Below are positions 1 through 64,000 of a stretch of 64,000 nucleotides of DNA, piece by piece. The stretch covers positions 1,054,001-1,118,000 of the forward strand of contig NC_005027.1 in the NCBI RefSeq assembly GCF_000196115.1, given 5' to 3'. The position numbers were made by a program, and so were the translations under genes. Position 1 is the first letter of the stretch. Each line of letters begins with the position of its first letter. The notes beneath the pieces are model-generated. The model was not told where the DNA came from. It searched no databases and saw nothing but the letters and a program-made list of their open reading frames with translations. The stretch is from Rhodopirellula baltica SH 1. GTDB lineage: Bacteria; Planctomycetota; Planctomycetia; Pirellulales; Pirellulaceae.

Positions 1-40
1 TTTTTTGTGCGTGGGTAGCAGGCCGGGGATGGCTTGGGAT

Positions 41-430
41 CGCTAGAATCCTGAAGTGGTCCACGTAGGCCATGTCTCACATGGCATTGGTGAAATGCCG
101 TGACAACCGACGCTCGCGAGAGATTGTTGGTTCGTGTGCTCGCCTCGTTTCTTACGAAGCATCGGCTCGAACGCCAGGTGGAACCTGGCCTACGGCTGGT
201 CACCACTGCCAGGTGGAACCTGGCCTACTGGATTCGCTAGAGTCCTGACGTGGTCCACGTAGGCCATGTTTTACATGGCGTTGGTGAAACGCCGTGACAA
301 CCGACGCTCGCGAGGGAGCGTTGGTTCGTGTGCTCGCCTCGCTTCTTTCGAAGCATCGGCTCAATCGCCAGGTGGAACCTGGCCTACAGCTGGTCACCAT
401 TGCCGGGTGGAACCTGGTCTACTGGCTTCG
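41..430. repeat. Two tandem copies of a 194-bp hairpin-rich repeat
   Basis: Copy 1 spans about 41-234 and copy 2 about 235-428; both open with cgctag and a tcctga.gtggtccacgt motif. Each copy holds several short palindromes. Examples are gccaggtggaacctggc at 173-189 and 208-224 in copy 1, and the same at 368-384 with a decayed version at 402-418 in copy 2. A ggcgtt/aacgcc stem and a gcttc/cgaagc stem are also present. The same gccaggtggaacctggc hairpin recurs at 58583-58599, and a variant at 15647-15664. An open frame runs through copy 2 into the glycosyltransferase gene, but it is repeat-derived and is not taken as coding. Confidence 0.85.
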
Positions 431-503
431 TTACCATAGAATTGATGGTGGTGACCGAACACGGACGCCGGCCAACAAATCTCCATCCCAACCAGTCTGC
501 CAC

Positions 504-1706
504 ATGCCACGCCGCCGAGTCCTGTTAATGGCCAGTTCGATGCGTGGCGGCGGAAGCGAACTGCAAACGGCGATGCTGGCTCGGCATCTCGATCGCGGAC
601 GATTTGACGTGCATCTGTATCTGACCCAAGCGGTCGGTGATTTGCTAAGCACCATTCCAAACGATGTCACGATTCATCATCCGCCCGAATCCTTTTCGCC
701 TCGAATATCAGATCGAATTCCCGGCGGGTTGCTAAAACGTCAAGCCGAATGGTTTCGCGATCTGATTCGTCGGGCTGACGTGGATGTGATCTACGACCGG
801 ACGTTCCACATGACGCTGATCGCCGGACATCCGATCGTCCAGCGCGGATCCTCGGGGAGACCGTGTCCACGGGTGTCGACCATCGTCAGTCCTCCCGAAG
901 TTGCATTGCCGCTGGTCGAAAAGCGATTCGTGTGGTTGAAGCGTCAACGGCTTGCTCAGGCGTACCGGCGGAGCGCTGCCGTGGTTGCGGTCAGCGAGGC
1001 GGCACGTCGGTCCGCCATTCGGTATTACGGGTTGCCCGAATCGCTCGTGCAGACGATTCGCAATCCGATCGATGTGGATTCAATTCGCGGCTCTGCGGGC
1101 TCAAGCGAACCTGGTCTCGAACCGGATGGTTCGCTGCGATTGGTCGTCGTTGGACGAATGACTCCGGAAAAAGGGCACGCCACACTGCTCAGTGCAATTG
1201 GCATTCTGGCGAAGGATTGGCCCGAGCAGTTGCCGGCGCTTCGTTTTCGGTTGATCGGCGACGGGCCGCTTCGCGGTGATCTCGAATCTCGATGGAAAGA
1301 CATGGTGTTGGCGGCCGGGCCGAAGGATGCGATCCACCGAGTCGAGTTCGCCGGCGCGATCCAGCCGGCATGTTCTGAAATCGCTGCGGCGGACGGATTG
1401 GTCCTGCCTTCGCATTTTGAGGGATTGCCCAATGTGGTCCTGGAAGCGTTCGCTTTGCAGACCCCGGTCATCGCGACTCGGGCCGGGGGAGCCGTCGAAC
1501 TGCAGAAATCGAGCGACGAGCCGACATGTCACTGGGCCGTTCCAGCCGACCCTGGTTCACTGGCGAGAGCCATTCGCGAATTCGCGGAACAGGCTGATCA
1601 GAGGCAGTTGCACGTCGCCAATGCGGACCGTTTGATTCGCGAAAATCATGATTTGCGATCCGCGATGGACCGGATCAGCGATCTCTTGATGCGGGTTGGA
1701 ACGTAG
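504..1706 (+). CDS. GT4-type glycosyltransferase (group 1)
   Basis: The predicted 400-aa protein is a retaining GT-B glycosyltransferase that would move a nucleotide-activated sugar onto a glycan or lipid acceptor in the cytoplasm. The N-terminal Rossmann half starts MPRRRVLLMASSMRGGGSE, with the glycine-rich GGGSE acceptor-side loop. The C-terminal half has VVGRMTPEKGH at its first strand. It also has the sugar-nucleotide signature FEGLPNVVLEAFALQTPVIA, whose two Glu lie seven residues apart, followed by AGGAVEL. The ATG at 504 is chosen because the open frame continues upstream to a GTG at 294 only through repeat sequence with no homologous look. Substrate and pathway cannot be told, and no other polysaccharide synthesis gene is adjacent. 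Confidence 0.85.
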   Translation: MPRRRVLLMASSMRGGGSELQTAMLARHLDRGRFDVHLYLTQAVGDLLSTIPNDVTIHHPPESFSPRISDRIPGGLLKRQAEWFRDLIRRADVDVIYDRTFHMTLIAGHPIVQRGSSGRPCPRVSTIVSPPEVALPLVEKRFVWLKRQRLAQAYRRSAAVVAVSEAARRSAIRYYGLPESLVQTIRNPIDVDSIRGSAGSSEPGLEPDGSLRLVVVGRMTPEKGHATLLSAIGILAKDWPEQLPALRFRLIGDGPLRGDLESRWKDMVLAAGPKDAIHRVEFAGAIQPACSEIAAADGLVLPSHFEGLPNVVLEAFALQTPVIATRAGGAVELQKSSDEPTCHWAVPADPGSLARAIREFAEQADQRQLHVANADRLIRENHDLRSAMDRISDLLMRVGT

Positions 1707-2009
1707 AACCACACCCATTTCCCGCTCAATGCTGAGTTGAACGGCCGGTCGTCGAGCCGGTTCAACTCACGTTGTGCTCAATCCACGCCGGTGCGATTTC
1801 ACCACGAGGCCTGGTCCTCATCTGTGGCGGGGTATGAACACACATGGACAACCGTGGCGACCCTTACAATCGCTACACTTTCCATTGAAATGGTGGGTGT
1901 CGTCAATTGCGACGTGTTTCAGGCAATTTTGTTGACACTCATTTTTGGGCGTAACTATACTTTGGAATGAAATTCCCGACCTCTTTTCTCCATCCGGAAC
2001 CGACCACCC
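1707..2009. other. Intergenic region, 303 bp, with promoter for the next gene
   Basis: No convincing gene. A 77-codon open frame at 1737-1970 has no recognisable features and is treated as chance. The only clear signal is the sigma70-type promoter at 1932-1961. Confidence 0.6.
1932..1961 (+). promoter_or_regulatory. Sigma70-type promoter
   Basis: A perfect -35 box TTGACA (1932-1937) is followed after 18 bp by TATACT (1956-1961), one base from the consensus -10. It lies 48 bp upstream of the ATG at 2010 in an AT-richer stretch and points at the two-gene unit 2010-3030. Confidence 0.7.
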
Positions 2010-2846
2010 ATGACCCTACTCGGGAAATCCTTTTCGGTCATAATCCTGCTTCTTAGCGGGGTTTTCATGGTACTGGCGCTCGCCGTCAACGCGTCTCATC
2101 GCAACTGGCGTGATGTCGTGCTCGGACCTACGGGTTTGAAGGCCCAGATCGAAACCATCGCTCGCACCAACGAACAACTTCGTGATTCAAGAGCACGCAC
2201 ACAAGCGTCCTTGGATCGCGAACAAGCCGCTCGTCGGACCGCTTTGGCTGCTCTGCAAACTCAGCTGGATCAGTTGGAGTCGCAGTTGCGTGAAAGTGAG
2301 TCGACTGTACAGCAGTTGCAGGCGAAGAGCACTGAACTGGCTCAGACCGACCGGGCTCGGGCGGAAGAGTTGGAGAAAATGACGGCAGACAATGCTCGTT
2401 TGCGAGAGCAAATCCGCACCGAGCAACAAGACCGCGACACCTTGTTCGCCCGCACGTTGGAATTGACTGACCAAATGAACAGCCTTCGCGGCGTGGTTCA
2501 ATTGCAACAAGATCGCAACGATCAATTGCATACTCAGGTGACGCGATACAAAGAAGTCGTCGACGCCGCTGGTTTGAACATGAACGATCCGCTCGATGGT
2601 GCTCCGCCCGAACGCAACGGCACCGTCTTGGTCGTCAACCGTCCTCGCAAGTTGGTCGAAGTTTCGATCGGCTATGACGATGGGCTTCGCAACGGTCACT
2701 ACCTAGAAGTCACCCGTGGTGGTCGCTATGTGACCCGTTTGAAAGTGCGTGAGACGGAACCTGATCGTGCGGTTGCCGAAATCATGCGGGACTACAGCGA
2801 AGGCGTAGTGGAGGAGGGCGATCGTGTCGACACTTCCATCGAATGA
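2010..2846 (+). CDS. Membrane-anchored coiled-coil protein, conserved hypothetical
   Basis: The 278-aa protein begins with an N-terminal hydrophobic segment (about residues 6-27, SVIILLLSGVFMVLALAV) that anchors it in a membrane or acts as a signal sequence. Residues about 45-190 are a long Gln/Glu/Arg-rich coiled coil. The last ~75 residues form a compact beta-rich domain beginning NGTVLVVNRPRKLVEVSIG and containing a GLRNGHYLEVTRGG stretch. The start ATG at 2010 sits 48 bp below a good promoter. It overlaps the next gene by 23 bp, so the two are very probably co-transcribed and translationally coupled. I recognise the arrangement as common in planctomycetes but cannot name a function; a structural or envelope role is inference. 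Confidence 0.75.
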   Translation: MTLLGKSFSVIILLLSGVFMVLALAVNASHRNWRDVVLGPTGLKAQIETIARTNEQLRDSRARTQASLDREQAARRTALAALQTQLDQLESQLRESESTVQQLQAKSTELAQTDRARAEELEKMTADNARLREQIRTEQQDRDTLFARTLELTDQMNSLRGVVQLQQDRNDQLHTQVTRYKEVVDAAGLNMNDPLDGAPPERNGTVLVVNRPRKLVEVSIGYDDGLRNGHYLEVTRGGRYVTRLKVRETEPDRAVAEIMRDYSEGVVEEGDRVDTSIE

Positions 2847-3030
2847 TGTACCGACGGGCAAGCAACCACCTAGTGTTTACACGGTGATGTTGTTGCTGGC
2901 GATGTTGTTCATGTTGATCGCGGTCATCGCGATGTTTGTGGAACTGAATCGCTGGGGACCCGATTACTACAAAACCAACACGGCTCGTCCGACCGTGATG
3001 CTGACGACGAACAGCCCTTTCATCGGCTGA
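2824..3030 (+). CDS. Small single-pass membrane protein
   Basis: A 68-aa protein with one strong transmembrane helix (YTVMLLLAMLFMLIAVIAMF, residues about 19-38), a polar N-terminus and a C-terminal tail with WGPDYYKTN. It starts inside the end of the upstream coiled-coil gene (23-bp overlap, different frame) and ends just before a terminator hairpin. The pair therefore forms a compact operon. The function is unknown; the tight coupling suggests it works with the coiled-coil protein at the same membrane. Confidence 0.75.
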   Translation: MSTLPSNDVPTGKQPPSVYTVMLLLAMLFMLIAVIAMFVELNRWGPDYYKTNTARPTVMLTTNSPFIG

Positions 3031-3058
3031 GTCTGCGGAGCAAGAAATTGATTCATCG

Positions 3059-3086
3059 CACCCAGGCCATCGTGCCTGGGTGTTTT
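3059..3086 (+). terminator. Rho-independent terminator of the 2010-3030 operon
   Basis: A perfect 9-bp stem, cacccaggc (3059-3067) with gcctgggtg (3074-3082), has a 6-nt loop and is followed by tttt. It lies 29 bp after the stop codon at 3030. Confidence 0.75.
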
Positions 3087-3185
3087 CGTATCCACTCGGC
3101 TTGGCGTGTGAAGAACGTTCCGCGGCGATAAGAAATTCGCGTCGCGGTGGAAAGTACCGAAGCCACATTTCCGCCCGCAACATTT

Positions 3186-3215
3186 CCGTTCGGGCATTGA
3201 TAAACGCCCGAACGG
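3186..3215. repeat. Perfect 10-bp inverted repeat downstream of the histidine kinase
   Basis: ccgttcgggc (3186-3195) and gcccgaacgg (3206-3215) are perfect complements around a 10-nt loop. The hairpin lies 87 bp beyond the stop of the minus-strand kinase gene. There is no T tract on either strand, so it is either a weak terminator or an mRNA 3'-end stabiliser. Confidence 0.5.
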
Positions 3216-3301
3216 TTCGATCAGTTAGCCCAATCCGTCCCGCTAGGAGGTCGGTGGTGTGGTTGCGAGCCAGGTGTGTCTGGTGAGCAAACCTTCGACG
3301 T

Positions 3302-4552
3302 CTACTGCCCGTTGGTCGATTCAGTGGACTCAACGTCGGTTGGGTCCGTCGATCCGGTGATCACTTCGAGCAAACGGTGAGTCAGTTCGGGTGACTTCTT
3401 GTGCTTCGCTTGAGAGGCATCGGTCGGCCAATGTGTGATCGCCGCGGCACCGCCGAGTGGCGAGGCATCAAAACGGATGGTGCCTCCGCAGGAAAGCACG
3501 AGTTTGCGGACCATGGCCAAACCCATCCCGCCTTTGCCGCTCGCCCGGTCGTTCTTCAACGTTTCGAACATTCGGAACACTCGTTCACGGTGTTCCTCCG
3601 GAATGCCTCGGCCATCGTCTTCCACGATGACTTCCGCGGTTCCGTCCTCGGCCACTCCGCCTCGTATGACGATGGTTCCAGAGGGCCCGGGGTGGTGTTT
3701 GACAGCATTGTCGATCAGGTTCACCATCACTCGCATCACCGGCGACGAGTTACCGATGATGGTCGGCAGTTCTGATTCCAAGCGGACCTCAAAGTCCTCC
3801 GGAGCTTCGACGAAAGCGATTGCTTCTGAAACGATTTGGTTCAAATCGACTGGTTCGGTCGACGTGTAGGTTTGGTCGATCCTGGCGTAGGCCAGCAAAC
3901 CGTCGAGCAAGGATTGCATGCGGGCGATCTGTTTGCCCATCGTGGAGCAGTGTTCCAGCACCGACTCAGGGACTTCTTGCCCCGCTTCCTCCATGTCCTC
4001 GCGAATCCACGCGGTCAGGTTTTGCAAACCTCGAAGTGGTGAACGCAGGTCATGGGAGGCGACGTATGCGAATTGTTCGAGTTCCTGGTTGCTTCGCTGC
4101 AGCGACTCGTTCATGCGAATGCTGTTTTCGAGTGCCGCGTCGAGCGCCTGCTCGATCTCGATTCGCCGTGTGATGTCTTGGTGGGTTCCGATCATCCGGA
4201 CCAAATCGCCATTGTCATCGTAGATGAAATCTCCGATCGACTCGACCCAGCGATATCCGCCGTTGGAATGTTGAAGGCGAAAGACGTTGAAGTATTCCGT
4301 CGGCTGCCCGTCGGTCACTGTTGCCAACTGGGTGATCGCCCGGTCGTAGTCATCCGGATGCAGTCGATCCTTCCAACTCTGAAGGGTCCATTTGTAGTCC
4401 GGCGGAAGTCCCAATTGATTGAGAAGCTCTTCGGACACCTCCACGTGAGAGGACTTCACGTCAAAAACCCAATAGCCGAGCTTCGCGGTTCGCGTGGCAA
4501 TGCGAAACCGAAGGTTGGTTTCGATCAGCTGTTTTTCAATGTCCGTCGTCAT
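3302..4552 (-). CDS. PAS-domain sensor histidine kinase, orphan
   Basis: A 416-aa soluble sensor kinase. A PAS/PAC domain covers residues about 20-133; it has a WTLQSWKDRLHPDD segment and ends VRMIGTHQDITRR. The dimerisation/phosphoacceptor helix carries the H-box FAYVASHDLRSPLRGL with His167. The HATPase domain has the N-box (VNLIDNAVKHHP), the G1 box (VEDDGRGIPEEHRERVF) and a G2-type loop (GKGGMGLAMVRKL). No transmembrane helix is present, so it senses a cytoplasmic cue. The start at 4552 (MTTDIEK) is preferred to one at 4660, which would run into the divergent gene at 4648. No response regulator gene is adjacent. The bacteriophytochrome-like H-box (ASHDLRSPLR) is typical of this subfamily. 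Confidence 0.9.
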   Translation of the reverse strand: MTTDIEKQLIETNLRFRIATRTAKLGYWVFDVKSSHVEVSEELLNQLGLPPDYKWTLQSWKDRLHPDDYDRAITQLATVTDGQPTEYFNVFRLQHSNGGYRWVESIGDFIYDDNGDLVRMIGTHQDITRRIEIEQALDAALENSIRMNESLQRSNQELEQFAYVASHDLRSPLRGLQNLTAWIREDMEEAGQEVPESVLEHCSTMGKQIARMQSLLDGLLAYARIDQTYTSTEPVDLNQIVSEAIAFVEAPEDFEVRLESELPTIIGNSSPVMRVMVNLIDNAVKHHPGPSGTIVIRGGVAEDGTAEVIVEDDGRGIPEEHRERVFRMFETLKNDRASGKGGMGLAMVRKLVLSCGGTIRFDASPLGGAAAITHWPTDASQAKHKKSPELTHRLLEVITGSTDPTDVESTESTNGQ

Positions 4553-4647
4553 GGTTGAAAATGTATCACAACGTTGACCCACAATGGGCCACAACTGTTC
4601 AGATCGTTGGTTCTGGCGAGCGTTGCCGAATCTGGTAATCTGGCGGC

Positions 4648-5391
4648 ATGAATGATTCATCCAACGAGCCTGATTTGGCTTTCGATATTGACGCCCTTTT
4701 CTCGCATCTGGTCGACGAGTTGGGAGTTGATCTATCGATCCCCATGGACTGGACCTTCACGCTTCGAGGATCTGATATTGGGCAATTGAAGTCGATCGCC
4801 GATACGCTTGACGATTATCAATGTGAACTGGAAGAGGCGGTCGAAGAAATCGATAGCCAAGGTCGATTGTCACTCGGACGTCCAATGCTCAGCGTCGTCA
4901 AAACAGGCGCTCTTGTTCCCAGCGAAGTGAAGAAGATCGCGGACCAGATGCAGCAGATCGCTGGGCGGACCGGCATCGAATACGAGGGTGTCGAGGTATT
5001 CGATGCGATCGATGACGACGAGTTGTTCGATTGGTTGAGCTTGGATGAAGCCGTTTGGCGACTTCGGCATTTCAATGACAGTGGATTGAACCCGGGCGAA
5101 GTGCTGCCGTGGGTGTTTCTGCTGATGGGGAATTCATTGGAACAAATGCAATCGCTCGCAGAAGCACTCGTCACCGGCGGGTTTGACAACAGTCAAGCGG
5201 ACGAAGATCCCGATGAGGACGGACGTTTCGGCGTCTTCGTGTTTCAGGAAGGCAGCAACGACGAAGAACGATTGGTTGCCGCACATCGGCAGATCACAAA
5301 AATCGCGACCGAACACGGGGCCGAGTTTGAAGGCATCCAGTTCTTGTCGGAAGAAGATTTCATCGACGTGACCGTCGATTTGGACGACTAA
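4648..5391 (+). CDS. Tandem RraB-like (RNase E inhibitor family) protein
   Basis: A 247-aa very acidic protein with two similar halves. In the first, a segment ending SVVKTGALVPSEVKKIADQM is followed by a helix and GIEYEGVEVF. In the second, GRFGVFVFQEG is followed by AHRQITKIATEHGAEFEGIQF. Both follow the RraB pattern of a beta-strand pair, a helix with regularly spaced hydrophobics and a final Y/F-[DE]-G strand. RraB proteins bind RNase E and modulate RNA decay. A middle stretch (LPWVFLLMGNSLEQMQSLAEAL) looks like the front of the second repeat. The family call comes from pattern recognition and is moderate. It is transcribed divergently from the histidine kinase with ~95 bp between starts. 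Confidence 0.5.
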   Translation: MNDSSNEPDLAFDIDALFSHLVDELGVDLSIPMDWTFTLRGSDIGQLKSIADTLDDYQCELEEAVEEIDSQGRLSLGRPMLSVVKTGALVPSEVKKIADQMQQIAGRTGIEYEGVEVFDAIDDDELFDWLSLDEAVWRLRHFNDSGLNPGEVLPWVFLLMGNSLEQMQSLAEALVTGGFDNSQADEDPDEDGRFGVFVFQEGSNDEERLVAAHRQITKIATEHGAEFEGIQFLSEEDFIDVTVDLDD

Positions 5392-5475
5392 TCGCAAGCC
5401 GTCGCCGGTCTTGGCATCATGCGGATCAGTCGGCGAAGCCAGCATCTTGGTTTCTCGTTCTTGTTGTCAGCGCAT

Positions 5476-5508
5476 AAAAAAACGTGCGAGGATAGAAATC
5501 CTCGCACG
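5476..5508 (-). terminator. Rho-independent terminator for the BBP7 barrel gene
   Basis: An 11-bp perfect stem, cgtgcgaggat / atcctcgcacg, with a 4-nt loop spans 5483-5508. Read on the minus strand it is followed by seven T (5476-5482). It lies 118 bp beyond the stop of the minus-strand gene at 5627. Confidence 0.85.
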
Positions 5509-5626
5509 TCTCGATTCGCTTTCGCCGAGCAGTCTCCGACTTGGAACCCCGGACAGTTATCAAACCGGAGTCCACCCGGCAGAACCTACCGCCTATCAGG
5601 AACTGGAAGCTCCTGCCGAGTTCAGC

Positions 5627-7150
5627 TTAGAAGTCGATGACACAACCGAGGTCGATGCCGTGGGTGTACAAGGAACTGTCCTTGCGTTCTGAGGCTGGCT
5701 GAGCCAGTGCGGCGGGTGGCGATGTGATCGCGTCGCCGTTGTAAACGTTGTTGATGTTGTCGCCTGCCAACAAAACGTCATCCCAGTAGATGAAGCTGTA
5801 GCCGACGGACATCGAAACGTTCGGACGGAACTGATAAGCCAGCTTCACGTTGGCTTCAGGTGCGAAGGTGAACTTGTCTTCGTCCAGTGCGGTCGTGTTG
5901 AACGTGTCGCCCAAGGCGAGCACACCACCGTTGGTCGAGTCAGCTGGAACGCCACCGCTGGTGAACGTACGCAGGCCGGTGCCACGATAGATCTGTTCCA
6001 TGTTGCCCAAGTGAACCTTGGTCAACGTCTTGAACGACCACTTGCCACGATTGATTTGGCTTTCGAAACCAATTTGACCACCGAAGAATCGGTTTTCGGT
6101 TTCGATCAGGTCGCTGATGTCAGTTCGGTCGCCGACGAGGCCAGCTATGGCATCCGTCGTTTGAATGCTGGTGCTGTTCACGCTCAAGGTATCGTCGATA
6201 CCAAAGTGCGAGAAACCACCGATCAGGTCAGTACGGAATCCTGAACCGCTGAGCATTTTCATGCGAGCGTAGGCTTCCGCGGCATAGATGTCGAGCGAGC
6301 TTTCCGCTGAGAACGACCCTTCGAAGTCATCGCTACCGGCGACTCCCGTGTTCGCAATCAGAATGCTGTTATCCGACGGGATGTTGGTGTCGTAGAACGG
6401 GCGACCAAACGAGTTGGCTGCACCGTCGACGATTCCACCTGAGCTGGCACTTTCGCTGCTTTCGCTGAGCCACCAGAAGCGGCCGCCGACACCGAAGTCA
6501 TCGCTGAGGTTCTTACCGAAGTCGAGGCGGAACCCAGCCGACAGATCGCCGCCCAGAGATTCGTCGCCACCGAACACGGTGGTCGTGCCGGGGACATCCA
6601 ATTCAGGAGCCGCACCAGCCGTGTTTTGCGTGATCAAAGGTGTGCTCGAGCGAGCTTGTGTGAACCACAGCAATGCTTCGGCTGTCATCCACATGTCATG
6701 CTTTTGCATCATCTTACGAATGGGACGCTTGCGGCATTTGCCACAGTTTCCACCGCAAGACGATCCGCAGCTGCTGGCCATCTCGTAGGAGCTGCCCATG
6801 TCGTAGCTGTTGCCGCAATCGCCAGTGCTGCATCCGCTGCCGGTGCTCATGGCGTAGGGATCGTCCATCATAGGAGCAGGCGTTGGAATGCTGCTTCCTT
6901 GATGGTCGCCAACAAATGCAACAGGCTGAAGCGATTGAGCTTCGTCGCCGTAGAATGATGCCGCCATGTTGTCCGCGGAGTAGTCGACATCGTCATAAAC
7001 GATTTCGCCTTCCTCTGCGGTCACTGGTGCAGCACCGGTGTAGTACTGATTGATGTTCGAGTTGCCTTGATCGGCCGCCGAGGCAGATCCAGCTGACAGC
7101 ATTGCTGCCAACGCGAGCAACTTCCATTTCGTCGTTTTTTTCGTTTCCAT
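5627..7150 (-). CDS. BBP7-family outer-membrane beta-barrel protein
   Basis: A 507-aa secreted protein. A signal peptide (METKKTTKWKLLALAAML, cleavage after SASA) is followed by a low-complexity Ser/Gly/Cys region about residues 85-150 with many Cys (CGSSCGGNCGKC). The barrel starts MWMTAEALLWFTQARSSTPL with the BBP7 pattern of W-x-x-A-E-x-L-L-W, then P-L-I-T and TTVFGGDESLGG, and alternating strands run to a final aromatic-rich strand ending CVIDF. BBP7 barrels are largely restricted to Planctomycetes and are thought to be porin-like outer-membrane proteins. The start at 7150 is chosen because it gives a proper signal peptide; a further in-frame start at 7186 would put a polar stretch in front. 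It has its own terminator. Confidence 0.8.
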   Translation of the reverse strand: METKKTTKWKLLALAAMLSAGSASAADQGNSNINQYYTGAAPVTAEEGEIVYDDVDYSADNMAASFYGDEAQSLQPVAFVGDHQGSSIPTPAPMMDDPYAMSTGSGCSTGDCGNSYDMGSSYEMASSCGSSCGGNCGKCRKRPIRKMMQKHDMWMTAEALLWFTQARSSTPLITQNTAGAAPELDVPGTTTVFGGDESLGGDLSAGFRLDFGKNLSDDFGVGGRFWWLSESSESASSGGIVDGAANSFGRPFYDTNIPSDNSILIANTGVAGSDDFEGSFSAESSLDIYAAEAYARMKMLSGSGFRTDLIGGFSHFGIDDTLSVNSTSIQTTDAIAGLVGDRTDISDLIETENRFFGGQIGFESQINRGKWSFKTLTKVHLGNMEQIYRGTGLRTFTSGGVPADSTNGGVLALGDTFNTTALDEDKFTFAPEANVKLAYQFRPNVSMSVGYSFIYWDDVLLAGDNINNVYNGDAITSPPAALAQPASERKDSSLYTHGIDLGCVIDF

Positions 7151-7415
7151 TGGTACTCTCGTGTAGTCCGGGAACACGGGATTCATCTGGTTAACTGTTT
7201 CGACCAGATTCAGCGGACCATTCAGAACCAGCCCTACCCTAGGAACAGCCGACGCAGATTGCCTGTTTTGAACCCCACCTGTGGTACAAGTTCGCTATCT
7301 TTCCTCAAAGTCAGATAAAATGGTGTTTCACGGCGATTGGAGGTCGCTCTACGCGCGCTCTCGTGCGTAAAAATGGTAATTCTTTGCATCGCTTTTCTTC
7401 CCGTTGGCCCGCTCG

Positions 7416-9605
7416 ATGTCCGAATCTTCCGCTCGCGAAACGACCAACCCAAACGAATTGGATCCATCAGGCGTCCCGCTTTCTTCCACCTCGACGGAGG
7501 AAACCGGTCCTGACCCGAATTGGACGCCGCCAGATCCCGTCCTTTCCGAAGCCACTTTGCTGGATCCATTGGCACCCAACGCGCCATTGGAAGACGCTGG
7601 CAACGACGCCGAAACGACCGCGCAGGCAGTCGTGCGTCGATCCAGCGACCCTTCGGCGAACAAGAAGAAGTGGACCAAGGCTTCGAACTGGCGTCCGAGA
7701 ATGGTCCGTTGGCAACGCCAATTGGCCCGCGTCAACGCTCTCGAATCAACCTTGCAGGCGGAAGACGACCAAACGATTCGAAAACGTAGTTTGGCTCTTC
7801 GTTATCGCGCGATGGCGGGTGAGAAACTCTCCGAACTGTTGCCCGAAGCCTACGCGCTTTGTCGCGAAGCAGGCCGGCGTAGTTTGTCGATGCGTCATTA
7901 TGATGTACAGATTCTTGGTGGCATCGCTTTGTTCGAAGGCCACATCACCGAAATGCAAACCGGTGAAGGTAAAACGCTAACCGCGACGCTGCCGCTGTAC
8001 TTGCACAGCCTGGTTGGCAAAGGTGCTCACCTGGCGACGGTCAACGATTACTTGGCCAAACGAGATGCCGAGTGGATGATGCCGCTGTTTGAAATGCTGG
8101 GCGTTTCCGTCGGCATCATTCAAACCGAAGATGACCAGGGCGGCCGCCGCAAAAGTTACGGCGCTGCGATCACCTATGGAACGGCAAAGGAATTCGGTTT
8201 CGACTTTTTGCGTGACCGTTTGTTGTTGCGGGCCCAAAACCGAATGCAAACCGAAATGCTGGGCTCCGGCGACGGCGGTTTCAGCAACTCGGGCGACCAA
8301 GTCGTGATGCGAGGGATGCACTTCTGCTTGGTCGACGAGGCCGACAGTATTCTCATCGATGAAGCTCGTACGCCGTTGATCATCGGCAGCATCGAAGACA
8401 CCGTTCGCGATCAGATTATCGAAACCTACAAGTGGGCGGCGGAGAACGCTCCGCTGTTTGAACTCGACGAACACTTTGAAATCGACGACGAAACCAAACG
8501 TTACGAATTGACCGCCCGCGGACGAAGCAAGGTTCGAGCGTTGCCAAAGAGCGATCTGGTTCGCACGATGGGTTTGGTTGATATGTACGAGTACATCGAA
8601 CGATCCATCAAAACACATCGCGAATTTCTGTTGGATCGCCAGTACGTGATTCGTCCGAGCGAGAAGGATCCCAATGTCGACGAGATTGTGATCGTCGATG
8701 AGTTCACGGGACGTCTGGCCGAAGGGCGTAAATGGCGAGACGGCATTCACCAATCCATTGAGGCCAAAGAGGGCGTTGAAATCAGCGTTCCGACTGGGCA
8801 AGCCGCTCGGATCACCGTTCAGGATTTGTTCCTGCGATACCCGCACTTGGCGGGGATGACCGGTACGGCGGCGACCAGTGCCGGCGAACTTCGGAAAATC
8901 TATCGTACCCCAGTCGTTCGCGTTCCAACCAACCGGCCGCCGCAACGCATCCAGTTGCCGTCTCGCGTGTTTGGAACGCTCACTTCAAAGTTCGAAGCGA
9001 TCGCGAAAGAGGTCGAGGAAATTCACGCGACCGGGCGACCGGTTTTGGTCGGAACTCGCTCGATCGACAAAAGCGTTCTGCTGTCGAAATTGTTGGATGA
9101 TCTGGGCATCGAACACGAGGTCTTGAACGCGAACAACGTGGAACGCGAAGCTGAAATCGTGGCCGAGGCGGGTGGTCGTGGCAAAGTGACCGTTGCGACC
9201 AACATGGCGGGACGTGGTACTGACATCAAGCTTTCCAACGACGTTGAGCAAATCGGCGGGATGCATGTGATTTGTACCGAGCTTCACGATGCGGCACGGA
9301 TTGACCGCCAGTTAATCGGTCGTTGTGGCCGCCAAGGTGACCGCGGATCCTACCGTCAATACTTGTCGCTGGACGATGATATTCTCAAAGGTGGCTACGG
9401 GGCGATTAAGTACGAGAAGCTGAAGAAGCGTGGTGAAGCGACCAGCGGTAGTGTCGATCGCTTGGCAGCCATGTTCCACAAGGCGCAACGCAAAGTCGAG
9501 CGTCGTCACTTCCGTGATCGAATGGTGTTGATGCATCACGAGAAAGAACGGAAGAAAATGCAGCGTGAAATCGGCCAGGATCCCTACTTGGATACTCCGG
9601 ACTGA
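7416..9605 (+). CDS. secA: SecA-type preprotein translocase ATPase lacking the C-terminal region
   Basis: A 729-aa SecA paralogue, the motor that pushes unfolded preproteins through SecYEG. About 100 extra acidic/Thr-rich residues precede the DEAD motor. Walker A is MQTGEGKTLTATLPL (about 180-190), then TVNDYLAKRDAEWM. The Walker B region reads LVDEADSILIDEARTPLIIG. The preprotein-binding region and NBD2 follow, with MAGRGTDIKL and IGRCGRQGDRGS. The chain ends soon after the AQRKVERRHFRDR segment of the helical scaffold. It therefore lacks most of the helical wing, the two-helix finger and the zinc-binding tail found in 830-900-aa SecA. ATG 7416 is preferred over TTG 7404. It is probably an accessory SecA, with a full-length one elsewhere. 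Confidence 0.85.
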   Translation: MSESSARETTNPNELDPSGVPLSSTSTEETGPDPNWTPPDPVLSEATLLDPLAPNAPLEDAGNDAETTAQAVVRRSSDPSANKKKWTKASNWRPRMVRWQRQLARVNALESTLQAEDDQTIRKRSLALRYRAMAGEKLSELLPEAYALCREAGRRSLSMRHYDVQILGGIALFEGHITEMQTGEGKTLTATLPLYLHSLVGKGAHLATVNDYLAKRDAEWMMPLFEMLGVSVGIIQTEDDQGGRRKSYGAAITYGTAKEFGFDFLRDRLLLRAQNRMQTEMLGSGDGGFSNSGDQVVMRGMHFCLVDEADSILIDEARTPLIIGSIEDTVRDQIIETYKWAAENAPLFELDEHFEIDDETKRYELTARGRSKVRALPKSDLVRTMGLVDMYEYIERSIKTHREFLLDRQYVIRPSEKDPNVDEIVIVDEFTGRLAEGRKWRDGIHQSIEAKEGVEISVPTGQAARITVQDLFLRYPHLAGMTGTAATSAGELRKIYRTPVVRVPTNRPPQRIQLPSRVFGTLTSKFEAIAKEVEEIHATGRPVLVGTRSIDKSVLLSKLLDDLGIEHEVLNANNVEREAEIVAEAGGRGKVTVATNMAGRGTDIKLSNDVEQIGGMHVICTELHDAARIDRQLIGRCGRQGDRGSYRQYLSLDDDILKGGYGAIKYEKLKKRGEATSGSVDRLAAMFHKAQRKVERRHFRDRMVLMHHEKERKKMQREIGQDPYLDTPD

Positions 9606-9805
9606 TTCAGGTCTCGGTCGGTCGATGGCTGAATCGTCTCGCGTTGCCGGATTCGCCAGAATTCGGACGGCGGCCGAGCGAATTGGCTCCGGATACGCTA
9701 TCGCCGTAGCAATGCGGAACATTCGGTTCAACGAAACGAGCCGCACAACCGATAATACCGGCAAGGTTTTGGTCAGTTTCTATCGCCTTCGACGGTCATC
9801 GGCTC

Positions 9806-11398
9806 ATGAATTTCGATCGCATGTGGGAAGTCGTCAAACGGAACGTCAATCCGTTCAAGGGCGCTAACAAACCGAAATTGGTTGCTTTGGATCGACTGAT
9901 CCAAGAAATTGGCACGAACTTTGGATCGAGCTTCACGCGGCTGCGTGAAGTCGACTGGGCCTACGGCAAATTCAACTTTGTGTGGGTCCAGTCACTGACC
10001 GAGTCCGAGTACCAGGAATTTCGGGGGATGTGGCTGAGCTGTTTTCAATCACACAATCGGCCTGGACCACACGCGTCTCAAGCTGCTGCGTCTCCAAATT
10101 TCCACCAGCTCGCTGCGGCTAATCCTGCTCTTCCTGCCACAAAGTTTCCAATTGCTGCGGCGAGTCATCGATTCGCCGATGTCGTCAGCGATGCTGATCG
10201 AACTCGAATGCTGTCGACGTTGACCAACGATGACTTTTGGAACGGCCTTCAGTTCTTGAAAGAGAAGTATCAGAAGATTGCGTCGGATCGAAACATAGGG
10301 AACCTTCGCAGGGCATTTCTTATCGTTCAGGGGATCGGCAATTCTGCGTCGGACAAGCTGTTTCAAAACAAGTACTTTGGCGAGTACGCGGCCAAAGCCG
10401 ATTTGATCAACAACATTTATGATGACGCGGCAGCGAACGGACCGCAAAGCAGTTTGGAGAACAAACTGCTGGTAGCCGGTGGACTTTGGCGAGTCGTCAA
10501 GACAACGCTTTCACTGGCCTTCGGTGGCATTGTGATGCACGCCACCACCAGCCCGATGAAAGTGCTGAAAAAGTCACTCGGTGCGCTCAATGCACTGGCA
10601 GGGATGGTCGCGGGAATCACCGATTTGCTTCTCGGAAAAGATCCAAACTTTCAACCACTGACAGGCCGCCTGGGGATCGACGCGGCAATCGAAAGGTACA
10701 AAAAGAAATTGCTTGGCCCTGGATTGCACCAGGATGGCGACACAATTCGGCGTCAGATGGAAGATGGTCCAGCACGACTGATCAAGAGTTCTGACATCAC
10801 GATTTACGACTTGGACAAAGTCCGTGATCTGGTCAAGCGTTCGCTTTGGTGGTGCAAGGTTTGGGAGAAGGACATTCAAGAACTGCGTCGTGACTCCACC
10901 AGCGATTTTGGAAATTCGGCTCTGCAAAGTGATTTGAAAGAAGCTGTCGGCGATAAAGCAGCCGGCGATGTCTCGAAGCTTAACGCTGCCATTGATGCTG
11001 AGAAAGCAAGGCAGAGCGAGAAGATTAAGACCTTGGAAAGCAAGGTTGCTAGCTCCAAGGCATTCTACGGCGAACGTCTGACAATCATCAATGATTTGCT
11101 GGCTGCATCGGAAACGCGATTGAGCATCGCACGCAAGCAAGCCAAGGCTGCCGCCGCTGGACACTCGTTTGACATCATGCGGCAAATCGCCGTGGAGGCA
11201 TCTGCGTTTGATCGATCAAATTTGAGATCTGTCGCATCATCGGATGTTCGGCGTGAGAACAAGGTCTCGCGAAAACCTGTGGCATTGTCACGAAAGAGCA
11301 TGCTCGAAGAAATCGATCTGGCTGTCGAAAATCGAGATCGCACCCTATCGATTGCATCCTTCACGGGCGGCGATATCGCGTTGGAAGCGGCTGCCTAG
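9806..11398 (+). CDS. Unrecognised 530-aa protein with hydrophobic centre and coiled-coil tail
   Basis: I do not recognise this protein. Residues about 1-75 are rich in aromatics (WAYGKFNFVWVQSLTESEY). Residues about 220-275 form the only long apolar stretch (TLSLAFGGIVMHATTSP, then ALNALAGMVAGITDLLLG). That stretch could be a hydrophobic hairpin or two membrane-active helices. The remainder is a charged helical region with coiled-coil character (LNAAIDAEKARQSEKIKTLE). No signal peptide is visible. It has no operon partner. A 201-bp gap without clear signals precedes it, and the 128-bp tandem repeat array follows, which suggests a lineage-specific gene. It could be a cytoplasmic effector- or toxin-like protein; that is speculation. 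Confidence 0.6.
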   Translation: MNFDRMWEVVKRNVNPFKGANKPKLVALDRLIQEIGTNFGSSFTRLREVDWAYGKFNFVWVQSLTESEYQEFRGMWLSCFQSHNRPGPHASQAAASPNFHQLAAANPALPATKFPIAAASHRFADVVSDADRTRMLSTLTNDDFWNGLQFLKEKYQKIASDRNIGNLRRAFLIVQGIGNSASDKLFQNKYFGEYAAKADLINNIYDDAAANGPQSSLENKLLVAGGLWRVVKTTLSLAFGGIVMHATTSPMKVLKKSLGALNALAGMVAGITDLLLGKDPNFQPLTGRLGIDAAIERYKKKLLGPGLHQDGDTIRRQMEDGPARLIKSSDITIYDLDKVRDLVKRSLWWCKVWEKDIQELRRDSTSDFGNSALQSDLKEAVGDKAAGDVSKLNAAIDAEKARQSEKIKTLESKVASSKAFYGERLTIINDLLAASETRLSIARKQAKAAAAGHSFDIMRQIAVEASAFDRSNLRSVASSDVRRENKVSRKPVALSRKSMLEEIDLAVENRDRTLSIASFTGGDIALEAAA

Positions 11399-11540
11399 CT
11401 GGGACCGAAGACCCTTCAGTCGATGCTGCATTAAGTGGTTGAAGTTGGAGTAACGTGTTGATTTCGAGATGGACGTTGCGGTGGCAGCAGCGTTTGTTGG
11501 GGGCCAGAAACGGTCGCCATGCGTTGGAGGGTGATTGTGG

Positions 11541-12146
11541 GACTCCTCGCTTTGTTCCAAAGCATCGGTTGGGACGTCAGGTGAGACCTGACCTACGGTT
11601 GACACAACCTGTAGCTCGGTGGTCCCCCACCGAGACGAGCGCTATCCAGCACGAGATTCTATTTCGCTGACTCCTCGCTTTGTTCCAAAGCATCGGTTGG
11701 GACGTCAGGTGAGACCTGACCTACGGTTGACACAACCTGTAGCTCGGTGGTCCCCCACCGAGACGAGCGCTATCCAGCACGAGATTCTATTTCGCTGACT
11801 CCTCGCTTTGTTCCAAAGCATCGGTTGGGATGTCAGGTGAGACCTGACCTACGGTTGGCCGATCTGTAGCTCGGTGGTCCTCCACCGAGACGAGCACCAT
11901 CCAACACGAGATTCTATTTCGCTGACTCCTCGCTTTGTTTCAAAGCATCGGTTGGGATGTCAGGTGAGACCTGACCTACGGTTGGTCAACCTGTAGCTCG
12001 GTGGTCCCCCACCGAGACGAGCACCATCCAACACGAGATTCTATTTCGCTGACTCCTCGCTTTGTTCCAAAGCATCGGTTGGGACGTCAGGTGAGACCTG
12101 ACCTACGGTTGGTCAACCTGTAGCTCGGTGGTCCCCCACCGAGACG
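11541..12146. repeat. Five-copy ~128-bp tandem repeat array with three hairpins per unit
   Basis: Units start at 11541, 11669, 11797, 11924 and 12051 (periods 128, 128, 127, 127); the last is cut off near 12146. Every unit has three palindromes in order: gctttgttccaaagc, gtcaggtgagacctgac and ctcggtggtcccccaccgag. Sequence differences between copies fall in loops or spacers: one unit has ttt instead of ttc in the first loop, and another has a changed loop in the third hairpin. The stems stay intact. The array fills the gap between two convergent genes. Related hairpins occur singly at 15529-15548 and 15620-15715. Confidence 0.9.
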
Positions 12147-12170
12147 CGCACTGATCAGAATTTTGTGAAT

Positions 12171-12192
12171 CACGGTGGAGGACCACCGTGCT
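12171..12192. repeat. Hairpin at the 3' end of the phosphoesterase gene
   Basis: cacggtgg and ccaccgtg form an 8-bp perfect stem around agga, just past the stop of the minus-strand gene at 12199 and after the tandem array. It is not followed by a T run. It resembles the ctcggtgg hairpins of the array and is probably a further relic. Confidence 0.5.
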
Positions 12193-12198
12193 GCAAAT

Positions 12199-12984
12199 TC
12201 ACTGCGTTTCGATTCGATCTTCGAAGCGTTCGATTGAGATCGCTTTGCCTTCGCCGTCGGCTTCGATGATCGCCCCGCACAACCTGACGTCTCGTGTCGC
12301 AACGTGGAAATGAGACGGCTCAAAGCTGATCGTCGCGTTGGTCACGCGTTTGATATCTCGACCGATGATGCTGTCGTACGGTCCGCTCATTCCAACATCG
12401 CACTGGAACGCGGTGCCGCCCGGAAGAACGCAACTGTCCGCGGTTGGGACATGCGTGTGTGTGCCCAACACCGCGGTGACTCGGCCGTCCAAATAGCGGC
12501 CCAGAACCTGTTTGTCGCTGGTCGCTTCGGCGTGCACATCGACCAAGATGCAACGTGGGTTCTCGGCTTCCATTTCGCTGAGGGCCGTGTCGACCGCCGC
12601 GAATGGGCAGTCGACCGGACGCATGAAGACTCGGCCCAGCAACGAGATCACGCCCAGCTTGCCGCCGGAGGTTTGGACCACGGTCCAGGTTCGGCCGGAT
12701 GAGCTTTCCGGGAAGTTGGCCGGACGGACAATCCGCTGACTCGATTGCAGGATCGGAATGATTTCTTTGCGACGATACAAATGATCGCCCATCGTCATCG
12801 CGTCCACACCAGCTTCGATCAAACGTCGGTACTGGCGAGGCATCAGGCCCGCGCCGTCGGCCGCGTTTTCCGCGTTGACGACCACGGCATCGAGTCGATG
12901 TTGTTTGCGTAGTTCTGCGGTCCGCGCAAGCACCCCGGAATAGCCGGGTTTGCCTACGACATCGCCGAGAAACAAAAAACGCAC
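12199..12984 (-). CDS. YmdB-family calcineurin-like phosphoesterase (TIGR00282)
   Basis: A 261-aa metallophosphoesterase of the YmdB family; the characterised members hydrolyse cyclic nucleotides such as 2',3'-cAMP with a two-metal centre. The start MRFLFLGDVVGKPG gives the first metal ligand Asp8; NAENAADGAGL gives Glu39-Asn40. Then come LVDVHAEATSDK with His151 and GTHTHVPTAD with His176 and His178. The one oddity is MTMGDHLYRRKE, where the family normally has G-N-H: the bridging Asn67 is Asp here (codon GAT), while His68 is kept. A long frame on another reading of the same strand is a shadow. The gene stands alone between the S1-protein gene and the repeat array. Confidence 0.85.
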   Translation of the reverse strand: MRFLFLGDVVGKPGYSGVLARTAELRKQHRLDAVVVNAENAADGAGLMPRQYRRLIEAGVDAMTMGDHLYRRKEIIPILQSSQRIVRPANFPESSSGRTWTVVQTSGGKLGVISLLGRVFMRPVDCPFAAVDTALSEMEAENPRCILVDVHAEATSDKQVLGRYLDGRVTAVLGTHTHVPTADSCVLPGGTAFQCDVGMSGPYDSIIGRDIKRVTNATISFEPSHFHVATRDVRLCGAIIEADGEGKAISIERFEDRIETQ

Positions 12985-13109
12985 ACGGAGTCCTTGCGGA
13001 GAAGGTCGTACCCAATCTGCACGTCATCCCAAATGCCGTGCAGCAAAATCCTGCTGGGCCTTGTCCAGAAATGAGGTGGAACCCCTTTCGAACAACGCCC
13101 GGAAGAGAC

Positions 13110-14792
13110 CTACCAGCGGAGGCCGAATTTCTCGCCGCCGCTCGGACGGTCGTTGCCGCCTTTGAGTGGCCCGGAGTGCGAAGCCTTGACCGCCAATTCA
13201 CGTGGTGGCTCGACTTCTTCTTCGACCTGCTTCTCGCCTTCCGCTGCCGGTTTGGCATGAGCGGCTTTGATCGACAACCCGACCTTCTGCGAATCACGAT
13301 CGAAGCTCATGATCTTCACGTCGACTTCATCGCCGACGTTGACCACCGAGCTGACGCGAGACACGCGGTGCGTCGCCAATTCGCTGATGTGACAAAGGCC
13401 TTCGACACCGGCGGTCAATCGAACGAAAGCACCGAACTCGGCGGTACGAGTGACTTCGCCCTTGTGGACTGAACCGACGGCGAACATCGACTCGGCCGAA
13501 TCCCATGGGTTCTCGAGCAAATCACGATAGGTCAGCGACATCTTGCCGGTTTGCTTGTCGATCTTGTCGACGCGAACCTTGACGTTCTGGCCTTCTTCGA
13601 TCACTTCGCTTGGATGTTTGATCCGTTCCCAGCTGAGTTTGCTAACGTGGATCAGACCATCGAGTCCACCGACATCGACGAATGCACCAAAGTCGCGAAC
13701 GCTTCGGACGACACCTTCGAGGATGTCGCCTGGTTCGATCTTCTCGAGTTGTTCTTGGCGTTTGACTTCGCGTTCACGTTCCAAAATCGCACGTCGCGAA
13801 AGGACCAGGTTGCCACGGCGAGCGTTGGCTTCGGTGACCAAGCAGACCATTTTTTGGTCGACGAATTCGCTGCAGTCTTCGACTCGGTATTCCGAGATTT
13901 GGCTGATCGGCATGAAGCCACGAACGCTGCCGACTTTGCATTCCAAACCACCGTTGTTGTGGCCGGTGATGGTGGCTTCGACAACGCTGCCTTCGTCGAT
14001 GTCGTCCCAGTCCGAGACTTCGGTCGCTTTGCCAGGCAGGCTGCACGAGAACAGTCCGTCCTCGGAATTGATGCCGCGAACGATGACTTCGATCGATTGG
14101 CCGGGCGTGGGTTCTTCTTCGGTGAATTGTTCGAACGGAACAGTGCCTTCATCGGGACCGCCCAAGCTGACGAACACGTTGTCTTGGTGGATCTTGATCA
14201 CTTGAGCGTGAACGCGAGCACCTTCGCCGAGCGGTTCGCGGCGATCAGGCAACCCAGCGTTTCCGCCGAGGATCGTGTCCAAATCGGCTTCCGCCAACGT
14301 GGCTTCCAGCTCCGCTTGCAGATCTTCGCTCAGTTGGTCGCGAACGTTGGGAACCGCCGTCTTTTTTTGTTGCGGAACGTAAGGCTTGTCGCCTTTGTCG
14401 CGAGGTTTTTCGCCGGCCAAACGAGGCAACGGGGCGTCTTTGCCGCCGGATTTGCCTTCGCCCTGTTTGCCGCCGCGTTTCGGTTTGTGTTTGACCTTGC
14501 CGCCCTCGAGCTGCTCCGTCGAAACCGCTGCGGGGGAAACCGGTTTGGCAACTCCTTGGCCGCGAGCTGCCAGAGGACCGCCGCCAATTCGCGGCAGCGG
14601 AGCCTTGTTTTTCTTTGGCCCGGTCGGTTTGGGGCTGCTCGGTTTGGCCTGCTCCGCGGGGGCTGGCGACGCCGATTCAGCCGGAGCCGATTCTTGCGAG
14701 GCCTGAGTGGCCTCCGCCGAGGCTTCCGGGGCGGGGGCGTCCGAAGTTGGGGTTTCGGCCGTTGCGTCGGTGGATGGTTCGCCGCTGCTCAT
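13110..14792 (-). CDS. Multi-S1-domain RNA-binding protein, ribosomal protein S1-like
   Basis: A 560-aa protein. The first ~185 residues are disordered and rich in Ala/Pro/Glu/Lys. Four S1 (OB-fold) domains follow at about 190-260, 264-335, 354-425 and 437-510. The third is the most canonical (DFGAFVDVGGLDGLIHVSKLSW) and the fourth has TAEFGAFVRLTAGVEGLCHISEL. The tail is glycine-rich and ends GGEKFGLRW, an ending I associate with planctomycete S1 proteins. S1 proteins bring mRNA to the 30S subunit independent of strong Shine-Dalgarno pairing, which suits the poor ribosome-binding sites in this window. It could be the main S1 or an RNA-decay S1 protein. The opposite strand carries a 420-codon open frame with no domain, a composition artefact. 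Confidence 0.8.
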   Translation of the reverse strand: MSSGEPSTDATAETPTSDAPAPEASAEATQASQESAPAESASPAPAEQAKPSSPKPTGPKKNKAPLPRIGGGPLAARGQGVAKPVSPAAVSTEQLEGGKVKHKPKRGGKQGEGKSGGKDAPLPRLAGEKPRDKGDKPYVPQQKKTAVPNVRDQLSEDLQAELEATLAEADLDTILGGNAGLPDRREPLGEGARVHAQVIKIHQDNVFVSLGGPDEGTVPFEQFTEEEPTPGQSIEVIVRGINSEDGLFSCSLPGKATEVSDWDDIDEGSVVEATITGHNNGGLECKVGSVRGFMPISQISEYRVEDCSEFVDQKMVCLVTEANARRGNLVLSRRAILEREREVKRQEQLEKIEPGDILEGVVRSVRDFGAFVDVGGLDGLIHVSKLSWERIKHPSEVIEEGQNVKVRVDKIDKQTGKMSLTYRDLLENPWDSAESMFAVGSVHKGEVTRTAEFGAFVRLTAGVEGLCHISELATHRVSRVSSVVNVGDEVDVKIMSFDRDSQKVGLSIKAAHAKPAAEGEKQVEEEVEPPRELAVKASHSGPLKGGNDRPSGGEKFGLRW

Positions 14793-14929
14793 GGACAGTC
14801 AGGGGGGATCTGAGAAAGAGTGAAATGGCAATCGCGCCAAAGGCGTCCCGCAGTCTAGCAATCGGGAGGGCCACTCGGTAGCCTTCCCACGTTCTGTCCC
14901 AGCACAATCCACCGACAAGCTTCGAGACT

Positions 14930-15457
14930 ATGCCCAACTTTGACGATTGCACGTCTTCTGCCGCATCGAATTCGAGCGACTTGCCGTCCTGGTTGACCGA
15001 TTTGGACGCTTCCGTGGCTCAACCGTGGATCCAGGCCATTCAGGCCGCGGAAATGCCTGGGTTGGGCGACGGTCCGGCCAATCGCGAATTGGCTGAGTTG
15101 CTGAAAAGTGATTCGGCGAAATCTTTCACGCCGCTCCAGCGAAGCGGTTTGTGGTTGCTGGCCGGGGATTTGGATCGGTCGCACACGATCAGCCAAGACG
15201 AAAGCTCGTCGGAGGGAAGTTTCTGGCACGGCATCATGCATCGCCGCGAAGGCGATTTTGGCAACGCCAAGTATTGGTTTCACCGAGTCGGCAGGCATTC
15301 GATCCTGAGCGATCTGTCGGGCATGTACCCGGAACTGCATTCTGATGCGGATGAGTTTGTCGATCGCGTCGCAAACGCTGTGCGAACGGGCGAAGACGTC
15401 GAGGCTTGCCAACAGGTCCAATGGACCGAGTGGCAATGGTTGATGAGCGTCAGCTGA
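14930..15457 (+). CDS. Conserved hypothetical protein (175 aa)
   Basis: A soluble 175-aa protein with no signal peptide or membrane segment. The most conserved-looking stretch is SEGSFWHGIMHRREGDFGNA followed by KYWFHRVGRHSI, which I recall from unannotated proteins in several phyla. The HGIMHRREGD motif, with clustered His, Arg, Glu and Asp, could form an active or metal site, but no function is known to me. It is divergent from the S1 gene (137 bp between starts) and convergent with the desaturase gene, from which it is separated by palindromic repeats. Confidence 0.7.
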   Translation: MPNFDDCTSSAASNSSDLPSWLTDLDASVAQPWIQAIQAAEMPGLGDGPANRELAELLKSDSAKSFTPLQRSGLWLLAGDLDRSHTISQDESSSEGSFWHGIMHRREGDFGNAKYWFHRVGRHSILSDLSGMYPELHSDADEFVDRVANAVRTGEDVEACQQVQWTEWQWLMSVS

Positions 15458-15523
15458 AAGGTTCGTCGCCGCAAAAACGCGTCGTCGGATTCGCCAAGAA
15501 TTCCTACGGATGCCCAATCTACC

Positions 15524-15725
15524 TGTCGCTCGGTGGTCCCCCACCGAGACGATCGCCATGCACGCGACGCGAGTTGATCTAGATGGCCCGGCGTGGTTAG
15601 TTGTTTGCTGGGAGGCCTCGCTTTGTTCCAAAGCATCGGCACGGGCGCCAGGTGATAACCTGGCCTACGGGAGGCGGTGGCGAACCAACCTGTCGCTCGG
15701 TGGTCCCCCACCGAGACGATCGCAC
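15524..15725. repeat. Dispersed copies of the palindromic repeat family
   Basis: The hairpin ctcggtggtcccccaccgag occurs at 15529-15548 and again at 15696-15715. Between them lie gctttgttccaaagc (15620-15634) and a gccaggt/acctggc stem (15647-15664). Order and sequence match the 128-bp unit at 11541-12146. The region occupies the gap between two convergent gene ends. Confidence 0.85.
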
Positions 15726-15775
15726 ACACAAGTCAAATCAGTCGAACCAATCCCGCGGGCTCGCCAATCGGATTG

Positions 15776-16831
15776 CTACTTCCCAGCGACGCTGGCCTTG
15801 GTGGGACGTTGGACGTCGGTGATCAGTCCCATCATCTCCCAGACGCGGATGATTCCCCAGGACATGTCAAACTCGTACCACTTGTGTCCGTGGCGAGCCG
15901 AGCGTGGGGTCGCGTGATGATTGTTGTGCCAACCTTCGCCGTGGCTGATCAAAGCCACCAACCAGTTGTTGGTGCTGTGATCGCGAGTGTCGTAGTTGCG
16001 GTAACCGAACACGTGGCTGAGTGAGTTGACCGACCAAGTCCCGTGCAGCACAAAGACGGTTCGGATGGCAACGGCCCAAACGGTCCATGACAACAGATAG
16101 CGATAGGCAACCGCCCAATCGCCACCGCTGACCGCATAACCGACCGCTCCACCGATCAGCGAGATGATGATTCCGTGGATCAGGAAGACGAAGAACCATC
16201 CGTCTTTGCGTTCCAGCTTCAGATAGAAGCGGTCTCGCAGCAAGTCGCGAACGTAACGTTCATAGTGGCTGGTTTTATCCAGATCCTTGTGGCGGCAAAC
16301 GACCCATCCCATGTGACCCCACAGGAAATTGACCAGCGGCGAGTGTGGGTCAGGTTGGTGGTCGCTGTGTTGATGGTGCATTCGGTGAATAGCGACCCAT
16401 CGAGCGGGGCTGTCCTGCAGGTTGCACATGCCCAAGATCGCGAGCGTGTGTTCCATCCACTTGGGGCATTTGAATCCGCGGTGGGTGAGCAGCCGGTGAT
16501 AGCCAATCGTGATGCCGAACATGCCGAAGATAAAGTGCCCGGCGATTCCGGCGATCAGTCCCGACCAAGTGAACAGATACGAAAACCACGCTGGGACAAA
16601 CGCGGCCAACGCGACCAAGTGGACCAGCGACAGCACGATCACGTACTGCCACATGATTCGCAGCGGCTGAGTCTCTTCGGGGCGCGGGAGCCGTTGAGGA
16701 TCGATTCCGGTTTCGCCGACGGCCATTGCTTCGGTCGGGACGGCTCCCGAACCGTAGTCGTTGGACTCATCGCAAACCAGCTTGTCGCGTTTCGCGGATT
16801 CAGGTGGTGCGGGTGCTTCGGAAGTCGACAT
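15776..16831 (-). CDS. Membrane fatty acid (acyl-CoA delta-9 type) desaturase
   Basis: A 351-aa integral membrane di-iron desaturase that would introduce a cis double bond into acyl chains, keeping the membrane fluid. The three histidine boxes are intact: H112-RLLT-H117, H149-RM-HH153 (followed by QHSDHQPDPHS) and H302-NN-HH306 (ATPRSARHGHKW). Hydrophobic pairs lie at about 62-110 and 200-255. The spacing and the NNHHATPRSARHG stretch match the acyl-CoA desaturase (SCD/DesC) branch. ATG 16831 (MSTSEAPAPPE) is chosen over an upstream 16867 start that adds only 12 residues. It is monocistronic, with the small basic protein gene 370 bp upstream on the same strand. Confidence 0.92.
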   Translation of the reverse strand: MSTSEAPAPPESAKRDKLVCDESNDYGSGAVPTEAMAVGETGIDPQRLPRPEETQPLRIMWQYVIVLSLVHLVALAAFVPAWFSYLFTWSGLIAGIAGHFIFGMFGITIGYHRLLTHRGFKCPKWMEHTLAILGMCNLQDSPARWVAIHRMHHQHSDHQPDPHSPLVNFLWGHMGWVVCRHKDLDKTSHYERYVRDLLRDRFYLKLERKDGWFFVFLIHGIIISLIGGAVGYAVSGGDWAVAYRYLLSWTVWAVAIRTVFVLHGTWSVNSLSHVFGYRNYDTRDHSTNNWLVALISHGEGWHNNHHATPRSARHGHKWYEFDMSWGIIRVWEMMGLITDVQRPTKASVAGK

Positions 16832-17200
16832 CGTCAAAACCAGGGTGAATTGGAATTCATGGCCCAAACGGAAGCGAGACTCCCGGAATGGGCGGCTGTT
16901 TGCGGACCATGCTAGCTAGCTTTCGAACCGCTCGGGAGGGTGATTTGGCAACAAATGCCCCACATCGGGCCCATCCGCTCAAAAAGGCAATCCATTTGGA
17001 GCGTATCGCGGTGAGGGGTGGGCCAATTGGCGGAATCCGGGTTGAAACGCTCACTCGATCCGCGAACCGCCGGATCAGAACCGCAGAATCAGGACGGCTT
17101 CGCGTCGGATGCCCGATTTCAACGCAAAAAGGCGACACACCGCTGGGTGAATCGCCTTTTGTTGTATTTGCTGGGAAGGAGCGAAATGCTCCGGCCGCGA
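16832..17200. other. Intergenic region, 369 bp
   Basis: It holds the presumed promoter of the desaturase gene and, at 17126-17160, the terminator of the small basic protein gene. No coding frame in it has protein-like composition. Confidence 0.5.
17126..17160 (-). terminator. Rho-independent terminator of the small basic protein gene
   Basis: On the minus strand aaaaggcga (17152-17160) pairs with tcgcctttt (17127-17135), giving a stem that ends in a T run. A smaller nested cac/gtg stem lies in the loop. It lies 40-75 bp after the stop at 17201; the A/T runs on both sides make it potentially bidirectional. Confidence 0.75.
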
Positions 17201-17419
17201 CTACTTCTTCTTCTTGTCGTCGGCTTCGTCGGCCTTTTTGACCTTCTTTTTCTTCTTCAGCGAGACTTTGAGTACACGCGTCTTCGGCATGCCAATGATG
17301 CTCGACTCTTCGTTGAATTTGTCGAGATCCTTCATACGCTCGACACGTTCAGCACGCGTCAGGACGTTGCGACTCTTAATGGCCCCGGCTTGCACCTTGA
17401 GGCTGCGATCCATGGTCAT
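17201..17419 (-). CDS. PVC-superphylum small basic protein (TIGR04137-like)
   Basis: A 72-aa Lys-rich protein starting MTMDRSLKVQAGAIKSRNVL followed by TRAERVERMKDL and ending in a long Lys tract (KKKKKVKKADEADDKKKK). This is the pattern of the Chlamydia-Verrucomicrobia-Planctomycetes small basic protein family, with D-R-S-L-K near the start and R-N-V-L-T-R-A-E-R. It is believed to be ribosome- or nucleic acid-associated, but the function is not settled. ATG 17419 is chosen because homologues start just before DRSL; a TTG at 17434 is upstream. It has its own terminator. This gene is the strongest taxonomic marker in the window. Confidence 0.85.
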   Translation of the reverse strand: MTMDRSLKVQAGAIKSRNVLTRAERVERMKDLDKFNEESSIIGMPKTRVLKVSLKKKKKVKKADEADDKKKK

Positions 17420-17603
17420 GGCGAAATGTGTCAAAATCGAGGGGGAATTCGGATGGTCAAGTCGAACAGGTTATCGACAGTTTGATTTGCTGGCAAGTCG
17501 TAAGTCCAGCGGTTGGCCGATGTCCTGTCACAATCGGCTACTTTCCTTGGCCGGCCCCCGAAATCGAGTCCGAAAACGGGGGCCAAAGTCAATCGGGGCC
17601 GGT

Positions 17604-20600
17604 TTAGGCGGCTTGCAACGATCGGTGTTGGGCAGCGTAGGTCACCCATTCAGTGACTTCTTCCAGGTCCGGAAGCTTGCCGCCCCGAGCGATTCGCTTT
17701 CCTTCCCGCGAATGTGCGATCGCGTCGACCTCGCCAAACAGTGTCACAGGATTCTGCTCGGCCAATTCCTCGGCGGATGTGACTCCGGCGGCAACCAAAA
17801 ACTGAGCGTCATGGCCTCGCATCATCGGGACGCGGCATACCAACGTGGTTTGTTGTTGCCACGCCAGCACGGTTTCCGCTTCGACTCGGCGGTGGTTGAG
17901 CTGCTCGGCAACCTTTTCAGGATTTGATTTCAGCAAATCATCGACGGTGTAAATGCCAATCTCATTCAAACGCTCAGCCATACGAGGACCGATCGAGGGA
18001 GCGTCGACAACGTCGCTGGCTCGTTCCAAGTAGAAACGCAGTTCAGTTGTTTTGCTGGAATCGCGATCGCTCGAACGTTCTTCGCGTTCACCTCGCTCGT
18101 AGCGATTGCTTCGCGATTCTCGTTCACCACGTGCTTCACGTTCGGCACGCGGTTCACGTTCACTGCGCGAGTCACGTTCGGTCCGCGAGCTTCGTTGTCC
18201 GCGGTTGGATTCGTGGTCTCGCATCGACACGACGCCTTGCGAGCGGTTGGCTCGCCCGGTGCCTGAACCGTTGCCATTGCCCGATCCATTGCCAATGCCT
18301 GAACCGTTGCCGGATCCGCTTCCGTTGCCGTAGCCGTTACCGTTCCCGGAACCATTGCCGGACGACGAACCATTTCGAGTGCGGGTGCTGGACGAGCTGC
18401 GACTCGATGTGCGAGTGCGGCTCGATCGTCCGCTCTCGCTGCTGCGGCTTCGCAGGGTGCGAGTGCGAGTTCGTTCGCCTTCGCCGCGTTTGCTTTCACG
18501 AAGCGATTGCATCTCGTTGGCCAGTTGGCGACCGCGACGGGCTGCTTCGACTTCGTATCGTTCTTGGTCAAATGCATCGTCGTCGTAGTCGTCACGAAGG
18601 TCCAAGTCATGATCGATCACGTGGCGTCCGTTGACGGAGGTGCCATTGAGCGAACGAGTGCTTCGCGAGCGGCCGTTCAACGTGCGACCGTTGACGGTGC
18701 GGGTGCGAGTTCGTACGTGAGCGGTTTGGTTGGCCGATGCAATCCAGCTGGTGATGCGGGAAAGTTCGTAGCTCGATCCGCTGAGCAGAATTCGCTGGCC
18801 GCGTTCGGTTGCCAGGAACGTTTTGACTTGGTCCAGCAAATCGCTGGGGTGAATCGCTGCCAATTGGGCTGGATCGGTGACGCCACAGCCGACCAAAACG
18901 CGAGCGTCAAAGCCACGCAGTTGTGGGACTCGGCACATCAAGCGACATTCCGATTGCCAACGGCGGATCGTGCGAGCGTCGACACCCGCCAATCCCAGAG
19001 TATCGGCCAATCGGTTGCTGTCTTGGCTCATCAAGTGAGTGATGTGCGAGATCCCGATTCGGCGGAGACGTGCCGCTGCGACACCATCGATCGAAGGTGC
19101 CGAGTCAATGGGGCTGTCAACGGTCAAGAAGAACGGTGTCTCGTTCACTTCCGATTCGCTCGTGTGCCCATTTGCGACAACACCATGTTCGGTGGTCGCG
19201 TTGGTGGCGACAGGAATCGTCGAAGTGGTTTGGTCAGCGTAGTAGTACCCGTCGCGATAAGCGGTTCCCGAAGGAGCGTGATCGGTGGCGGATGCGGGAT
19301 GACTGGGGACGAAACCATTGTGGGTGGCTCCGTTCGCGTCGGCGTGAACCGAAGCGGCCGGATAGACGGCGTGTTGCACGGGACCCGTTGTCGAACCATG
19401 GATTGCGGTTGGACCGCCCACCCATTGGTCTTCATCGAGTCCTGCCGTTTCGCGGTAAGCGGCTTCGAATTCGTGGTTGACGTCCGCGGAGGCACCATTG
19501 AACCATCGTGAACGTTCGCCGGTTCCGAGTTCGGTTTGGTTGTCCAGTCCATGAGGACCGACGTAGCGATCGTGGCGACGGCCGTTTCGCCAAACAGGTT
19601 GGTGAGCGTGGACGATTCGCGACGCGTGCAATCGGAAGGTTCGTGCACCGCTGCGGGAAAGCGACGAAGCGAGTGGCTCGTGGCTGGTCAACAGCACAAT
19701 TTGGCGGCCAGGCGATGCGTAGTCGGACAAAGCCGATGCGATTGCATCGCCGGTGACACCTTCAGCGGTCCAAGGACGGAATGCATCGTTCAAGCCGTGG
19801 AGGTCAGTTCTGCTATCGACCGCCGTGAATAGTTCGCGATGAGTTTCAAGGATCAATGGAACCGAGCGTCCGGTGCGATCCATCAATTCGCCGGCAGCCA
19901 TGCGAACGGCCATTGCTGCGATGGCACGAGTGACACCAGGCAGACTCATTTCGTCTTGGTCATCGATTCGGACGTGGACTTGGCGTCCCGCAGCGATCGA
20001 TCGAGTGTTGGTGAAGCGATGTTCAGCTTCACTTCGCTGCAACGTGTGTGGGTCCACATTGACAGCGGAAGTGGTCCAGGTCACTCGGCGATGACGTCCG
20101 CCGGACAAGCGAACCAACCAACGACTGGCCAGTTCCACCAGTGACGATTCGGCACGTGTGGCCGGACGGTATCGATTCAGTTCAGTGATCAGCTCGTCTC
20201 GACGACGAAGCAATTCAGTACGACGCGAGTTTCGGACCACTGGACGAGCAGCGGGGCGAATCGGATGCGGAACGGGGGTCAACTCCAATTCATGCTGGCG
20301 AGTTGCAAGTGCTTGCAGTTCTCGATCGATTTGACGCAGTCGATCGTCGACGGCTGCCAAGTCAAACGCCGTTTCGGGCATTCCGATTGGGTAGTCGGCA
20401 TCGACGATTGGCAGCGTTCGAAGGCTGCGGCGAACACGAGCGGATTCGTCCAGCACGCTTCGCAGTTGTGTCTCGGTCTGATGCAGTTCGCTTAAACGAG
20501 CACCACGTTCGGCCATCCAATCGGGATGGTGACCCGTGATGGTCACAAAGTCGTGCAGTTCGCTTCGTGACGCGGCGAGTTCTTCGACGATGCGTGCTCG

Positions 20601-22265
20601 ATCGCGAAGAAGTTGGTCCAGAGTGTCCGCGAGTTGACGTGTGACGTTGTCGACGTGATCGCCAACCACGTACGGCGAACGGCGAAGTTCGGTACGGATT
20701 TGACGGAGAGTCGACGCGAGCGAGCTTTGTCGGTTCCAAGCACCACGCAATGGTTCGAAGGTGACCGGATCAACTGAGCCCGCAGCAGTGGCAGCAGTTT
20801 CTCGTTCAATTCGATTCAGCAACCAATCGATTTGTTGTGTCGCCGAGTTGATTCGCAGGTCGATGTCATCGATCTGGTGCAGCGGACGATACGCGTCGCG
20901 ATAGAAATCGTCCCACGCGTGATCGACTGAGTAGTGATCAATCGCATTGATGAAATGGTCGTAGCGGCGGTTGCTGATGCCATCGACATCGACGGAATAA
21001 GCATGTTGGCGAGCGTTGGCAATCGAATCGCGAAGGCCACGGATTTCGGCCAATGTGCGACGCAGTTGAATGATCTCCGAATCAGCCAGACGCAGTTGGT
21101 CTCGCAGTTCATTTGCCGACAACTTCGCCGCGTATCGCAGGTCGGTCGTTAGGTAGCCGCTGCCGGTGTAGTGATCGCGATGAGTGGTGCCGTATGCCAG
21201 GGGATCGATGCCATAAGCGTAGGGCCGCGTCGTGGAACCGGGGGCCGAGTAGGCTTTTGCATCCAGGTCGGCGATCCACCGTTTCAAACCGGACGCACGA
21301 GCTCGCAACGAGTCGGCTTGCGTGTGTAGTTCGTGCAAACGTTGGGTGTGCTGACGATGTCGCTCCGCATGAACGCTCTCGTAGCGAGCGGCACGTGAAC
21401 GATGGGCTAAGATGACGCTGCGACGAGCGGTCAACGAATCGCGAAGCCGCACACATTCCCCGCGTTGACGATGGATGTCAGCAAGTTCGCGTTGGATTTG
21501 CTCGGCACGTAAGTTGGCTTCGTTCCACTGGGAGCTTTCGTCCCATGTGCTTCCGTACCGGTCGGATGCTTCTAAGTCTTGGCTTGGCAACGCGGCTAGC
21601 TGAGCTTCAACGTCGGCCAATTCCGAACGCAGGGCTCGGCGGCGTCGGTCGTCCGATTCGGTGAATGAATGAACGGATTCGCCCGACTGAACCGAATTGC
21701 TGTAGGCGTGGTGATTGTGCGTGTAACGAGCCGTTTCGGATTCGTACGGCAGGGCGGCGAATCCTTCGCGATCAAGTCCCGATTGAATGCATGCGGCGAC
21801 CACGCGGGAAACGCTGGTGACAGTCGTGTCGACCATCACACCATCCACGATTGATTCAGGCATTTGCACGCTGCGGAGAGCACGTGCCGCCATGGTTGTG
21901 CTGTTTTTGGTCGGGACAACATCGTCTTGGTTGCCGAACCATCCGTCGTGATAGCCTTCCCATGCGGCGGTCGTTTCGCTGCGTGGTTCGAATTCCACGG
22001 TGCGGCGGCCATTGGAAGTGCCGTCTGCTTCGCGGCGGCAGTGAACCCAGCCATTGTTGTCGACCCAAACAACTCGTCCGGTCGAACCACTGAGCATTCC
22101 ATTGGGGTATTGTCGCGAAACGAGTGAGTCGCGAATGAAGCGGCTGATCGCGGTTTTGCCGGATCCGATCGGGCCGAGCACCACATTCAAGTGATGAGAC
22201 AGCGGTCCAAGTTCCACCCGGTTTAACGGGCCATGATTGTCGATTTCGATTCGATCCAACAACAT
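17604..22265 (-). CDS. Giant YhaN/SMC-like ATPase with coiled coil, GN-repeat linker and two DUF4332 domains
   Basis: This 1553-aa protein opens like a RecF/YhaN/SMC ATPase: MLLDRIEIDNHGPLNRVEL, then Walker A GPIGSGKT (31-38). Residues ~200-680 are Arg/Gln-rich helical coiled coil. The C-terminal half of the head follows: WLVRLSGGRHRRVTW (~718), a signature-like SLPGVTRAIAAMAVRMA, a Walker B position reading VPLILETHREL (~805) where relatives have L-D-D, and IVLLTSHEPL (~858). Then come a disordered region, a DUF4332 helix-hairpin-helix module (~1045-1180), a Gly/Asn/Ser tract (~1262-1341), an Arg/Ser/Glu tract and a second DUF4332 (~1418-1548). A strong Shine-Dalgarno (ggaaggag, 9 nt before ATG 22265) supports the start. 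It is likely a DNA- or chromosome-organising ATPase; partner and substrate are unknown. Confidence 0.8.
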   Translation of the reverse strand: MLLDRIEIDNHGPLNRVELGPLSHHLNVVLGPIGSGKTAISRFIRDSLVSRQYPNGMLSGSTGRVVWVDNNGWVHCRREADGTSNGRRTVEFEPRSETTAAWEGYHDGWFGNQDDVVPTKNSTTMAARALRSVQMPESIVDGVMVDTTVTSVSRVVAACIQSGLDREGFAALPYESETARYTHNHHAYSNSVQSGESVHSFTESDDRRRRALRSELADVEAQLAALPSQDLEASDRYGSTWDESSQWNEANLRAEQIQRELADIHRQRGECVRLRDSLTARRSVILAHRSRAARYESVHAERHRQHTQRLHELHTQADSLRARASGLKRWIADLDAKAYSAPGSTTRPYAYGIDPLAYGTTHRDHYTGSGYLTTDLRYAAKLSANELRDQLRLADSEIIQLRRTLAEIRGLRDSIANARQHAYSVDVDGISNRRYDHFINAIDHYSVDHAWDDFYRDAYRPLHQIDDIDLRINSATQQIDWLLNRIERETAATAAGSVDPVTFEPLRGAWNRQSSLASTLRQIRTELRRSPYVVGDHVDNVTRQLADTLDQLLRDRARIVEELAASRSELHDFVTITGHHPDWMAERGARLSELHQTETQLRSVLDESARVRRSLRTLPIVDADYPIGMPETAFDLAAVDDRLRQIDRELQALATRQHELELTPVPHPIRPAARPVVRNSRRTELLRRRDELITELNRYRPATRAESSLVELASRWLVRLSGGRHRRVTWTTSAVNVDPHTLQRSEAEHRFTNTRSIAAGRQVHVRIDDQDEMSLPGVTRAIAAMAVRMAAGELMDRTGRSVPLILETHRELFTAVDSRTDLHGLNDAFRPWTAEGVTGDAIASALSDYASPGRQIVLLTSHEPLASSLSRSGARTFRLHASRIVHAHQPVWRNGRRHDRYVGPHGLDNQTELGTGERSRWFNGASADVNHEFEAAYRETAGLDEDQWVGGPTAIHGSTTGPVQHAVYPAASVHADANGATHNGFVPSHPASATDHAPSGTAYRDGYYYADQTTSTIPVATNATTEHGVVANGHTSESEVNETPFFLTVDSPIDSAPSIDGVAAARLRRIGISHITHLMSQDSNRLADTLGLAGVDARTIRRWQSECRLMCRVPQLRGFDARVLVGCGVTDPAQLAAIHPSDLLDQVKTFLATERGQRILLSGSSYELSRITSWIASANQTAHVRTRTRTVNGRTLNGRSRSTRSLNGTSVNGRHVIDHDLDLRDDYDDDAFDQERYEVEAARRGRQLANEMQSLRESKRGEGERTRTRTLRSRSSESGRSSRTRTSSRSSSSTRTRNGSSSGNGSGNGNGYGNGSGSGNGSGIGNGSGNGNGSGTGRANRSQGVVSMRDHESNRGQRSSRTERDSRSEREPRAEREARGERESRSNRYERGEREERSSDRDSSKTTELRFYLERASDVVDAPSIGPRMAERLNEIGIYTVDDLLKSNPEKVAEQLNHRRVEAETVLAWQQQTTLVCRVPMMRGHDAQFLVAAGVTSAEELAEQNPVTLFGEVDAIAHSREGKRIARGGKLPDLEEVTEWVTYAAQHRSLQAA

Positions 22266-22543
22266 CGCAAAACGCTCCTTCCGTGGCTGCGCGTGATCAC
22301 GCCCTGTGAGGGTCCAAGGTCCTTGGCAAAGAAAAGAGGGCCATCCTGCCCACTTGCGGGAACCTTTGCCGGTTTCCTTTGTTCACCACTGGAATGGGTG
22401 AACACGCGGAGACTTTAGTCGAATCGGCAAATTCGTGGAAAGGCCGATTTCGTGAAACTGCGACAAGACCAAAAAATCATTTTGTGGTCAGTCGAGCGAA
22501 CGCGGCGTTCTTTCCCGGGAGCGTTCCGGGAGCGCGGCGAGGG
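22266..22543. other. Intergenic region, 278 bp
   Basis: This is the upstream region of the giant ATPase gene. It contains a short stem gttcacc/ggtgaac at 22381-22403 and a ccaaggtccttgg palindrome near 22314. No promoter could be assigned with confidence. Confidence 0.4.
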
Positions 22544-23458
22544 TCAGGCAGCACGCCGCTGGCGACGCTTCTGCTTCTTCTTTGACGCCTTTTTTCCGGC
22601 GTTTTGGCGTGTCAGGCGAATGGCTTGAGGAACCCACAACTCGCTCTGGATCCGTCCGCCCAAGTTCATCCAATTGTCAAAATGGCCGATTTGCTCGGAC
22701 GACCACGCTGCAATTTGATGGTGGTAGAAAATTCCGTGTTCTTGCAATTCGGTTTGCTGAACCGATCTGATTCCCCAGATTTGAGTCAGATCGTCGGGTG
22801 ATTTTGGACGCGACATATATAGCAGTCCAAGTTCGTCGTGTTGCCGAATTGGAATACCGTTTTCATCTCGGGTTTCGCCGTGCGATTCTGGCGGCGTGGG
22901 ATGGACGAGTGCAATCGTGGTCGGCACGGAGGATCCATTTGCCGATTTCGATGCCGTCGCCAAATCGACCGTCGCCGATTCGAACGGTGTGGAGTTGTCG
23001 TTGGCGGGCAACTTTGACGAGTCGTTGGCGTGCTGCGTTGGGTAAGCGTTCGGTTTGACCGAATCGATTTGGTTGTGAACTTCCAGATGCTCTGCCAATT
23101 CGTTTTCGAGCGTTTCGATTCGCATGCGCAGCGCGGCGACTTCCAAATGCAGGTTTTGGGACTCGTTCGTGATCGAAGCGGAGACCTGGATGAACCTGGC
23201 TAGTTCGGAACGAAGCAAACGAATCTCTTCTGTGTCCGCGTTTGTCTTGCGTGAATCATTGTTGGCCAATTGGTTTCGGCTTGATAGACGCTTGGCTTGT
23301 CTCGTCGCTCGCAGTTCCCGCAGGCGTTCTTCGCGAGCTTTGCCTTTGCTGGATAGCACCCCATAGAGAACGACGAGTCCCAAGCACGAGTATCCAGCGG
23401 CCAATCCCAGCACCACGAGGTACATCGGATCGGCAGTTGCGGATTCGATCGTGGGCAT
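22544..23458 (-). CDS. Membrane-anchored coiled-coil protein with C-terminal helix-hairpin-helix-like module
   Basis: A 304-aa protein with one N-terminal transmembrane helix (YLVVLGLAAGYSCLGLVVLY, about residues 13-32) and a basic stretch (KAREERLRELRATRQAKR). A coiled coil follows at about 75-125 (IRLLRSELARF to RIETLENELAEHL), then a disordered linker. The C-terminal module is DDLTQIWGIRSVQQTELQEH with GIFYHHQIAAWS and ends in a very basic tail. The module has the G-I-x-x-x-x-x-x-L-x-x-x-G-I pattern of the HhH/DUF4332-type domains also found in the giant ATPase immediately downstream on the same strand. A membrane tether for that ATPase is a reasonable inference. ATG 23458 is preferred to an adjacent GTG. 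Confidence 0.65.
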   Translation of the reverse strand: MPTIESATADPMYLVVLGLAAGYSCLGLVVLYGVLSSKGKAREERLRELRATRQAKRLSSRNQLANNDSRKTNADTEEIRLLRSELARFIQVSASITNESQNLHLEVAALRMRIETLENELAEHLEVHNQIDSVKPNAYPTQHANDSSKLPANDNSTPFESATVDLATASKSANGSSVPTTIALVHPTPPESHGETRDENGIPIRQHDELGLLYMSRPKSPDDLTQIWGIRSVQQTELQEHGIFYHHQIAAWSSEQIGHFDNWMNLGGRIQSELWVPQAIRLTRQNAGKKASKKKQKRRQRRAA

Positions 23459-24049
23459 CACAGGACAATCCTCGGGGACGCAGGTGGGGCAGGGGTTCCG
23501 GTCGACGGCGTCGCAAAGTTCAGCTCAACCGGAACGCGAAGCTTGTTTCGTCCGGGCGGATCGTTCGGGACGAACTCCGCATCACAGGCTTCGTTCTTCT
23601 TTTTTCGGAAGATTCGGAACAGCGCGTTGAATCTTTCTCTTGTTTTCGCACCTTTGGCTGAAGAAGGCTGCTTTGTCGTCGCTCGTGATGTCGGTTGCCG
23701 GGGAGGTTTGTTTCCTTGTTTCGAAGTGTTTCACATGCTCATAGGTTCGAGTGGATTGCTCGTGTTGATACAGAACGTCCGTTGCGTTTGGTGGTGTTTG
23801 TTTGCTAACCCTCAGACCGTTGAGGAGATCCTCGACCGGTTTCATGTCGAAACCGCCCACCCAGACACCCCGCCCTGCTACACCCAGAACGCTCGTCCGA
23901 TGTTTCGGAATCGGCTGCCTATACGATTCGCCACCCCGCACACCGATCACCGCTGCGCCCAAAAAAGGTGTCAGGTACCTTTTTTGCGAACGACCGAAGA
24001 ACTCAACGCGATTCAACCTGGGCGAAAGCCTTCGGCTCGTCCATTGAAG
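23459..24049. other. Intergenic region, 591 bp
   Basis: This is the divergent region between the coiled-coil gene and the lipoprotein gene. An open frame crosses it into the lipoprotein gene, but it has no protein-like pattern before the lipoprotein signal at 24050. The one clear element is the palindrome at 23960-23986. Confidence 0.5.
23960..23986. repeat. Symmetric A/T-flanked hairpin (caaaaaaggt / accttttttg)
   Basis: A perfect 10-bp stem, caaaaaaggt (23960-23969) and accttttttg (23977-23986), has loop gtcaggt. The run of six A on one side and six T on the other makes it look like a bidirectional terminator. From memory the aaaggtgtcaggtacctttt core recurs widely in planctomycete and other genomes near REP-associated transposases; this is not checked here, and no transposase is nearby. 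Confidence 0.65.
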
Positions 24050-24985
24050 ATGCTGATTGGCCTCGGGGTGATGTTGGCGTTGTTCGCAGGATGTGGCACG
24101 ACCAAAGAGCATCAAGCAACGGAGCAGTTGTTGTTGTCGGATGCTGTTGACCGGAGCGTTTCAACCATCGACTTTCGGCCATTGTCCGGTGAAAAGGTTT
24201 ATCTCGACACGAGTTACCTTCGGTCGGTGAAAGCAACCACGTTCGTGAATGCGGACTATGTCACCAGTGCGCTGCGTCAGCAGGTCATGGCGGCCGGTTG
24301 TTATCTGCAAGATTCCAGTGCGGAAGCGGATATCATCATCGAAGCCCGGATCGGAACGTTGGGGTATGACGATCACCGAGTCACGCTTGGTGTTCCGGAG
24401 AACAGCGCGATCAACTCGACGGTGTCGTTGTTTCCGGGGTCGCCCAATGTGCCTCAGATTCCCGAAATCGCGGTGGCACGCCGTGATGCTCGTGAAGGTG
24501 CGGCCAAGGTTGCAGCGTTTGCTTACGACCGAGAAACTCGCGAAGCGGTTTGGCAATCCGGAATCAGCCAGTCTCGATCCACCGCCCGCGATACATGGGT
24601 GATGGGGGTCGGGCCATTCCAAGGTGGATCGATCCGGGATGAAACGCGGTTGGCCGGGAGCAAACTTTTGCGATTCGGACGCCGTTCAACGGGCTCTCCG
24701 CCAAAAGTTTTTAGTCGTCCACCAGTTGACTACACCGCAGAGACCCGATTCGACGGTGGGTACCCAGTTCTCCGCGATGAAAACCAAAGCATGATCGGTG
24801 GCGGGTTGTTGCCCGGCGAGCCTTTACCGAGCGTTATGGCAACGGAAATGCTTGCGAAGGATGACGCTGGTGATAGCACCGATGTATCGGAAGTCGAGAA
24901 CGAAGCGTCAGATGAACCGACATCAAAGAAGGCACAGCCGGCCGAGAAGATTGCCGCGCCGCCGCTGAAGAAGAAGCTGCGCTGA
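24050..24985 (+). CDS. Lipoprotein, DUF6655-like / unknown envelope protein
   Basis: A 311-aa lipoprotein. MLIGLGVMLALFAGCGTTKE is a textbook lipobox (LFAG|C), so it would be lipid-anchored at Cys15 in an envelope membrane. The mature part has an alpha/beta region with KVYLDTSYLRSV, a helix with VTSALRQQVMAAGC, and ADIIIEARIGTLGYDDHRVTLGVP. It then has IPEIAVARRDAREGAAKVAA and AYDRETREAVWQSGISQSRS. This resembles the small family of lipoproteins with a CsgG/TolB-like fold that compute a ligand-binding beta-sheet, annotated as hypothetical or DUF6655; the DUF number is from memory. The C-terminus is acidic, then Lys-rich. The start at 24050 is set by the lipobox. It is transcribed alone. Confidence 0.65.
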   Translation: MLIGLGVMLALFAGCGTTKEHQATEQLLLSDAVDRSVSTIDFRPLSGEKVYLDTSYLRSVKATTFVNADYVTSALRQQVMAAGCYLQDSSAEADIIIEARIGTLGYDDHRVTLGVPENSAINSTVSLFPGSPNVPQIPEIAVARRDAREGAAKVAAFAYDRETREAVWQSGISQSRSTARDTWVMGVGPFQGGSIRDETRLAGSKLLRFGRRSTGSPPKVFSRPPVDYTAETRFDGGYPVLRDENQSMIGGGLLPGEPLPSVMATEMLAKDDAGDSTDVSEVENEASDEPTSKKAQPAEKIAAPPLKKKLR

Positions 24986-25096
24986 TAAAAATTCCTCTTT
25001 CGAGGGCGCCAGTGCTTTTGTACACGCAGCTTAGAAGATTTGTTCAGTAGGTGCTTTGAGCGCCGCAACTTCATCGACCAGACCGAACGCCAAACG

Positions 25097-25130
25097 CACT
25101 GTCAATTGAACGCGTTTTCAATTGGCAGTG
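25097..25130. promoter_or_regulatory. 14-bp inverted repeat in the leader of the DUF481 barrel gene
   Basis: cactgtcaattgaa (25097-25110) pairs with ttcaattggcagtg (25117-25130), with one G-T wobble and a 6-nt loop. It ends 46 bp before the ATG at 25177 and has no T tract after it. It is more likely an operator or a leader structure of this gene than a terminator of the lipoprotein gene 110 bp upstream. Confidence 0.5.
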
Positions 25131-25176
25131 AGCACGTGGGCTTCCTTTGGATGAACTTGTTCCAAAGAAGAGAACC

Positions 25177-26280
25177 ATGAATCGAATTCATTCCATTAAA
25201 CCCATCGTTTTCGCGTTGGCCGGTTGGCTGGTGTTGTCGGCTGGTGCGCAAGCACAAACAGTTCCGAGTTGGCAGTCCGGACAACCCGTGTTCAATGGGT
25301 CGGGGTACGAACTTCCCAAACCGCCCGCTGCAACATCACCAATGCCATCGGTTCCAAAGCCAACGGCGGTTGACTCGATGGGGTTGCCAGCCGATGCGCC
25401 GGGGAACGGTTCCTCTTTGAATTTGAACGAACTGCCTTCGGGATGGAACGAAGAATTTGGGTTGTCGCCCGCGAAGTTGGAATCGCCCATCCTGGATGCT
25501 CCTTTACCGGACAGTGCGATCGAATCGGCCAGCTATTCCGATGTGGTTGCCTCGGGGCAGGTCGTCGAGTCGCCACCGCTCGAAGAAGAAGTTGTCAGTT
25601 GGTATCAACGACCATGGGTTTGGATGACAAATGGTTGGACGAACCACGCCGAGTTTGGTTTGGATGGTAGTTCCGGTAACTCGGACACGCTGGCGCTTCA
25701 GACCGGTTTGGAAATGAAACGCAAAACAGACAGGTACACATTGGCGTTGGATTTCGACTATCGGCAGGCCAGTGCGAATGATGTGACAACGGAAGAGAAC
25801 GGGCGGTTCAATTTGGACTACGACCGTTTGATCAAGGAATCCAAATGGTCACTGTTTGGAAAATTCGGAATGGAGTTCGACGAGTTCAAATCCTTTGACC
25901 TGCGTTTGAACCTGAACGGCGGTATTGGGTACTACTGGATTCGCAACGACAAGACAAACTTCGTCACCCGGGTCGGTGCTGGTGCGTCGAAAGAGATCGG
26001 ATCGCCGGATGATTCTTGGATTCCAGAAGCCGTGTTTGGCGTCGAGGCGGATCATCAATTGACTTCGCGTCAGAAGCTGAAGGGCAAACTGGACTTCTTT
26101 CCCGCTTTCGACGATTTCAGCGATTTTCGTTTAGTGACTGATCTGGCTTGGGAAACCTTGCTCAGCGATTCGGACAACTTTTCGCTGCGTTTGTCGGTGA
26201 CGGATCGCTATGACAGCACGCCACAGGGTGCGCTCAAGAACGATTTCTATTACTCCGCTCTGCTGCTCTACAAGTTCTGA
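25177..26280 (+). CDS. DUF481 / YdiY-like outer-membrane barrel protein
   Basis: A 367-aa outer-membrane protein. A signal peptide (MNRIHSIKPIVFALAGWLVL, cleavage after AQA) is followed by a Pro/Ser-rich linker of ~110 residues. The DUF481 barrel starts NHAEFGLDGSSGNSDTLALQ, the characteristic G-x-S-G-N-S-D/T opening. Amphipathic strands follow: YTLALDFDYRQ, KWSLFGKFGMEFDEF, GIGYYWIRNDKT and LKGKLDFFPAFDDF. The chain ends with the expected aromatic residue (YSALLLYKF). DUF481 proteins include the salt-induced YdiY of enterobacteria; the function is unclear. ATG 25177 is preferred because it gives a clean signal peptide. Confidence 0.85.
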   Translation: MNRIHSIKPIVFALAGWLVLSAGAQAQTVPSWQSGQPVFNGSGYELPKPPAATSPMPSVPKPTAVDSMGLPADAPGNGSSLNLNELPSGWNEEFGLSPAKLESPILDAPLPDSAIESASYSDVVASGQVVESPPLEEEVVSWYQRPWVWMTNGWTNHAEFGLDGSSGNSDTLALQTGLEMKRKTDRYTLALDFDYRQASANDVTTEENGRFNLDYDRLIKESKWSLFGKFGMEFDEFKSFDLRLNLNGGIGYYWIRNDKTNFVTRVGAGASKEIGSPDDSWIPEAVFGVEADHQLTSRQKLKGKLDFFPAFDDFSDFRLVTDLAWETLLSDSDNFSLRLSVTDRYDSTPQGALKNDFYYSALLLYKF

Positions 26281-26621
26281 TTGCTGAGTATGCGTCTCAG
26301 GCTGTCTGCTCAACAGCGGCGGTTGCTGCGATGATCGAAACCCCTGGGCAACGCATTCGCTGAAATCGCTTTGTTGTTCAGGCACCAAGTGGCACGGTTT
26401 CATGTCCGTCGCTACCGACGACACCGGGTGATCGCTTCAGTCGTTGAGATTGGTGCAATCCGCAGAGTCGTTTGGATCGATTGACCAACCGATGGATTGG
26501 GTGCTGAGAAACGCTGCTTCCGGGTGAATGCTGGCCAAGGGGTGGCTTTTTGTGACGTAGGATGCATTTGTTCGCTCAAGAGGCGGGCATCAGTACCTTT
26601 CCTACGCGGGGAACCAATTCC
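26281..26621. other. Intergenic region, 341 bp, upstream of the Tad-like cluster
   Basis: It presumably contains the promoter of the TadE-TadG-TadE unit, but no -35/-10 pair with good spacing stands out. No terminator hairpin with a T tract follows the DUF481 gene. No coding frame is credible. Confidence 0.4.
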
Positions 26622-27023
26622 ATGGTCACTCGAAACAAATCATCACATCGCAGCGGAATCGCAGTCACGGAACTTGCCGTGGGATTGCCGTTGTTGTTGG
26701 TGGTCATGATGGGCACCGTCGAAGCGTGCACGATGATTCGGTTGCAACAAAAGATGAAGATGGTCGCTTACGAAGGCGCCCGCGTCGGTGTGTTGCCGGA
26801 AGCCAAAGCCGAAAACGTTGAATGGCAGTGCGACACGCTGAGTGCCGATCAACGGTTGAACAGCATCGTCGTGGTGATGGACCCAATGGATCCGACAACG
26901 CTCGATTCAGGTGAGTGGTTCACGGTCGAAATTCGGGCTCCTTTCTCTGACAACGCTTTGATGGGTGGTTGGGGATTCGGAAACTACGACTTGTCCGAGT
27001 CGGTCACTCTTCAAAAACCGTGA
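26622..27023 (+). CDS. TadE-like pseudopilin
   Basis: A 133-aa TadE-family protein. After a short basic leader (MVTRNKSSHRSG) comes the hallmark hydrophobic helix IAVTELAVGLPLLLVVMMGT with Glu at +5 of the mature-helix pattern, followed by VEACTMIRLQQKMKMVAYEG and ARVGVLP. TadE/TadF are minor pilins of the tight-adherence (Flp) type IVc pilus or related secretion systems and are processed by a prepilin peptidase at a G-x-x-x-x-E-like site. Here the G-I-A-V-T-E order fits that site. It is the first gene of a three-gene unit, with the next gene 16 bp downstream. Confidence 0.85.
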   Translation: MVTRNKSSHRSGIAVTELAVGLPLLLVVMMGTVEACTMIRLQQKMKMVAYEGARVGVLPEAKAENVEWQCDTLSADQRLNSIVVVMDPMDPTTLDSGEWFTVEIRAPFSDNALMGGWGFGNYDLSESVTLQKP

Positions 27024-27039
27024 GATTGGAATCGTTCAG

Positions 27040-28173
27040 ATGACCCTGCTGAAAAACCAACCAAAGCAACGTTCCGGCGCCGTCATCGTCTTGCTGGTGA
27101 TCATGTTGCCAGTGTTGTTGATCCTGGCGGCCTACGTGATCAACGTTGCCTACGTCGAAGCCGTCACCGCGGATAGCCAAGTGGTCACCGACGCCGCAGT
27201 GTGCGCGGCTGGCCGCGTCTACATTCAAACCGGCGACAAAAACGCCGCCCTGGCAGCTGCTCGCGACGCCGCAGAACGCAACCCCGTTGCGGGAAAAGTT
27301 GTGCCCATCAACATGTCCGATTTGGAATTCGGAATCAGTCTCCGCGAGAGTCTCGACGAAGGCTACAGTTTTCAGCCGTTGTCTGACGACGATGAGTTTG
27401 GCAACGCCGTGCGATTGACGACCTTGTCGCTTTCGAATTCACCTCAGCCTGTCTTTTCGCCCTTGTTCCCGACGATGGGAACCAACTTGGAAATCCGTCC
27501 TCAACGTGTTGCCGTCAGCACGCAAAGCACGATGGATGTCGCGCTCGTGATCGACCGCAGTGGTTCGATGGCCTACGCGAACGATGAGGCTCCTGATCCA
27601 TACGTCAATCCGGCCGCCGCTCCGCCCGGTTGGACTTACGGCGATCCTGTTCCACCGAATTCGCGCTGGTTGGATTTGGTCGCTTCGGTCAACGCGTTCA
27701 ATGGATTCTTGGCTGATTCACCGCAGTACGAAAAGCTTTGTTTGGCGACCTATTCCGACAACGCAAGTCGCGATTGTGATCTGACGCACACCTACGCAGA
27801 AATCTCGAATCAGTTGGATGCGATTTCGTATCAATTCAACGGTGGAGGAACCAGTGTCGGTTACGGGCTGGAACACGGGTTGGCCGTGCTGACGGATGCC
27901 ACTCACGCTCGTAAGTTTGCGGTACGCGTCATGGTGTTGATGACGGACGGTCATCATAACACTGGCAAGAGTCCTGAGAGCATGACGTATCACTTGCAGA
28001 ACCACGGAGTGACGTTGTTCACGATCACGTTCAGCGACGACGCCGATCAATCAAGGATGTCGAATTTGGCGAACGCGTGTGGAGGCGAGAACTTTCACGC
28101 CACCGACGCAAGCCAATTGCAAAACGCTTTTCAAAAAATCGCGAAAAAGCTGCCGTCTTTGATGACGCAGTGA
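27040..28173 (+). CDS. TadG-like pilus protein with von Willebrand factor A domain
   Basis: A 377-aa protein. The N-terminal Tad-like segment (KQRSGAVIVLLVIMLPVLLI, then LAAYVINVAYVEAVTADSQV and VTDAAVCAAGR) is the typical TadG/TadE-like transmembrane region. A VWA domain runs from about 165 to 370. Its MIDAS metal site is complete: D-R-S-G-S (VALVIDRSGSMAY, ~169), Thr in GGGTSVGYGLEHGL and Asp in VLMTDGHHNTG. TadG proteins are membrane-tethered with the VWA outside, where they may mediate adhesion or pilus assembly. It sits 16 bp after the TadE gene and 45 bp before the next, so it is an operon. No TadA/RcpA/prepilin peptidase genes are in this window. Confidence 0.88.
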   Translation: MTLLKNQPKQRSGAVIVLLVIMLPVLLILAAYVINVAYVEAVTADSQVVTDAAVCAAGRVYIQTGDKNAALAAARDAAERNPVAGKVVPINMSDLEFGISLRESLDEGYSFQPLSDDDEFGNAVRLTTLSLSNSPQPVFSPLFPTMGTNLEIRPQRVAVSTQSTMDVALVIDRSGSMAYANDEAPDPYVNPAAAPPGWTYGDPVPPNSRWLDLVASVNAFNGFLADSPQYEKLCLATYSDNASRDCDLTHTYAEISNQLDAISYQFNGGGTSVGYGLEHGLAVLTDATHARKFAVRVMVLMTDGHHNTGKSPESMTYHLQNHGVTLFTITFSDDADQSRMSNLANACGGENFHATDASQLQNAFQKIAKKLPSLMTQ

Positions 28174-28218
28174 TCTCGTTGCCCGACCTTGTTTGACTTT
28201 CTACTGTGACATCGCACC

Positions 28219-28815
28219 ATGTTTGAATTGCTGCACTCAAATTATCGCTCTCGCGCTTCCGTGCGTATGGGGGCGACAGTGGTGGAAATGGCGATCGTTT
28301 CAACGGTCTTATTCACCATCCTGATTTCGGGCATCGAGTTGACTCGTGTCACGATGCTGCGACATTCAGCCGATCACGCCGCGTACATTGGTGCCCGTCG
28401 AGGAATCATCACAGGCGCCACTGCGGAGAACGTCGAAGAAGTGGTCCAAGGCCACATGGATGCGATCGGTATTCGCGATGCGACCGTGACCGTTATTCCT
28501 GAAGAGATCACTGAAGCGACGACACAAGTCGAAGTGGAAGTGGGCGTTCCTTTGGCGATGAACACTTGGATCAGTCCGGAGTTGTTTGGGAAAAAACTCA
28601 AAGGACGAGCTCGGTTGCTGACCGAACGTGCAGCGATGGTGATGAGTCAATCGATGCCGACGCCTCCGCCACCACCTCCACCGCCGCCAGAACCTGAGCC
28701 GGAACCAGAACCAAATCCTGAGCCGGAGCCGCAGCCTCAACCCAACCCGGATCCCGAACCAACTCCAGAACCGGAGCCGGAGCCGCCACCACCGCCGCCG
28801 CCACCATTGCTGTAG
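28219..28815 (+). CDS. TadE-like pseudopilin with proline-rich Pro-Glu tail
   Basis: A 198-aa TadE-family protein. RMGATVVEMAIVSTVLFTIL is the pilin-like helix with Glu at the expected position, followed by SGIELTRVTMLRHSADHAAY and IGARRGIITG. After a short beta-rich domain the last ~55 residues are almost pure proline and acidic residues (PPPPPPPPPEPEPEPE type, then PNPDPEPTPEPEPEP, ending in polyproline). The nucleotide tract is a run of cc[agt] repeats and may be a slippage-prone length-variable site. The tail could be a rigid spacer or wall-contacting stalk. It is the last gene of the unit and is followed by a terminator. Confidence 0.85.
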   Translation: MFELLHSNYRSRASVRMGATVVEMAIVSTVLFTILISGIELTRVTMLRHSADHAAYIGARRGIITGATAENVEEVVQGHMDAIGIRDATVTVIPEEITEATTQVEVEVGVPLAMNTWISPELFGKKLKGRARLLTERAAMVMSQSMPTPPPPPPPPPEPEPEPEPNPEPEPQPQPNPDPEPTPEPEPEPPPPPPPPLL

Positions 28816-28846
28816 GCGAGCATGGCAGAGCGTTTAACCAAAGTTT

Positions 28847-28890
28847 GCGATCCGCAAAAGCAAACGAGTTGTTTTTGCGGATCGCTCTTT
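28847..28890 (+). terminator. Terminator of the Tad-like operon
   Basis: A perfect 13-bp stem, gcgatccgcaaaa (28847-28859) with ttttgcggatcgc (28873-28885), has an additional outer accaaag/ctttggt pairing around it. It lies 32 bp after the stop at 28815. The downstream T-richness is modest, but the stem is very stable. Confidence 0.7.
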
Positions 28891-28948
28891 GGTCAAGCGT
28901 TCAGGCATCCATGACCGGGTGCCAAATCAGGACGCAGGGTCGTGTTGG

Positions 28949-29854
28949 TCAAGCTTCATTCGAAACGTTGTTTTCCAGCACATCGCGAAGACCTTCGCGA
29001 TAGGTTGGGTAGCGCATCTGCGGAAGCAAGTCGCGTCGAACGCGACGGTTCCAAATTCGCTTGTCCGTTTCACTTCGAAAGCGAACCCCTGAATCCGCCG
29101 CCGGATCCACGAACGTCGGTTCCGCCGAACGTGTCGCACGTGCGATCTCTCGGTAGAACTCTCGACGCACAACAGGTTCGTCGTCCGCGACAACATAAAG
29201 CGGTGATCGGGCACGCGATGCAAAACGTTGGTTGTCGAAACTGTTCATCACGGCGGTCGCGGCATCGTCGACGTGAATCAAATTCAGGTGCCCATGTGGT
29301 GGCGACGCGATCGGACGTTCGGCAATCACATCGGCGGCCCGAGGGACTCGATCGGGGCCGTAGATGCCTGCCAGACGAAGTGTTGTCGTTGGGCGGCCGA
29401 CTCGGAGTGAACGCAACTTGGCCTCTGCTGCCAAATGAGCTTTGCCGCCTTCGCGTGTTGGATGCGTGGGCGAAGTTTCGTCAACCCAAACGCCGCCGGT
29501 TTGATGATAGACACCGGTCGTGCTGATGTAACACACATCGGCGGATTGGTCGGTTGGGCGACCATTGTCCAAGTGCCGAATCAGTCGCGCCAGACCATCG
29601 ACTTGGGATGCGTATCGGTCCACTCGGCTGTGTCGATCGTATGCGACGGCGATCAATACGTGTGTCGTCGTCGGCAGGCGATCGAAGGTGCGTGAATCGT
29701 TCCAGTCAAACGCGATGGGGTGAAAGCCTTCGGCCGCCAAAGTTTCGAAACGACTGCGAGTTGTCGCGTGAATTTGCCACCCGGCTCGCTGAGCCAACCG
29801 GCCCACTCGTCGACCCAAGTAACCGCAACCGACGATGAGCAACGAATTCGACAT
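28949..29854 (-). CDS. NAD(P)-dependent epimerase/reductase (SDR, YeeZ-like)
   Basis: A 301-aa atypical short-chain dehydrogenase. The Rossmann dinucleotide motif is at the very start: MSNSLLIVGCGYLGRRVGRL (G-x-x-G-x-x-G pattern). VCYISTTGVYHQTGGVWVDE supplies the Ser-Thr-x-Tyr region of the sugar-nucleotide epimerase branch, and LRLAGIYGPDR and NLIHVDDAATAV are the usual extended-SDR motifs. Substrate is unknown; close relatives (YeeZ) are annotated only as epimerases. ATG 29854 is preferred: the open frame runs to 30172 but lacks the Rossmann start there and would invade the divergent protease gene. It is convergent with the Tad operon. Confidence 0.8.
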   Translation of the reverse strand: MSNSLLIVGCGYLGRRVGRLAQRAGWQIHATTRSRFETLAAEGFHPIAFDWNDSRTFDRLPTTTHVLIAVAYDRHSRVDRYASQVDGLARLIRHLDNGRPTDQSADVCYISTTGVYHQTGGVWVDETSPTHPTREGGKAHLAAEAKLRSLRVGRPTTTLRLAGIYGPDRVPRAADVIAERPIASPPHGHLNLIHVDDAATAVMNSFDNQRFASRARSPLYVVADDEPVVRREFYREIARATRSAEPTFVDPAADSGVRFRSETDKRIWNRRVRRDLLPQMRYPTYREGLRDVLENNVSNEA

Positions 29855-30197
29855 GGGGTGAAAGTGGAGTGCAAAAAGGATGTGGAGACGCGTTGGCTCA
29901 CCAAACTGTCGCGATTGGCGGCGGATTCGCGAGAAAACGGCAACTAAACTGAATGAACAGCGAACGATTGTTATCGTGCGGGCATCCAAGGGCATATTCG
30001 CGAACATTGTTCGCCAATGTGCAGTCGACCCGCTGGATTCCGCCGAAAGTGTTGATTCGCGACGATAGGGTGGTTTGGTCCGATTGCACGTGTTGCAGCG
30101 GCACTTTATCGCCTGAACAAGATTGTCGCGACCGCCGAGACCTTGAACCAAGGACTGGTTGGTGGGGTACAATGGGAACCGTCCGTCTTTCCTCCTG

Positions 30198-31478
30198 ATG
30201 AATCACGCGATGCCATTTCACGACACGCTCGGACTGAGGCTGGTTGCCAGTTGTTTTCTGTTCGCTCTGGCGATGCCCCACCCAGTGAGTCCCGCGCAGA
30301 TCGTCAACGGAGTTCCGTCGGCAATCGGCGGTCCACCTCCGTTGCCACCCGGTGCGACCTTGGTGCCTCCGCGGCAAAGTTCGCCTGGGGCGATCTCGGG
30401 ACAAAGTTCTTACGGAGCCGCTCCGGACATCACTTCGCAAAGGTTGATCCCGCCTGGATCAATCAATCAAAATGCTTTTGTTGAAGAATCCGCTTCGGAC
30501 GCTTTCGACAGTCGATCAGGTGGCACTTTCATCGAGCCGCCAACGGAACTGCGGCGATTGATTTCGGATGGTGGAGTGCCAACATCGTTGGATCAATTGC
30601 GTTCGCTGCAGCGGCAACAACAAAATGTCGCCAAGGCGGCCGAAGCATGCACGGTCAGTGTGCAAATTGGACCGGCTCAAGGTTGCGGCGTGATCATCAC
30701 TCCGAGCGGCTACGTTTTGACCGCCGCCCACGTGGCGATGCGTCCGGGCAAGTCCGCTATGTTGACGCTCAATGACGGTCGGACGGTATCCGCGAAAACG
30801 TTGGGGATGAATCGTGGTGTTGATGCGGGTTTGATGAAAATCGATCCCGGGCAAAACGCTCGCGACTCGGCCGGACGCGAGATCGGATGGCCACACGCGT
30901 CGCTCGGCACCAGCGAGAACCTCAAATCGGGAATGTGGTGCATCGCGACGGGGCATCCCGGTGGTTACGAAGCCGAACGAGGCATGGTGACTCGGGTTGG
31001 CCGCATCTTGGCCGTGTACCCAGATCGAATTGTGACGGATTGTGCGCTGATCGGTGGTGATTCCGGTGGACCGTTGTTTGATCTGTCTGGCAAACTGATC
31101 GCCGTGCACAGTCGAATTGGGAATGATGTCGCCGACAACTTGCATGTTCCCATCGATCACTACAATGAACACTGGGACCGGATGCAGAGCGGCAGTGCCT
31201 GGGGCTATCTTCCGGGCTTTCGTCCGGTGCTGGGCGTTCGTGGAAACAGCGAAGGTGGGATCGCCAACGTTGTTCGAGTCGGTCCGGGATCGCCGGCCGA
31301 CCAAGGTGGCATTCGAGCGGGTGATCAAGTCATCACGTTCGGCGAAGTGGATATCACCGATTTTGAATCATTGAAGGCTGCGGTCTCAGACACGATGCCG
31401 GGTGAACGAGTGAAGATTTGGCTGCGACGTGACGGCCAACCTGTGAAAGTGATTGTGGAGATTGGCCGTGGCGATTGA
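30198..31478 (+). CDS. HtrA/DegP-like trypsin-fold serine protease with one PDZ domain
   Basis: A 426-aa secreted protease. A signal sequence (GLRLVASCFLFALAMPHPVS) is followed by ~110 Pro/Ser/Gly-rich residues. The chymotrypsin-fold domain carries the complete triad: His178 (GYVLTAAHVAM), Asp209 (NRGVDAGLMKID) and Ser289 (LIGGDSGGPLFDLSGKLIA). A C-terminal PDZ domain follows (~335-420; GVRGNSEGGIANVVRVGPGS and GIRAGDQVITFGEVDI). HtrA proteases degrade or refold misfolded envelope proteins. It is the first gene of an operon; the next start lies only 7 bp after its stop. ATG 30198 is preferred for a better signal sequence. The gene is divergent from the epimerase. Confidence 0.9.
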   Translation: MNHAMPFHDTLGLRLVASCFLFALAMPHPVSPAQIVNGVPSAIGGPPPLPPGATLVPPRQSSPGAISGQSSYGAAPDITSQRLIPPGSINQNAFVEESASDAFDSRSGGTFIEPPTELRRLISDGGVPTSLDQLRSLQRQQQNVAKAAEACTVSVQIGPAQGCGVIITPSGYVLTAAHVAMRPGKSAMLTLNDGRTVSAKTLGMNRGVDAGLMKIDPGQNARDSAGREIGWPHASLGTSENLKSGMWCIATGHPGGYEAERGMVTRVGRILAVYPDRIVTDCALIGGDSGGPLFDLSGKLIAVHSRIGNDVADNLHVPIDHYNEHWDRMQSGSAWGYLPGFRPVLGVRGNSEGGIANVVRVGPGSPADQGGIRAGDQVITFGEVDITDFESLKAAVSDTMPGERVKIWLRRDGQPVKVIVEIGRGD

Positions 31479-31485
31479 TTTGCGA

Positions 31486-32592
31486 ATGACATCCTGGAAG
31501 CGATCCCTGCGCCGCACGTTCGCCGTGGCGGTGACCGCTGCGTTGGTGAACGTGTCACTCGCCGGTGTGGTTGCCGCGCAAGAAGAAACATCGGTGCCGG
31601 CTTGGTTGCAAGAACGCTTGGTCGAGCGCGTGATGCATCGCCGCGACAACGGCGAGATGATGCAATTGGTTCGTCCAATTGCCGAAAGCGTGAACGACGG
31701 AGTGGTCGGGGTGATCTGCGGCGGACGTCCTGTGTCCTTGGGGACCGTGGTCGCGCGATCCAGTTTACATGTGGGCGCATCGGTTCCAACGACGGACGCG
31801 TATGTGATCACCAAGCGAAGCGAATTGTCCAACGATCCGATTCGAGTCCGTCTGCGCGATGGTCGGATGTTTCCGGCACGAGTCGCCGCGGTCCGCCGTC
31901 GCAGCGATTTGGCTTTGTTGGTGATTGAACGCGATAGCACTGGCACCCTGCCAATGCTTCGCCCGGTGACGCTCACGTCAAAGGTTCCTACTGTCGGCAG
32001 CTTTTTGATCAGCCCGGACCGCACCAATCGTGTCATTGGTTTGGGTGTGATGGGTACCGGACCACGCCGAGTTGCCTATCGAGGAATGCTTGGCGTTCAG
32101 TTGAATCCGGGTGGGGCGACCGCGGGCGCACAAGTCGAACAGATCCTACCCAACAGCAGTGCTTCCGAAGCCGGCTTGGAATCAGGAGACCGGATCATCG
32201 CGATCAATGGCCAGATGCAAAACAACCGCGATTCGGTGATGTCGACGTTGCGGATGGTGTTTCCTGGCGAGATCGTTCAGCTCACGATCGTTCGCGACGG
32301 TGACACGAAGGAGGTCTCGGCAAAGATGCGTGAGGCTTCGATCGTGCAAGAATCCGAAAACGATGCTCGCGTGAACGGTGCTCGAAACATTCGGTTGTCC
32401 GGATTCGAAGAAGCCTTGCAGCACGACACGGTTCTCAATCCCGATCAGTGCGGCGGACCTTTGCTCAATAGCGACGGAAACGTCATCGGAATCAACATCG
32501 CTCGTGCCGGACGAGTTGTCAGTTATGCGTTGCCGTCGTCGTTGGTGACGGTGGAAGTTTCCAGCATGATCGCGGAAGCGGGTGGGAAGTGA
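31486..32592 (+). CDS. HtrA-like pseudoprotease with PDZ inside the protease fold; Ser replaced by Cys
   Basis: A 368-aa secreted protein (signal RTFAVAVTAALVNVSLAGVV up to Ala31). The protease N-lobe is recognisable, but where HtrA has A-A-H it reads YVITKRSELSNDP, so the catalytic His position is Ser112 or similar. The Asp motif is kept (SDLALL, Asp141). A PDZ domain follows (~200-285; GMLGVQLNPGG, SGDRIIAINGQ). Only then comes NPDQCGGPLLNSDGNVIGIN, matching the N-S-G-G-P loop with Cys322 in place of Ser. Thus the order is H-site, D-site, PDZ, nucleophile site. It follows the active HtrA protease by 7 bp and is followed 3 bp later by the next gene. The likely role is non-catalytic, for example substrate binding or regulating its neighbour. 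Confidence 0.75.
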   Translation: MTSWKRSLRRTFAVAVTAALVNVSLAGVVAAQEETSVPAWLQERLVERVMHRRDNGEMMQLVRPIAESVNDGVVGVICGGRPVSLGTVVARSSLHVGASVPTTDAYVITKRSELSNDPIRVRLRDGRMFPARVAAVRRRSDLALLVIERDSTGTLPMLRPVTLTSKVPTVGSFLISPDRTNRVIGLGVMGTGPRRVAYRGMLGVQLNPGGATAGAQVEQILPNSSASEAGLESGDRIIAINGQMQNNRDSVMSTLRMVFPGEIVQLTIVRDGDTKEVSAKMREASIVQESENDARVNGARNIRLSGFEEALQHDTVLNPDQCGGPLLNSDGNVIGINIARAGRVVSYALPSSLVTVEVSSMIAEAGGK

Positions 32593-32595
32593 TCG

Positions 32596-34749
32596 TTGGT
32601 TGACGAGGCATCCTCCGGCGGCGATTTCCGACCTTTCGCAGTTCAGTGCGTCAGTTGCCAGTCTCGATTGAAGGTCAGCAATCCGAGCTTGATTGGTACG
32701 ATTGTGAATTGCCCCAAGTGCAATTCCTTTGTGCAAGTCGATCCACCGCAGCACGCACCCACAGAGGCCCATCCCAGTCCGCCTTCACCTCCACGCGTGA
32801 CGCTGGGGGATGAATCGATCGGCAGCGAGGCGATGACGGAAGCAGGGATGTCGGTCGACGATTTCCCGACCGATTCATCTGAGGCCGCTGGTGATTCCGG
32901 CCCGCTGGTCGCTCCTCCGTTGGCGGGTGAAGCATCGTTTGCGTCCGACGAAAGTGGAGTGCGCGAGACGACAGGTGTTTCGGAATCTGGTTCGTCGGAA
33001 TCGGCGGTCGGAGTTGATCCGAGCGAGTTGTATCAAGCCCGTCGAAGCGGGATATCGAAATCAGTCGCGTTGTGGATCGTCGGCTCACTGCTCAGCGTTA
33101 CGCTCATGGCAGGTCTGTTCGTTTGGTTTCGCCAAACTGATCAAACCGCGGGTTCGCCCGCGGCGGGACGCGGTATCGACCCGGACGCGTCCGATGAACC
33201 CATCGAAAGCGCACCCGAGAATGGTTTGGCTGGTTCCAATGCGGATGCCGATTCAAATGAAGGCGATCCGGCGCCTGATTCCAACGTCGATAACAGTGAT
33301 TCAAATGCAACGGTGGCAGACGGCCCAGACGCGGTAGAAACCTCGGCAGACACCTCAAGCGGCAATTCAAGCTCCGACGGGATGATGGACGCTGGTATTC
33401 CGGGGGCGGACGGTCCGGACGAGTCGGGAGTGCCAAACGACTTGATGCCTCGAAGTCCACTGGATGGTCCCGCTGCTGTTCTTGGACGCGATCAACCAAA
33501 CGCCGGCCCCGTAGCGAAGCCACCAGCAACGGAATCCGCACCGGATCCGGTGATGGAGTTGCCGCCCGAATTCGCTCAGTTCCAGATGTTGTTGGAGATG
33601 CCTGGACAGGCTCCCGATGCTCCGCCAATGTCAGAAGCTCCGGTGTTGGAAGACGTTGTTTTAGACATCGCGGCGGAAGAGTTTGTCGATCCGATGTTGA
33701 TCGCGACACCGCCCGAGGAAGTCAACATCGAGACGGCGCTGAAGATGCGTTTGGCGGTCAGTACCAAAGGCTACCCGTTGTCGGATCTGATTTTGTTTCT
33801 CGGTGAGGCGACGTTGATTCCGATTCAATTGGATTGGGTATCGATGGATTTGGCGGACGTGGATTTGCGGCAGCCAGTCGCGACGGATTCCAAAGGAATG
33901 ACCACGATCGGCCAATTGCTCGGCAATGCCGCTCGGTCGGCGGGTTTGCAAATCGAAACTGAAGAGGATCGGTTGACGTTGACCCTGCCGATCGAAATGC
34001 TTCAGGCAAAGACGAAGCAGCTGATCGATCTCGAAGACTTTGGGAATGAACGCGGTTCCGCTCAAACGCTTCTGGATCAATTGAACGCGGTGGTGGAACT
34101 GGAACCCAGAGACGCATTGCATCTGCGTTGTTTGACGACCGAATCTTTGCGGCGGTTGCGGCAACATGAGCCCCTGCTCAGTGACGATGTGATGTCGCGA
34201 TGGTCGGCTGCTTATGTGCACCAACCCACTGAAAAGCTTGTCGACGATGGGCTACCCCCGGCATGGCGAGTTCTCAGTGAGGGCAAGACAGGGACACAAC
34301 TCGACACCGCAATCGCGATGGCTGGATTGTTGCGACGAACGTCTAGAATCAACGACGCGACTTGCGTGATCAATTGGAACGATGCACAACGCCGTCGTTT
34401 GTCGCCTGGGCAGTTGGTCATGGCTTACGCGGGCGAAGCTGGAAACGAAGTCACGGCGGGCGAGATGTTGGAGCGAGTGCTGGACCCGATGGGTTTGCAG
34501 GTACGGGAAGTTGATTCGTCACATTGGTGGGTTGGAACATCGGCGACCTATGACCGTTTGCCGGTCGTTGTCCGAAGCGAGCCCTTGGGGCCACGCCGTG
34601 ATGATGTTCTGCACCGAATTCGCGAATCGGCTCGGTTGGTGGGCGCCAGTTTGGCGATTGAGCATGATCCCGTTTCAGATGGCTTCTTGGCCGTCATGCC
34701 AAGGTTTCTCTATCGTCAATTGCCAAAGATCATCGGTCCCGAACTCTGA
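32596..34749 (+). CDS. Zinc-ribbon membrane protein with STN-like C-terminal region
   Basis: A 717-aa protein with no family name I can give. It starts on TTG directly after the upstream stop (3 bp). Residues ~18-45 hold a zinc ribbon with CVSC and CPKC (VQCVSCQSRLKV ... IVNCPKCNSF). An acidic disordered stretch is followed by one transmembrane helix (VALWIVGSLLSVTLMAGLFV, ~156-175) and a long Asp/Ser/Pro-rich linker. From ~375 the folded part begins: ALKMRLAVSTKGYPLSDLIL with FLGEATLIPIQLDW and LRQPVATDSKGMTTIGQLLG, the pattern of secretin/TonB short (STN) domains, repeated near the C-terminus (AGEMLERVLDPMGLQVREV). It probably acts in the envelope with the two HtrA-like proteins encoded ahead of it in the operon. 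Confidence 0.7.
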   Translation: MVDEASSGGDFRPFAVQCVSCQSRLKVSNPSLIGTIVNCPKCNSFVQVDPPQHAPTEAHPSPPSPPRVTLGDESIGSEAMTEAGMSVDDFPTDSSEAAGDSGPLVAPPLAGEASFASDESGVRETTGVSESGSSESAVGVDPSELYQARRSGISKSVALWIVGSLLSVTLMAGLFVWFRQTDQTAGSPAAGRGIDPDASDEPIESAPENGLAGSNADADSNEGDPAPDSNVDNSDSNATVADGPDAVETSADTSSGNSSSDGMMDAGIPGADGPDESGVPNDLMPRSPLDGPAAVLGRDQPNAGPVAKPPATESAPDPVMELPPEFAQFQMLLEMPGQAPDAPPMSEAPVLEDVVLDIAAEEFVDPMLIATPPEEVNIETALKMRLAVSTKGYPLSDLILFLGEATLIPIQLDWVSMDLADVDLRQPVATDSKGMTTIGQLLGNAARSAGLQIETEEDRLTLTLPIEMLQAKTKQLIDLEDFGNERGSAQTLLDQLNAVVELEPRDALHLRCLTTESLRRLRQHEPLLSDDVMSRWSAAYVHQPTEKLVDDGLPPAWRVLSEGKTGTQLDTAIAMAGLLRRTSRINDATCVINWNDAQRRRLSPGQLVMAYAGEAGNEVTAGEMLERVLDPMGLQVREVDSSHWWVGTSATYDRLPVVVRSEPLGPRRDDVLHRIRESARLVGASLAIEHDPVSDGFLAVMPRFLYRQLPKIIGPEL

Positions 34750-34864
34750 TTCGGCGATTGATCGATTGTCCGTATCAGGATGACAAGAACGATTCGCTCG
34801 GCAGCGTTGGTTGCTGCGGGCTGCCAAGCGTTCCGGGAAATGAAACCGGGAAGATAAGAAAGGG

Positions 34865-34882
34865 GCGGTTGTTGACAACCGC
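34865..34882. repeat. Short inverted repeat in the 34750-35021 intergenic region
   Basis: gcggttgt and acaaccgc lie 2 nt apart, so the hairpin would open to a 6-bp stem. It may be a weak terminator of the HtrA operon. The remaining ~270 bp show no gene. Confidence 0.35.
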
Positions 34883-35021
34883 GCCATTCATTTCGTTTGA
34901 ATTTTCAGAAACCAACCGTGGCAGAAGGTTGGTGATCGTTCGCCAAAGATTGGGTTTGGCGGTTTAGGTAAGACGCGTCGAGCGTAAGGATCCGAGAATG
35001 GTTCTGCTCGACTCCGTCGAA

Positions 35022-35204
35022 TTACTTAGCAGCCAGAGTGCGAAGTTCTTCGAGTTCGACAGTCAAACGGTGACGCAAAGGGCTCTCGTCACGCAATTCA
35101 CGCTCGAGCAATTCTTCTGCTTGGTCGAAGGTTTCGTCCGTGCATTTCTTGGGTTCGGAGACAAGTTCACGAAACATGCGTTCGATGGTGGCTTCGGTTA
35201 ACAC
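35022..35204 (-). CDS. Small conserved planctomycete protein (60 aa)
   Basis: A 60-aa helical, charged protein: LTEATIERMFRELVSEPKKC, then TDETFDQAEELLERELRDES and PLRHRLTVELEELRTLAAK. A GTG at 35202-35204 is taken as start because the coding look begins there; the open frame extends to 35285 through unconvincing sequence. Two amphipathic helices are predicted, with no membrane segment. The function is unknown. It lies opposite and just ahead of the DUF3467 gene (230 bp between starts). Confidence 0.6.
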   Translation of the reverse strand: MLTEATIERMFRELVSEPKKCTDETFDQAEELLERELRDESPLRHRLTVELEELRTLAAK

Positions 35205-35434
35205 TGTGGGAGACCTGAAACGGGGATGCGGGGATGGGAAAGCGTCTGTCCATCTTAAGATGGCGCAGAGTGATCGCAAGTGCAAACAATCAGTCGACTT
35301 TCAACTTGGATCGGAATGTTCCTCAACCCCCGCCAATGAGGAGATCGATGCATCCAGTCCCGACGACAGATGATCTTTCTCGCGATAGAATAGCGTCGGT
35401 TGTCTCCTTTCGCTTCCTTGCAATTGCGGTCCCG

Positions 35435-36151
35435 ATGAATTCTGACACGCCTTCTGAGCCTCCATTTGACGGTCCACCCAACGACGATGATGGGGCCGCT
35501 GGAAAACCACCGGGCGGCGATCTACCTGGCGGCGGACAGTGGGGTGACGGAGTGCCAGAGGGCGGACAACCCGCCGATGGCCAACCCGGAACTCCGATGC
35601 CAGGCAACAATCCGGCCGCGGAGAATCCTGCGGTTCGAGCTCGGGTGCCGGATCATGTGGCTGGCGGTTGTTTCAGCACCGGCGCGATCGTGATGACGGG
35701 GCCGAGCGAGTTCATCGTCGATTTTTTACAGACGGTGGGACGACCGCACCGAGTCGCCGTTCGCGTTGTGATACCTCACGCCGTGATGCCTCAGTTCGTC
35801 GATGCACTGCAAAAGAATCTGGATTTGTACAAAGGTCGCTTTGGCGATCCAGTGATGCCAACTCCGACCCCCAATCCCAACGCGGAACAGCGTCGGCCAA
35901 CGCCGCAAGAAATCTATGACGACTTGAAATTGCCCGATGAAGTGCTCAGCGGAACGTATGCCAACGGAGTCATGATCGGTCACGGTGCGACGGAATTTGG
36001 CTTGGATTTTTTGACCAGCTTTTTCCCGCAGTCGGCCGTCAGTGCTCGAGTCTTTTTGGCGGCTGGGCAAGTCCCACGTTTGCTTGATTCACTGCGAGGT
36101 GCAACGAAGCAATTGGAAGACCGTCGCAAGGGCAACGAAGGCAACCAGTGA
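35435..36151 (+). CDS. Tandem DUF3467 protein with Gly/Pro-rich N-terminus
   Basis: A 238-aa protein. The first ~65 residues are disordered Gly/Pro/Asp-rich. Two DUF3467-like domains follow: VPDHVAGGCFSTGAIVMTGP with SEFIVDFLQTVGRPHRVAVR and ending in a FVDALQKNL helix, then LPDEVLSGTYANGVMIGHGA with TEFGLDFLTSFFPQSAVSAR and a LLDSLRGATKQL helix. Each has the Y/F-x-x-x-x-x-x-x-x-x-x-x-F-x-x-D-F core of the family. DUF3467 proteins are small and of unknown function, usually with one copy per chain, so a duplication is notable. ATG 35435 is chosen by where the disordered but coding-like region begins. It is transcribed alone. Confidence 0.7.
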   Translation: MNSDTPSEPPFDGPPNDDDGAAGKPPGGDLPGGGQWGDGVPEGGQPADGQPGTPMPGNNPAAENPAVRARVPDHVAGGCFSTGAIVMTGPSEFIVDFLQTVGRPHRVAVRVVIPHAVMPQFVDALQKNLDLYKGRFGDPVMPTPTPNPNAEQRRPTPQEIYDDLKLPDEVLSGTYANGVMIGHGATEFGLDFLTSFFPQSAVSARVFLAAGQVPRLLDSLRGATKQLEDRRKGNEGNQ

Positions 36152-36223
36152 CTGGGGTGCCATCATTGAAGGTCTCAGTGTCATACGTCACCGTTTGATG
36201 CTACCCATACGCTGCTACTCGTG

Positions 36224-36245
36224 CGTTGGGCTTCCAAGCCCGACG
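36224..36245. repeat. Hairpin between convergent genes
   Basis: cgttgggct and agcccgacg form a 9-bp stem (one G-T pair) with a 4-nt loop, between the ends of the DUF3467 and proline racemase-family genes. No T tract follows. The rest of 36152-36386 shows nothing. Confidence 0.4.
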
Positions 36246-36386
36246 GAGCGGTCAGCCATTCGGCGATAGCCCACGGTTCCCTTGGAAGAACTGAACGCGA
36301 TTGCATTCTGGCAGACTCAATCACCCGGCTGTGACTCGACAGGCTTGGAACCCCATCCTACGTTGACGGTGCTCACCGAGCCCAAT

Positions 36387-37322
36387 TCATTCACGCTCGA
36401 ACAGCAGCGTTGTTTCGGCGATAACTTCTGCTGATCCGGTGAGTTTTGGGATCACGGCGCCCGAGTCGTTGATCCGATAGGTTGCTTCGAAACAACTGCC
36501 GGTGATCGATTCTTGCCGAAACGTTTCGCCGGCTTTGAGTTTGCCAGCCGCGGCCAAACAAGCCACTTTGGCACTGGTGCCGGTACCGCACGGGGATCGG
36601 TCATAAGCGTTGCCGGGGCACAACACAAAGTTCTTTGCGTCGGCTTTCTTGGATGGGCCGACCAGTTCGACATGGTCGATTTCGTCGCCGTTTTCGCCGG
36701 TGATACCTTGTTCGATGAGAGCCGCTTTGATGCTGAGCGTCGTCGCCATCAACTGACTGACATTGCTCACTTCCAACTCCAGCCCATGGTCATCGACCAA
36801 GTAAAACCAGTTGCCTCCGTAGGCGATGTCGCCGATGACGAAGCTGTTTTCGAGACTAGGTGAAACGGGAACCTCGACGCGAACCGCAGATCGGTAACGT
36901 TCGCTCGCCACGTTTTCGAATGAGACCGTTTTGCCGTCCGAATGCAATTCGATTTCGATGATTCCCACGGGCGTTTCCAGGCGATGAATCCCCGGCGGCA
37001 AGACTCCCTGCCAAGCGAGTGTCGCGATGACACCGATCGTCGCGTGCCCGCACATTTGCAACACGCCCACATTGTTGAAGAAAACGACCCCGGCGAAACA
37101 GCTGGGATCAACCGGTGTGCACATCCATGCCCCCACGATGATGTCGTTGCCCCGAGGCTCGTTGACGATCGGAGCACCCAAGGCCTGGAAATTTTCGCGG
37201 AGGTACAGGCGGCGTTCTGCCATCGTCTGCCCTATCAGCGTTTCTTCCATTCCGATCACCATGCGCGTCGGTTCCCCGCCGGTGTGAGAATCCAACACCC
37301 GTACGCGTGCAGGCAGCATCAT
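36387..37322 (-). CDS. Proline racemase family protein, likely 4-hydroxyproline epimerase
   Basis: A 311-aa cofactor-independent racemase/epimerase. Both catalytic Cys are present: Cys91 in LQMCGHATIG and Cys245 in DRSPCGTGTSAK. The N-terminal motif VLDSHTGGEPTRMV is typical. Members interconvert L- and D-proline or, more often in bacteria, trans-4-hydroxy-L-proline and cis-4-hydroxy-D-proline, the first step in using hydroxyproline from collagen-like material. The presence of both Cys excludes the dehydratase branch, which has Thr at the second position. No hydroxyproline dehydrogenase genes are adjacent, so the substrate is uncertain; a large peptidase gene lies divergently upstream. Two adjacent ATG codons could be used. 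Confidence 0.88.
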   Translation of the reverse strand: MMLPARVRVLDSHTGGEPTRMVIGMEETLIGQTMAERRLYLRENFQALGAPIVNEPRGNDIIVGAWMCTPVDPSCFAGVVFFNNVGVLQMCGHATIGVIATLAWQGVLPPGIHRLETPVGIIEIELHSDGKTVSFENVASERYRSAVRVEVPVSPSLENSFVIGDIAYGGNWFYLVDDHGLELEVSNVSQLMATTLSIKAALIEQGITGENGDEIDHVELVGPSKKADAKNFVLCPGNAYDRSPCGTGTSAKVACLAAAGKLKAGETFRQESITGSCFEATYRINDSGAVIPKLTGSAEVIAETTLLFERE

Positions 37323-37531
37323 CGTTCCCGAATCAATGAGGGTAGGAGCAAGATTTCGCCATTGTCGGGCGAATCATTCAAAGCGACGCATCGCCGCGTT
37401 CTGCTTGACTAAAGTGGACGCAAACCCGCGAAATCAATGGACTTAAAAGGCTCGTTCGAAGTGGGGGCCGAAGAGAGCCCGATTTGCGGGGACGCAGCCC
37501 ACTGACTCACGGTTCCACAGAACATATAGAC

Positions 37532-40500
37532 ATGAAATTGCCGTTTCACAATTGGATGCCTGGAATTTTTGCCGGACGATTGTCCGCGAGCGTCTCATTT
37601 CAACTCGCGGCATTGCTGCTCGGATTGGCTTCCATTGCGGTCGCTGCTCCCGCAATCGCCCAAGAATCTTCGTCGCCGCGACCTCGCGTTCTTCAGCAAA
37701 CGCTGACGCCCAATTGGACCAGTGACGATTCATTCTGGTTTCGACGTCAGAACGCGGATGGGTCGTTCACTGGGATTCGAGTGGATGCCAAAACCGGCGA
37801 GATGACGGAAGTTGATTCGGCCAACAAAGACATCACGCGAGACGCTGTGCTTCGCGGCGGTCGGGCACCACGGTCAGGTCGATCATCCGAAGCCCACACC
37901 GAAATCACTTTCGTCAACAAAACCGATCAAGCGTTGCAATTGTTTTGGGTGGACAGCAGCGGAAAACGAGTCAAGTACGAGGTGATTCCAGCGGGAGAGA
38001 CGTTTGTCCGAACGACATTTGCCGGGCACGTTTGGGAACTTGTTGGAGACAATGAAACGAAATTCGGATACTTCGTTGCTGACATCGAACCGGCACGGGT
38101 TGAAGTCTCAGCACCCGCCCGTGTGACGCAAGTCGAACCAGAACGCCGTGGCCGTCGCCGTCGTGATTTTCGACGTGGCGATGATTGGTCCGCGGGAGTG
38201 CCCGCCCCTGACAACGACAAAGTGCTGGCCCGACTGTCCGATGGTCGCCTGCAATTGAAACATGCAGAAGTTGATGACGATGCGGCGGAATGGAAGACGT
38301 TGATCGAGGAGTCGCGGCTGGCAGAATCGTTTGGTGACCACGCCGAAGAATCCGCTCAGCCGATGAAGTTGGAGTCACCGCAGTGGTCGCCCGATGGAAC
38401 CGTGTTGCTGACGCGAGCGGTCATTCCTTACGAGACTCAACCGGTGCACCTGGTCGAATCTTCGCCCAAAGCGGCCGGACGAGCGGTCCTGAAATCGCGA
38501 CCGTATTTGTTGCCCGGTGATCCGGTCGACGAGACTCGTCTGCTCGCGTTTCATGCGGAAACGGGCGAACCAATCGAACTAGAATTGCCGTGGATGTCTC
38601 AGCGTTTTTGGGATCTGCGTTTTGCCGGACCACATCGGATCTTGGTGGCGGTCACTGAACGCGGCCACCAACGCTTTCGATTGTTCGATGTCGATTTGTT
38701 GACGGGCAAAGTCACTACTGTCATCGATGAACAATCAGAAACCTTCATTTGGACAACCCACAAGACGGACCTGCCCCGATGGACATTCCTGGAAGACAGC
38801 AATGAAGTCATTTGGGTCAGCGAGAAAGACGGCTTTCAACATCTTTACTTGGTTGATTTGTCCGGCAACAGCGAGATCCGCCCGATCACTAGCGGTGAAT
38901 TCGTGGTGCGTGGGATTGAAAACATCGACGAAGAAAACCGCCTGATCGACTTGGTGGTCAGCGGTGTGCATGAAGGACAAGATCCTTACTTGAAGCATTA
39001 TGCCCGCGTGGACTTTCGTGGCGAGAATTTCACGTTGCTGACTGACGCCAACGGAACACACACCGCTACTTTCTCACCAGACCGAAGTAGCTTGGTCGTC
39101 ACTCATTCGCGAGTTGACTCGTTGCCGGTTCACGAGCTTCGATCCGCCGATGGCAAACTGATTCAAACGCTCGCAAAGGCGACTGTCACACCAGACGACG
39201 CCAAGCTGAATTTGCCGCAGGTGTTTTCCGCCAAAGGCCGTGACGGAGAAACGGACATCTGGGGATTGGCGTGTTTTCCTGAAGACTACGACGCGAGTTC
39301 CGACAAAAAGTATCCGGTTGTTGAATACATTTACGCCGGGCCTCACGATTCGCATGTGCCCAAGTCGTTCCGTTCCGCGCCGTGGCATCGTGACTACTTG
39401 GACGCAGGATTCGTCGTCGTCCAGATCGATGGCATGGGGACGGCCAACCGGTCCAAGGCTTTTCACGATGTGTGCTGGCACAACCTGAATGACGCAGGCT
39501 TTCCTGATCGCATCGCGTGGATGAAGGCTTTCGCGAAAGAACATCCGGCGATGGATTTGGAACGAGTCGGTATCTTCGGGACTTCGGCCGGGGGCCAGAA
39601 CACGGGTTCCGCGTTGTTGTTCCACGGTGATTTCTACGACGCCGGAGTGGCTGCCTGTGGTTGTCATGACAACCGAATGGACAAGGCCTCTTGGAACGAA
39701 CAATGGATGGGGTATCCCGTCGGCGAGCACTATTCCGAATGCAGCAACATCGACAACGCGGCCAACTTGGTTGGCGATCTGTTTTTGATCGTTGGCGAAC
39801 TTGATACGAACGTGCCCCCGGAATCCACGCTGCGTTTCGCCGATGCGTTGATTAAAGCCGGCAAGGACTTTGACATGCTGGTCATGCCAGGTGTCGGTCA
39901 CAGCGACGGTGGAGCGTACGGCAAACGACGCACGCTGGAATTCTTCATCGAGAAATTGAACCCCGGAAACTCAGCAGAGAAGTCCACTTCCGAGTCGACA
40001 CCCGAGATCGCGACGCCGCTGATTCAAACCGAAAAGCTGCAACCGCAAACGGCGTGGATGGACATCCAGAATCACTACCAAACTGACCTTGAGACTTTAA
40101 AACGTCGTTTGCCGGTTCGAGTTTCGGAAGAACGACTTTCGCAAACCTCCGCGTTTTTGAAAGCTTGGGAAAGCAAATTGCAGACGGCCTTGGACGCAGA
40201 AGGCGACGAGGCGTTAAGCGAATCAGATACCGAGGTCGCTCGTGAAATTCAGTCGGCAATCAATGATGAAAAGAACGTGCTGAAAACAGATCTCGACTCG
40301 TCCGAGAAACTGCGTCAGTTGGCTCCGTTTGTTGATCAGTTGATTTCGCTAACGGATCTCTCCAATCGTGTGAAACCATTGGATGGGCAGGCCATGGCGG
40401 CAGACGTTCAGACGCTTAATGAATCACTTCCCGCTTCTATGGAAGGCAGTGATTCGGGCGAAAACACGGAGCCAAATTCTGTTTCCGTCAGCCAACCTGT

Positions 40501-42037
40501 CTTGGACGCCGCGGCCGACTTGGTGGATGCCTATGAGTCTTGGCAGACGTTCTACGAAGGCTATCACCCGGACTTCAATTGGTGGGTGCTGGATCTCGCC
40601 AAAGATACCGGTGACAAACTTCGAGCCTGGAAGGCGACTTTGAAAGTCGACGAAGAGTTGACGAAAAAACAATCGGAGCAAGTGGCCAGCGACTCGTCCG
40701 CTCTACCGGCGCCTGCGGAGACGTTTGTGTTCGGCGAAGCGTATCCACCGATTCAAACGTGGTCACAGCGAGAAGCGACCTGGATGCCAACCATCGTTCG
40801 TCGTTTCACGCGTCGTGGACGAGATCGTGAAAAGAAGGCCGCCCAGTTGCCACGTTGGAAGGAAGAGCTTGCCGCACTGGAGCTGGATGGCAAACCGTTC
40901 GAGAAATGGTCGCTGGATGATCAAGTCGATTGGCACTTGTTGACCGCTGAGGTCGATACCCAAATCGAACGCAAGCGGATTGAAGACTCGGGTGAAAAAC
41001 TTCCTCCGGCAACATCGTCAGTCGAGAAGGACTTGTCTGGAACACCAGTTGGCCGCGAACGAATCGAGTTGGAATTGCGTCGCCAGTTCATCGATCATTC
41101 GCCGGAGGAATTGATCGAGTTGGCTGAACGGGAGTACGCGATTGTGCGATCCGAAATGGTTCGCGTGGCTCAAGACATGGGGTTGGGCGACGACTGGAAA
41201 GCCGCGGTTGAACGGATGAAGAATCATCACGTCGCACCGGGACAACAACCTGTTTTGATCGGTGAAATGGCTGATCAATCCGTCGACTGGTTGCGAAAAC
41301 GGGATTGGATCACGGTCCCGCCGTTCGCCGATTATTGCTGGCGGATGATCATGATGACTCCCGAACGACAAAAGGTGAATCCGTTCTTCACCGGCGGCGA
41401 AGTGATCAGCGTTTCGTTCCCGACGTCGGAGATGTCCCCCAGTGACAAACGGCAAAGCCTGCGAGGCAATAACATCGGTTACGCTCGCGCGACGGTGCAT
41501 CACGAATTGATTCCCGGGCACCACCTGCAGATGTTCAGCAATGAGCGGTACCAACCTCACCGTCGGACGATGAGCACGCCGTTTTGGTTGGAAGGGCTGG
41601 CCGTCTATTGGGAACTGAAACTGTACGATGACGGGTTCGCCCGCACTCCCGAAGAACGCATGGGGATGCTGGTTTGGCGAGCCCACCGGTGTGCTCGGAT
41701 CATCTTCTCGTTGAACTTTCACCTGGGACGTTTCTCGCCGGACCAGTGCGTTGATTTCTTGGTCGACAACGTTGGATTCGAACGACGCAACGCGACGGCG
41801 GAAGTTCGGCGAAGCATCGGACCGAGCTACCCACCGCTGTACCAAGCCGCGTACATGTTGGGGGCTCTGCAGATTCGCCAGTTGCACCGCGAGATGGTTT
41901 TGTCGGGTGAGATGACCGAACGTGAATTCCATGATGCGATCATGGAAGCCGGGATGTTGCCCATCGCGATGCTGCGTGAGGTTCTCAAACAAGAACCGCT
42001 CCAGCGAGATGAACCCCCGCGTTGGAAATTCAACTGA
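37532..42037 (+). CDS. Fusion of S9 prolyl-oligopeptidase (DPP-IV type) and DUF885 peptidase-like domain
   Basis: A 1501-aa secreted protein (signal FQLAALLLGLASIAVAAPAI, cleavage after AQ). Residues ~40-560 are a DPP-IV-type beta-propeller plus an insert with an Arg-rich segment. The S9 alpha/beta-hydrolase domain follows with the triad Ser ~685 (IFGTSAGGQN), Asp ~757 (VGELDTNVPPE) and His ~789 (GVGHSDGGAYG). A ~250-residue helical region leads into a DUF885 domain with the zinc-protease-like HHELIPGHHLQMFSN (~1322-1336), WLEGLAVYWE and a C-terminal helical core ending LPIAMLREVL. DUF885 proteins are usually separate. S9 cleaves short peptides after Pro or other residues; the DUF885 activity is inferred. 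A likely envelope or periplasmic peptide-degrading enzyme. Confidence 0.88.
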   Translation: MKLPFHNWMPGIFAGRLSASVSFQLAALLLGLASIAVAAPAIAQESSSPRPRVLQQTLTPNWTSDDSFWFRRQNADGSFTGIRVDAKTGEMTEVDSANKDITRDAVLRGGRAPRSGRSSEAHTEITFVNKTDQALQLFWVDSSGKRVKYEVIPAGETFVRTTFAGHVWELVGDNETKFGYFVADIEPARVEVSAPARVTQVEPERRGRRRRDFRRGDDWSAGVPAPDNDKVLARLSDGRLQLKHAEVDDDAAEWKTLIEESRLAESFGDHAEESAQPMKLESPQWSPDGTVLLTRAVIPYETQPVHLVESSPKAAGRAVLKSRPYLLPGDPVDETRLLAFHAETGEPIELELPWMSQRFWDLRFAGPHRILVAVTERGHQRFRLFDVDLLTGKVTTVIDEQSETFIWTTHKTDLPRWTFLEDSNEVIWVSEKDGFQHLYLVDLSGNSEIRPITSGEFVVRGIENIDEENRLIDLVVSGVHEGQDPYLKHYARVDFRGENFTLLTDANGTHTATFSPDRSSLVVTHSRVDSLPVHELRSADGKLIQTLAKATVTPDDAKLNLPQVFSAKGRDGETDIWGLACFPEDYDASSDKKYPVVEYIYAGPHDSHVPKSFRSAPWHRDYLDAGFVVVQIDGMGTANRSKAFHDVCWHNLNDAGFPDRIAWMKAFAKEHPAMDLERVGIFGTSAGGQNTGSALLFHGDFYDAGVAACGCHDNRMDKASWNEQWMGYPVGEHYSECSNIDNAANLVGDLFLIVGELDTNVPPESTLRFADALIKAGKDFDMLVMPGVGHSDGGAYGKRRTLEFFIEKLNPGNSAEKSTSESTPEIATPLIQTEKLQPQTAWMDIQNHYQTDLETLKRRLPVRVSEERLSQTSAFLKAWESKLQTALDAEGDEALSESDTEVAREIQSAINDEKNVLKTDLDSSEKLRQLAPFVDQLISLTDLSNRVKPLDGQAMAADVQTLNESLPASMEGSDSGENTEPNSVSVSQPVLDAAADLVDAYESWQTFYEGYHPDFNWWVLDLAKDTGDKLRAWKATLKVDEELTKKQSEQVASDSSALPAPAETFVFGEAYPPIQTWSQREATWMPTIVRRFTRRGRDREKKAAQLPRWKEELAALELDGKPFEKWSLDDQVDWHLLTAEVDTQIERKRIEDSGEKLPPATSSVEKDLSGTPVGRERIELELRRQFIDHSPEELIELAEREYAIVRSEMVRVAQDMGLGDDWKAAVERMKNHHVAPGQQPVLIGEMADQSVDWLRKRDWITVPPFADYCWRMIMMTPERQKVNPFFTGGEVISVSFPTSEMSPSDKRQSLRGNNIGYARATVHHELIPGHHLQMFSNERYQPHRRTMSTPFWLEGLAVYWELKLYDDGFARTPEERMGMLVWRAHRCARIIFSLNFHLGRFSPDQCVDFLVDNVGFERRNATAEVRRSIGPSYPPLYQAAYMLGALQIRQLHREMVLSGEMTEREFHDAIMEAGMLPIAMLREVLKQEPLQRDEPPRWKFN

Positions 42038-42049
42038 CCACGCCCCCGT

Positions 42050-42073
42050 ACGATGGTCTTACAAGACCGTCGT
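42050..42073 (+). terminator. Possible terminator after the S9-DUF885 gene
   Basis: acgatggtctt and aagaccgtcgt form an 11-bp stem with one G-T pair around a very short loop, 13 bp after the stop at 42037, followed by gctttct. A second partial copy of gtacgatg...caagaccgtcg lies just after it. It lies between convergent genes. Confidence 0.5.
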
Positions 42074-42121
42074 GCTTTCTACCACTGTACGATGAACTGC
42101 CAAGACCGTCGCGTCAGCCTC

Positions 42122-42901
42122 TCAACCCTCGCCCCCGGCCAGCGTCTCCGCGGTCAGCATCACTTTGCTTAAGTTCGCAACCGGGAAAAAGTGATCCCCC
42201 GGCAAGACTCTTAAAGAGAACCCAGCCGACGTGAGTGATTGCCAACCCTGCATCTTGGCTCGGTTGGCAACATGGTCTTCTGCCCCGGCCATAGCCCGGA
42301 TGGGAACGGGGATGACGGGATGTTCCGCGGACGCGACTCCTCGGGCCAGTTTCAAGTCCGCACGCACGATGGGCAAGAACATCGCCAGCGCGTCGGGATG
42401 CTGTTTCAAACCGGCTGGCAACCCGCCATAGCGACGATCCAGTTCATCCGCGAAATCTGCGTCGTCCCAGTCCAACCAATCGCGGTTCTGCGTCCATTGG
42501 CTGGGCGACGAGGCTCCCATCACGATCAACCCCTTCACGCGGGTTGGAAGGGACGATCCTTGCAACAACCGATTCGCCAAGCGGTACGCGATCAAAGCAC
42601 CGAGGCTGTGGCCGGCCAGCACCAACGTGTCGTCATCGTCAAACGTTGGTTCTGTTTCGGTGGCAATCGATTCAACCAACGAGTCCATGTCGGTTTCCAG
42701 CGGATCGGAAAAGCGAGACTCGCGACCAGCCAGCCGAACGGCCCACAGATTCACGCAATGGGAAGCATTCCGAGACGTTGCAAGACTGCGAAATTGTTTG
42801 AACAGGGGAGCAGTTGCACCGCCTGCATGCGGCACCCACAACAAGTGCGTCTTCGAAGTGGAGGGGGGACTGATTCGACAAAGGGCGTCATTCGACGTCA
42901 T
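42122..42901 (-). CDS. Type II thioesterase (alpha/beta hydrolase)
   Basis: A 259-aa alpha/beta-hydrolase of the type II thioesterase family. It opens LLWVPHAGGATAPLFKQF, the oxyanion-loop motif with H-A-G-G. The nucleophile elbow is LAGHSLGALIAYRLANRL (Ser in G-H-S-L-G). The last part has VPIRAMAGAEDHVA for the acid and LPGDHFFPV for the catalytic His. These enzymes clear misprimed acyl groups from carrier proteins of polyketide or nonribosomal peptide synthetases. No synthase is adjacent; the only carrier protein in the window is in the FAAL-ACP gene 13 kb away, so a link is possible but unproven. The start at 42901 is chosen over a TTG at 42904. Confidence 0.85.
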   Translation of the reverse strand: MTSNDALCRISPPSTSKTHLLWVPHAGGATAPLFKQFRSLATSRNASHCVNLWAVRLAGRESRFSDPLETDMDSLVESIATETEPTFDDDDTLVLAGHSLGALIAYRLANRLLQGSSLPTRVKGLIVMGASSPSQWTQNRDWLDWDDADFADELDRRYGGLPAGLKQHPDALAMFLPIVRADLKLARGVASAEHPVIPVPIRAMAGAEDHVANRAKMQGWQSLTSAGFSLRVLPGDHFFPVANLSKVMLTAETLAGGEG

Positions 42902-42961
42902 CAAGCATTCATTTCAACAAGCGTATCTAGTTTGCAGTCCAGGAGAGTCACCGCCTGCGAC

Positions 42962-43012
42962 GCTTTGTAGCAAAGCACGCAAGCAGCCCCAAGTGGCATA
43001 GGTTTCTAGCCT
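42962..43012. repeat. Hairpin and solo half of the MITE-like terminal repeat
   Basis: gctttgtagcaaagc at 42962-42976 resembles the first hairpin of the 128-bp units. At 42992-43012 the sequence agtggcataggtttctagcc matches the outer end of the terminal inverted repeat of the 48291-48522 element with one mismatch. No second half or core follows, so this is a relic. It lies between divergent genes. Confidence 0.7.
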
Positions 43013-43127
43013 GTGATTCCCCACCAGCCCAACGCCCCGCGCATCCACCCAGTCCCCCACAACTTGCCGAAGTTTCAGCTATAACGAGAACCCCCACAAA
43101 GATTCATTCCCCATCCCGATTCCCACC

Positions 43128-44594
43128 ATGCACGCTCTCCGACCCCGCTGTTTGTTTCTCGGCTTGATTTGCCTTTTCTGTTCCGTGCCGATGTCCGCGT
43201 CGGCGCAAGAGACCTCGCCACCGAAGCCACTCAACGTGTTGATGATCGCCGTCGATGACTTGCGACCTGAACTGGGATGCTACGGCAAATCGTACATGCA
43301 CTCGCCGAACATTGATCGCTTGGCCGCATCGGGCATGCGATTCGATCGGGCCTATTGCCAAGTCGCCGTGTGCGGTGCTTCGCGAGCGAGTTTGATGAGC
43401 GGTTGCCGACCGGAGACGACCCAGTGCTGGAACTTCAAAACGTTGCTGCGTTCTCAAATGCCCGATGTGCTGACGCTGCCGCAGCATCTTTCTCGCAACG
43501 GTTATGAGACTGGGTTTCTGGGGAAGGTCTACCACAGCGCCAGCGACGATGCGGCGGCGTGGACCGTCGATGCCAACGAGTGGGCACCTCGCGATCGCAG
43601 CAAGGGGAAAAGCTACGTTCAGGAATTGCCTCGGAAACGCAATCCCGCCAACTCGAGCGAGAAGAACGGACCGTCGATCGAAAACGGAGGCGATGTCCCC
43701 GACAGTGCTTACACCGATGGCCACAACGCAGACCGAGCCGTCGCGTTGCTGGAACGTTTTTCAACACAAGACAAACCGTTCTTTTTGGCGGTCGGATTCT
43801 TGAAGCCTCACCTGCCGTTCAACGCACCGGCAAAGTACTGGGACCTCTACGATCGCGACGACATCAAAATTCCTTCTCGCGAAGATGTCGTCGATGGTCT
43901 GCCGTACGCGCGTTCTAGTTGGGGCGAGCTGAAGAACTACACCGACATTCCGGCGAAGACGGACATGTTGGACGACGAGAAGACTCGCGAGCTGATTCAT
44001 GGCTATCGTGCCGCGGTCAGCTACATGGACGCACAGGTTGGTAAAGTCCTGAACGCACTGGAAGCCAATGGGCAACGTGAGAACACCATCGTGGTTCTGT
44101 GGGGCGACCACGGTTGGTACGTCGGTGATTTTGGCGATTGGTGCAAACACACCAACTATGAAATCGCGACGCGAGTCCCGTTGATTGTGTCGGCACCCGG
44201 GGTTCCAGCCGGTGAAACCAAATCCTTGGTGGAACTGGTGGATTTGTTTCCAACATTGTGCGAGCTGACTGAGTTGCCCGTTCCAGAACACTGCCAAGGG
44301 AAAAGCATCGCGGGTGTGGTGCACGATCCAGGACTGTCGGTTCGTCCGGCAGCCTTCAGTCAATACAAAAAATCCAAGCTTGGCGTCGGTCCTGTGCTGG
44401 GGACGAGCATTCGTACGGATCGATTCCGTTACACCGAGTACGTTTCGACCAAGACCGGAAAGCTGGAAGACATCGTCTTGATCGATTTTGACAAAGACCC
44501 CGGAGCGACTCGCAATGTCGCGTCCGACCCTGCCTATCAACCCTTCCTGCCGCAATTGCACGCTTGGTGCGAACAATCCGCCACAGGACTATGA
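43128..44594 (+). CDS. Sulfatase (formylglycine-dependent, iduronate-2-sulfatase-like)
   Basis: A 488-aa secreted sulfatase (signal CLFLGLICLFCSVPMSASAQ). The formylglycine site is Cys82 in VAVCGASRASLMSG (C-x-A-S-R form); metal-binding Asp43-Asp44 sit in MIAVDDLRPELGCYG. Further motifs are YHSASDDAAAWTVD, LKPHLPFNAP, GDHGWYVGDFGDWCKHTNYE and the C-terminal RYTEYVS. The overall layout resembles iduronate-2-sulfatase-type family S1 enzymes, which desulfate glycans such as those from marine algae or glycosaminoglycans. Its maturation needs a formylglycine-generating enzyme encoded elsewhere. The last codons overlap the next gene in an ATGA, so translation is probably coupled. Confidence 0.92.
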   Translation: MHALRPRCLFLGLICLFCSVPMSASAQETSPPKPLNVLMIAVDDLRPELGCYGKSYMHSPNIDRLAASGMRFDRAYCQVAVCGASRASLMSGCRPETTQCWNFKTLLRSQMPDVLTLPQHLSRNGYETGFLGKVYHSASDDAAAWTVDANEWAPRDRSKGKSYVQELPRKRNPANSSEKNGPSIENGGDVPDSAYTDGHNADRAVALLERFSTQDKPFFLAVGFLKPHLPFNAPAKYWDLYDRDDIKIPSREDVVDGLPYARSSWGELKNYTDIPAKTDMLDDEKTRELIHGYRAAVSYMDAQVGKVLNALEANGQRENTIVVLWGDHGWYVGDFGDWCKHTNYEIATRVPLIVSAPGVPAGETKSLVELVDLFPTLCELTELPVPEHCQGKSIAGVVHDPGLSVRPAAFSQYKKSKLGVGPVLGTSIRTDRFRYTEYVSTKTGKLEDIVLIDFDKDPGATRNVASDPAYQPFLPQLHAWCEQSATGL

Positions 44595-46600
44595 CCACGA
44601 ACTCAAGCAAGACTCCTTCCAGCCATGCCACTCGCCAGCAAAATTCAAACAAGCTCAGCAGGACTAAAAAGGCCTGCTTTGGTCTCATGACAACTGTGCT
44701 TGGTTTGGTGGCGATCGAGTTGACGCTGGCGTTGCTCGGCGTTGGACGGTCGAACGCGGACGGCGACCCGATGATGGGGTTTTCCAAGCAGGTTCCGTTG
44801 TTGGAACGCTATGTCGATGAAGACGGCAAGGCGTGGATGCGAACGGCAGAGAACAAACTGGTCTGGTTCAACGACCAACGTTTTCCGTTGACCAAGCCAG
44901 CGAACACACAGCGGATATTTTGCCTGGGAGGATCCACGACGTTTGGACGGCCTTACGACGACAACACATCGTTTGCAGGTTGGTTGCGTGAATGGTTACC
45001 GCATGTCGATGCCAGTTCTCGCTATGAAGTTTTTAATGCGGGTGGGGTCAGCTATGCGAGCTACCGCGTCGCGGCGGTGATGGAAGAATTGGCGAATCAC
45101 GAACCGGATCTGTTCATTGTCTACACCGGCCAGAACGAGTTTTTGGAACGAAGAACCTATGCAGACTTCTTTGAGCAAACCAAGGCACAACTTTGGTTGA
45201 CCGGATTGGTGTCTCAGACTCGAACGTACGCGGCGATTGATTCCATCCTGCGAAAGAATGCCCCGCAGGAAAGTGATGCTGACTCGATCGTATTGGCGGC
45301 CGAAGTCGACGAACGCCTGAACCACACGGTGGGGCCGTCCGATTATGTTCGCGACGATGAATGGAGCGACAAGGTCCGCGAACACTTTAAATTCAACATT
45401 CGGCGGATGATCCATATCGCTCGATCGGCAAACGCCAAGATTTTGTTCGTCGTTCCGGCATCCAACGAAAAGGATTGCAGTCCCTTCAAACCGGATTCTG
45501 AGGACGGTTCATTTGAAACGGGGCAGCGATCATTTGATGCAGGCGATTTTGCGTCTGCTCGAGCGGCGTTCCAATTAGCCATCGATCGCGACATCTGTCC
45601 GCTTCGTGCTCCAAGCAATTTCGCGCAGTTCATCCGCGACTTGCCCGAATCCGATGACGTTCGCGTGTTGGATTTCGAATCCGAGCTTCGCAACGTGTGC
45701 ATCGACGAGCATGGACACGACATCCTGGGCGAAGAGTACTTTCTGGATCACGTTCATCCGACGATCGATGCTCACCGCCAGTTGTCACGATGGCTGATTT
45801 CAGAAATGCGAGAGGCGGGATGGATGGCCGCTGATTCGATCGCACTGAATGAATTGTCAGCCGAGACGGTCGAAGGTGTGGATCAGTCCATTCTCGGCCG
45901 CATCGATCGCACAGCGCAAGGAATCGCAATGCGAAATCTGGCCAAAGTCATGCACTGGGCTGGCAGATTCGAGGTCGCTGCACCGCGGGCTCGAGACGCG
46001 ATCGAATTGCTTGATGGCGATGCCGAGAGCCAATTCATTTTGGCCGATTGTCTTCGGTGGACCGGCCAGATCGACGAAGCGGTGGTCGAATTTGAAAAAG
46101 GCGTCAGCGCTTACCCGACTTACTTCCGCGGGGTTCAACGCTACGGCCTGCTGTTGTTGGAATTGGGTGACAATGATGCTGCTCGCGAGATGTTTAGCAT
46201 CGCGACGCTTGGTTGGCCGGAAACGGATCCGCGTCATTGGGCAGCCCGCTTTCAACTTTCGATCGCTCATTTGGGAGCCTGCGATTTCGAATCAGCGCAT
46301 CGCGAACTGCAAGAATGCCGTGAGCACACTCCCGGTGACATGGATGTCGTGTTTGCTATCGCAGAAGCGAGTGTGGGGATCGGAGAACCTGAGAAGGCGA
46401 TCGAATTGTACGAGCAAGTCTTGGACGAGTTCCCCAACGACGTTGATACCCACCTGAACCTCGCTCACACGCTGCTGAGCACCAAGCAAACCGATCGAGC
46501 CGCTGGGCATTTCGCCACCGCTTTGTCGTTGGCACCGGACAACGAACGAGCACAAGCTGGAATGATGGTCATCGATCAGTTGAAGCAATCGGCGGAGTAG
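44591..46600 (+). CDS. Membrane-anchored SGNH hydrolase with C-terminal TPR domain
   Basis: A 669-aa protein. One N-terminal transmembrane helix (FGLMTTVLGLVAIELTLALL, ~30-50) is followed by a GDSL/SGNH hydrolase domain: Ser115 in CLGGSTTFGR, Gly in EVFNAGGVSYASYR, Asn182 in YTGQNEFLERR, and Asp386/His389 in LDHVHPT. From ~430 to the end tetratricopeptide-like helix pairs occur (ESQFILADCLRWTGQIDEAV; VVFAIAEASVGIGEPEKAIE; THLNLAHTLLSTKQTDRAAG). SGNH domains of this kind can be sugar O-acetyl-esterases or O-acyl handling enzymes. The ATGA overlap with the sulfatase gene suggests that both act on the same polysaccharide; the substrate is not known. Confidence 0.85.
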   Translation: MTTNSSKTPSSHATRQQNSNKLSRTKKACFGLMTTVLGLVAIELTLALLGVGRSNADGDPMMGFSKQVPLLERYVDEDGKAWMRTAENKLVWFNDQRFPLTKPANTQRIFCLGGSTTFGRPYDDNTSFAGWLREWLPHVDASSRYEVFNAGGVSYASYRVAAVMEELANHEPDLFIVYTGQNEFLERRTYADFFEQTKAQLWLTGLVSQTRTYAAIDSILRKNAPQESDADSIVLAAEVDERLNHTVGPSDYVRDDEWSDKVREHFKFNIRRMIHIARSANAKILFVVPASNEKDCSPFKPDSEDGSFETGQRSFDAGDFASARAAFQLAIDRDICPLRAPSNFAQFIRDLPESDDVRVLDFESELRNVCIDEHGHDILGEEYFLDHVHPTIDAHRQLSRWLISEMREAGWMAADSIALNELSAETVEGVDQSILGRIDRTAQGIAMRNLAKVMHWAGRFEVAAPRARDAIELLDGDAESQFILADCLRWTGQIDEAVVEFEKGVSAYPTYFRGVQRYGLLLLELGDNDAAREMFSIATLGWPETDPRHWAARFQLSIAHLGACDFESAHRELQECREHTPGDMDVVFAIAEASVGIGEPEKAIELYEQVLDEFPNDVDTHLNLAHTLLSTKQTDRAAGHFATALSLAPDNERAQAGMMVIDQLKQSAE

Positions 46601-46612
46601 AATCGGAACAAT

Positions 46613-46626
46613 CGACGTGCACGTCG
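46613..46626. promoter_or_regulatory. Perfect 14-bp palindrome upstream of the LamG-like gene
   Basis: cgacgtgcacgtcg is a perfect palindrome without spacer, 13 bp after the SGNH stop and 40 bp before the next ATG. Its symmetry without a loop suggests a dimeric repressor site rather than an RNA hairpin, but chance is possible. Confidence 0.4.
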
Positions 46627-46665
46627 TGACGACACAGCCATTGGAATTATCAGCAGGAACCGACC

Positions 46666-47931
46666 ATGCAACGCATCATCTTTGTGCTCATCGCAGCCTT
46701 CACGTCGGCGATGTCGGACGGAACACTTTCGGCGTTTGACCCACCCCTCAACCGTGACGTCGTTCGTAGCACGCCGGGACTGGTTGCTTTTTGGGACTTC
46801 GATCTGCGTGAATCTTCGGGCAACGAGCGTTTCATCGCTCACGTGCCTTCTGGATCATCTGACAATTATCCGTTGGATGCGGCGAACTATGTGCGGGACT
46901 ACTGGGGCGAAGGCAGACAAGCGACCTACGCTGACTTTCCGCTGCTGAACGATGGGCCGTTTGGGCAAGCGATTCGTATTCGCGAGGAATCCGATCCAAA
47001 CTTTCGTCCTTTTCTGTTCATTCCCAGGTCGCGTTTGCACGACACTCCGCTGGACATCAAAGGAGACGGGAAATCAGTGACCGTCGTTGTCTGGGCGATT
47101 CGTGAAAGTGGCAATCATGCTCTGGCGGGCATTTGGCACGAGGGAACCGATCTCAAGCAATCGTCCACGGCATCGATCAAGAAGGTCGAACGTGGACAGC
47201 GGCAGTACGCTTTGTTCGCTGGGCTGAATAAGCCAGGCAGCGCGTGTGGCCATGTGTCAGAGAATGGAGCCAGTTCCTTCCTCAACAAGTATGCGTTGCA
47301 CAAGTGCAATTCGCTTGGTCAATCGCCTGCCGTCGCTGCCGATTCGTCGCCGGAAAAGCTGGCTGCGTCCTGGCAGTGCTTTGCGATGACTTTCGACAAT
47401 GAGAACAACGAAATCACCGGTTGGCTCAACGGTATTTCGGGTGAGCGATGGCTCATGAACCCAAAGTCGAACAATCTGTTGTCGTACGCACACAATGCCT
47501 ACCTGCAAGGGCATTACGCTCGAACGCCCGGAACGCAGGAAGGTGAAGACAGCGACTTTCCCAAGGCCCAGTACTACAATCCGCCGGAAGGTGAAGCGTC
47601 CGAGGTGGAAGTCTTGCGTGAGGATGAAAACCAACGCGTTGAACGCCGTCGCTATCGCTACACCGAAGTGGTCGTGACGCTGGAGAAAGACGGTGTCGGT
47701 GAATGGGGTGAGACCGGACGAGACCTCGTGGGCCTGCGTTTGAACCCGTGGTGGTACCCGCACGGCATCTACTCGCCGCCGGACGCGGAACAAGGCGGGC
47801 CGTTCACGATTGGGCGGGTGATCCACAGTAGTCGCAGTGTTGGTTTCACCGGATGGATCGGAGGCGTCAGTGTGTTTGATCGGGCACTCTCGGAAGCCGA
47901 ACTGAAAACGCTTGCTGACCTTCGGAACTGA
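46666..47931 (+). CDS. Secreted LamG-like (concanavalin-fold) protein
   Basis: A 421-aa secreted protein (signal MQRIIFVLIAAFTSAMSDGT). It carries the LamG/laminin-like jelly-roll pattern: GLVAFWDFDLRESSGNERF near residue 37, GKSVTVVVWAIRESGNHALA, CFAMTFDNENNEITGWLNGI, and at the end GWIGGVSVFDRALSEAELKT, which is the classic LamG closing strand. Such domains bind glycans; planctomycetes encode many. No catalytic domain is visible, so carbohydrate binding is the best guess. It follows the sulfatase/SGNH pair by 65 bp on the same strand and may belong to the same unit. Confidence 0.8.
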   Translation: MQRIIFVLIAAFTSAMSDGTLSAFDPPLNRDVVRSTPGLVAFWDFDLRESSGNERFIAHVPSGSSDNYPLDAANYVRDYWGEGRQATYADFPLLNDGPFGQAIRIREESDPNFRPFLFIPRSRLHDTPLDIKGDGKSVTVVVWAIRESGNHALAGIWHEGTDLKQSSTASIKKVERGQRQYALFAGLNKPGSACGHVSENGASSFLNKYALHKCNSLGQSPAVAADSSPEKLAASWQCFAMTFDNENNEITGWLNGISGERWLMNPKSNNLLSYAHNAYLQGHYARTPGTQEGEDSDFPKAQYYNPPEGEASEVEVLREDENQRVERRRYRYTEVVVTLEKDGVGEWGETGRDLVGLRLNPWWYPHGIYSPPDAEQGGPFTIGRVIHSSRSVGFTGWIGGVSVFDRALSEAELKTLADLRN

Positions 47932-48044
47932 TTGTCCACGATGGGAGTTCTTCAGTCGCATGCCAATGTCGGTTGCCACTGAGGAATCAAACCTGCGATA
48001 AACGACAGCCTTCCCCTTCTTCAAATGCACATAGGACGAGCGTC

Positions 48045-48308
48045 ATGGTCGAAATTTCTGACGAAACAATGGAACAAGTCCGTGCTCTTCTCCTAGAAGG
48101 AAAAAAACTCAAGGCGATTAAGCTGTACCGCGATGCCACGGACTCGTCGCTTCATGAATCCAAGACGCAAGTCGAGAAGCTCAGCGAAGAGCTTGAAAAA
48201 ACACACCCGCGACAAATGGCCGACAACAAACCCATCGGCTGCGCCGGAGTCATCCTGCTCGCAGTGATCGGCGCAGGCGTCGCCGCCAAGAGTGGCATAG
48301 GCTTCTAG
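48045..48308 (+). CDS. Small ribosomal L7/L12 C-terminal-like membrane protein
   Basis: An 87-aa protein starting MVEISDETMEQVRALLLEGK. The core KLKAIKLYRDATDSSLHESK followed by TQVEKLSEELEK has the A-I-K-L-Y-R-x-x-T-x-x-x-L-x-E-[SA]-K pattern of the L7/L12 C-terminal domain, which also occurs in small non-ribosomal proteins. A transmembrane helix (IGCAGVILLAVIGAGVAA) follows. The last six residues (SGIGF plus the stop) are encoded by the left end of the MITE-like element at 48291. The insertion has therefore set, and perhaps changed, the C-terminus. The function is unknown. Confidence 0.75.
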   Translation: MVEISDETMEQVRALLLEGKKLKAIKLYRDATDSSLHESKTQVEKLSEELEKTHPRQMADNKPIGCAGVILLAVIGAGVAAKSGIGF

Positions 48309-48522
48309 CCTTTTTATACCCCACATCTCGAAACACCAAAGATTAGTGTCCGATTAGACTGGATTAGTGTTCTACCAGAGCGGCGAAGGGAACACTAATC
48401 TCCGCTGATCGAACACTAATGGTTTTTGGACAAGGGATGATTGGCTTCAAAACGCCTGTATTCCCAACGCAAGCGGCTCGCCAAAGATGTGGGGTACAAA
48501 AAGCCTAGAAGCCTATGCCACT
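48291..48522. mobile_element. MITE-like element, copy 1 (232 bp, 38-bp terminal inverted repeats)
   Basis: The ends at 48291-48328 and 48485-48522 are inverted copies matching at 36 of 38 positions. The outer end reads agtggcataggcttctagcc and the inner part has taccccacatct/agatgtggggta. The core has two gattagtgt copies and two aacactaat copies facing each other, so the whole element folds into a large hairpin. It has no open frame. It fills the space between convergent genes and provides the stop codon of the left one. Confidence 0.88.
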
Positions 48523-48524
48523 TT

Positions 48525-49328
48525 TTAGGGCAGGTCGTTGAAGGTGTAGAACCGGAGGCCTCGTTGCTTGGCACTTTGGAGGATGCGGGTGAGGGCTTCG
48601 GGGGTGATGAAGTTGCCGTTTCCGGATTCGGCAATGCGATGGGCATAGAGCACGATGATCTCGTTGTTTTTGGCAGCGCGATCGAACGCGCCGTCAATCT
48701 GTTCATACGTTCGATCGGGCCGAGTGGGCGCGAAGTCGATTCCTTTGCCGGGCAAACACCCCTGCTCGGCGATCTTGGCCGCTGGAACGAAGAAGGCATC
48801 TTGTTCGCTGAGTCGTTCGTTGGCCGCAATGCTTTTGCCCGTCCGCAAATGCCGGAACACTTTTAACAACGCCTCATCCGTCACGGCATTGTTGCGACTC
48901 ATCGGGTAGGCGAAGCAGACCGCAGCGACACCTGCGACCTGAAACTCGTTCAGCTGAGGAGTGATCTCACGTCGCAAGAAAGTTTCGGCGGAGTTTTCTT
49001 CGAAGTACTCCACCGCTTTGAGATGGTTGACGCTGTGCGAACCGATCGCATGCCCGTGAGCATGGAGTTTCTGAATTGCTTTGAGCGCCGGGCCGTCAAT
49101 CTTCCCACTGATGAAGAAGGTGGCTTGGACGCCAAACTCATCCAACAGTGGCAACGCTTGGATCCAGTCCTGAAAGTTGCGGTCGTCAAAGGTGAGCACC
49201 ACACCGCCTTCGGTGAGCGGTTTTGGTGTTTGGACGCGGCTCGGGACGTTTGTCAGTGACTGCGGTTCGCCTGCGCTGACGAATGCCGCGAATAGTAGGA
49301 TAAAGAATGTCCAAACAAATCGTCGCAC
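48525..49328 (-). CDS. Polysaccharide deacetylase (NodB-type)
   Basis: A 267-aa secreted protein (signal WTFFILLFAAFVSAGEPQSL). The NodB fold is shown by VVLTFDDRNFQDW (motif 1, T-F-D-D), ATFFISGKIDGPALKAIQKL, HAIGSHSVNHLK (motif 2, H-S-x-x-H), CFAYPMSRNN and LYAHRIAESG near the C-terminus. CE4 enzymes remove N- or O-acetyl groups from chitin-like or peptidoglycan-like polymers using a metal held by Asp-His-His. A GTG start at 49328 is used, 11 bp after the upstream gene, so the two are an operon. The stop lies 3 bp from the terminal repeat of MITE-like copy 1. Confidence 0.88.
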   Translation of the reverse strand: MRRFVWTFFILLFAAFVSAGEPQSLTNVPSRVQTPKPLTEGGVVLTFDDRNFQDWIQALPLLDEFGVQATFFISGKIDGPALKAIQKLHAHGHAIGSHSVNHLKAVEYFEENSAETFLRREITPQLNEFQVAGVAAVCFAYPMSRNNAVTDEALLKVFRHLRTGKSIAANERLSEQDAFFVPAAKIAEQGCLPGKGIDFAPTRPDRTYEQIDGAFDRAAKNNEIIVLYAHRIAESGNGNFITPEALTRILQSAKQRGLRFYTFNDLP

Positions 49329-49339
49329 TGGGATGTCTT

Positions 49340-51190
49340 TCAGTTTTTGCTGGCGGCGTTGACAGGTGACTTCAGGCCCAGGATTCGGGCTGCGTTGCCG
49401 CGGTAAACCTTTTCAAGAACGTTGTCAGGCAGGAAGATGCCGTAGATGTTCCAGAAGCCTTGCCGGTGGTGCGATTCGGCGGTGTCGAAGTACTCGTCGT
49501 CGGTTTCCAGGAAGCGATAGTACAACCGGTAGGCGTTGGGATCAGGAGTCGTGTCGGTGCCGAACATGATTCGGTCTTGGTACTTGAGAAAGAACTTACG
49601 GCTGCTGTACGGTTGCCGTCCCAGTTCGGAGATCCGAGCGTCGATGTCGATGTGGAAGTTCGGGTACTGGTCGAGCCACTGCCCGACGGTTTCCAGGTCT
49701 TCCGGATTGTTGCCGAAGTGAGCCCCGATGAAGGTCGTGTTGGGATGCTTCGCGATCGCTCGGTTGCGTTGTTCCAGCAGTTCTTCACGCGACGGGTAGC
49801 GGTCGCCATGGAACACCCAACCTGGGTGCGCGTTCAATTCGTGCCAGCGTTCGTTGAACCGATCCAGGGGCGTGAAGAAGGCGGCTGGGTCAGCGGTATG
49901 AATCATCACTGGGCGTTTCATTTCTCCGCACAGCTCCCAGATCGGATCGAGCCGTTCGTCATCGATCGTGAGCAGGTTGCCGGCTTGGTTCCGGTAGGAC
50001 AGCCCCAATGATTTATGGAACTTGAGCCCCTTCGCACCAGCTTCGAAACTTTTGCGTAGCCGCGCGGTTTCTCGCTCGGACCAGCCTTCGGTTTCGAAAT
50101 CACGCAGGTTGATCAGTGCGAAGGTGAGGAACCGGCCTGGGTGCGCGGAGTCCAAGGCGGCGACGGTTTCCTTCAGCTTGTCATCCCAGCCGCCGTCCAA
50201 GTTGATGACCGTTTCCACGTTGGCCTCGTCCATGACTTGCAGGTAACGTTTGACGCGTTCTTCCGTCAGCACGTTGGCACCGCCGCCGAGATGGTTGTGA
50301 ACGTCGATGACTGGATACGAGGGCGTGTTGACGCGAGTGACCTTGGTCTTCAGCATCGACTTTGGCTGCCAGTCCGCAAGTTTCAAATCACGGATGTCGT
50401 CCTGGGGTTTTTCGGATTCGACGACTTTGCCGAAGACCAAGGTCCCGAAGTTTTCAATGTCGTGGAAGCTGGGACCAACCCGCGCCCAATCCCAACCGGT
50501 GGTTTTCTTTTGGTCGTAGTCAACGCGGTAGAAGTTGGCCCGCCACTGAGTTCCTGTTTTGGGCGGGACATTTCGAAGTGGTTCCAAGACTGCATAAGGA
50601 AAGAAGACTTCAGCACGCCATCCGGTGACGGTGCTCATCGATTCGTTTTTGCCGCCCGTTGCAGAGACCTTCTTTTGAATCCTCTTATCGCCTTCGTAGT
50701 GCCAGGGACGCCAACCGAGGAACTTCCCATCCAAATTAGGCACCAGGATCGGCAGTTCAAATCCGAGCGGCGAGATTTCGTATTCGAAGTAGACCGGATC
50801 TTTTTCGTTGGTCCAGAAGAAACATTCGAAAACGTCTTCGTTCCAAAGGTCCAAGAAGTCTGCCTGCATCGTGGCGGTCAGCCTTTGGTCAGCACCGTCG
50901 AACAAGACGTAGACGCCGTTGTCTGAGTACAGCATCTTGAACCGCGATTGGTAATCGAGTTGCCCGTTGCCACGCCGGTTCAGCGAAACCCAGTCGCATG
51001 CTTCCCAGGCCTGGTTGTCGCCATGGCCGGTGACCTCGAAGTCCTCGCATTTCTGTACGATCAAGGTGGGTGGTTCGGCTGCGAATGCATCCGTTGAACC
51101 TGCGATCGACAGCAGGGTTGCTGCGACGACGATAAACGATGCGGGAAGCCGGTGGTGAAAGAGAGGTGTTCGGACGGCGCAAGAGGGCAT
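49340..51190 (-). CDS. CBM9-like domain fused to amidohydrolase-2 (TIM-barrel) enzyme
   Basis: A 616-aa secreted protein (signal ASFIVVAATLLSIAGSTDAF, ~17-37). Residues ~45-275 form a family 9 carbohydrate-binding-like beta-sandwich (DNQAWEACDWVSLNRRG; LFDGADQRLTATMQADFLDL; FFPYAVLEPLRNVPPKTGTQ). Residues ~300-605 are an amidohydrolase-2 barrel: YPVIDVHNHLGGGANVL (H-x-H), AGAKGLKFHKSLGLSY, RPVMIHTADPAAFF, TTFIGAHFGNNPEDLETVG and RIMFGTDTTPDP (Asp). Such barrels are metal-dependent hydrolases or decarboxylases. Binding module plus barrel next to a polysaccharide deacetylase suggests action on a glycan, but the chemistry is unknown. ATG 51190 is chosen for the signal peptide; upstream codons are in the repeat. 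Confidence 0.85.
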   Translation of the reverse strand: MPSCAVRTPLFHHRLPASFIVVAATLLSIAGSTDAFAAEPPTLIVQKCEDFEVTGHGDNQAWEACDWVSLNRRGNGQLDYQSRFKMLYSDNGVYVLFDGADQRLTATMQADFLDLWNEDVFECFFWTNEKDPVYFEYEISPLGFELPILVPNLDGKFLGWRPWHYEGDKRIQKKVSATGGKNESMSTVTGWRAEVFFPYAVLEPLRNVPPKTGTQWRANFYRVDYDQKKTTGWDWARVGPSFHDIENFGTLVFGKVVESEKPQDDIRDLKLADWQPKSMLKTKVTRVNTPSYPVIDVHNHLGGGANVLTEERVKRYLQVMDEANVETVINLDGGWDDKLKETVAALDSAHPGRFLTFALINLRDFETEGWSERETARLRKSFEAGAKGLKFHKSLGLSYRNQAGNLLTIDDERLDPIWELCGEMKRPVMIHTADPAAFFTPLDRFNERWHELNAHPGWVFHGDRYPSREELLEQRNRAIAKHPNTTFIGAHFGNNPEDLETVGQWLDQYPNFHIDIDARISELGRQPYSSRKFFLKYQDRIMFGTDTTPDPNAYRLYYRFLETDDEYFDTAESHHRQGFWNIYGIFLPDNVLEKVYRGNAARILGLKSPVNAASKN

Positions 51191-51229
51191 GTGGTTTCTC
51201 TGAGTTGTCTGGTCTGCTGGTGGCATCGA

Positions 51230-51481
51230 AGTGGCATCGGCATCCCGCCGTTTTATACCCCACATCTCGAAACACCAAAGATTGGTGTCCGATCAGAGTG
51301 GATTGGTGTTCCGCCAGAGCGGCCAAGGAAACTCTAGTCTCCGCTGATCGAACACTAATGGTTTTTGGACAAGGGATGATTGGCTTCAAAAGGCCTGTAT
51401 TCCCAACGCAAGCGGCTCGCAAAAGATGTGGGGTACAAAAAGGCGAGAAGCTTATGCCACAGGTGGGAAGCCTATGCCACT
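51230..51481. mobile_element. MITE-like element, copy 2, with an extra half-repeat
   Basis: It has the same orientation and core as copy 1 (starting cgaaacaccaaagatt; including ggtttttggacaagggatga). The inner terminal repeats are taccccacatct at 51256-51267 and agatgtggggta at 51424-51435. The right outer end is partly duplicated (aggcgagaagcttatgccac then gaagcctatgccact). The left outer end is decayed. The first gattagtgt pair has become gattggtgt in both arms. It lies between the CBM9-amidohydrolase start and the stop of the DUF3500 gene. Confidence 0.85.
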
Positions 51482-51483
51482 GG

Positions 51484-52467
51484 CTAGGACTTGGTGCCGA
51501 TGTTGAGGTAGGCGTGGACGTGGGGTGCGCCGCGGAAATGCCAGACCATTGATGGACCTTCGACTCGCCAGATGTCCCAGACGCGATCGTTGTCGACGTC
51601 TTCTTGTTGATAGAAAGCCATGTGCAGTTGGTCGATGCCTCCGCTGCTGTTTAGGATCTCCATCACTTCCTTCGAATCGTTTTCGCGATACGGGGCGAGC
51701 AACATCTTGAGAGTCGACTCGACCAGTTCCTTTTGATCGCTGGAAAGTTGATCGACGCCGACGCCGGGGAATTGACCGCTCTCGCCTTTCAATTGCACCG
51801 CGGTTTCACTGGGGGCCTTCTTTTGCAACGCCAGTTTGGCTTGGTCGGCGTCCAAGGCTTGGAAGACCTTGTTGGCTTGCAACGTCTGCTGAAAGAAGGG
51901 GCTGTCGGGGAGATATTCCTCGCCGTGACCGTAAACAACGGGTCCGCCAAATGCGATCTTGTCGAGTTGATTTCCGTCGGCTCGCATCGTCACGTGTCGA
52001 CCAGTCAATTCGAATTGGAACTGGTCGGATCCCGGTTCGCCGAACAACGCGAAACTGTAGCTTTCCAAACCGCCGTCATCGTATTCCATTTGTTCGATCA
52101 AACGTTCGTAACCATCTTTGGATGTGATATTGCGAACGATTTGATCGACCAACGTCTTTTGTTTCTGTGAAAACAAATCGTCGCCGATGGTCGTTTTACT
52201 GACGTGCCAGTTCGGATTGATTTTCAAGCGGTCCGCATGATCGAACGGTCGCCAAACAGCGGTTTTCTGCTTGTCGGACAAGGAAGCGTACAATTCCCCC
52301 ACGTAGGTTTCTGCCGACGTGGTGGGCGAACCCGCGGCATGAGCAAAGCGGGCGTCGAAGAGGTTGGTCGTCGCGACACCGGCGGCGATGGCTCCTCCCA
52401 GTTTGACGAAGGTTCGTCGGGCAACGCGTTGGCCATCAGGACGTTGGGCGTTCATCGGAAAGCTCAT
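51484..52467 (-). CDS. Tat-exported DUF3500 protein
   Basis: A 327-aa protein with a twin-arginine signal (QRVARRTFVKLGGAIAAGVA; R-R-x-F-V-K). The mature domain matches DUF3500: YASLSDKQKTAVWRPFDH, GYERLIEQMEYDDGGLESYS with a FALFGEPGSDQFQFELTGRH strand, AFGGPVVYGHGEEYL, and the final WRVEGPSMVWHFRGAPHVHA followed by YLNIGTKS. The His-rich closing motif (HFRGAPHVHAYL) is a family hallmark and may bind a metal; the activity is unknown. Its stop codon lies 3 bp from MITE-like copy 2. The 145 bp between it and the upstream gene on the same strand show no clear terminator, so co-transcription is possible. Confidence 0.88.
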   Translation of the reverse strand: MSFPMNAQRPDGQRVARRTFVKLGGAIAAGVATTNLFDARFAHAAGSPTTSAETYVGELYASLSDKQKTAVWRPFDHADRLKINPNWHVSKTTIGDDLFSQKQKTLVDQIVRNITSKDGYERLIEQMEYDDGGLESYSFALFGEPGSDQFQFELTGRHVTMRADGNQLDKIAFGGPVVYGHGEEYLPDSPFFQQTLQANKVFQALDADQAKLALQKKAPSETAVQLKGESGQFPGVGVDQLSSDQKELVESTLKMLLAPYRENDSKEVMEILNSSGGIDQLHMAFYQQEDVDNDRVWDIWRVEGPSMVWHFRGAPHVHAYLNIGTKS

Positions 52468-52612
52468 GAGGGTTGGGGGGAAGGCAGGCGGGGACCGTCT
52501 GTGTCAAACGGCCGCTTTCGATTCTACCAAATTCAACCCCAATAAACACAAATTGGATCGTTCCGGACGCACCCTTGTCGAACTCCGAAAGTTGCCGAAC
52601 TCAGTTTGTCGT

Positions 52613-55489
52613 TCATTGTGGCCAATCTTCGATTTCGTCGATGGCCTTCATGACTTGAGGAAGGATGGTTCCGGTCACTCGCGACAGACGAGCGGTGACA
52701 CGTGTGTTGAACAGCAACGCAACGTTCTTTCCATCCGAACGACGAACGAGAATCGTGTTGGTCCCGGGGAGTGAACCGCCATGGGAAGCAGTCAATTCGC
52801 CAGATTCGTCGGTGACGACTGACCATCCCTGGCCGTAATACTTGGACTTGGGGGCACCGTTCTTTTTATGTCCCGCCAACCCGTCCGGCCGAGCGAACAT
52901 GTCGGTGATTCTGGCCGACGACAGCAGCGGGCTGTTCTCGTGATCATCAAAGGCGCTGGCGAAGCGAGCCAGATCACTGGCCGATGCAATCCACGCTCCG
53001 TGTGAATCCATTGCTTCCAGGTGCCAAGCCCCATACGTCTGCGGCACACGCGAATTCAAGTCCTTGGCGAAGACGGAGTCACCTTGGTGCGGATCGTAGT
53101 AACGGACCTCGTTTGGTTTGCGACCTTCCAAGCGAGTCGCACCGACAGACATCGATGTCACGCCGATCGGTTGCAGAACGTGTTGTTGGACATAGTCTTC
53201 GTATGCTTCGCCGCTGATCTTCTCAATGACTCGGCCGAGCAAACAGTAGCCGTAGTTGGAATACGCGTATCTCTCGCCGGGATCAAAGTCGAGCGGTTTG
53301 CCTCGCATGACACGGATGATGGTGTCGGGCGTTGCCGGGTGGGATGCACCGAGAGCGTTTGCAAATTGGGTGGAGCGGAACATGGCGTCGAACGATTGGT
53401 CTCGGTCCCAACCACCCCGGTGCTGCAACAGATGTTCAATTGTGATTTGGTCCTGTCGCTCGTCGATCTTGGAGCCCTCTTCGACATGAGGTTCATGGTC
53501 GAGGATTTCGAAGACTTTGTCGTCGAGTGACAACTTGCCTTGATCAACCAACTGCAAAATCGCGACGGCGGTGATCGGTTTGGAAATGCTGGCAATCCGA
53601 AACAGGCTTTCAGGCGTCACCGGCTCACACTGTCCCACATCGGCGTAGCCAAACCCACGTGCGTACACGACGTTGTTTTTGTCGGTGATCGCCAATGAAG
53701 CACCTGGAATACGATGCTCGCGGAGGAAAGACTGCATCACCGCATCGACTTCGCGAAACGCCGGTTGGTTGTCTCCGGTAATGATTGCATGCGGCGCGGT
53801 GGCAGGATCAAAACCGGGGCCGCGGAGGACTTTGCCGGGACGTTTCCCTGTGAATTTGCCATCCTCGAGCACGGGGATTCCGTTGACGACCACATGTTTC
53901 ATTCCAACCGACTCAGCGTGCGGGTTTTCGAAGTCGGCTCGATCGGCGAGTTCGTTGAAATCGAAAACGATCACATCGGCGGCCAATCCTTCGGCGATTC
54001 GGCCGCGGTCATAAACCATCACGGCGTTGGCCGCGGCAGCGCTGGCTTGCGAGATGGCTTGTTCCATCGAGATCGCGCCAAGGTCGCGAACATATCGTGA
54101 CAACATCCGTGGGAACGCTCCGTAAGAACGTGGGTGTGATGCACCTCGATTGCCACCGGCGGGACCGACATCCGTGCAGAACGAAACGAACTCTTGTTGC
54201 ATCGCCAAAATTTTGTTCGCGTCGCTCATCGTTTCAGGCAGAGCAAACGTGGACGCATTGCACAGTCCAAAGAATGTGTCCCAAGCGTCTTCGCCTGTCG
54301 CTTTGGCGATCGCGGCAACCGACTGTCCGGTGTACTCGCGGTAACGAGGTTCCGTGGTTTGGCCGATGATGATGCGGTTCCAATCCGATCCCGCGTGGCG
54401 AAACCAATTTTCCCAACCGCTTGTGGATTCGATTTCCTCGCGAACTTCGGCACGAAGCTCTTCGTCGTTGGACAAACGATTGAGGAACTTCGCTCGTCCT
54501 TCGCCAAAGTGTCGCGGATGGATCAGTGCATCGATGCCTAAACCGTTGTTGATGTAAGGGTAGATGTCTGCGGTGACTTGATGACCTTCGCTGCGAGCGG
54601 CCTTGATTCGGGCGATCGCCAATTGCATCTTGCCCCAGTTCTGACGTCCGGCGGCCTTCAAGTGAAAGATGTGAACGGGGGTGTTGCCGATGCGACCGAT
54701 TTCCAAGGCTTCGTCGATCGCTTCAAGAAGCTGATCACCTTCGTTGCGCATGTGTGTGTAGTAACGTCCGCCGTGTTCGCCGGCGACTCCGGCCAAGGCA
54801 CCGATTTCGTCGGTCGATGCGTAAACGGCCGGCGGATAGATCAGCGCGGTGGAGACTCCAATCGCACCAGCACGCATGGCTTCGCGAACGTGTTCCTTCA
54901 TTGCCTCCAGTTCATCGTCGCTGGGACGCCGGTCGTCTTCGCCCATCACCAACCGGCGGACTTGGGTGTGCCCAATGGTCTGCACGGTGTTGACGGGCAT
55001 GCCTTTCAGGTCCAGCAACTGAAAGTACTCCGCCATGTTTTGCCAGCCGACCGATTCGGCGTCACGGTCTGAAACCGGCGCGGCGGACGATCCTTCGCCC
55101 GCGTTGATGGTCGTGATGCCTTGAGTCAGCAGGTTCATTGCCGTGGAAGGATTCCGCAGCATCGGCGTGGCGGTTTGGCCCATCATGTCGATGAAGCCCG
55201 GAGCGACGATCAACCCTTCGGCATCGATCGTGTCGACCGCAGACGCTGGATCGATGCGGCCGATGTGGGTGATCTTGCCATCGGTGATTCCGACATCGGC
55301 TTCGTACCAAGGGGCTCCCGTGCCATCGACGACGTGCCCATTCAGAATTGCGAGATCAAATGTGGGCTTGTTTGATTTGGTCTCGGCGTCGGTGTCGGTT
55401 GCAAAGGTTGCCGATGATGTCAGCCAAACAACCAAAAAACAAACGACCACAGATCGGCGCGGCGCAACGTCAGAGGGCTTCTTCCACAC
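52613..55489 (-). CDS. Fusion of D-aminoacylase-like amidohydrolase and class C beta-lactamase-like hydrolase
   Basis: A 958-aa secreted protein (signal RSVVVCFLVVWLTSSATFAT). Residues ~38-560 are an amidohydrolase-3/D-aminoacylase barrel, but the first metal motif is altered: APGFIDMMGQTATP where D-aminoacylases have D-x-H-x-H, and INAGEGSSAAP where they have G-N-C-G. Later motifs are intact: YYTHMRNEGD, VHIFHLKAAGRQNWG, CTDVGPAGGNRGASHPRSYG. Residues ~590-950 are a class C beta-lactamase-like domain with RIASISKPITAVA (Ser-x-x-Lys, ~640), YAYSNYGYCLLG (Y-S-N, ~742) and TASHGGSLPGTN. Such domains are often D-Ala-type esterases or carboxypeptidases. Two hydrolases on one chain suggests processing of acylated D-amino acid or peptidoglycan-related peptides; inference only. 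Confidence 0.88.
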   Translation of the reverse strand: MWKKPSDVAPRRSVVVCFLVVWLTSSATFATDTDAETKSNKPTFDLAILNGHVVDGTGAPWYEADVGITDGKITHIGRIDPASAVDTIDAEGLIVAPGFIDMMGQTATPMLRNPSTAMNLLTQGITTINAGEGSSAAPVSDRDAESVGWQNMAEYFQLLDLKGMPVNTVQTIGHTQVRRLVMGEDDRRPSDDELEAMKEHVREAMRAGAIGVSTALIYPPAVYASTDEIGALAGVAGEHGGRYYTHMRNEGDQLLEAIDEALEIGRIGNTPVHIFHLKAAGRQNWGKMQLAIARIKAARSEGHQVTADIYPYINNGLGIDALIHPRHFGEGRAKFLNRLSNDEELRAEVREEIESTSGWENWFRHAGSDWNRIIIGQTTEPRYREYTGQSVAAIAKATGEDAWDTFFGLCNASTFALPETMSDANKILAMQQEFVSFCTDVGPAGGNRGASHPRSYGAFPRMLSRYVRDLGAISMEQAISQASAAAANAVMVYDRGRIAEGLAADVIVFDFNELADRADFENPHAESVGMKHVVVNGIPVLEDGKFTGKRPGKVLRGPGFDPATAPHAIITGDNQPAFREVDAVMQSFLREHRIPGASLAITDKNNVVYARGFGYADVGQCEPVTPESLFRIASISKPITAVAILQLVDQGKLSLDDKVFEILDHEPHVEEGSKIDERQDQITIEHLLQHRGGWDRDQSFDAMFRSTQFANALGASHPATPDTIIRVMRGKPLDFDPGERYAYSNYGYCLLGRVIEKISGEAYEDYVQQHVLQPIGVTSMSVGATRLEGRKPNEVRYYDPHQGDSVFAKDLNSRVPQTYGAWHLEAMDSHGAWIASASDLARFASAFDDHENSPLLSSARITDMFARPDGLAGHKKNGAPKSKYYGQGWSVVTDESGELTASHGGSLPGTNTILVRRSDGKNVALLFNTRVTARLSRVTGTILPQVMKAIDEIEDWPQ

Positions 55490-56118
55490 AGGATTGACTC
55501 AGCAGGCGGGGAGGGGCAGGCGGGACATTGATCCGAGCCGAGGATGCGGAACGGATCAAATTGCAGCCACCAGCTTAACTGATCCGAGAGGGGGACTCGG
55601 CCTTCCGCAATCGTTGCCGGATGGGGGTGGGCCAGCGAATCAATTCTGCACCGGTTGACAATTCAGTGTCGAATCACAGGGGCCTTTCCGCGACGGTGGG
55701 TTTGTTTGTCTCGAATGGGTGGCGTCAAAGCGAGTGCACTGTTTCTTTTTCTTGCCTAAATCCTCACCGTAGCCAAGATTGACACCGGGATTTGCTAGTA
55801 AATGCACAGCACACACGTCCCAGAATGCAAATCATTTTTGCGGCACCCGTGGAAGGGGGGTTCGATCTCTCTTGGCAACCTGTAACGATAGGGCATCTTG
55901 AGAAGTTTTGGAGTCCCGCCATCCATGACGATTGTGCGGTAAGCAAGGATGCCCCCCTGACGAATTTTGACCTGTCGTCAAAGAAACGCCATCATGCTTT
56001 CCATCCACCTAGCAGAGTTATATGCTAGGACGAAAGACGACCCAAACTCACTATCCTGCCCCGGCGAGCCAAACAGTTTTCGAGTTGCCCACCTGATCGG
56101 CCATCCGCCCGAGACCGT
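55490..56118. other. Intergenic region, 629 bp, between divergent genes
   Basis: An inverted repeat ttgatccg (55528-55535) / cggatcaa (55552-55559) lies 39-70 bp upstream of the D-aminoacylase start. A further tgatccg occurs near 55579, giving three half-sites that could be an operator. A short coding-like frame on the minus strand at 55764-55946 is not credible. No promoter pair could be fixed. Confidence 0.5.
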
Positions 56119-58464
56119 ATGTTACGCAAATCAGAGATCACTGATTCCACGACCCGCGAGCCCAATGAGACGCGATGGAAATCGCTCGCTCATTTGCTCG
56201 TTGATCGTGCCGCGCGGCATCCCGATCGTCCGGCGCTGACGTTTTTGCCCGACGATTCGTTGGACGGGGCTGAGGAACCGCAGACGCTGACATACGCCGA
56301 ATTGCATCGTCGTGTTTGTGCGGTCGCGAATCGTCTGTTGCGTGATACGGGGGCGACGGCTGGCGATCGAGCGATGTTGCTGTTCCCGCCTGGTTTGGAA
56401 TTCATGGTCGGGTTCATGGCCTGCGAGATGGCTCGGTTGATTCCGGTTCCGACCAGCTATCCAAAACCCGGACGTGCGATGCCACGTTTGGATACCTCCG
56501 TCGCGGATTGTCGTCCTTCCGTCTTGATCAGCGATCAAGAAACCATCGCGGGCATCGATCCGCATCGTGTGTCGCCCGAGACCGCGGCGCTGCCCAAGAT
56601 CGCAACCGATGCTTCGGTCGAAGAAGATCTGACAACGATCGACATCTCGGAAGATGCACTGCCGCTGGGCGAAATTGAATCAACCGACCTGGCGTTGCTG
56701 CAATACACCAGTGGATCCACAAGCGATCCAAAGGGAGTGATGGTTTCGCACGCCAATTTGCTGAGCAACCTGGAATCCATCCGTCATGCATTCGGAATTG
56801 AATGGTCCGATGACGATGGGGACAACTTTGAACGTGGTTTGTTCTGGTTGCCACCCTTTCACGACATGGGATTGATTGGCGGAATCCTTGAACCGTTGTA
56901 TGTCGGTGGTCATGCGATTTTGATGTCGCCGCGGTCCTTTCTTGCTCGGCCAATGCGTTGGCTTCGAGCGATCTCGGATTACAAAGCCACCATCAGCGGC
57001 GCCCCCAACTTTGCGTATCAACTGTGTGTTGATCGAGTCGATTTGGCTCAAGCCGAGTCGCTTGATTTGAGTGGTTGGGAGCTGGCTTTTTGTGGTGCCG
57101 AACCAATCAACGCGGACACGTTGCAGCAGTTCACCGATCGATTCTCCGACGCTGGTTTTCGCGGCGAAACGTTTTGCCCGTGTTACGGATTGGCCGAAGC
57201 GACATTGATGGCGGCGAGCTGCCGGTCTGGGCAAGCACCCAGTTTGCTGGACGTTGACAAAGACGAATTGGCTCATGGTCGAGGACGCGTTATCCGCCAG
57301 ACCGTGCTTGGCAAAACTTTGCCGGACGATGCGTCGATCGCGAAACCCGATCCCGCGACCTCGCGTCAATTGGTGAGCTCGGGAAGTCCCGCTCACTCAA
57401 TGACCGTGTTGGTCGTCGATTCAGAAACAAAACGCGAACGTCCCGACGGGGAGATTGGCGAAATCTGGTTGGCTGGGCCATCGGTGACCTCAGGTTATTG
57501 GAAACGCGAAACCGTCAACGCGGAAGTCTTCGGTGCGACCCTCGCAGACGGAGATCCGGCGGAGAAATTTCTGCGAACCGGCGATTTGGGATTCATCCAC
57601 GACGGCGAAGTCTACGTGACCGGACGTAGCAAAGACGTGGTGATTCTGCGCGGTCGAAACTTGTTCCCGCAAGACATCGAGGCCACGGTCAAAGGTTTGC
57701 TGCAGGCGAACGTATTGCAGTGTGCTGCTGTCGCAACGACCGGACGGACCGGGGATGCTTTGACGGTCGCCGCCGAAGTTTCGCGACATGTCGATTCAGA
57801 AGAGTTGCCTGACATCGTGCGTCACATTCGACGGGCGATCATTGATGATCATGAAGTCGACGCTCGCCAAGTGTTGATCACACGGCCAGGCGGGATCCCG
57901 CTGACGACCAGCGGCAAAGTCCAGCGACAACAATGCCGTGCGATGATCGAAGCCGGCGAATTGTCGGCACGCTACCAGTGGTCACGCAATCGATTCATCG
58001 ACGATTCGGAATCTGTCGCCCTGCCCGAATTGCCGACTCGCGTGACTCGGGAAGAGATTCCAGAAGCGACCGAACAAATCACCGCTTGGTTGCTGGCTTG
58101 GTTGTCGGGTCACAGTGGCGAACAAATTCATGAGGACGGTGAACGACCGGTCCGCAACGCTTCGCTGACACCGGAAACACCGTTCGCCGAAACCGGCATG
58201 GATTCGCTGACGGCGGTGGAGCTGAGTAGCGAACTGGAGGACTGGTTGGGCATCGAGCTGACACCTGTGTTGGCGTTCAACTATCCGACTTCAGCACGTT
58301 TGGCGGCGTATTTGGCGGAGACGTTGGCCGGTGGTCCCGAACAAGATTCCGCTGCGAATGAGTTTGGTGCTTCGGAAGGCGACATTCAGTCGGATATCGA
58401 AGCGTCGGATTTGTCGCCCGAAGAGTTGGAAGCTTTGTTAAGCGAAATCGAAAACGAATCGTAG
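56119..58464 (+). CDS. Fatty-acyl-AMP ligase fused to acyl carrier protein
   Basis: A 781-aa protein. Residues ~1-590 are a fatty-acyl-AMP ligase of the FadD32/FAAL branch. It has LLFPPGLEFMVGFMACEMAR followed by LIPVPTSYPKP, then the P-loop LLQYTSGSTSDPKGVMVSHA (~193). Further motifs are FWLPPFHDMGLIGGILEPL, SCYGLAEAT-like FCPCYGLAEATLMAA, LRTGDLGFIHDGEVYVTGRS and K-rich end motif LTTSGKVQRQQC. An acyl carrier domain follows, with Ser696 in ETGMDSLTAVELSSELEDWL for phosphopantetheine. The end has an acidic helix (DLSPEELEALLSEIENES) like a PKS docking helix. It activates a fatty acid and loads its own carrier; the next enzyme is not in the window. Confidence 0.92.
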   Translation: MLRKSEITDSTTREPNETRWKSLAHLLVDRAARHPDRPALTFLPDDSLDGAEEPQTLTYAELHRRVCAVANRLLRDTGATAGDRAMLLFPPGLEFMVGFMACEMARLIPVPTSYPKPGRAMPRLDTSVADCRPSVLISDQETIAGIDPHRVSPETAALPKIATDASVEEDLTTIDISEDALPLGEIESTDLALLQYTSGSTSDPKGVMVSHANLLSNLESIRHAFGIEWSDDDGDNFERGLFWLPPFHDMGLIGGILEPLYVGGHAILMSPRSFLARPMRWLRAISDYKATISGAPNFAYQLCVDRVDLAQAESLDLSGWELAFCGAEPINADTLQQFTDRFSDAGFRGETFCPCYGLAEATLMAASCRSGQAPSLLDVDKDELAHGRGRVIRQTVLGKTLPDDASIAKPDPATSRQLVSSGSPAHSMTVLVVDSETKRERPDGEIGEIWLAGPSVTSGYWKRETVNAEVFGATLADGDPAEKFLRTGDLGFIHDGEVYVTGRSKDVVILRGRNLFPQDIEATVKGLLQANVLQCAAVATTGRTGDALTVAAEVSRHVDSEELPDIVRHIRRAIIDDHEVDARQVLITRPGGIPLTTSGKVQRQQCRAMIEAGELSARYQWSRNRFIDDSESVALPELPTRVTREEIPEATEQITAWLLAWLSGHSGEQIHEDGERPVRNASLTPETPFAETGMDSLTAVELSSELEDWLGIELTPVLAFNYPTSARLAAYLAETLAGGPEQDSAANEFGASEGDIQSDIEASDLSPEELEALLSEIENES

Positions 58465-58582
58465 TCGATGGAAGTTTTCAACCGAGTCGAACATTTGTCC
58501 CCAAATGTTTGCGTGCGTGGTGCACGTTGAGCGGTTGGTGTTGAGTGTTCGGCGAGGGTAGTGTGACCTCGCGTTTCACCTT

Positions 58583-58603
58583 GCCAGGTGGAACCTGGCC
58601 TAC
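58583..58603. repeat. Single copy of the gccaggtggaacctggc repeat at a convergent gene junction
   Basis: The 17-bp palindrome gccaggtggaacctggc (58583-58599) followed by ctac is the same core as at 173-224 and 368-384. Here the cta at 58600-58602 is the stop codon (tag) of the minus-strand membrane protein gene. Confidence 0.8.
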
Positions 58604-60012
58604 GGGATGGGTTGTGGTTTTGGACAACATCGACTGACAATCGTGACTGCAATCCAGACAGGCAGCCAAACCGCAGCGGCGTCTGAAAAGCGTCCGATTG
58701 GCGGGCTGGTCAGTGACACAAACGCAATTTTGAACAGCCAGTAGCTGAATGCCAACCAAGTCAGCGCGGCCAGTCCAGCTTGGTTGGATGTGTACTTGCG
58801 AACTGGATCCGCCGTCTGCTTTTCATTGAAACGGATCGACGCGACACAGGCGGCGACAACCAGTCCCATGGTCGCGACAAAAAAGATCGGATGCATCAGC
58901 ATGTCCGCGACGGAGCCCCAGACTCCCCGTCGGATCGCCAAAGCAATCCAGCGCATGTACCGAACCGGATAGCTGCGAACGATCGTGCGGTCGAGTTCCG
59001 CAAGCATCTGGTGCTGGTGGACTCGTTGCATTCCAGGTGCTAAATCGTCAACTTTCAACGTTCGGTTCGCGACTTTTTCGGCGGCGGGGATCACCACCAT
59101 GTAGGTCATCGCGTCCCATCGATTTTCGATCGTCGTGTACGAGTTCGCTCGTGGTACCGCGTCCGCAATCGGGCGAAGGTCCAAACCATCGGCAGCAGCA
59201 CGGTCACCGGCTGCCAATTCAATGCGACGGTCGGCAATCTCTTTTCCAAGCTCGCCCAGGCGGCCAGGCAGGTTCTCGAGTTCCTCGGCGTCGAGCAATT
59301 GGGTGGTCACAGCGGCCATGTTTTGGTGGCCAAAGGGAAGAATGCCGAAGTCGTCCACCGTGATGGATCGAAAGGTGCACCATCCGAACAGAGCAAGGAT
59401 TGGGATGGATCCGATTGAGAGTGCTAGGATCCAGCGATTTGAGATCGCGATGTTCGGACGGATAAAAACGCTGAGCATCAACCAGGGGATCAGGAACAGA
59501 TACGCCGGGCGGAGGGCGATGACCAAGGTGGTCAGGACACCTATTGCGATGCAAAGTCTTGGTGTCCATTCAGTTCGCCAAATTCGCAGCACGCCGATTC
59601 CGATCATTGCGGCCAGCGACATCGCGGGCGCATCGGTTGCGATCGTGTTGACGTGATCCCAAAACGTGCAGCCAATCGCGAAAGCGATCGACGCGATGAT
59701 GATTGTTTTGGTTGAGAACTTCCAGGCGGCGAGCTCGATCGCAAAAAAGCCAACCGCAATGGCTTGCAATGCAATGTGAAGAATCACCAATGCTTGGTTT
59801 GCGTTGGAACTCGCCAGACCATTCGCGAATCGAACCAAGATCGGGTAACCCGGCGTTCGAATCTGAGTCGCGATCGCTTCGGCGGACTCAAAGGAGTATT
59901 CGGTGTAGCTGGGTGAATCAGGCACCAAATGAGGTGCGAACCGATTCGTCGCCCAACATGTCCCCATCAGGATGATGAACGCAACGAGCGATATCAAAGC
60001 GAAGTGTTTCAT
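58600..60012 (-). CDS. Multi-pass membrane protein, GT39/ArnT-like glycosyltransferase fold
   Basis: A 470-aa protein with about ten transmembrane helices. The opening ALISLVAFIILMGTCWATNR is a helix, and the first loop after it carries VPDSPSYTEYSFESAEAIAT with conserved-looking acidic Asp and Tyr residues, then RTPGYPILVRFANGLA. This is the pattern of polyprenol-phosphate sugar transferases (GT39/GT83-like), which place the catalytic Asp in the first extracytoplasmic loop. It ends ...CCPKPQPIP with its stop supplied by the repeat. Donor and acceptor are unknown. It is transcribed opposite the FAAL gene and divergent from the MATE gene. Confidence 0.65.
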   Translation of the reverse strand: MKHFALISLVAFIILMGTCWATNRFAPHLVPDSPSYTEYSFESAEAIATQIRTPGYPILVRFANGLASSNANQALVILHIALQAIAVGFFAIELAAWKFSTKTIIIASIAFAIGCTFWDHVNTIATDAPAMSLAAMIGIGVLRIWRTEWTPRLCIAIGVLTTLVIALRPAYLFLIPWLMLSVFIRPNIAISNRWILALSIGSIPILALFGWCTFRSITVDDFGILPFGHQNMAAVTTQLLDAEELENLPGRLGELGKEIADRRIELAAGDRAAADGLDLRPIADAVPRANSYTTIENRWDAMTYMVVIPAAEKVANRTLKVDDLAPGMQRVHQHQMLAELDRTIVRSYPVRYMRWIALAIRRGVWGSVADMLMHPIFFVATMGLVVAACVASIRFNEKQTADPVRKYTSNQAGLAALTWLAFSYWLFKIAFVSLTSPPIGRFSDAAAVWLPVWIAVTIVSRCCPKPQPIP

Positions 60013-60249
60013 ACCGACCAGCTTAACCTGCCAGCGGATGAACGCGATAAGCCCTCATTGCCTCACTTCCGCCGAGCATGGTCTGATTCGTTTGAATGTG
60101 GACTTGCCTGCGAATTGGAGCTGCAACCTGTCCCATCCATTCCGAATTTTTGGCGAATCAGGCTGCGTTTTGCCTGGCCAATGGAAGCGACGGTTTTGCT
60201 CTGACGCCGATTCCCGCCGACAATCCCCTTCCTCTCCATCGTCTCCCTC

Positions 60250-61653
60250 ATGATTTCCGCGCTCAAGGAAGTTCTTCGCGTTGCGGTTCCGTTGATGGTC
60301 AGCACCGGCATGTTTTCGCTGGTTCTGTTCGTCGACCGAACGTTGCTGCTATGGCACGAGCCTTCTCAAATGGGCGCGGCGATGGCGGCTGGAAACTTGT
60401 TTTGGGTTTCCGTCTGTGTTTTCGTCGGCATCGCGTCGATGACCAGTGCGATTATCAGTCAATACATTGGAGCGGATCAGCCTAAACGAGTGGGTCAGCT
60501 GCTGTGGCAAGCGACTTGGTTTTCCGCGGCAACGTTGCCGTGGTTCGTTCTGGTGGGCAGCTTTGGTGAGTCGTTGTTTCGATTGACGGACCAGCCCGAG
60601 CATCTGATTCCGATGCAGGCCGCTTACTTTCGCATATTGATGTGGGGTGGTGCCGGCGAAGTTTTGCAGACGGCGCTGTCGGGTTTCTACAGCGGAACTC
60701 ACCGGACTCGAACGATCATGTTGGTGTCGCTTGCTTCTGGTGTGCTGAACTTATTGTTGGACCTCGTGTTGATTTTCGGTGTTGGCTCGGCGGACCCCGA
60801 GACCGGATTGCGATTCCTCGAACTCGGCATCGCTGGGGCGGCGATCGCGAGCACGCTGTCGTTTTGGTTCAAAGCGGTCTGTTATGCCGTGTTGCTGATG
60901 AAGCCTATCGAACGGGAACGTTACGGCATCCTGCGAGGTATCCGGTTGAATCGTCGAATGATGAAGCGACTGATTTACTTCGGGTTGCCGGCTGGTTTGA
61001 TGTATGTGACCGAAGCGGGCGGTTTCACCGTCATCGTTTTGCAAATTGGTCGACTTGGCGACGTTCCACTGCAAGCCACTACGATGGCTATCAATTTCAA
61101 CATGATCGCTTTCATTCCTTTGGTCGGGATGTCGATCGCCGCGTCGGTTTTGGTTGGTCAGCATTTGATTCGGACTGGCCCCGGTCCCGCGATTCGTTGC
61201 GTGATCGCGGCGTTGGTTGTCGGTTGGGCATATTCGTTGGCATGGGCGATCGCATACGTCTTTGCGCCGGGCGGCTTGATCGCGCTGTATTCGCTGTCGC
61301 CAACGGGAGTGGACAGTGAGGTCGCTTTCGAAATTGCTGAAAAACTGCTGGGCTTTGTCGCGATCTACGTGATTCTGGATGCCACTCAGTTGATTCTCGC
61401 GGGAGCCCTCCGCGGTGCGGGTGACACCTGGTTCGTGCTTTTGGCGGGACTGTTTGTGTCCGCCGTGGCCGTTGTCGTGGGGACGGTGTGGCAACCTGTC
61501 GCGGCTCGTTTTCAGGACCCGGATGGGCAAGCTGCGGCGTTAGTGGCGTTGGATTGGTGGTGGTGGGTGATTACGGGTTGGGTCTGCACCCTCGCAATCG
61601 TCATGGCCGGACGTTTCTTGCAGGGCAAATGGCAGCGGATGCGGATGGTTTGA
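60250..61653 (+). CDS. MATE-family multidrug/toxin efflux transporter
   Basis: A 467-aa membrane protein with 12 predicted helices in two related halves. The N-half starts ISALKEVLRVAVPLMVSTGM with FSLVLFVDRTLLL, and the C-half starts MKRLIYFGLPAGLMYVTEAG. GVLNLLLDLVLIFGV and GAAIASTLSFWFKAVCYAVL are typical MatE stretches, as are PLQATTMAINFNMIAFIPLV with GMSIAASVLVGQHL. MATE transporters export cationic compounds by Na+ or H+ antiport. The start at 60250 fits the first helix. It lies 237 bp from the divergent membrane protein and 86 bp ahead of aconitase on the same strand. Confidence 0.9.
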   Translation: MISALKEVLRVAVPLMVSTGMFSLVLFVDRTLLLWHEPSQMGAAMAAGNLFWVSVCVFVGIASMTSAIISQYIGADQPKRVGQLLWQATWFSAATLPWFVLVGSFGESLFRLTDQPEHLIPMQAAYFRILMWGGAGEVLQTALSGFYSGTHRTRTIMLVSLASGVLNLLLDLVLIFGVGSADPETGLRFLELGIAGAAIASTLSFWFKAVCYAVLLMKPIERERYGILRGIRLNRRMMKRLIYFGLPAGLMYVTEAGGFTVIVLQIGRLGDVPLQATTMAINFNMIAFIPLVGMSIAASVLVGQHLIRTGPGPAIRCVIAALVVGWAYSLAWAIAYVFAPGGLIALYSLSPTGVDSEVAFEIAEKLLGFVAIYVILDATQLILAGALRGAGDTWFVLLAGLFVSAVAVVVGTVWQPVAARFQDPDGQAAALVALDWWWWVITGWVCTLAIVMAGRFLQGKWQRMRMV

Positions 61654-61739
61654 TTCCACCACTACGGTTTTCCGAGACGCATTGCTAAACTGTTGGCCGC
61701 TCAGCACTTTTCGGCAATTCGACAACAGGAAACCATGCA

Positions 61740-64000
61740 GTGACTGCGGATATCTTCGGCGCACGCGAACAATTTGAAACCGGATCCGGCTCTGCAGCGA
61801 TGTATCGCTTGGAGGCGCTCCAGAAACGAGGCTTGGGGCAAATTGACCGTTTGCCGTTTTCGATTCGCGTGCTGTTGGAAGCCGTGCTGCGGAACTGCGA
61901 CGGTTTCCAAATCAGTGAGGACGACGTCAAGAACCTCGCCGGTTGGGACGCGAAAGCGGTTGCTCCTCACGAGGTGCCGTTCAAACCTTATCGCGTTGTC
62001 TTGCAGGATTTCACGGGCGTTCCCGCTGTGGTCGACTTGGCCGCGATGCGTTCCGCGATGGAACGAATCGGGGGCGATCCGAACAAGATCAACCCGCTGA
62101 TCCCCGTCGACCTGGTCATCGACCACTCGGTGCAAGTCGACTTCTTTGGCAGCGAAGGCGCGTTGGTTCAAAATGTCGAGCGTGAATTCGAACGCAACAA
62201 GGAACGCTACGAGTTCCTCCGTTGGGGCCAACAAGCGTTCGACAACTTCGGCGTGGTTCCTCCTAATGTTGGGATCGTTCACCAAGTCAACCTGGAATAC
62301 CTCGCTCGCGTCGTTGCCATGGGCAAAGACGAGCAAGGCCCCGTGGCGATGCCCGACACATTGGTCGGTACTGATTCGCACACGACCATGATCAATGGTT
62401 TGGGTGTTTTGGGATGGGGCGTTGGAGGCATCGAAGCCGAAGCCAACATGCTCGGCCAACCGCTTTACATGTTGATGCCCGAAGTCATCGGGTTCGAACT
62501 GACCGGTGAATTGCCTTCCGGAGCGACCGCGACGGACATGGTGTTGCGAGTCGTCGAAATCTTGCGAGCCGAAGGCGTGGTGGGCAAGTTCGTGGAATTC
62601 TTCGGGACCGGCATGAACGCGATGAGCGTCGCTGACCGAGCCACGATCGCGAACATGGCACCCGAGTACGGTGCGACGATGGGATTCTTCCCGGTCGATG
62701 ATCTGACGCTGCATTACATGCGTCAAACCGGCCGCAGCAAGGAAAACGTCGAGCTGGTCGAACGTTACTGCAAAGAACAGGGTTTGTTCCGTCTCGATGA
62801 CGGCCCCGCATTGAACTACACCAAGACCGTGTCGCTCGATTTGTCGACGGTTGAACCCAGCATGGCTGGACCGAAACGTCCGCAAGATCGTGTGCCGTTG
62901 GCATCGATGAAGAAAGCGTTCAACGAATCGTTGACGGCTCCCGTTGGTGCCTCCGGATTCGGTCTCGCTCCCGAAGCTCTCAGCCGCACCGGTCACGTCT
63001 CCAACAACGGTGCCAGCACCGACATCACGCATGGTGCCGTCGTGATTGCTGCGATCACATCTTGCACGAACACGTCCAACCCATCGGTGATGGTTGGTGC
63101 CGGATTGCTGGCCAAGAAGGCAGCGGAACGCGGATTGACCGTGCCGTCTCACGTCAAAACATCGTTGGCCCCTGGTTCGCGAGTCGTGACGGATTACTTG
63201 AACAAAGCTGGTCTGTCCGAATCGCTCGACAAGCTTGGTTTCAACACTGTTGGCTATGGTTGCACGACCTGCATCGGTAACTCCGGACCTCTGCCAGAAC
63301 CCGTTGCCGCGGCCATCCAAGAAGGCGACTTGATCGCATCAGCGGTCCTGTCCGGCAACCGGAACTTTGAGGGCCGGGTCAATCCGCTGACCAAAGCCAA
63401 CTACTTGGCCAGCCCACCGTTGGTCGTTGCTTACGCTTTGGCGGGAACGACAGACATTGATTTGAACACCGAACCGCTGGGCAAAGACACCAACGGCGAA
63501 GACGTTTACTTGAAGGATGTGTGGCCATCGGCCGAAGAAATTCGCGAAACCATCGCGGCTTGCATTCAGCCCGAAATGTTCACCAACGAATACGAAGCCG
63601 CCGTGTCGGGCAACGACATGTGGAACGCCATTGAAGCGGCTGGCGGAGCGTTGTACCCGTGGGACGAAAAGAGCACCTACATTCACCACCCACCATTCTT
63701 GGACAGTGTCACCGCGGAAGCGGTGCCGGACATCGCTCCGATCAAGGGTGCGAAGGTGTTGGCATTGCTGGGCGATTCGGTCACGACCGACCACATTTCG
63801 CCTGCCGGTGCGATCGCGACCGACGGACCTGCGGGCCGTTACCTGCAAGAAAACGGTGTGCCGATTCGCGAATTCAACTCGTTCGGTTCGCGTCGTGGGA
63901 ACGACCGAGTGATGGTGCGTGGAACGTTCGCGAACATTCGCATTCGCAATCAACTGGCACCCGGCACCGAAGGCGGCGTGACGCGATACCTGCCGACTGG
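61740..64000 (+). CDS. acnA: Aconitate hydratase A (partial, runs off the window)
   Basis: 753 codons are present, without the stop. The GTG start at 61740 gives [20 protein letters not shown] then [20 protein letters not shown] and [15 protein letters not shown], the standard N-terminus. [11 protein letters not shown] and [20 protein letters not shown] follow. The [4Fe-4S] ligands are in [18 protein letters not shown] and [12 protein letters not shown]; domain 4 starts with [18 protein letters not shown] and [20 protein letters not shown]. The enzyme converts citrate to isocitrate in the TCA cycle. About 140 residues of the roughly 890-aa protein lie beyond the right edge. A 539-codon frame on the opposite strand is a shadow. 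Confidence 0.96.

Follow-up and report, generated by a model that had tools for sequence, protein, structure and literature searches.

A single ORF in the window (the whole stretch of 64,000 nucleotides of Rhodopirellula baltica SH 1 DNA analyzed here) encodes a protein of 1553 aa that combines a Rad50/SMC-type split head and a coiled coil with two copies of DUF4332 and a linker of low predicted confidence (Table 1). The ATPase is a planctomycete family, and we hold with moderate confidence that it represents a diverged YhaO-YhaN (Mre11-Rad50-like) complex that has turned into a non-nucleolytic DNA-binding scaffold, present as one protein in Rhodopirellula. No account of a Rad50/YhaN/SMC-like head joined to DUF4332 was found in the literature searched, and to that extent the sequence-only reading was right to regard the domain combination as undescribed; the same literature yielded no planctomycete Rad50 with helix-hairpin-helix (HhH) and nothing on 'Rad50-like' proteins or on YhaN/YhaO/Rad50/Mre11 jointly. 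In the accessible parts of these sources DUF4332 is named by one paper, where it labels a domain in the legend to a figure of an operon, and the accessible parts of the literature on inactive Mre11 and pseudonucleases hold nothing evidently on a planctomycete complex.

Table 1. Features of the ATPase and of the gene upstream of it, with positions in the window and residues of the respective products.
Feature	Position	Strand	Evidence or remark
Rad50/YhaN-like ATPase with tandem DUF4332	17604..22265	-	ORF, Pfam, AF2 fold match, same-architecture homologues
Head, N-terminal half, residues 1-168	21762..22265	-	Profile boundaries; AAA_23 E 0.0038, below cut-off
Walker A GPIGSGKT, residues 31-38	22152..22175	-	Aligned rows
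Coiled-coil region, residues 169-699	20169..21761	-	AF2 helices, motif scan
Head, C-terminal half, residues 700-890	19596..20168	-	Profile boundaries; most structural alignments stop at ~885
LSGGR look-alike, residues 720-724, not the ABC signature	20094..20108	-	Comparison with YhaN2 and f3 relatives
ABC signature position, SLPGVTRA, residues 774-781, decayed	19923..19946	-	Alignments
Walker B region PLILETHREL, residues 803-812	19830..19859	-	E807-T808 replaces D-D/E
DUF4332 module 1, residues 1043-1183	18717..19139	-	Pfam, profile, AF2
R/S/G/N-rich linker, residues 1186-1405, probably disordered	18051..18710	-	Composition, pLDDT, DNA repeats
DUF4332 module 2, residues 1410-1553	17607..18038	-	Pfam, A3 alignment, AF2
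Upstream gene: hydrophobic segment, probable coiled coil, C-terminal HhH-type module	22544..23458 (or 23461)	-	ORF, Kyte-Doolittle, NCBIfam
Upstream gene product, C-terminal module, residues 215-290, not DUF4332	22592..22819	-	NCBIfam partial matches

Domain layout and predicted fold

Much of the layout first read from the sequence is borne out: the Walker A motif at the start of the protein, the long coiled coil (helices in the AF2 model), the two DUF4332 modules and, where a GN/SG repeat linker had been read, a linker rich in R, S, G and N are all present, and the AF2 model (mean pLDDT 73.6) gives the head a Rad50/SMC-type fold, in agreement with the YhaN/RecF/SMC-like head that had been proposed. 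The best structural matches of the head are Rad50 heads (Z 20.9, 259 aligned residues, rmsd 3.2); Foldseek returns Rad50 at a best E of 7.3e-11 and a chain of Lamassu LmuACB at E 3.8e-6, and both SMC and MukBEF kinds occur among the fold matches. The YhaN profile AAA_27 (PF13514) is absent from the matches listed for the window protein and is matched by one of the 24 members of alignment A1; it is matched by L218, L213 and L211, relatives from a different family of the same class (f3). No SMC hinge domain occurs among the Pfam matches of the window protein at E <= 1, and a motif scan of its coil finds one Cys, with neither a CxxC zinc hook nor CxCxxH; CxCxxH is found in the coil of some relatives (20 proteins out of 79, where shuffled sequences give 0.26 on average).

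DUF4332 (PF14229) reaches 157.9 bits (gathering score 23.2; E 1.5e-46) over two stretches of the window protein, and DUF4332, HHH_5 and Cdd1 each match all 24 members of alignment A1. Both modules are confident blocks in the AF2 model (pLDDT 93-98 for module 1 and 91-98 for module 2), and the hairpin glycine of module 2, G1426 (G391 of alignment A3), is invariant in the 61 rows of that alignment, which were drawn from 65 possible rows by leaving out L112, L158, L119 and L125. Structural matches to DUF4332 are modest (Z <= 9.5 over ~62 residues; for helical domains the tool sets its caution level higher), and a Foldseek search with the C-terminal model returns none at E <= 0.001, its top rows being mostly Y-family polymerases. 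The HhH kinship of DUF4332 suggests that the modules may bind DNA. Of the 220 residues of the linker, 44 are R, 40 are S, 31 are G and 17 are N; it has pLDDT mostly below 50 with the exception of one predicted helix, and is encoded by a stretch containing 18-bp DNA repeats. A PDB sequence search with the full protein was set aside, since the linker gave matches of low complexity and the HhH part matched DNA polymerase IV/Dbh.

In the family to which the window belongs (f1, which we take to be Pirellulaceae), a DUF4332-bearing frame of 800 aa or longer occurs in no fewer than 86 of the 119 genomes with >= 90% completeness, a count of frames in which the ATPase head was not confirmed one by one. 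The ATPase of R. europaea 6C is 93% identical to that of R. baltica in the best segment. Five f3 proteins (L212, L213, L217, L220 and L222) are placed close to R. baltica YhaN2, at a fork that the tree leaves open, and DUF4332 may therefore have been added more than once.

Nucleotide-binding motifs

The ABC-type head motifs that the sequence-only reading placed near residues 718-858 are not borne out by alignment. The LSGGR segment aligns with LTDGK of R. baltica YhaN2 and LTNGK of the f3 relatives, in which this segment stands before the real signature (LSRGT or LSSGT); LSGGR is thereby ruled out as the ABC signature, and the true position reads SLPGVTRA. Compared with YhaN and Rad50 ATPases, the window protein has an ordinary Walker A motif (GPIGSGKT) and departs from them at the signature and at Walker B (PLILET, residues 803-808), where the D-D/E pair is replaced.

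The Walker A lysine, K37, is retained in 44 of 47 aligned rows, near-identical rows having been removed here and in one other selection of rows. Change of the Walker B Asp to Glu is found in 30 rows that form a single clade (SH-aLRT 94) in a tree of a quick kind with several long branches; the sister of this clade, L114, has D-D. Nowhere in the clade does either of the two acidic positions keep its usual residue, the pair being E-T or E-V/L/I/S/A. The P-loop Lys is replaced by Ser in 4 of 76 rows; the tree omits three of the 79 proteins, in which the head match is missing or short, and alignment A2 omits L111, L153 and L105 (GTG first codon). Since Walker A is kept, the Rhodopirellula protein may still bind ATP, and slow hydrolysis is possible because this motif is intact and E807 could coordinate magnesium.

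In other families the motifs fare differently. All 22 f3 proteins show the Walker A pattern and 20 of them the Walker B pattern, from which it follows that the ancestral role probably required ATP turnover. Proteins of f95, from the same order as the window, have no GK[ST] within the first 300 residues in eight of ten cases; the Walker B pattern is unmatched in f95 proteins, as in L219 and L246, and by eye reads D-E or D-Q in seven of the ten from f95. Some lineages have lost the P-loop and others show a changed Walker B, and the DUF4332 pair is retained.

A nuclease-like partner and its decay

An MRE11/YhaO-like gene lies upstream of the ATPase, on the same strand and with a gap of -4 to 166 nt, in 20 of 22 f3 loci (sampled from at least 25 frames of 930 aa or more), and L162, from a set of 80 homologue loci, also carries such a gene beside its ATPase. 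Read by profile fit of these very diverged proteins, the nuclease motifs of the 21 partners are mostly gone: in motif I the Asp is kept in two and the His in two, in motif II the Asp in two, in motif III the Asn in none and the His in nine, and in motif V the two His in five and one, respectively. None of the partners keeps more than three of the seven nuclease ligands, all of which are present in R. baltica YhaO, taken as the yardstick. Among the ten f3 partners added later, L240, L241, L245 and L247 match weakly, at 33-74 bits.

At the window locus no YhaO-like or other nuclease gene was found beside the ATPase. Among 68 loci checked in the 80-locus set, the partner is absent beside the ATPase in 63 of the 64 with a recognized head (six of the 63 have <500 nt upstream), L142, L147, L157 and L166 being uncounted for want of such a head; in f95 it occurs in none of ten loci. 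The R. baltica genome holds no third YhaO-like gene at E <= 0.1, only the two that lie in YhaO-YhaN operons (within C1:5782000-5792000 and C1:529000-537000); the next match (E 0.12) has an internal stop and was rejected as a trans partner. Partners or nucleases encoded elsewhere could nonetheless act in trans in R. baltica. Clustering of neighboring ORFs at 65 loci revealed no conserved operon partner, the largest cluster covering 10 loci and consisting mostly of a divergent gene just upstream. Neighbors of the ATPase at the window locus include a fatty acid desaturase and DUF6655 (Pfam).

The upstream membrane protein

The gene upstream of the ATPase, on the same strand and 278 nt away, encodes a protein of 304 or 305 aa. 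The single transmembrane helix ascribed to it corresponds to one hydrophobic stretch (residues 14-33, Kyte-Doolittle 2.16; the best window after residue 45 reaches 0.63). The related DUF4332-like module also ascribed to it is not recovered: Pfam reports no DUF4332 at E <= 1, and hhalign gives alignment with DUF4332 a probability of 0.2%, over a different stretch. The C-terminus matches the tails of the NCBIfam models NuoE, PhaH and L21 (best E 3.9e-16, all far below the model cut-offs), tails that we take to be HhH-type.

The neighborhood was compared across the 80 homologue loci and a second set of 27 from whole genomes, three of them of the same genus; the sets are not all independent because 14 of 26 whole-genome ATPases occur in both. 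When all ORFs of these loci were searched with the C-terminal region of the small protein, the sole match was in R. europaea 6C, where it precedes the ATPase at about the same spacing; in three genomes of the same genus nothing matches the small protein at E <= 0.001. Conserved adjacency, which the earlier proposal required, is thus limited to R. baltica and R. europaea among the loci examined, and the small protein is probably not part of the system. This limited adjacency and the missing DUF4332 match are two of the three outcomes that the sequence-only reading had named as refuting it. In the accessible text of one study, functionally related genes of R. baltica are often unclustered (PMC3906078), so that missing adjacency weakens the link without excluding it.

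Discussion

In the reading we prefer, the YhaN half would have given rise to a paralogue that diverged and gained two C-terminal HhH-type DUF4332 modules. The complex would first have lost its nuclease activity and come to act as a clamp or tether that binds DNA; its Rhodopirellula form would have shrunk to one protein, perhaps still binding ATP, with slow hydrolysis or none. Spacing and the form of the dimer would depend on the heads and the coil. The DNA would be held by the tethered HhH modules, which would bridge DNA structures or mark them, and would neither cut DNA nor extrude loops. The chromosome-organizing role suggested earlier is possible, and must allow for the decayed-looking hydrolysis motifs.

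Alternatively, the protein may be an active ATP-driven SMC/Rad50-like machine that works on DNA in chromosome organization or repair, its atypical Walker B and signature still being functional. Retention of the Walker A lysine, the overall Rad50 fold and the canonical motifs of the f3 relatives are in keeping with this, but both Walker B acidic positions are altered across the 30-row clade, the ABC signature is changed, there is no conserved neighbor, and the genome contains elsewhere a canonical SMC and two YhaO-YhaN operons; we regard an active machine as rather unlikely. A part in anti-phage defense, Lamassu-like or as another ABC-ATPase with an effector, would account for the LmuB profile match (E 1.5e-7) and for the LmuACB chains among the fold matches. 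However, the best LmuB stretch (383-660) is mostly coil, the adjoining desaturase and DUF6655 genes are not known defense parts, and defense genes are usually patchy in distribution, whereas the long DUF4332 frame is less so in the family; a defense role is hence very improbable.

The membrane-linked complex proposed from the sequence, in which the ATPase would act with the upstream coiled-coil protein through related HhH modules, fares slightly worse still. The two genes share strand and close spacing in R. baltica and similarly in R. europaea 6C, and both products carry HhH-type modules, but of different families; the small protein has no DUF4332, stands near the ATPase only in R. europaea among the 80 + 27 overlapping loci, and is unmatched in three genomes of its own genus, so that such a complex is hardly to be expected.

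Beyond the diverged, non-nucleolytic scaffold that we prefer, we suggest tentatively, as a possibility, a planctomycete Mre11-Rad50 descendant composed of a conserved pseudonuclease and an HhH-tailed Rad50-like partner, which in the window's order would be a single protein with an ATPase broken repeatedly and in different ways, and with a DNA-tethering role in a condensed nucleoid. The nucleoid of these bacteria is unusually condensed, and the phylum is known for odd nucleoids. If true, a Mre11-Rad50-type machine would have lost both enzymatic activities stepwise and kept its DNA-binding-type tails. The series of lineages (a motif-intact ATPase with a motif-poor nuclease; nuclease and P-loop both missing; nuclease missing and Walker B altered) would then offer natural mutants for what the architecture does without catalysis, and DUF4332 would gain a testable role.

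Among known systems, YhaN/YhaO (SbcE-type, 'SbcE' being a name for YhaN) shares with the window family the split Rad50-type head, the long coil, a similar N-terminus (YhaN2: MKIKDIQIDGFG) and, at most f3 loci, the gene order of nuclease-like gene followed by ATPase; unlike it, the window family adds DUF4332 modules, the f3 partner is without most metal ligands, and the Rhodopirellula clade has a decayed Walker B and signature and no partner gene. Rad50/SbcC (MRE11-RAD50, SbcCD) is similar in head fold, but the window protein has no CxxC zinc hook and no adjoining MRE11, and carries HhH-type tails; some of its relatives have CxCxxH in the coil instead. SMC-ScpAB and MukBEF share the ABC-type split head and coiled coil and differ in that the window protein has no hinge among its Pfam matches and no conserved neighbor. 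The system was rightly described as unlike either of these, given its Rad50/YhaN/SMC-like head with HhH-type DUF4332, conserved among planctomycetes; the R. baltica genome has a separate canonical SMC, and an R. baltica SMC gene is named in the accessible text of PMC2754498. Lamassu LmuB resembles the window protein through a weak profile match and an LmuACB chain fold match (Z 18.6), whereas the window protein has DUF4332 tails and is common in its family. The same DUF4332 module occurs in two other R. baltica proteins, one of 246 aa and one of 533 aa (with a Zn_dep_PLPC-like domain), in both cases without an ATPase.

Head fold and ATPase motifs

The long ATPase of the window and the small-protein gene lie on the same strand with 278 nt between them, the small-protein gene being upstream. 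Pfam places DUF4332 twice on the ATPase (1.5e-46), together with Cdd1 and HHH_5, and finds a weak AAA_23 match (E 0.0038) at its N-terminus. When residues 1-905 were modelled with AlphaFold2 (47 sequences; mean pLDDT 73.6, pTM 0.49), the top structural match of the head was to Rad50 heads (Z 20.9, rmsd 3.2, 259 aligned); chains of SMC, cohesin and Lamassu LmuACB came just behind.

Coordinates of the features discussed (L-numbers denote individual loci)
Feature	Location	Strand	Remarks
ATPase, 1553 aa	17604-22265	-	ORF
Small protein, 304/305 aa	22544-23458 from ATG, 23461 from GTG	-	ORF
Linker DNA of the ATPase	18112-18350		18-bp imperfect repeats, coding GN/SG and RER/RS stretches
DUF6655 protein (4.6e-77)	23543-24985	+	divergent from the small coiled-coil gene
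YhaO-YhaN operon 1, R. baltica	L209 2821-7889, within C1:5782000-5792000		nuclease keeps all seven checked ligands
YhaO-YhaN operon 2, R. baltica	L210 1326-6706, within C1:529000-537000		nuclease without GNHD (GIAD); ATPase motifs intact
Zn_dep_PLPC-like domain joined to DUF4332, R. baltica	L087 7817-9418
ATPase of a MAG	L139 2954-6446		head and C-terminal part on two overlapping ORFs; frameshift or real split

The Walker A motif of the window protein is intact; its Walker B reads PLILET, and the position of the ABC signature is occupied by SLPGVTRA. The LSGGR at residues 720-724, which the sequence-only reading had taken for the ABC motif, is a look-alike: at the same place the two YhaN proteins of R. 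baltica have LTCDE and LTDGK and relatives from a family in another order of the class have LTNGK and similar, and the true signatures of these proteins (LSRGT, LSSGT, MSTGT) come further on. Across the 47-row alignment the Walker A Lys is retained in 44 rows; at the Walker B Asp position 27 rows have Glu and 20 have Asp. In a 76-row tree, 30 Glu-type rows group as a single clade (SH-aLRT 94), whose sister is the D-D protein L114; one more Glu row, L154, falls outside it, on a very long branch together with L155. Ser replaces the P-loop Lys in four rows (L148, L150, L152 and L160), three of them titled Pirellula.

A CxCxxH motif, a putative metal site, occurs in 20 of 79 family proteins versus a mean of 0.26 after residue shuffling, and in 18 of the 20 it precedes the profile start of the C-terminal head by 109-126 residues. 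It is found in none of the Glu-type (Rhodopirellula) clade, two members of which (L110 and L115) retain CQDH. Carriers with the motif in the coil before the C-terminal head include L215, L216, L218, L122 and L140.

Partner genes

The small protein had been proposed as a partner of the ATPase carrying a related module. DUF4332 was not found in it; the protein has a single hydrophobic segment, and its C-terminal module resembles the tails of NuoE, PhaH and L21 models. The gene adjoins the ATPase in R. europaea 6C as well, the one other such adjacency among the loci searched; R. europaea aside, the C-terminal part had no match at E <= 0.01 among ORFs of the 80 contig-scan and 27 whole-genome loci, two overlapping sets that have 14 of the 26 whole-genome ATPases in common. 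The small protein was matched in 15 of 119 family genomes, mostly through its C-terminal part, and no match at E <= 0.001 was obtained in three genomes of the same genus. The small protein is thus no consistent partner of the ATPase. A passage of PMC3906078 reports that functionally related genes are often unclustered in R. baltica, which cautions against over-reading missing adjacency.

A different partner is found in the family from another order of the class, whose proteins share the architecture, carry one or two DUF4332 modules and have YhaN-type motifs. Among 22 loci picked from 25 frames of 930 aa or more, the Walker A pattern is present in all 22 and the Walker B pattern in 20, and in 20 the gene immediately upstream, in the same orientation, is related to YhaO/MRE11 (gaps -4 to 166 nt); the partner gene is also present in L162, a MAG titled Planctomycetaceae. 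When the 21 partner proteins were fitted to the same profile as the intact R. baltica YhaO, the seven checked ligand positions were conserved in 2, 2, 2, 0, 9, 5 and 1 of them, with at most three of the seven in any one protein; as the partners have diverged strongly (identity to the first alignment row 17-29%) and four later ones score only 33-74 bits, single ligand positions may be misplaced. All 21 are predicted to be pseudonucleases.

In a second family of the window's own order the partner was not found at any of ten loci (L230-L239); eight of the ten proteins have no GK[ST] within their first 300 residues, and seven retain, as judged by eye, D-E or D-Q at Walker B. Of the 64 contig-scan loci with a recognised ATPase head, L162 alone has the partner, six others having under 500 nt upstream. 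No third YhaO-like gene was found in the R. baltica genome.

DUF4332 tail and proposed origin

A model of the C-terminal 518 residues (61 sequences) shows two confident helical modules (blocks at pLDDT 91-98) and, connecting them, a linker with one predicted helix that for the most part stays below pLDDT 50. The linker sequence is not conserved across relatives, and in L120 and L129 the modules directly adjoin. Over its first ~65 residues, module 1 resembles N-terminal domains of the HhH type in RAD51-family proteins and in NusA, at Z up to 9.5; Foldseek with the tail model gave no match at E <= 0.001, Y-family polymerases making up most of the top rows. The hairpin glycine of module 2 is invariant in the 61 rows, versus mostly Asp at the matching place of module 1, which would make module 2 the likelier DNA binder of the two.

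The Rad50/YhaN-like fold and DUF4332 are already known; for the DUF4332 fusion, the pseudonuclease partner and the lineage-specific decay, no description turned up in searches of open-licence PMC papers. An ancestral YhaO-YhaN-type complex may have gained HhH tails and lost nuclease activity, and would then have worked by clamping or tethering DNA. Later, in the order to which the window belongs, the inactive partner would have been lost and the ATPase altered in differing ways, with the tandem tails retained. In Rhodopirellula the heads would be expected to be ATP-bound, not cycling, and to set a dimeric scaffold, with flexible tails that would bind DNA. In this scheme the protein anatomy, the kinship, the gene order and the loss of motifs are shown by the analysis; the succession of events, the binding of DNA, the lost ATP hydrolysis and the role as a tether are inferred.

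Distribution

With residues 1-900 as a single query sequence, 31 of 119 family genomes gave a match, and 26 of 27 fetched loci have an ORF of 892-1640 aa. In a draw of 119 family genomes with >= 90% completeness asked for, DUF4332 was matched in 98, with a frame of at least 800 aa, among the matches listed, in at least 86. At class level 77 of 198 genomes contained a match, and at phylum level 52 of 294; outside the class the matches are often in short frames. Of 112 relatives in the genome-contig scan 80 were kept, titled as planctomycetes except L128 ('bacterium' only). Look-alike N-termini with DUF4332 were seen by eye in L223-L226, and L168-L188, nearly all from other classes of the phylum, give very strong DUF4332 matches in short frames (141-290 aa).
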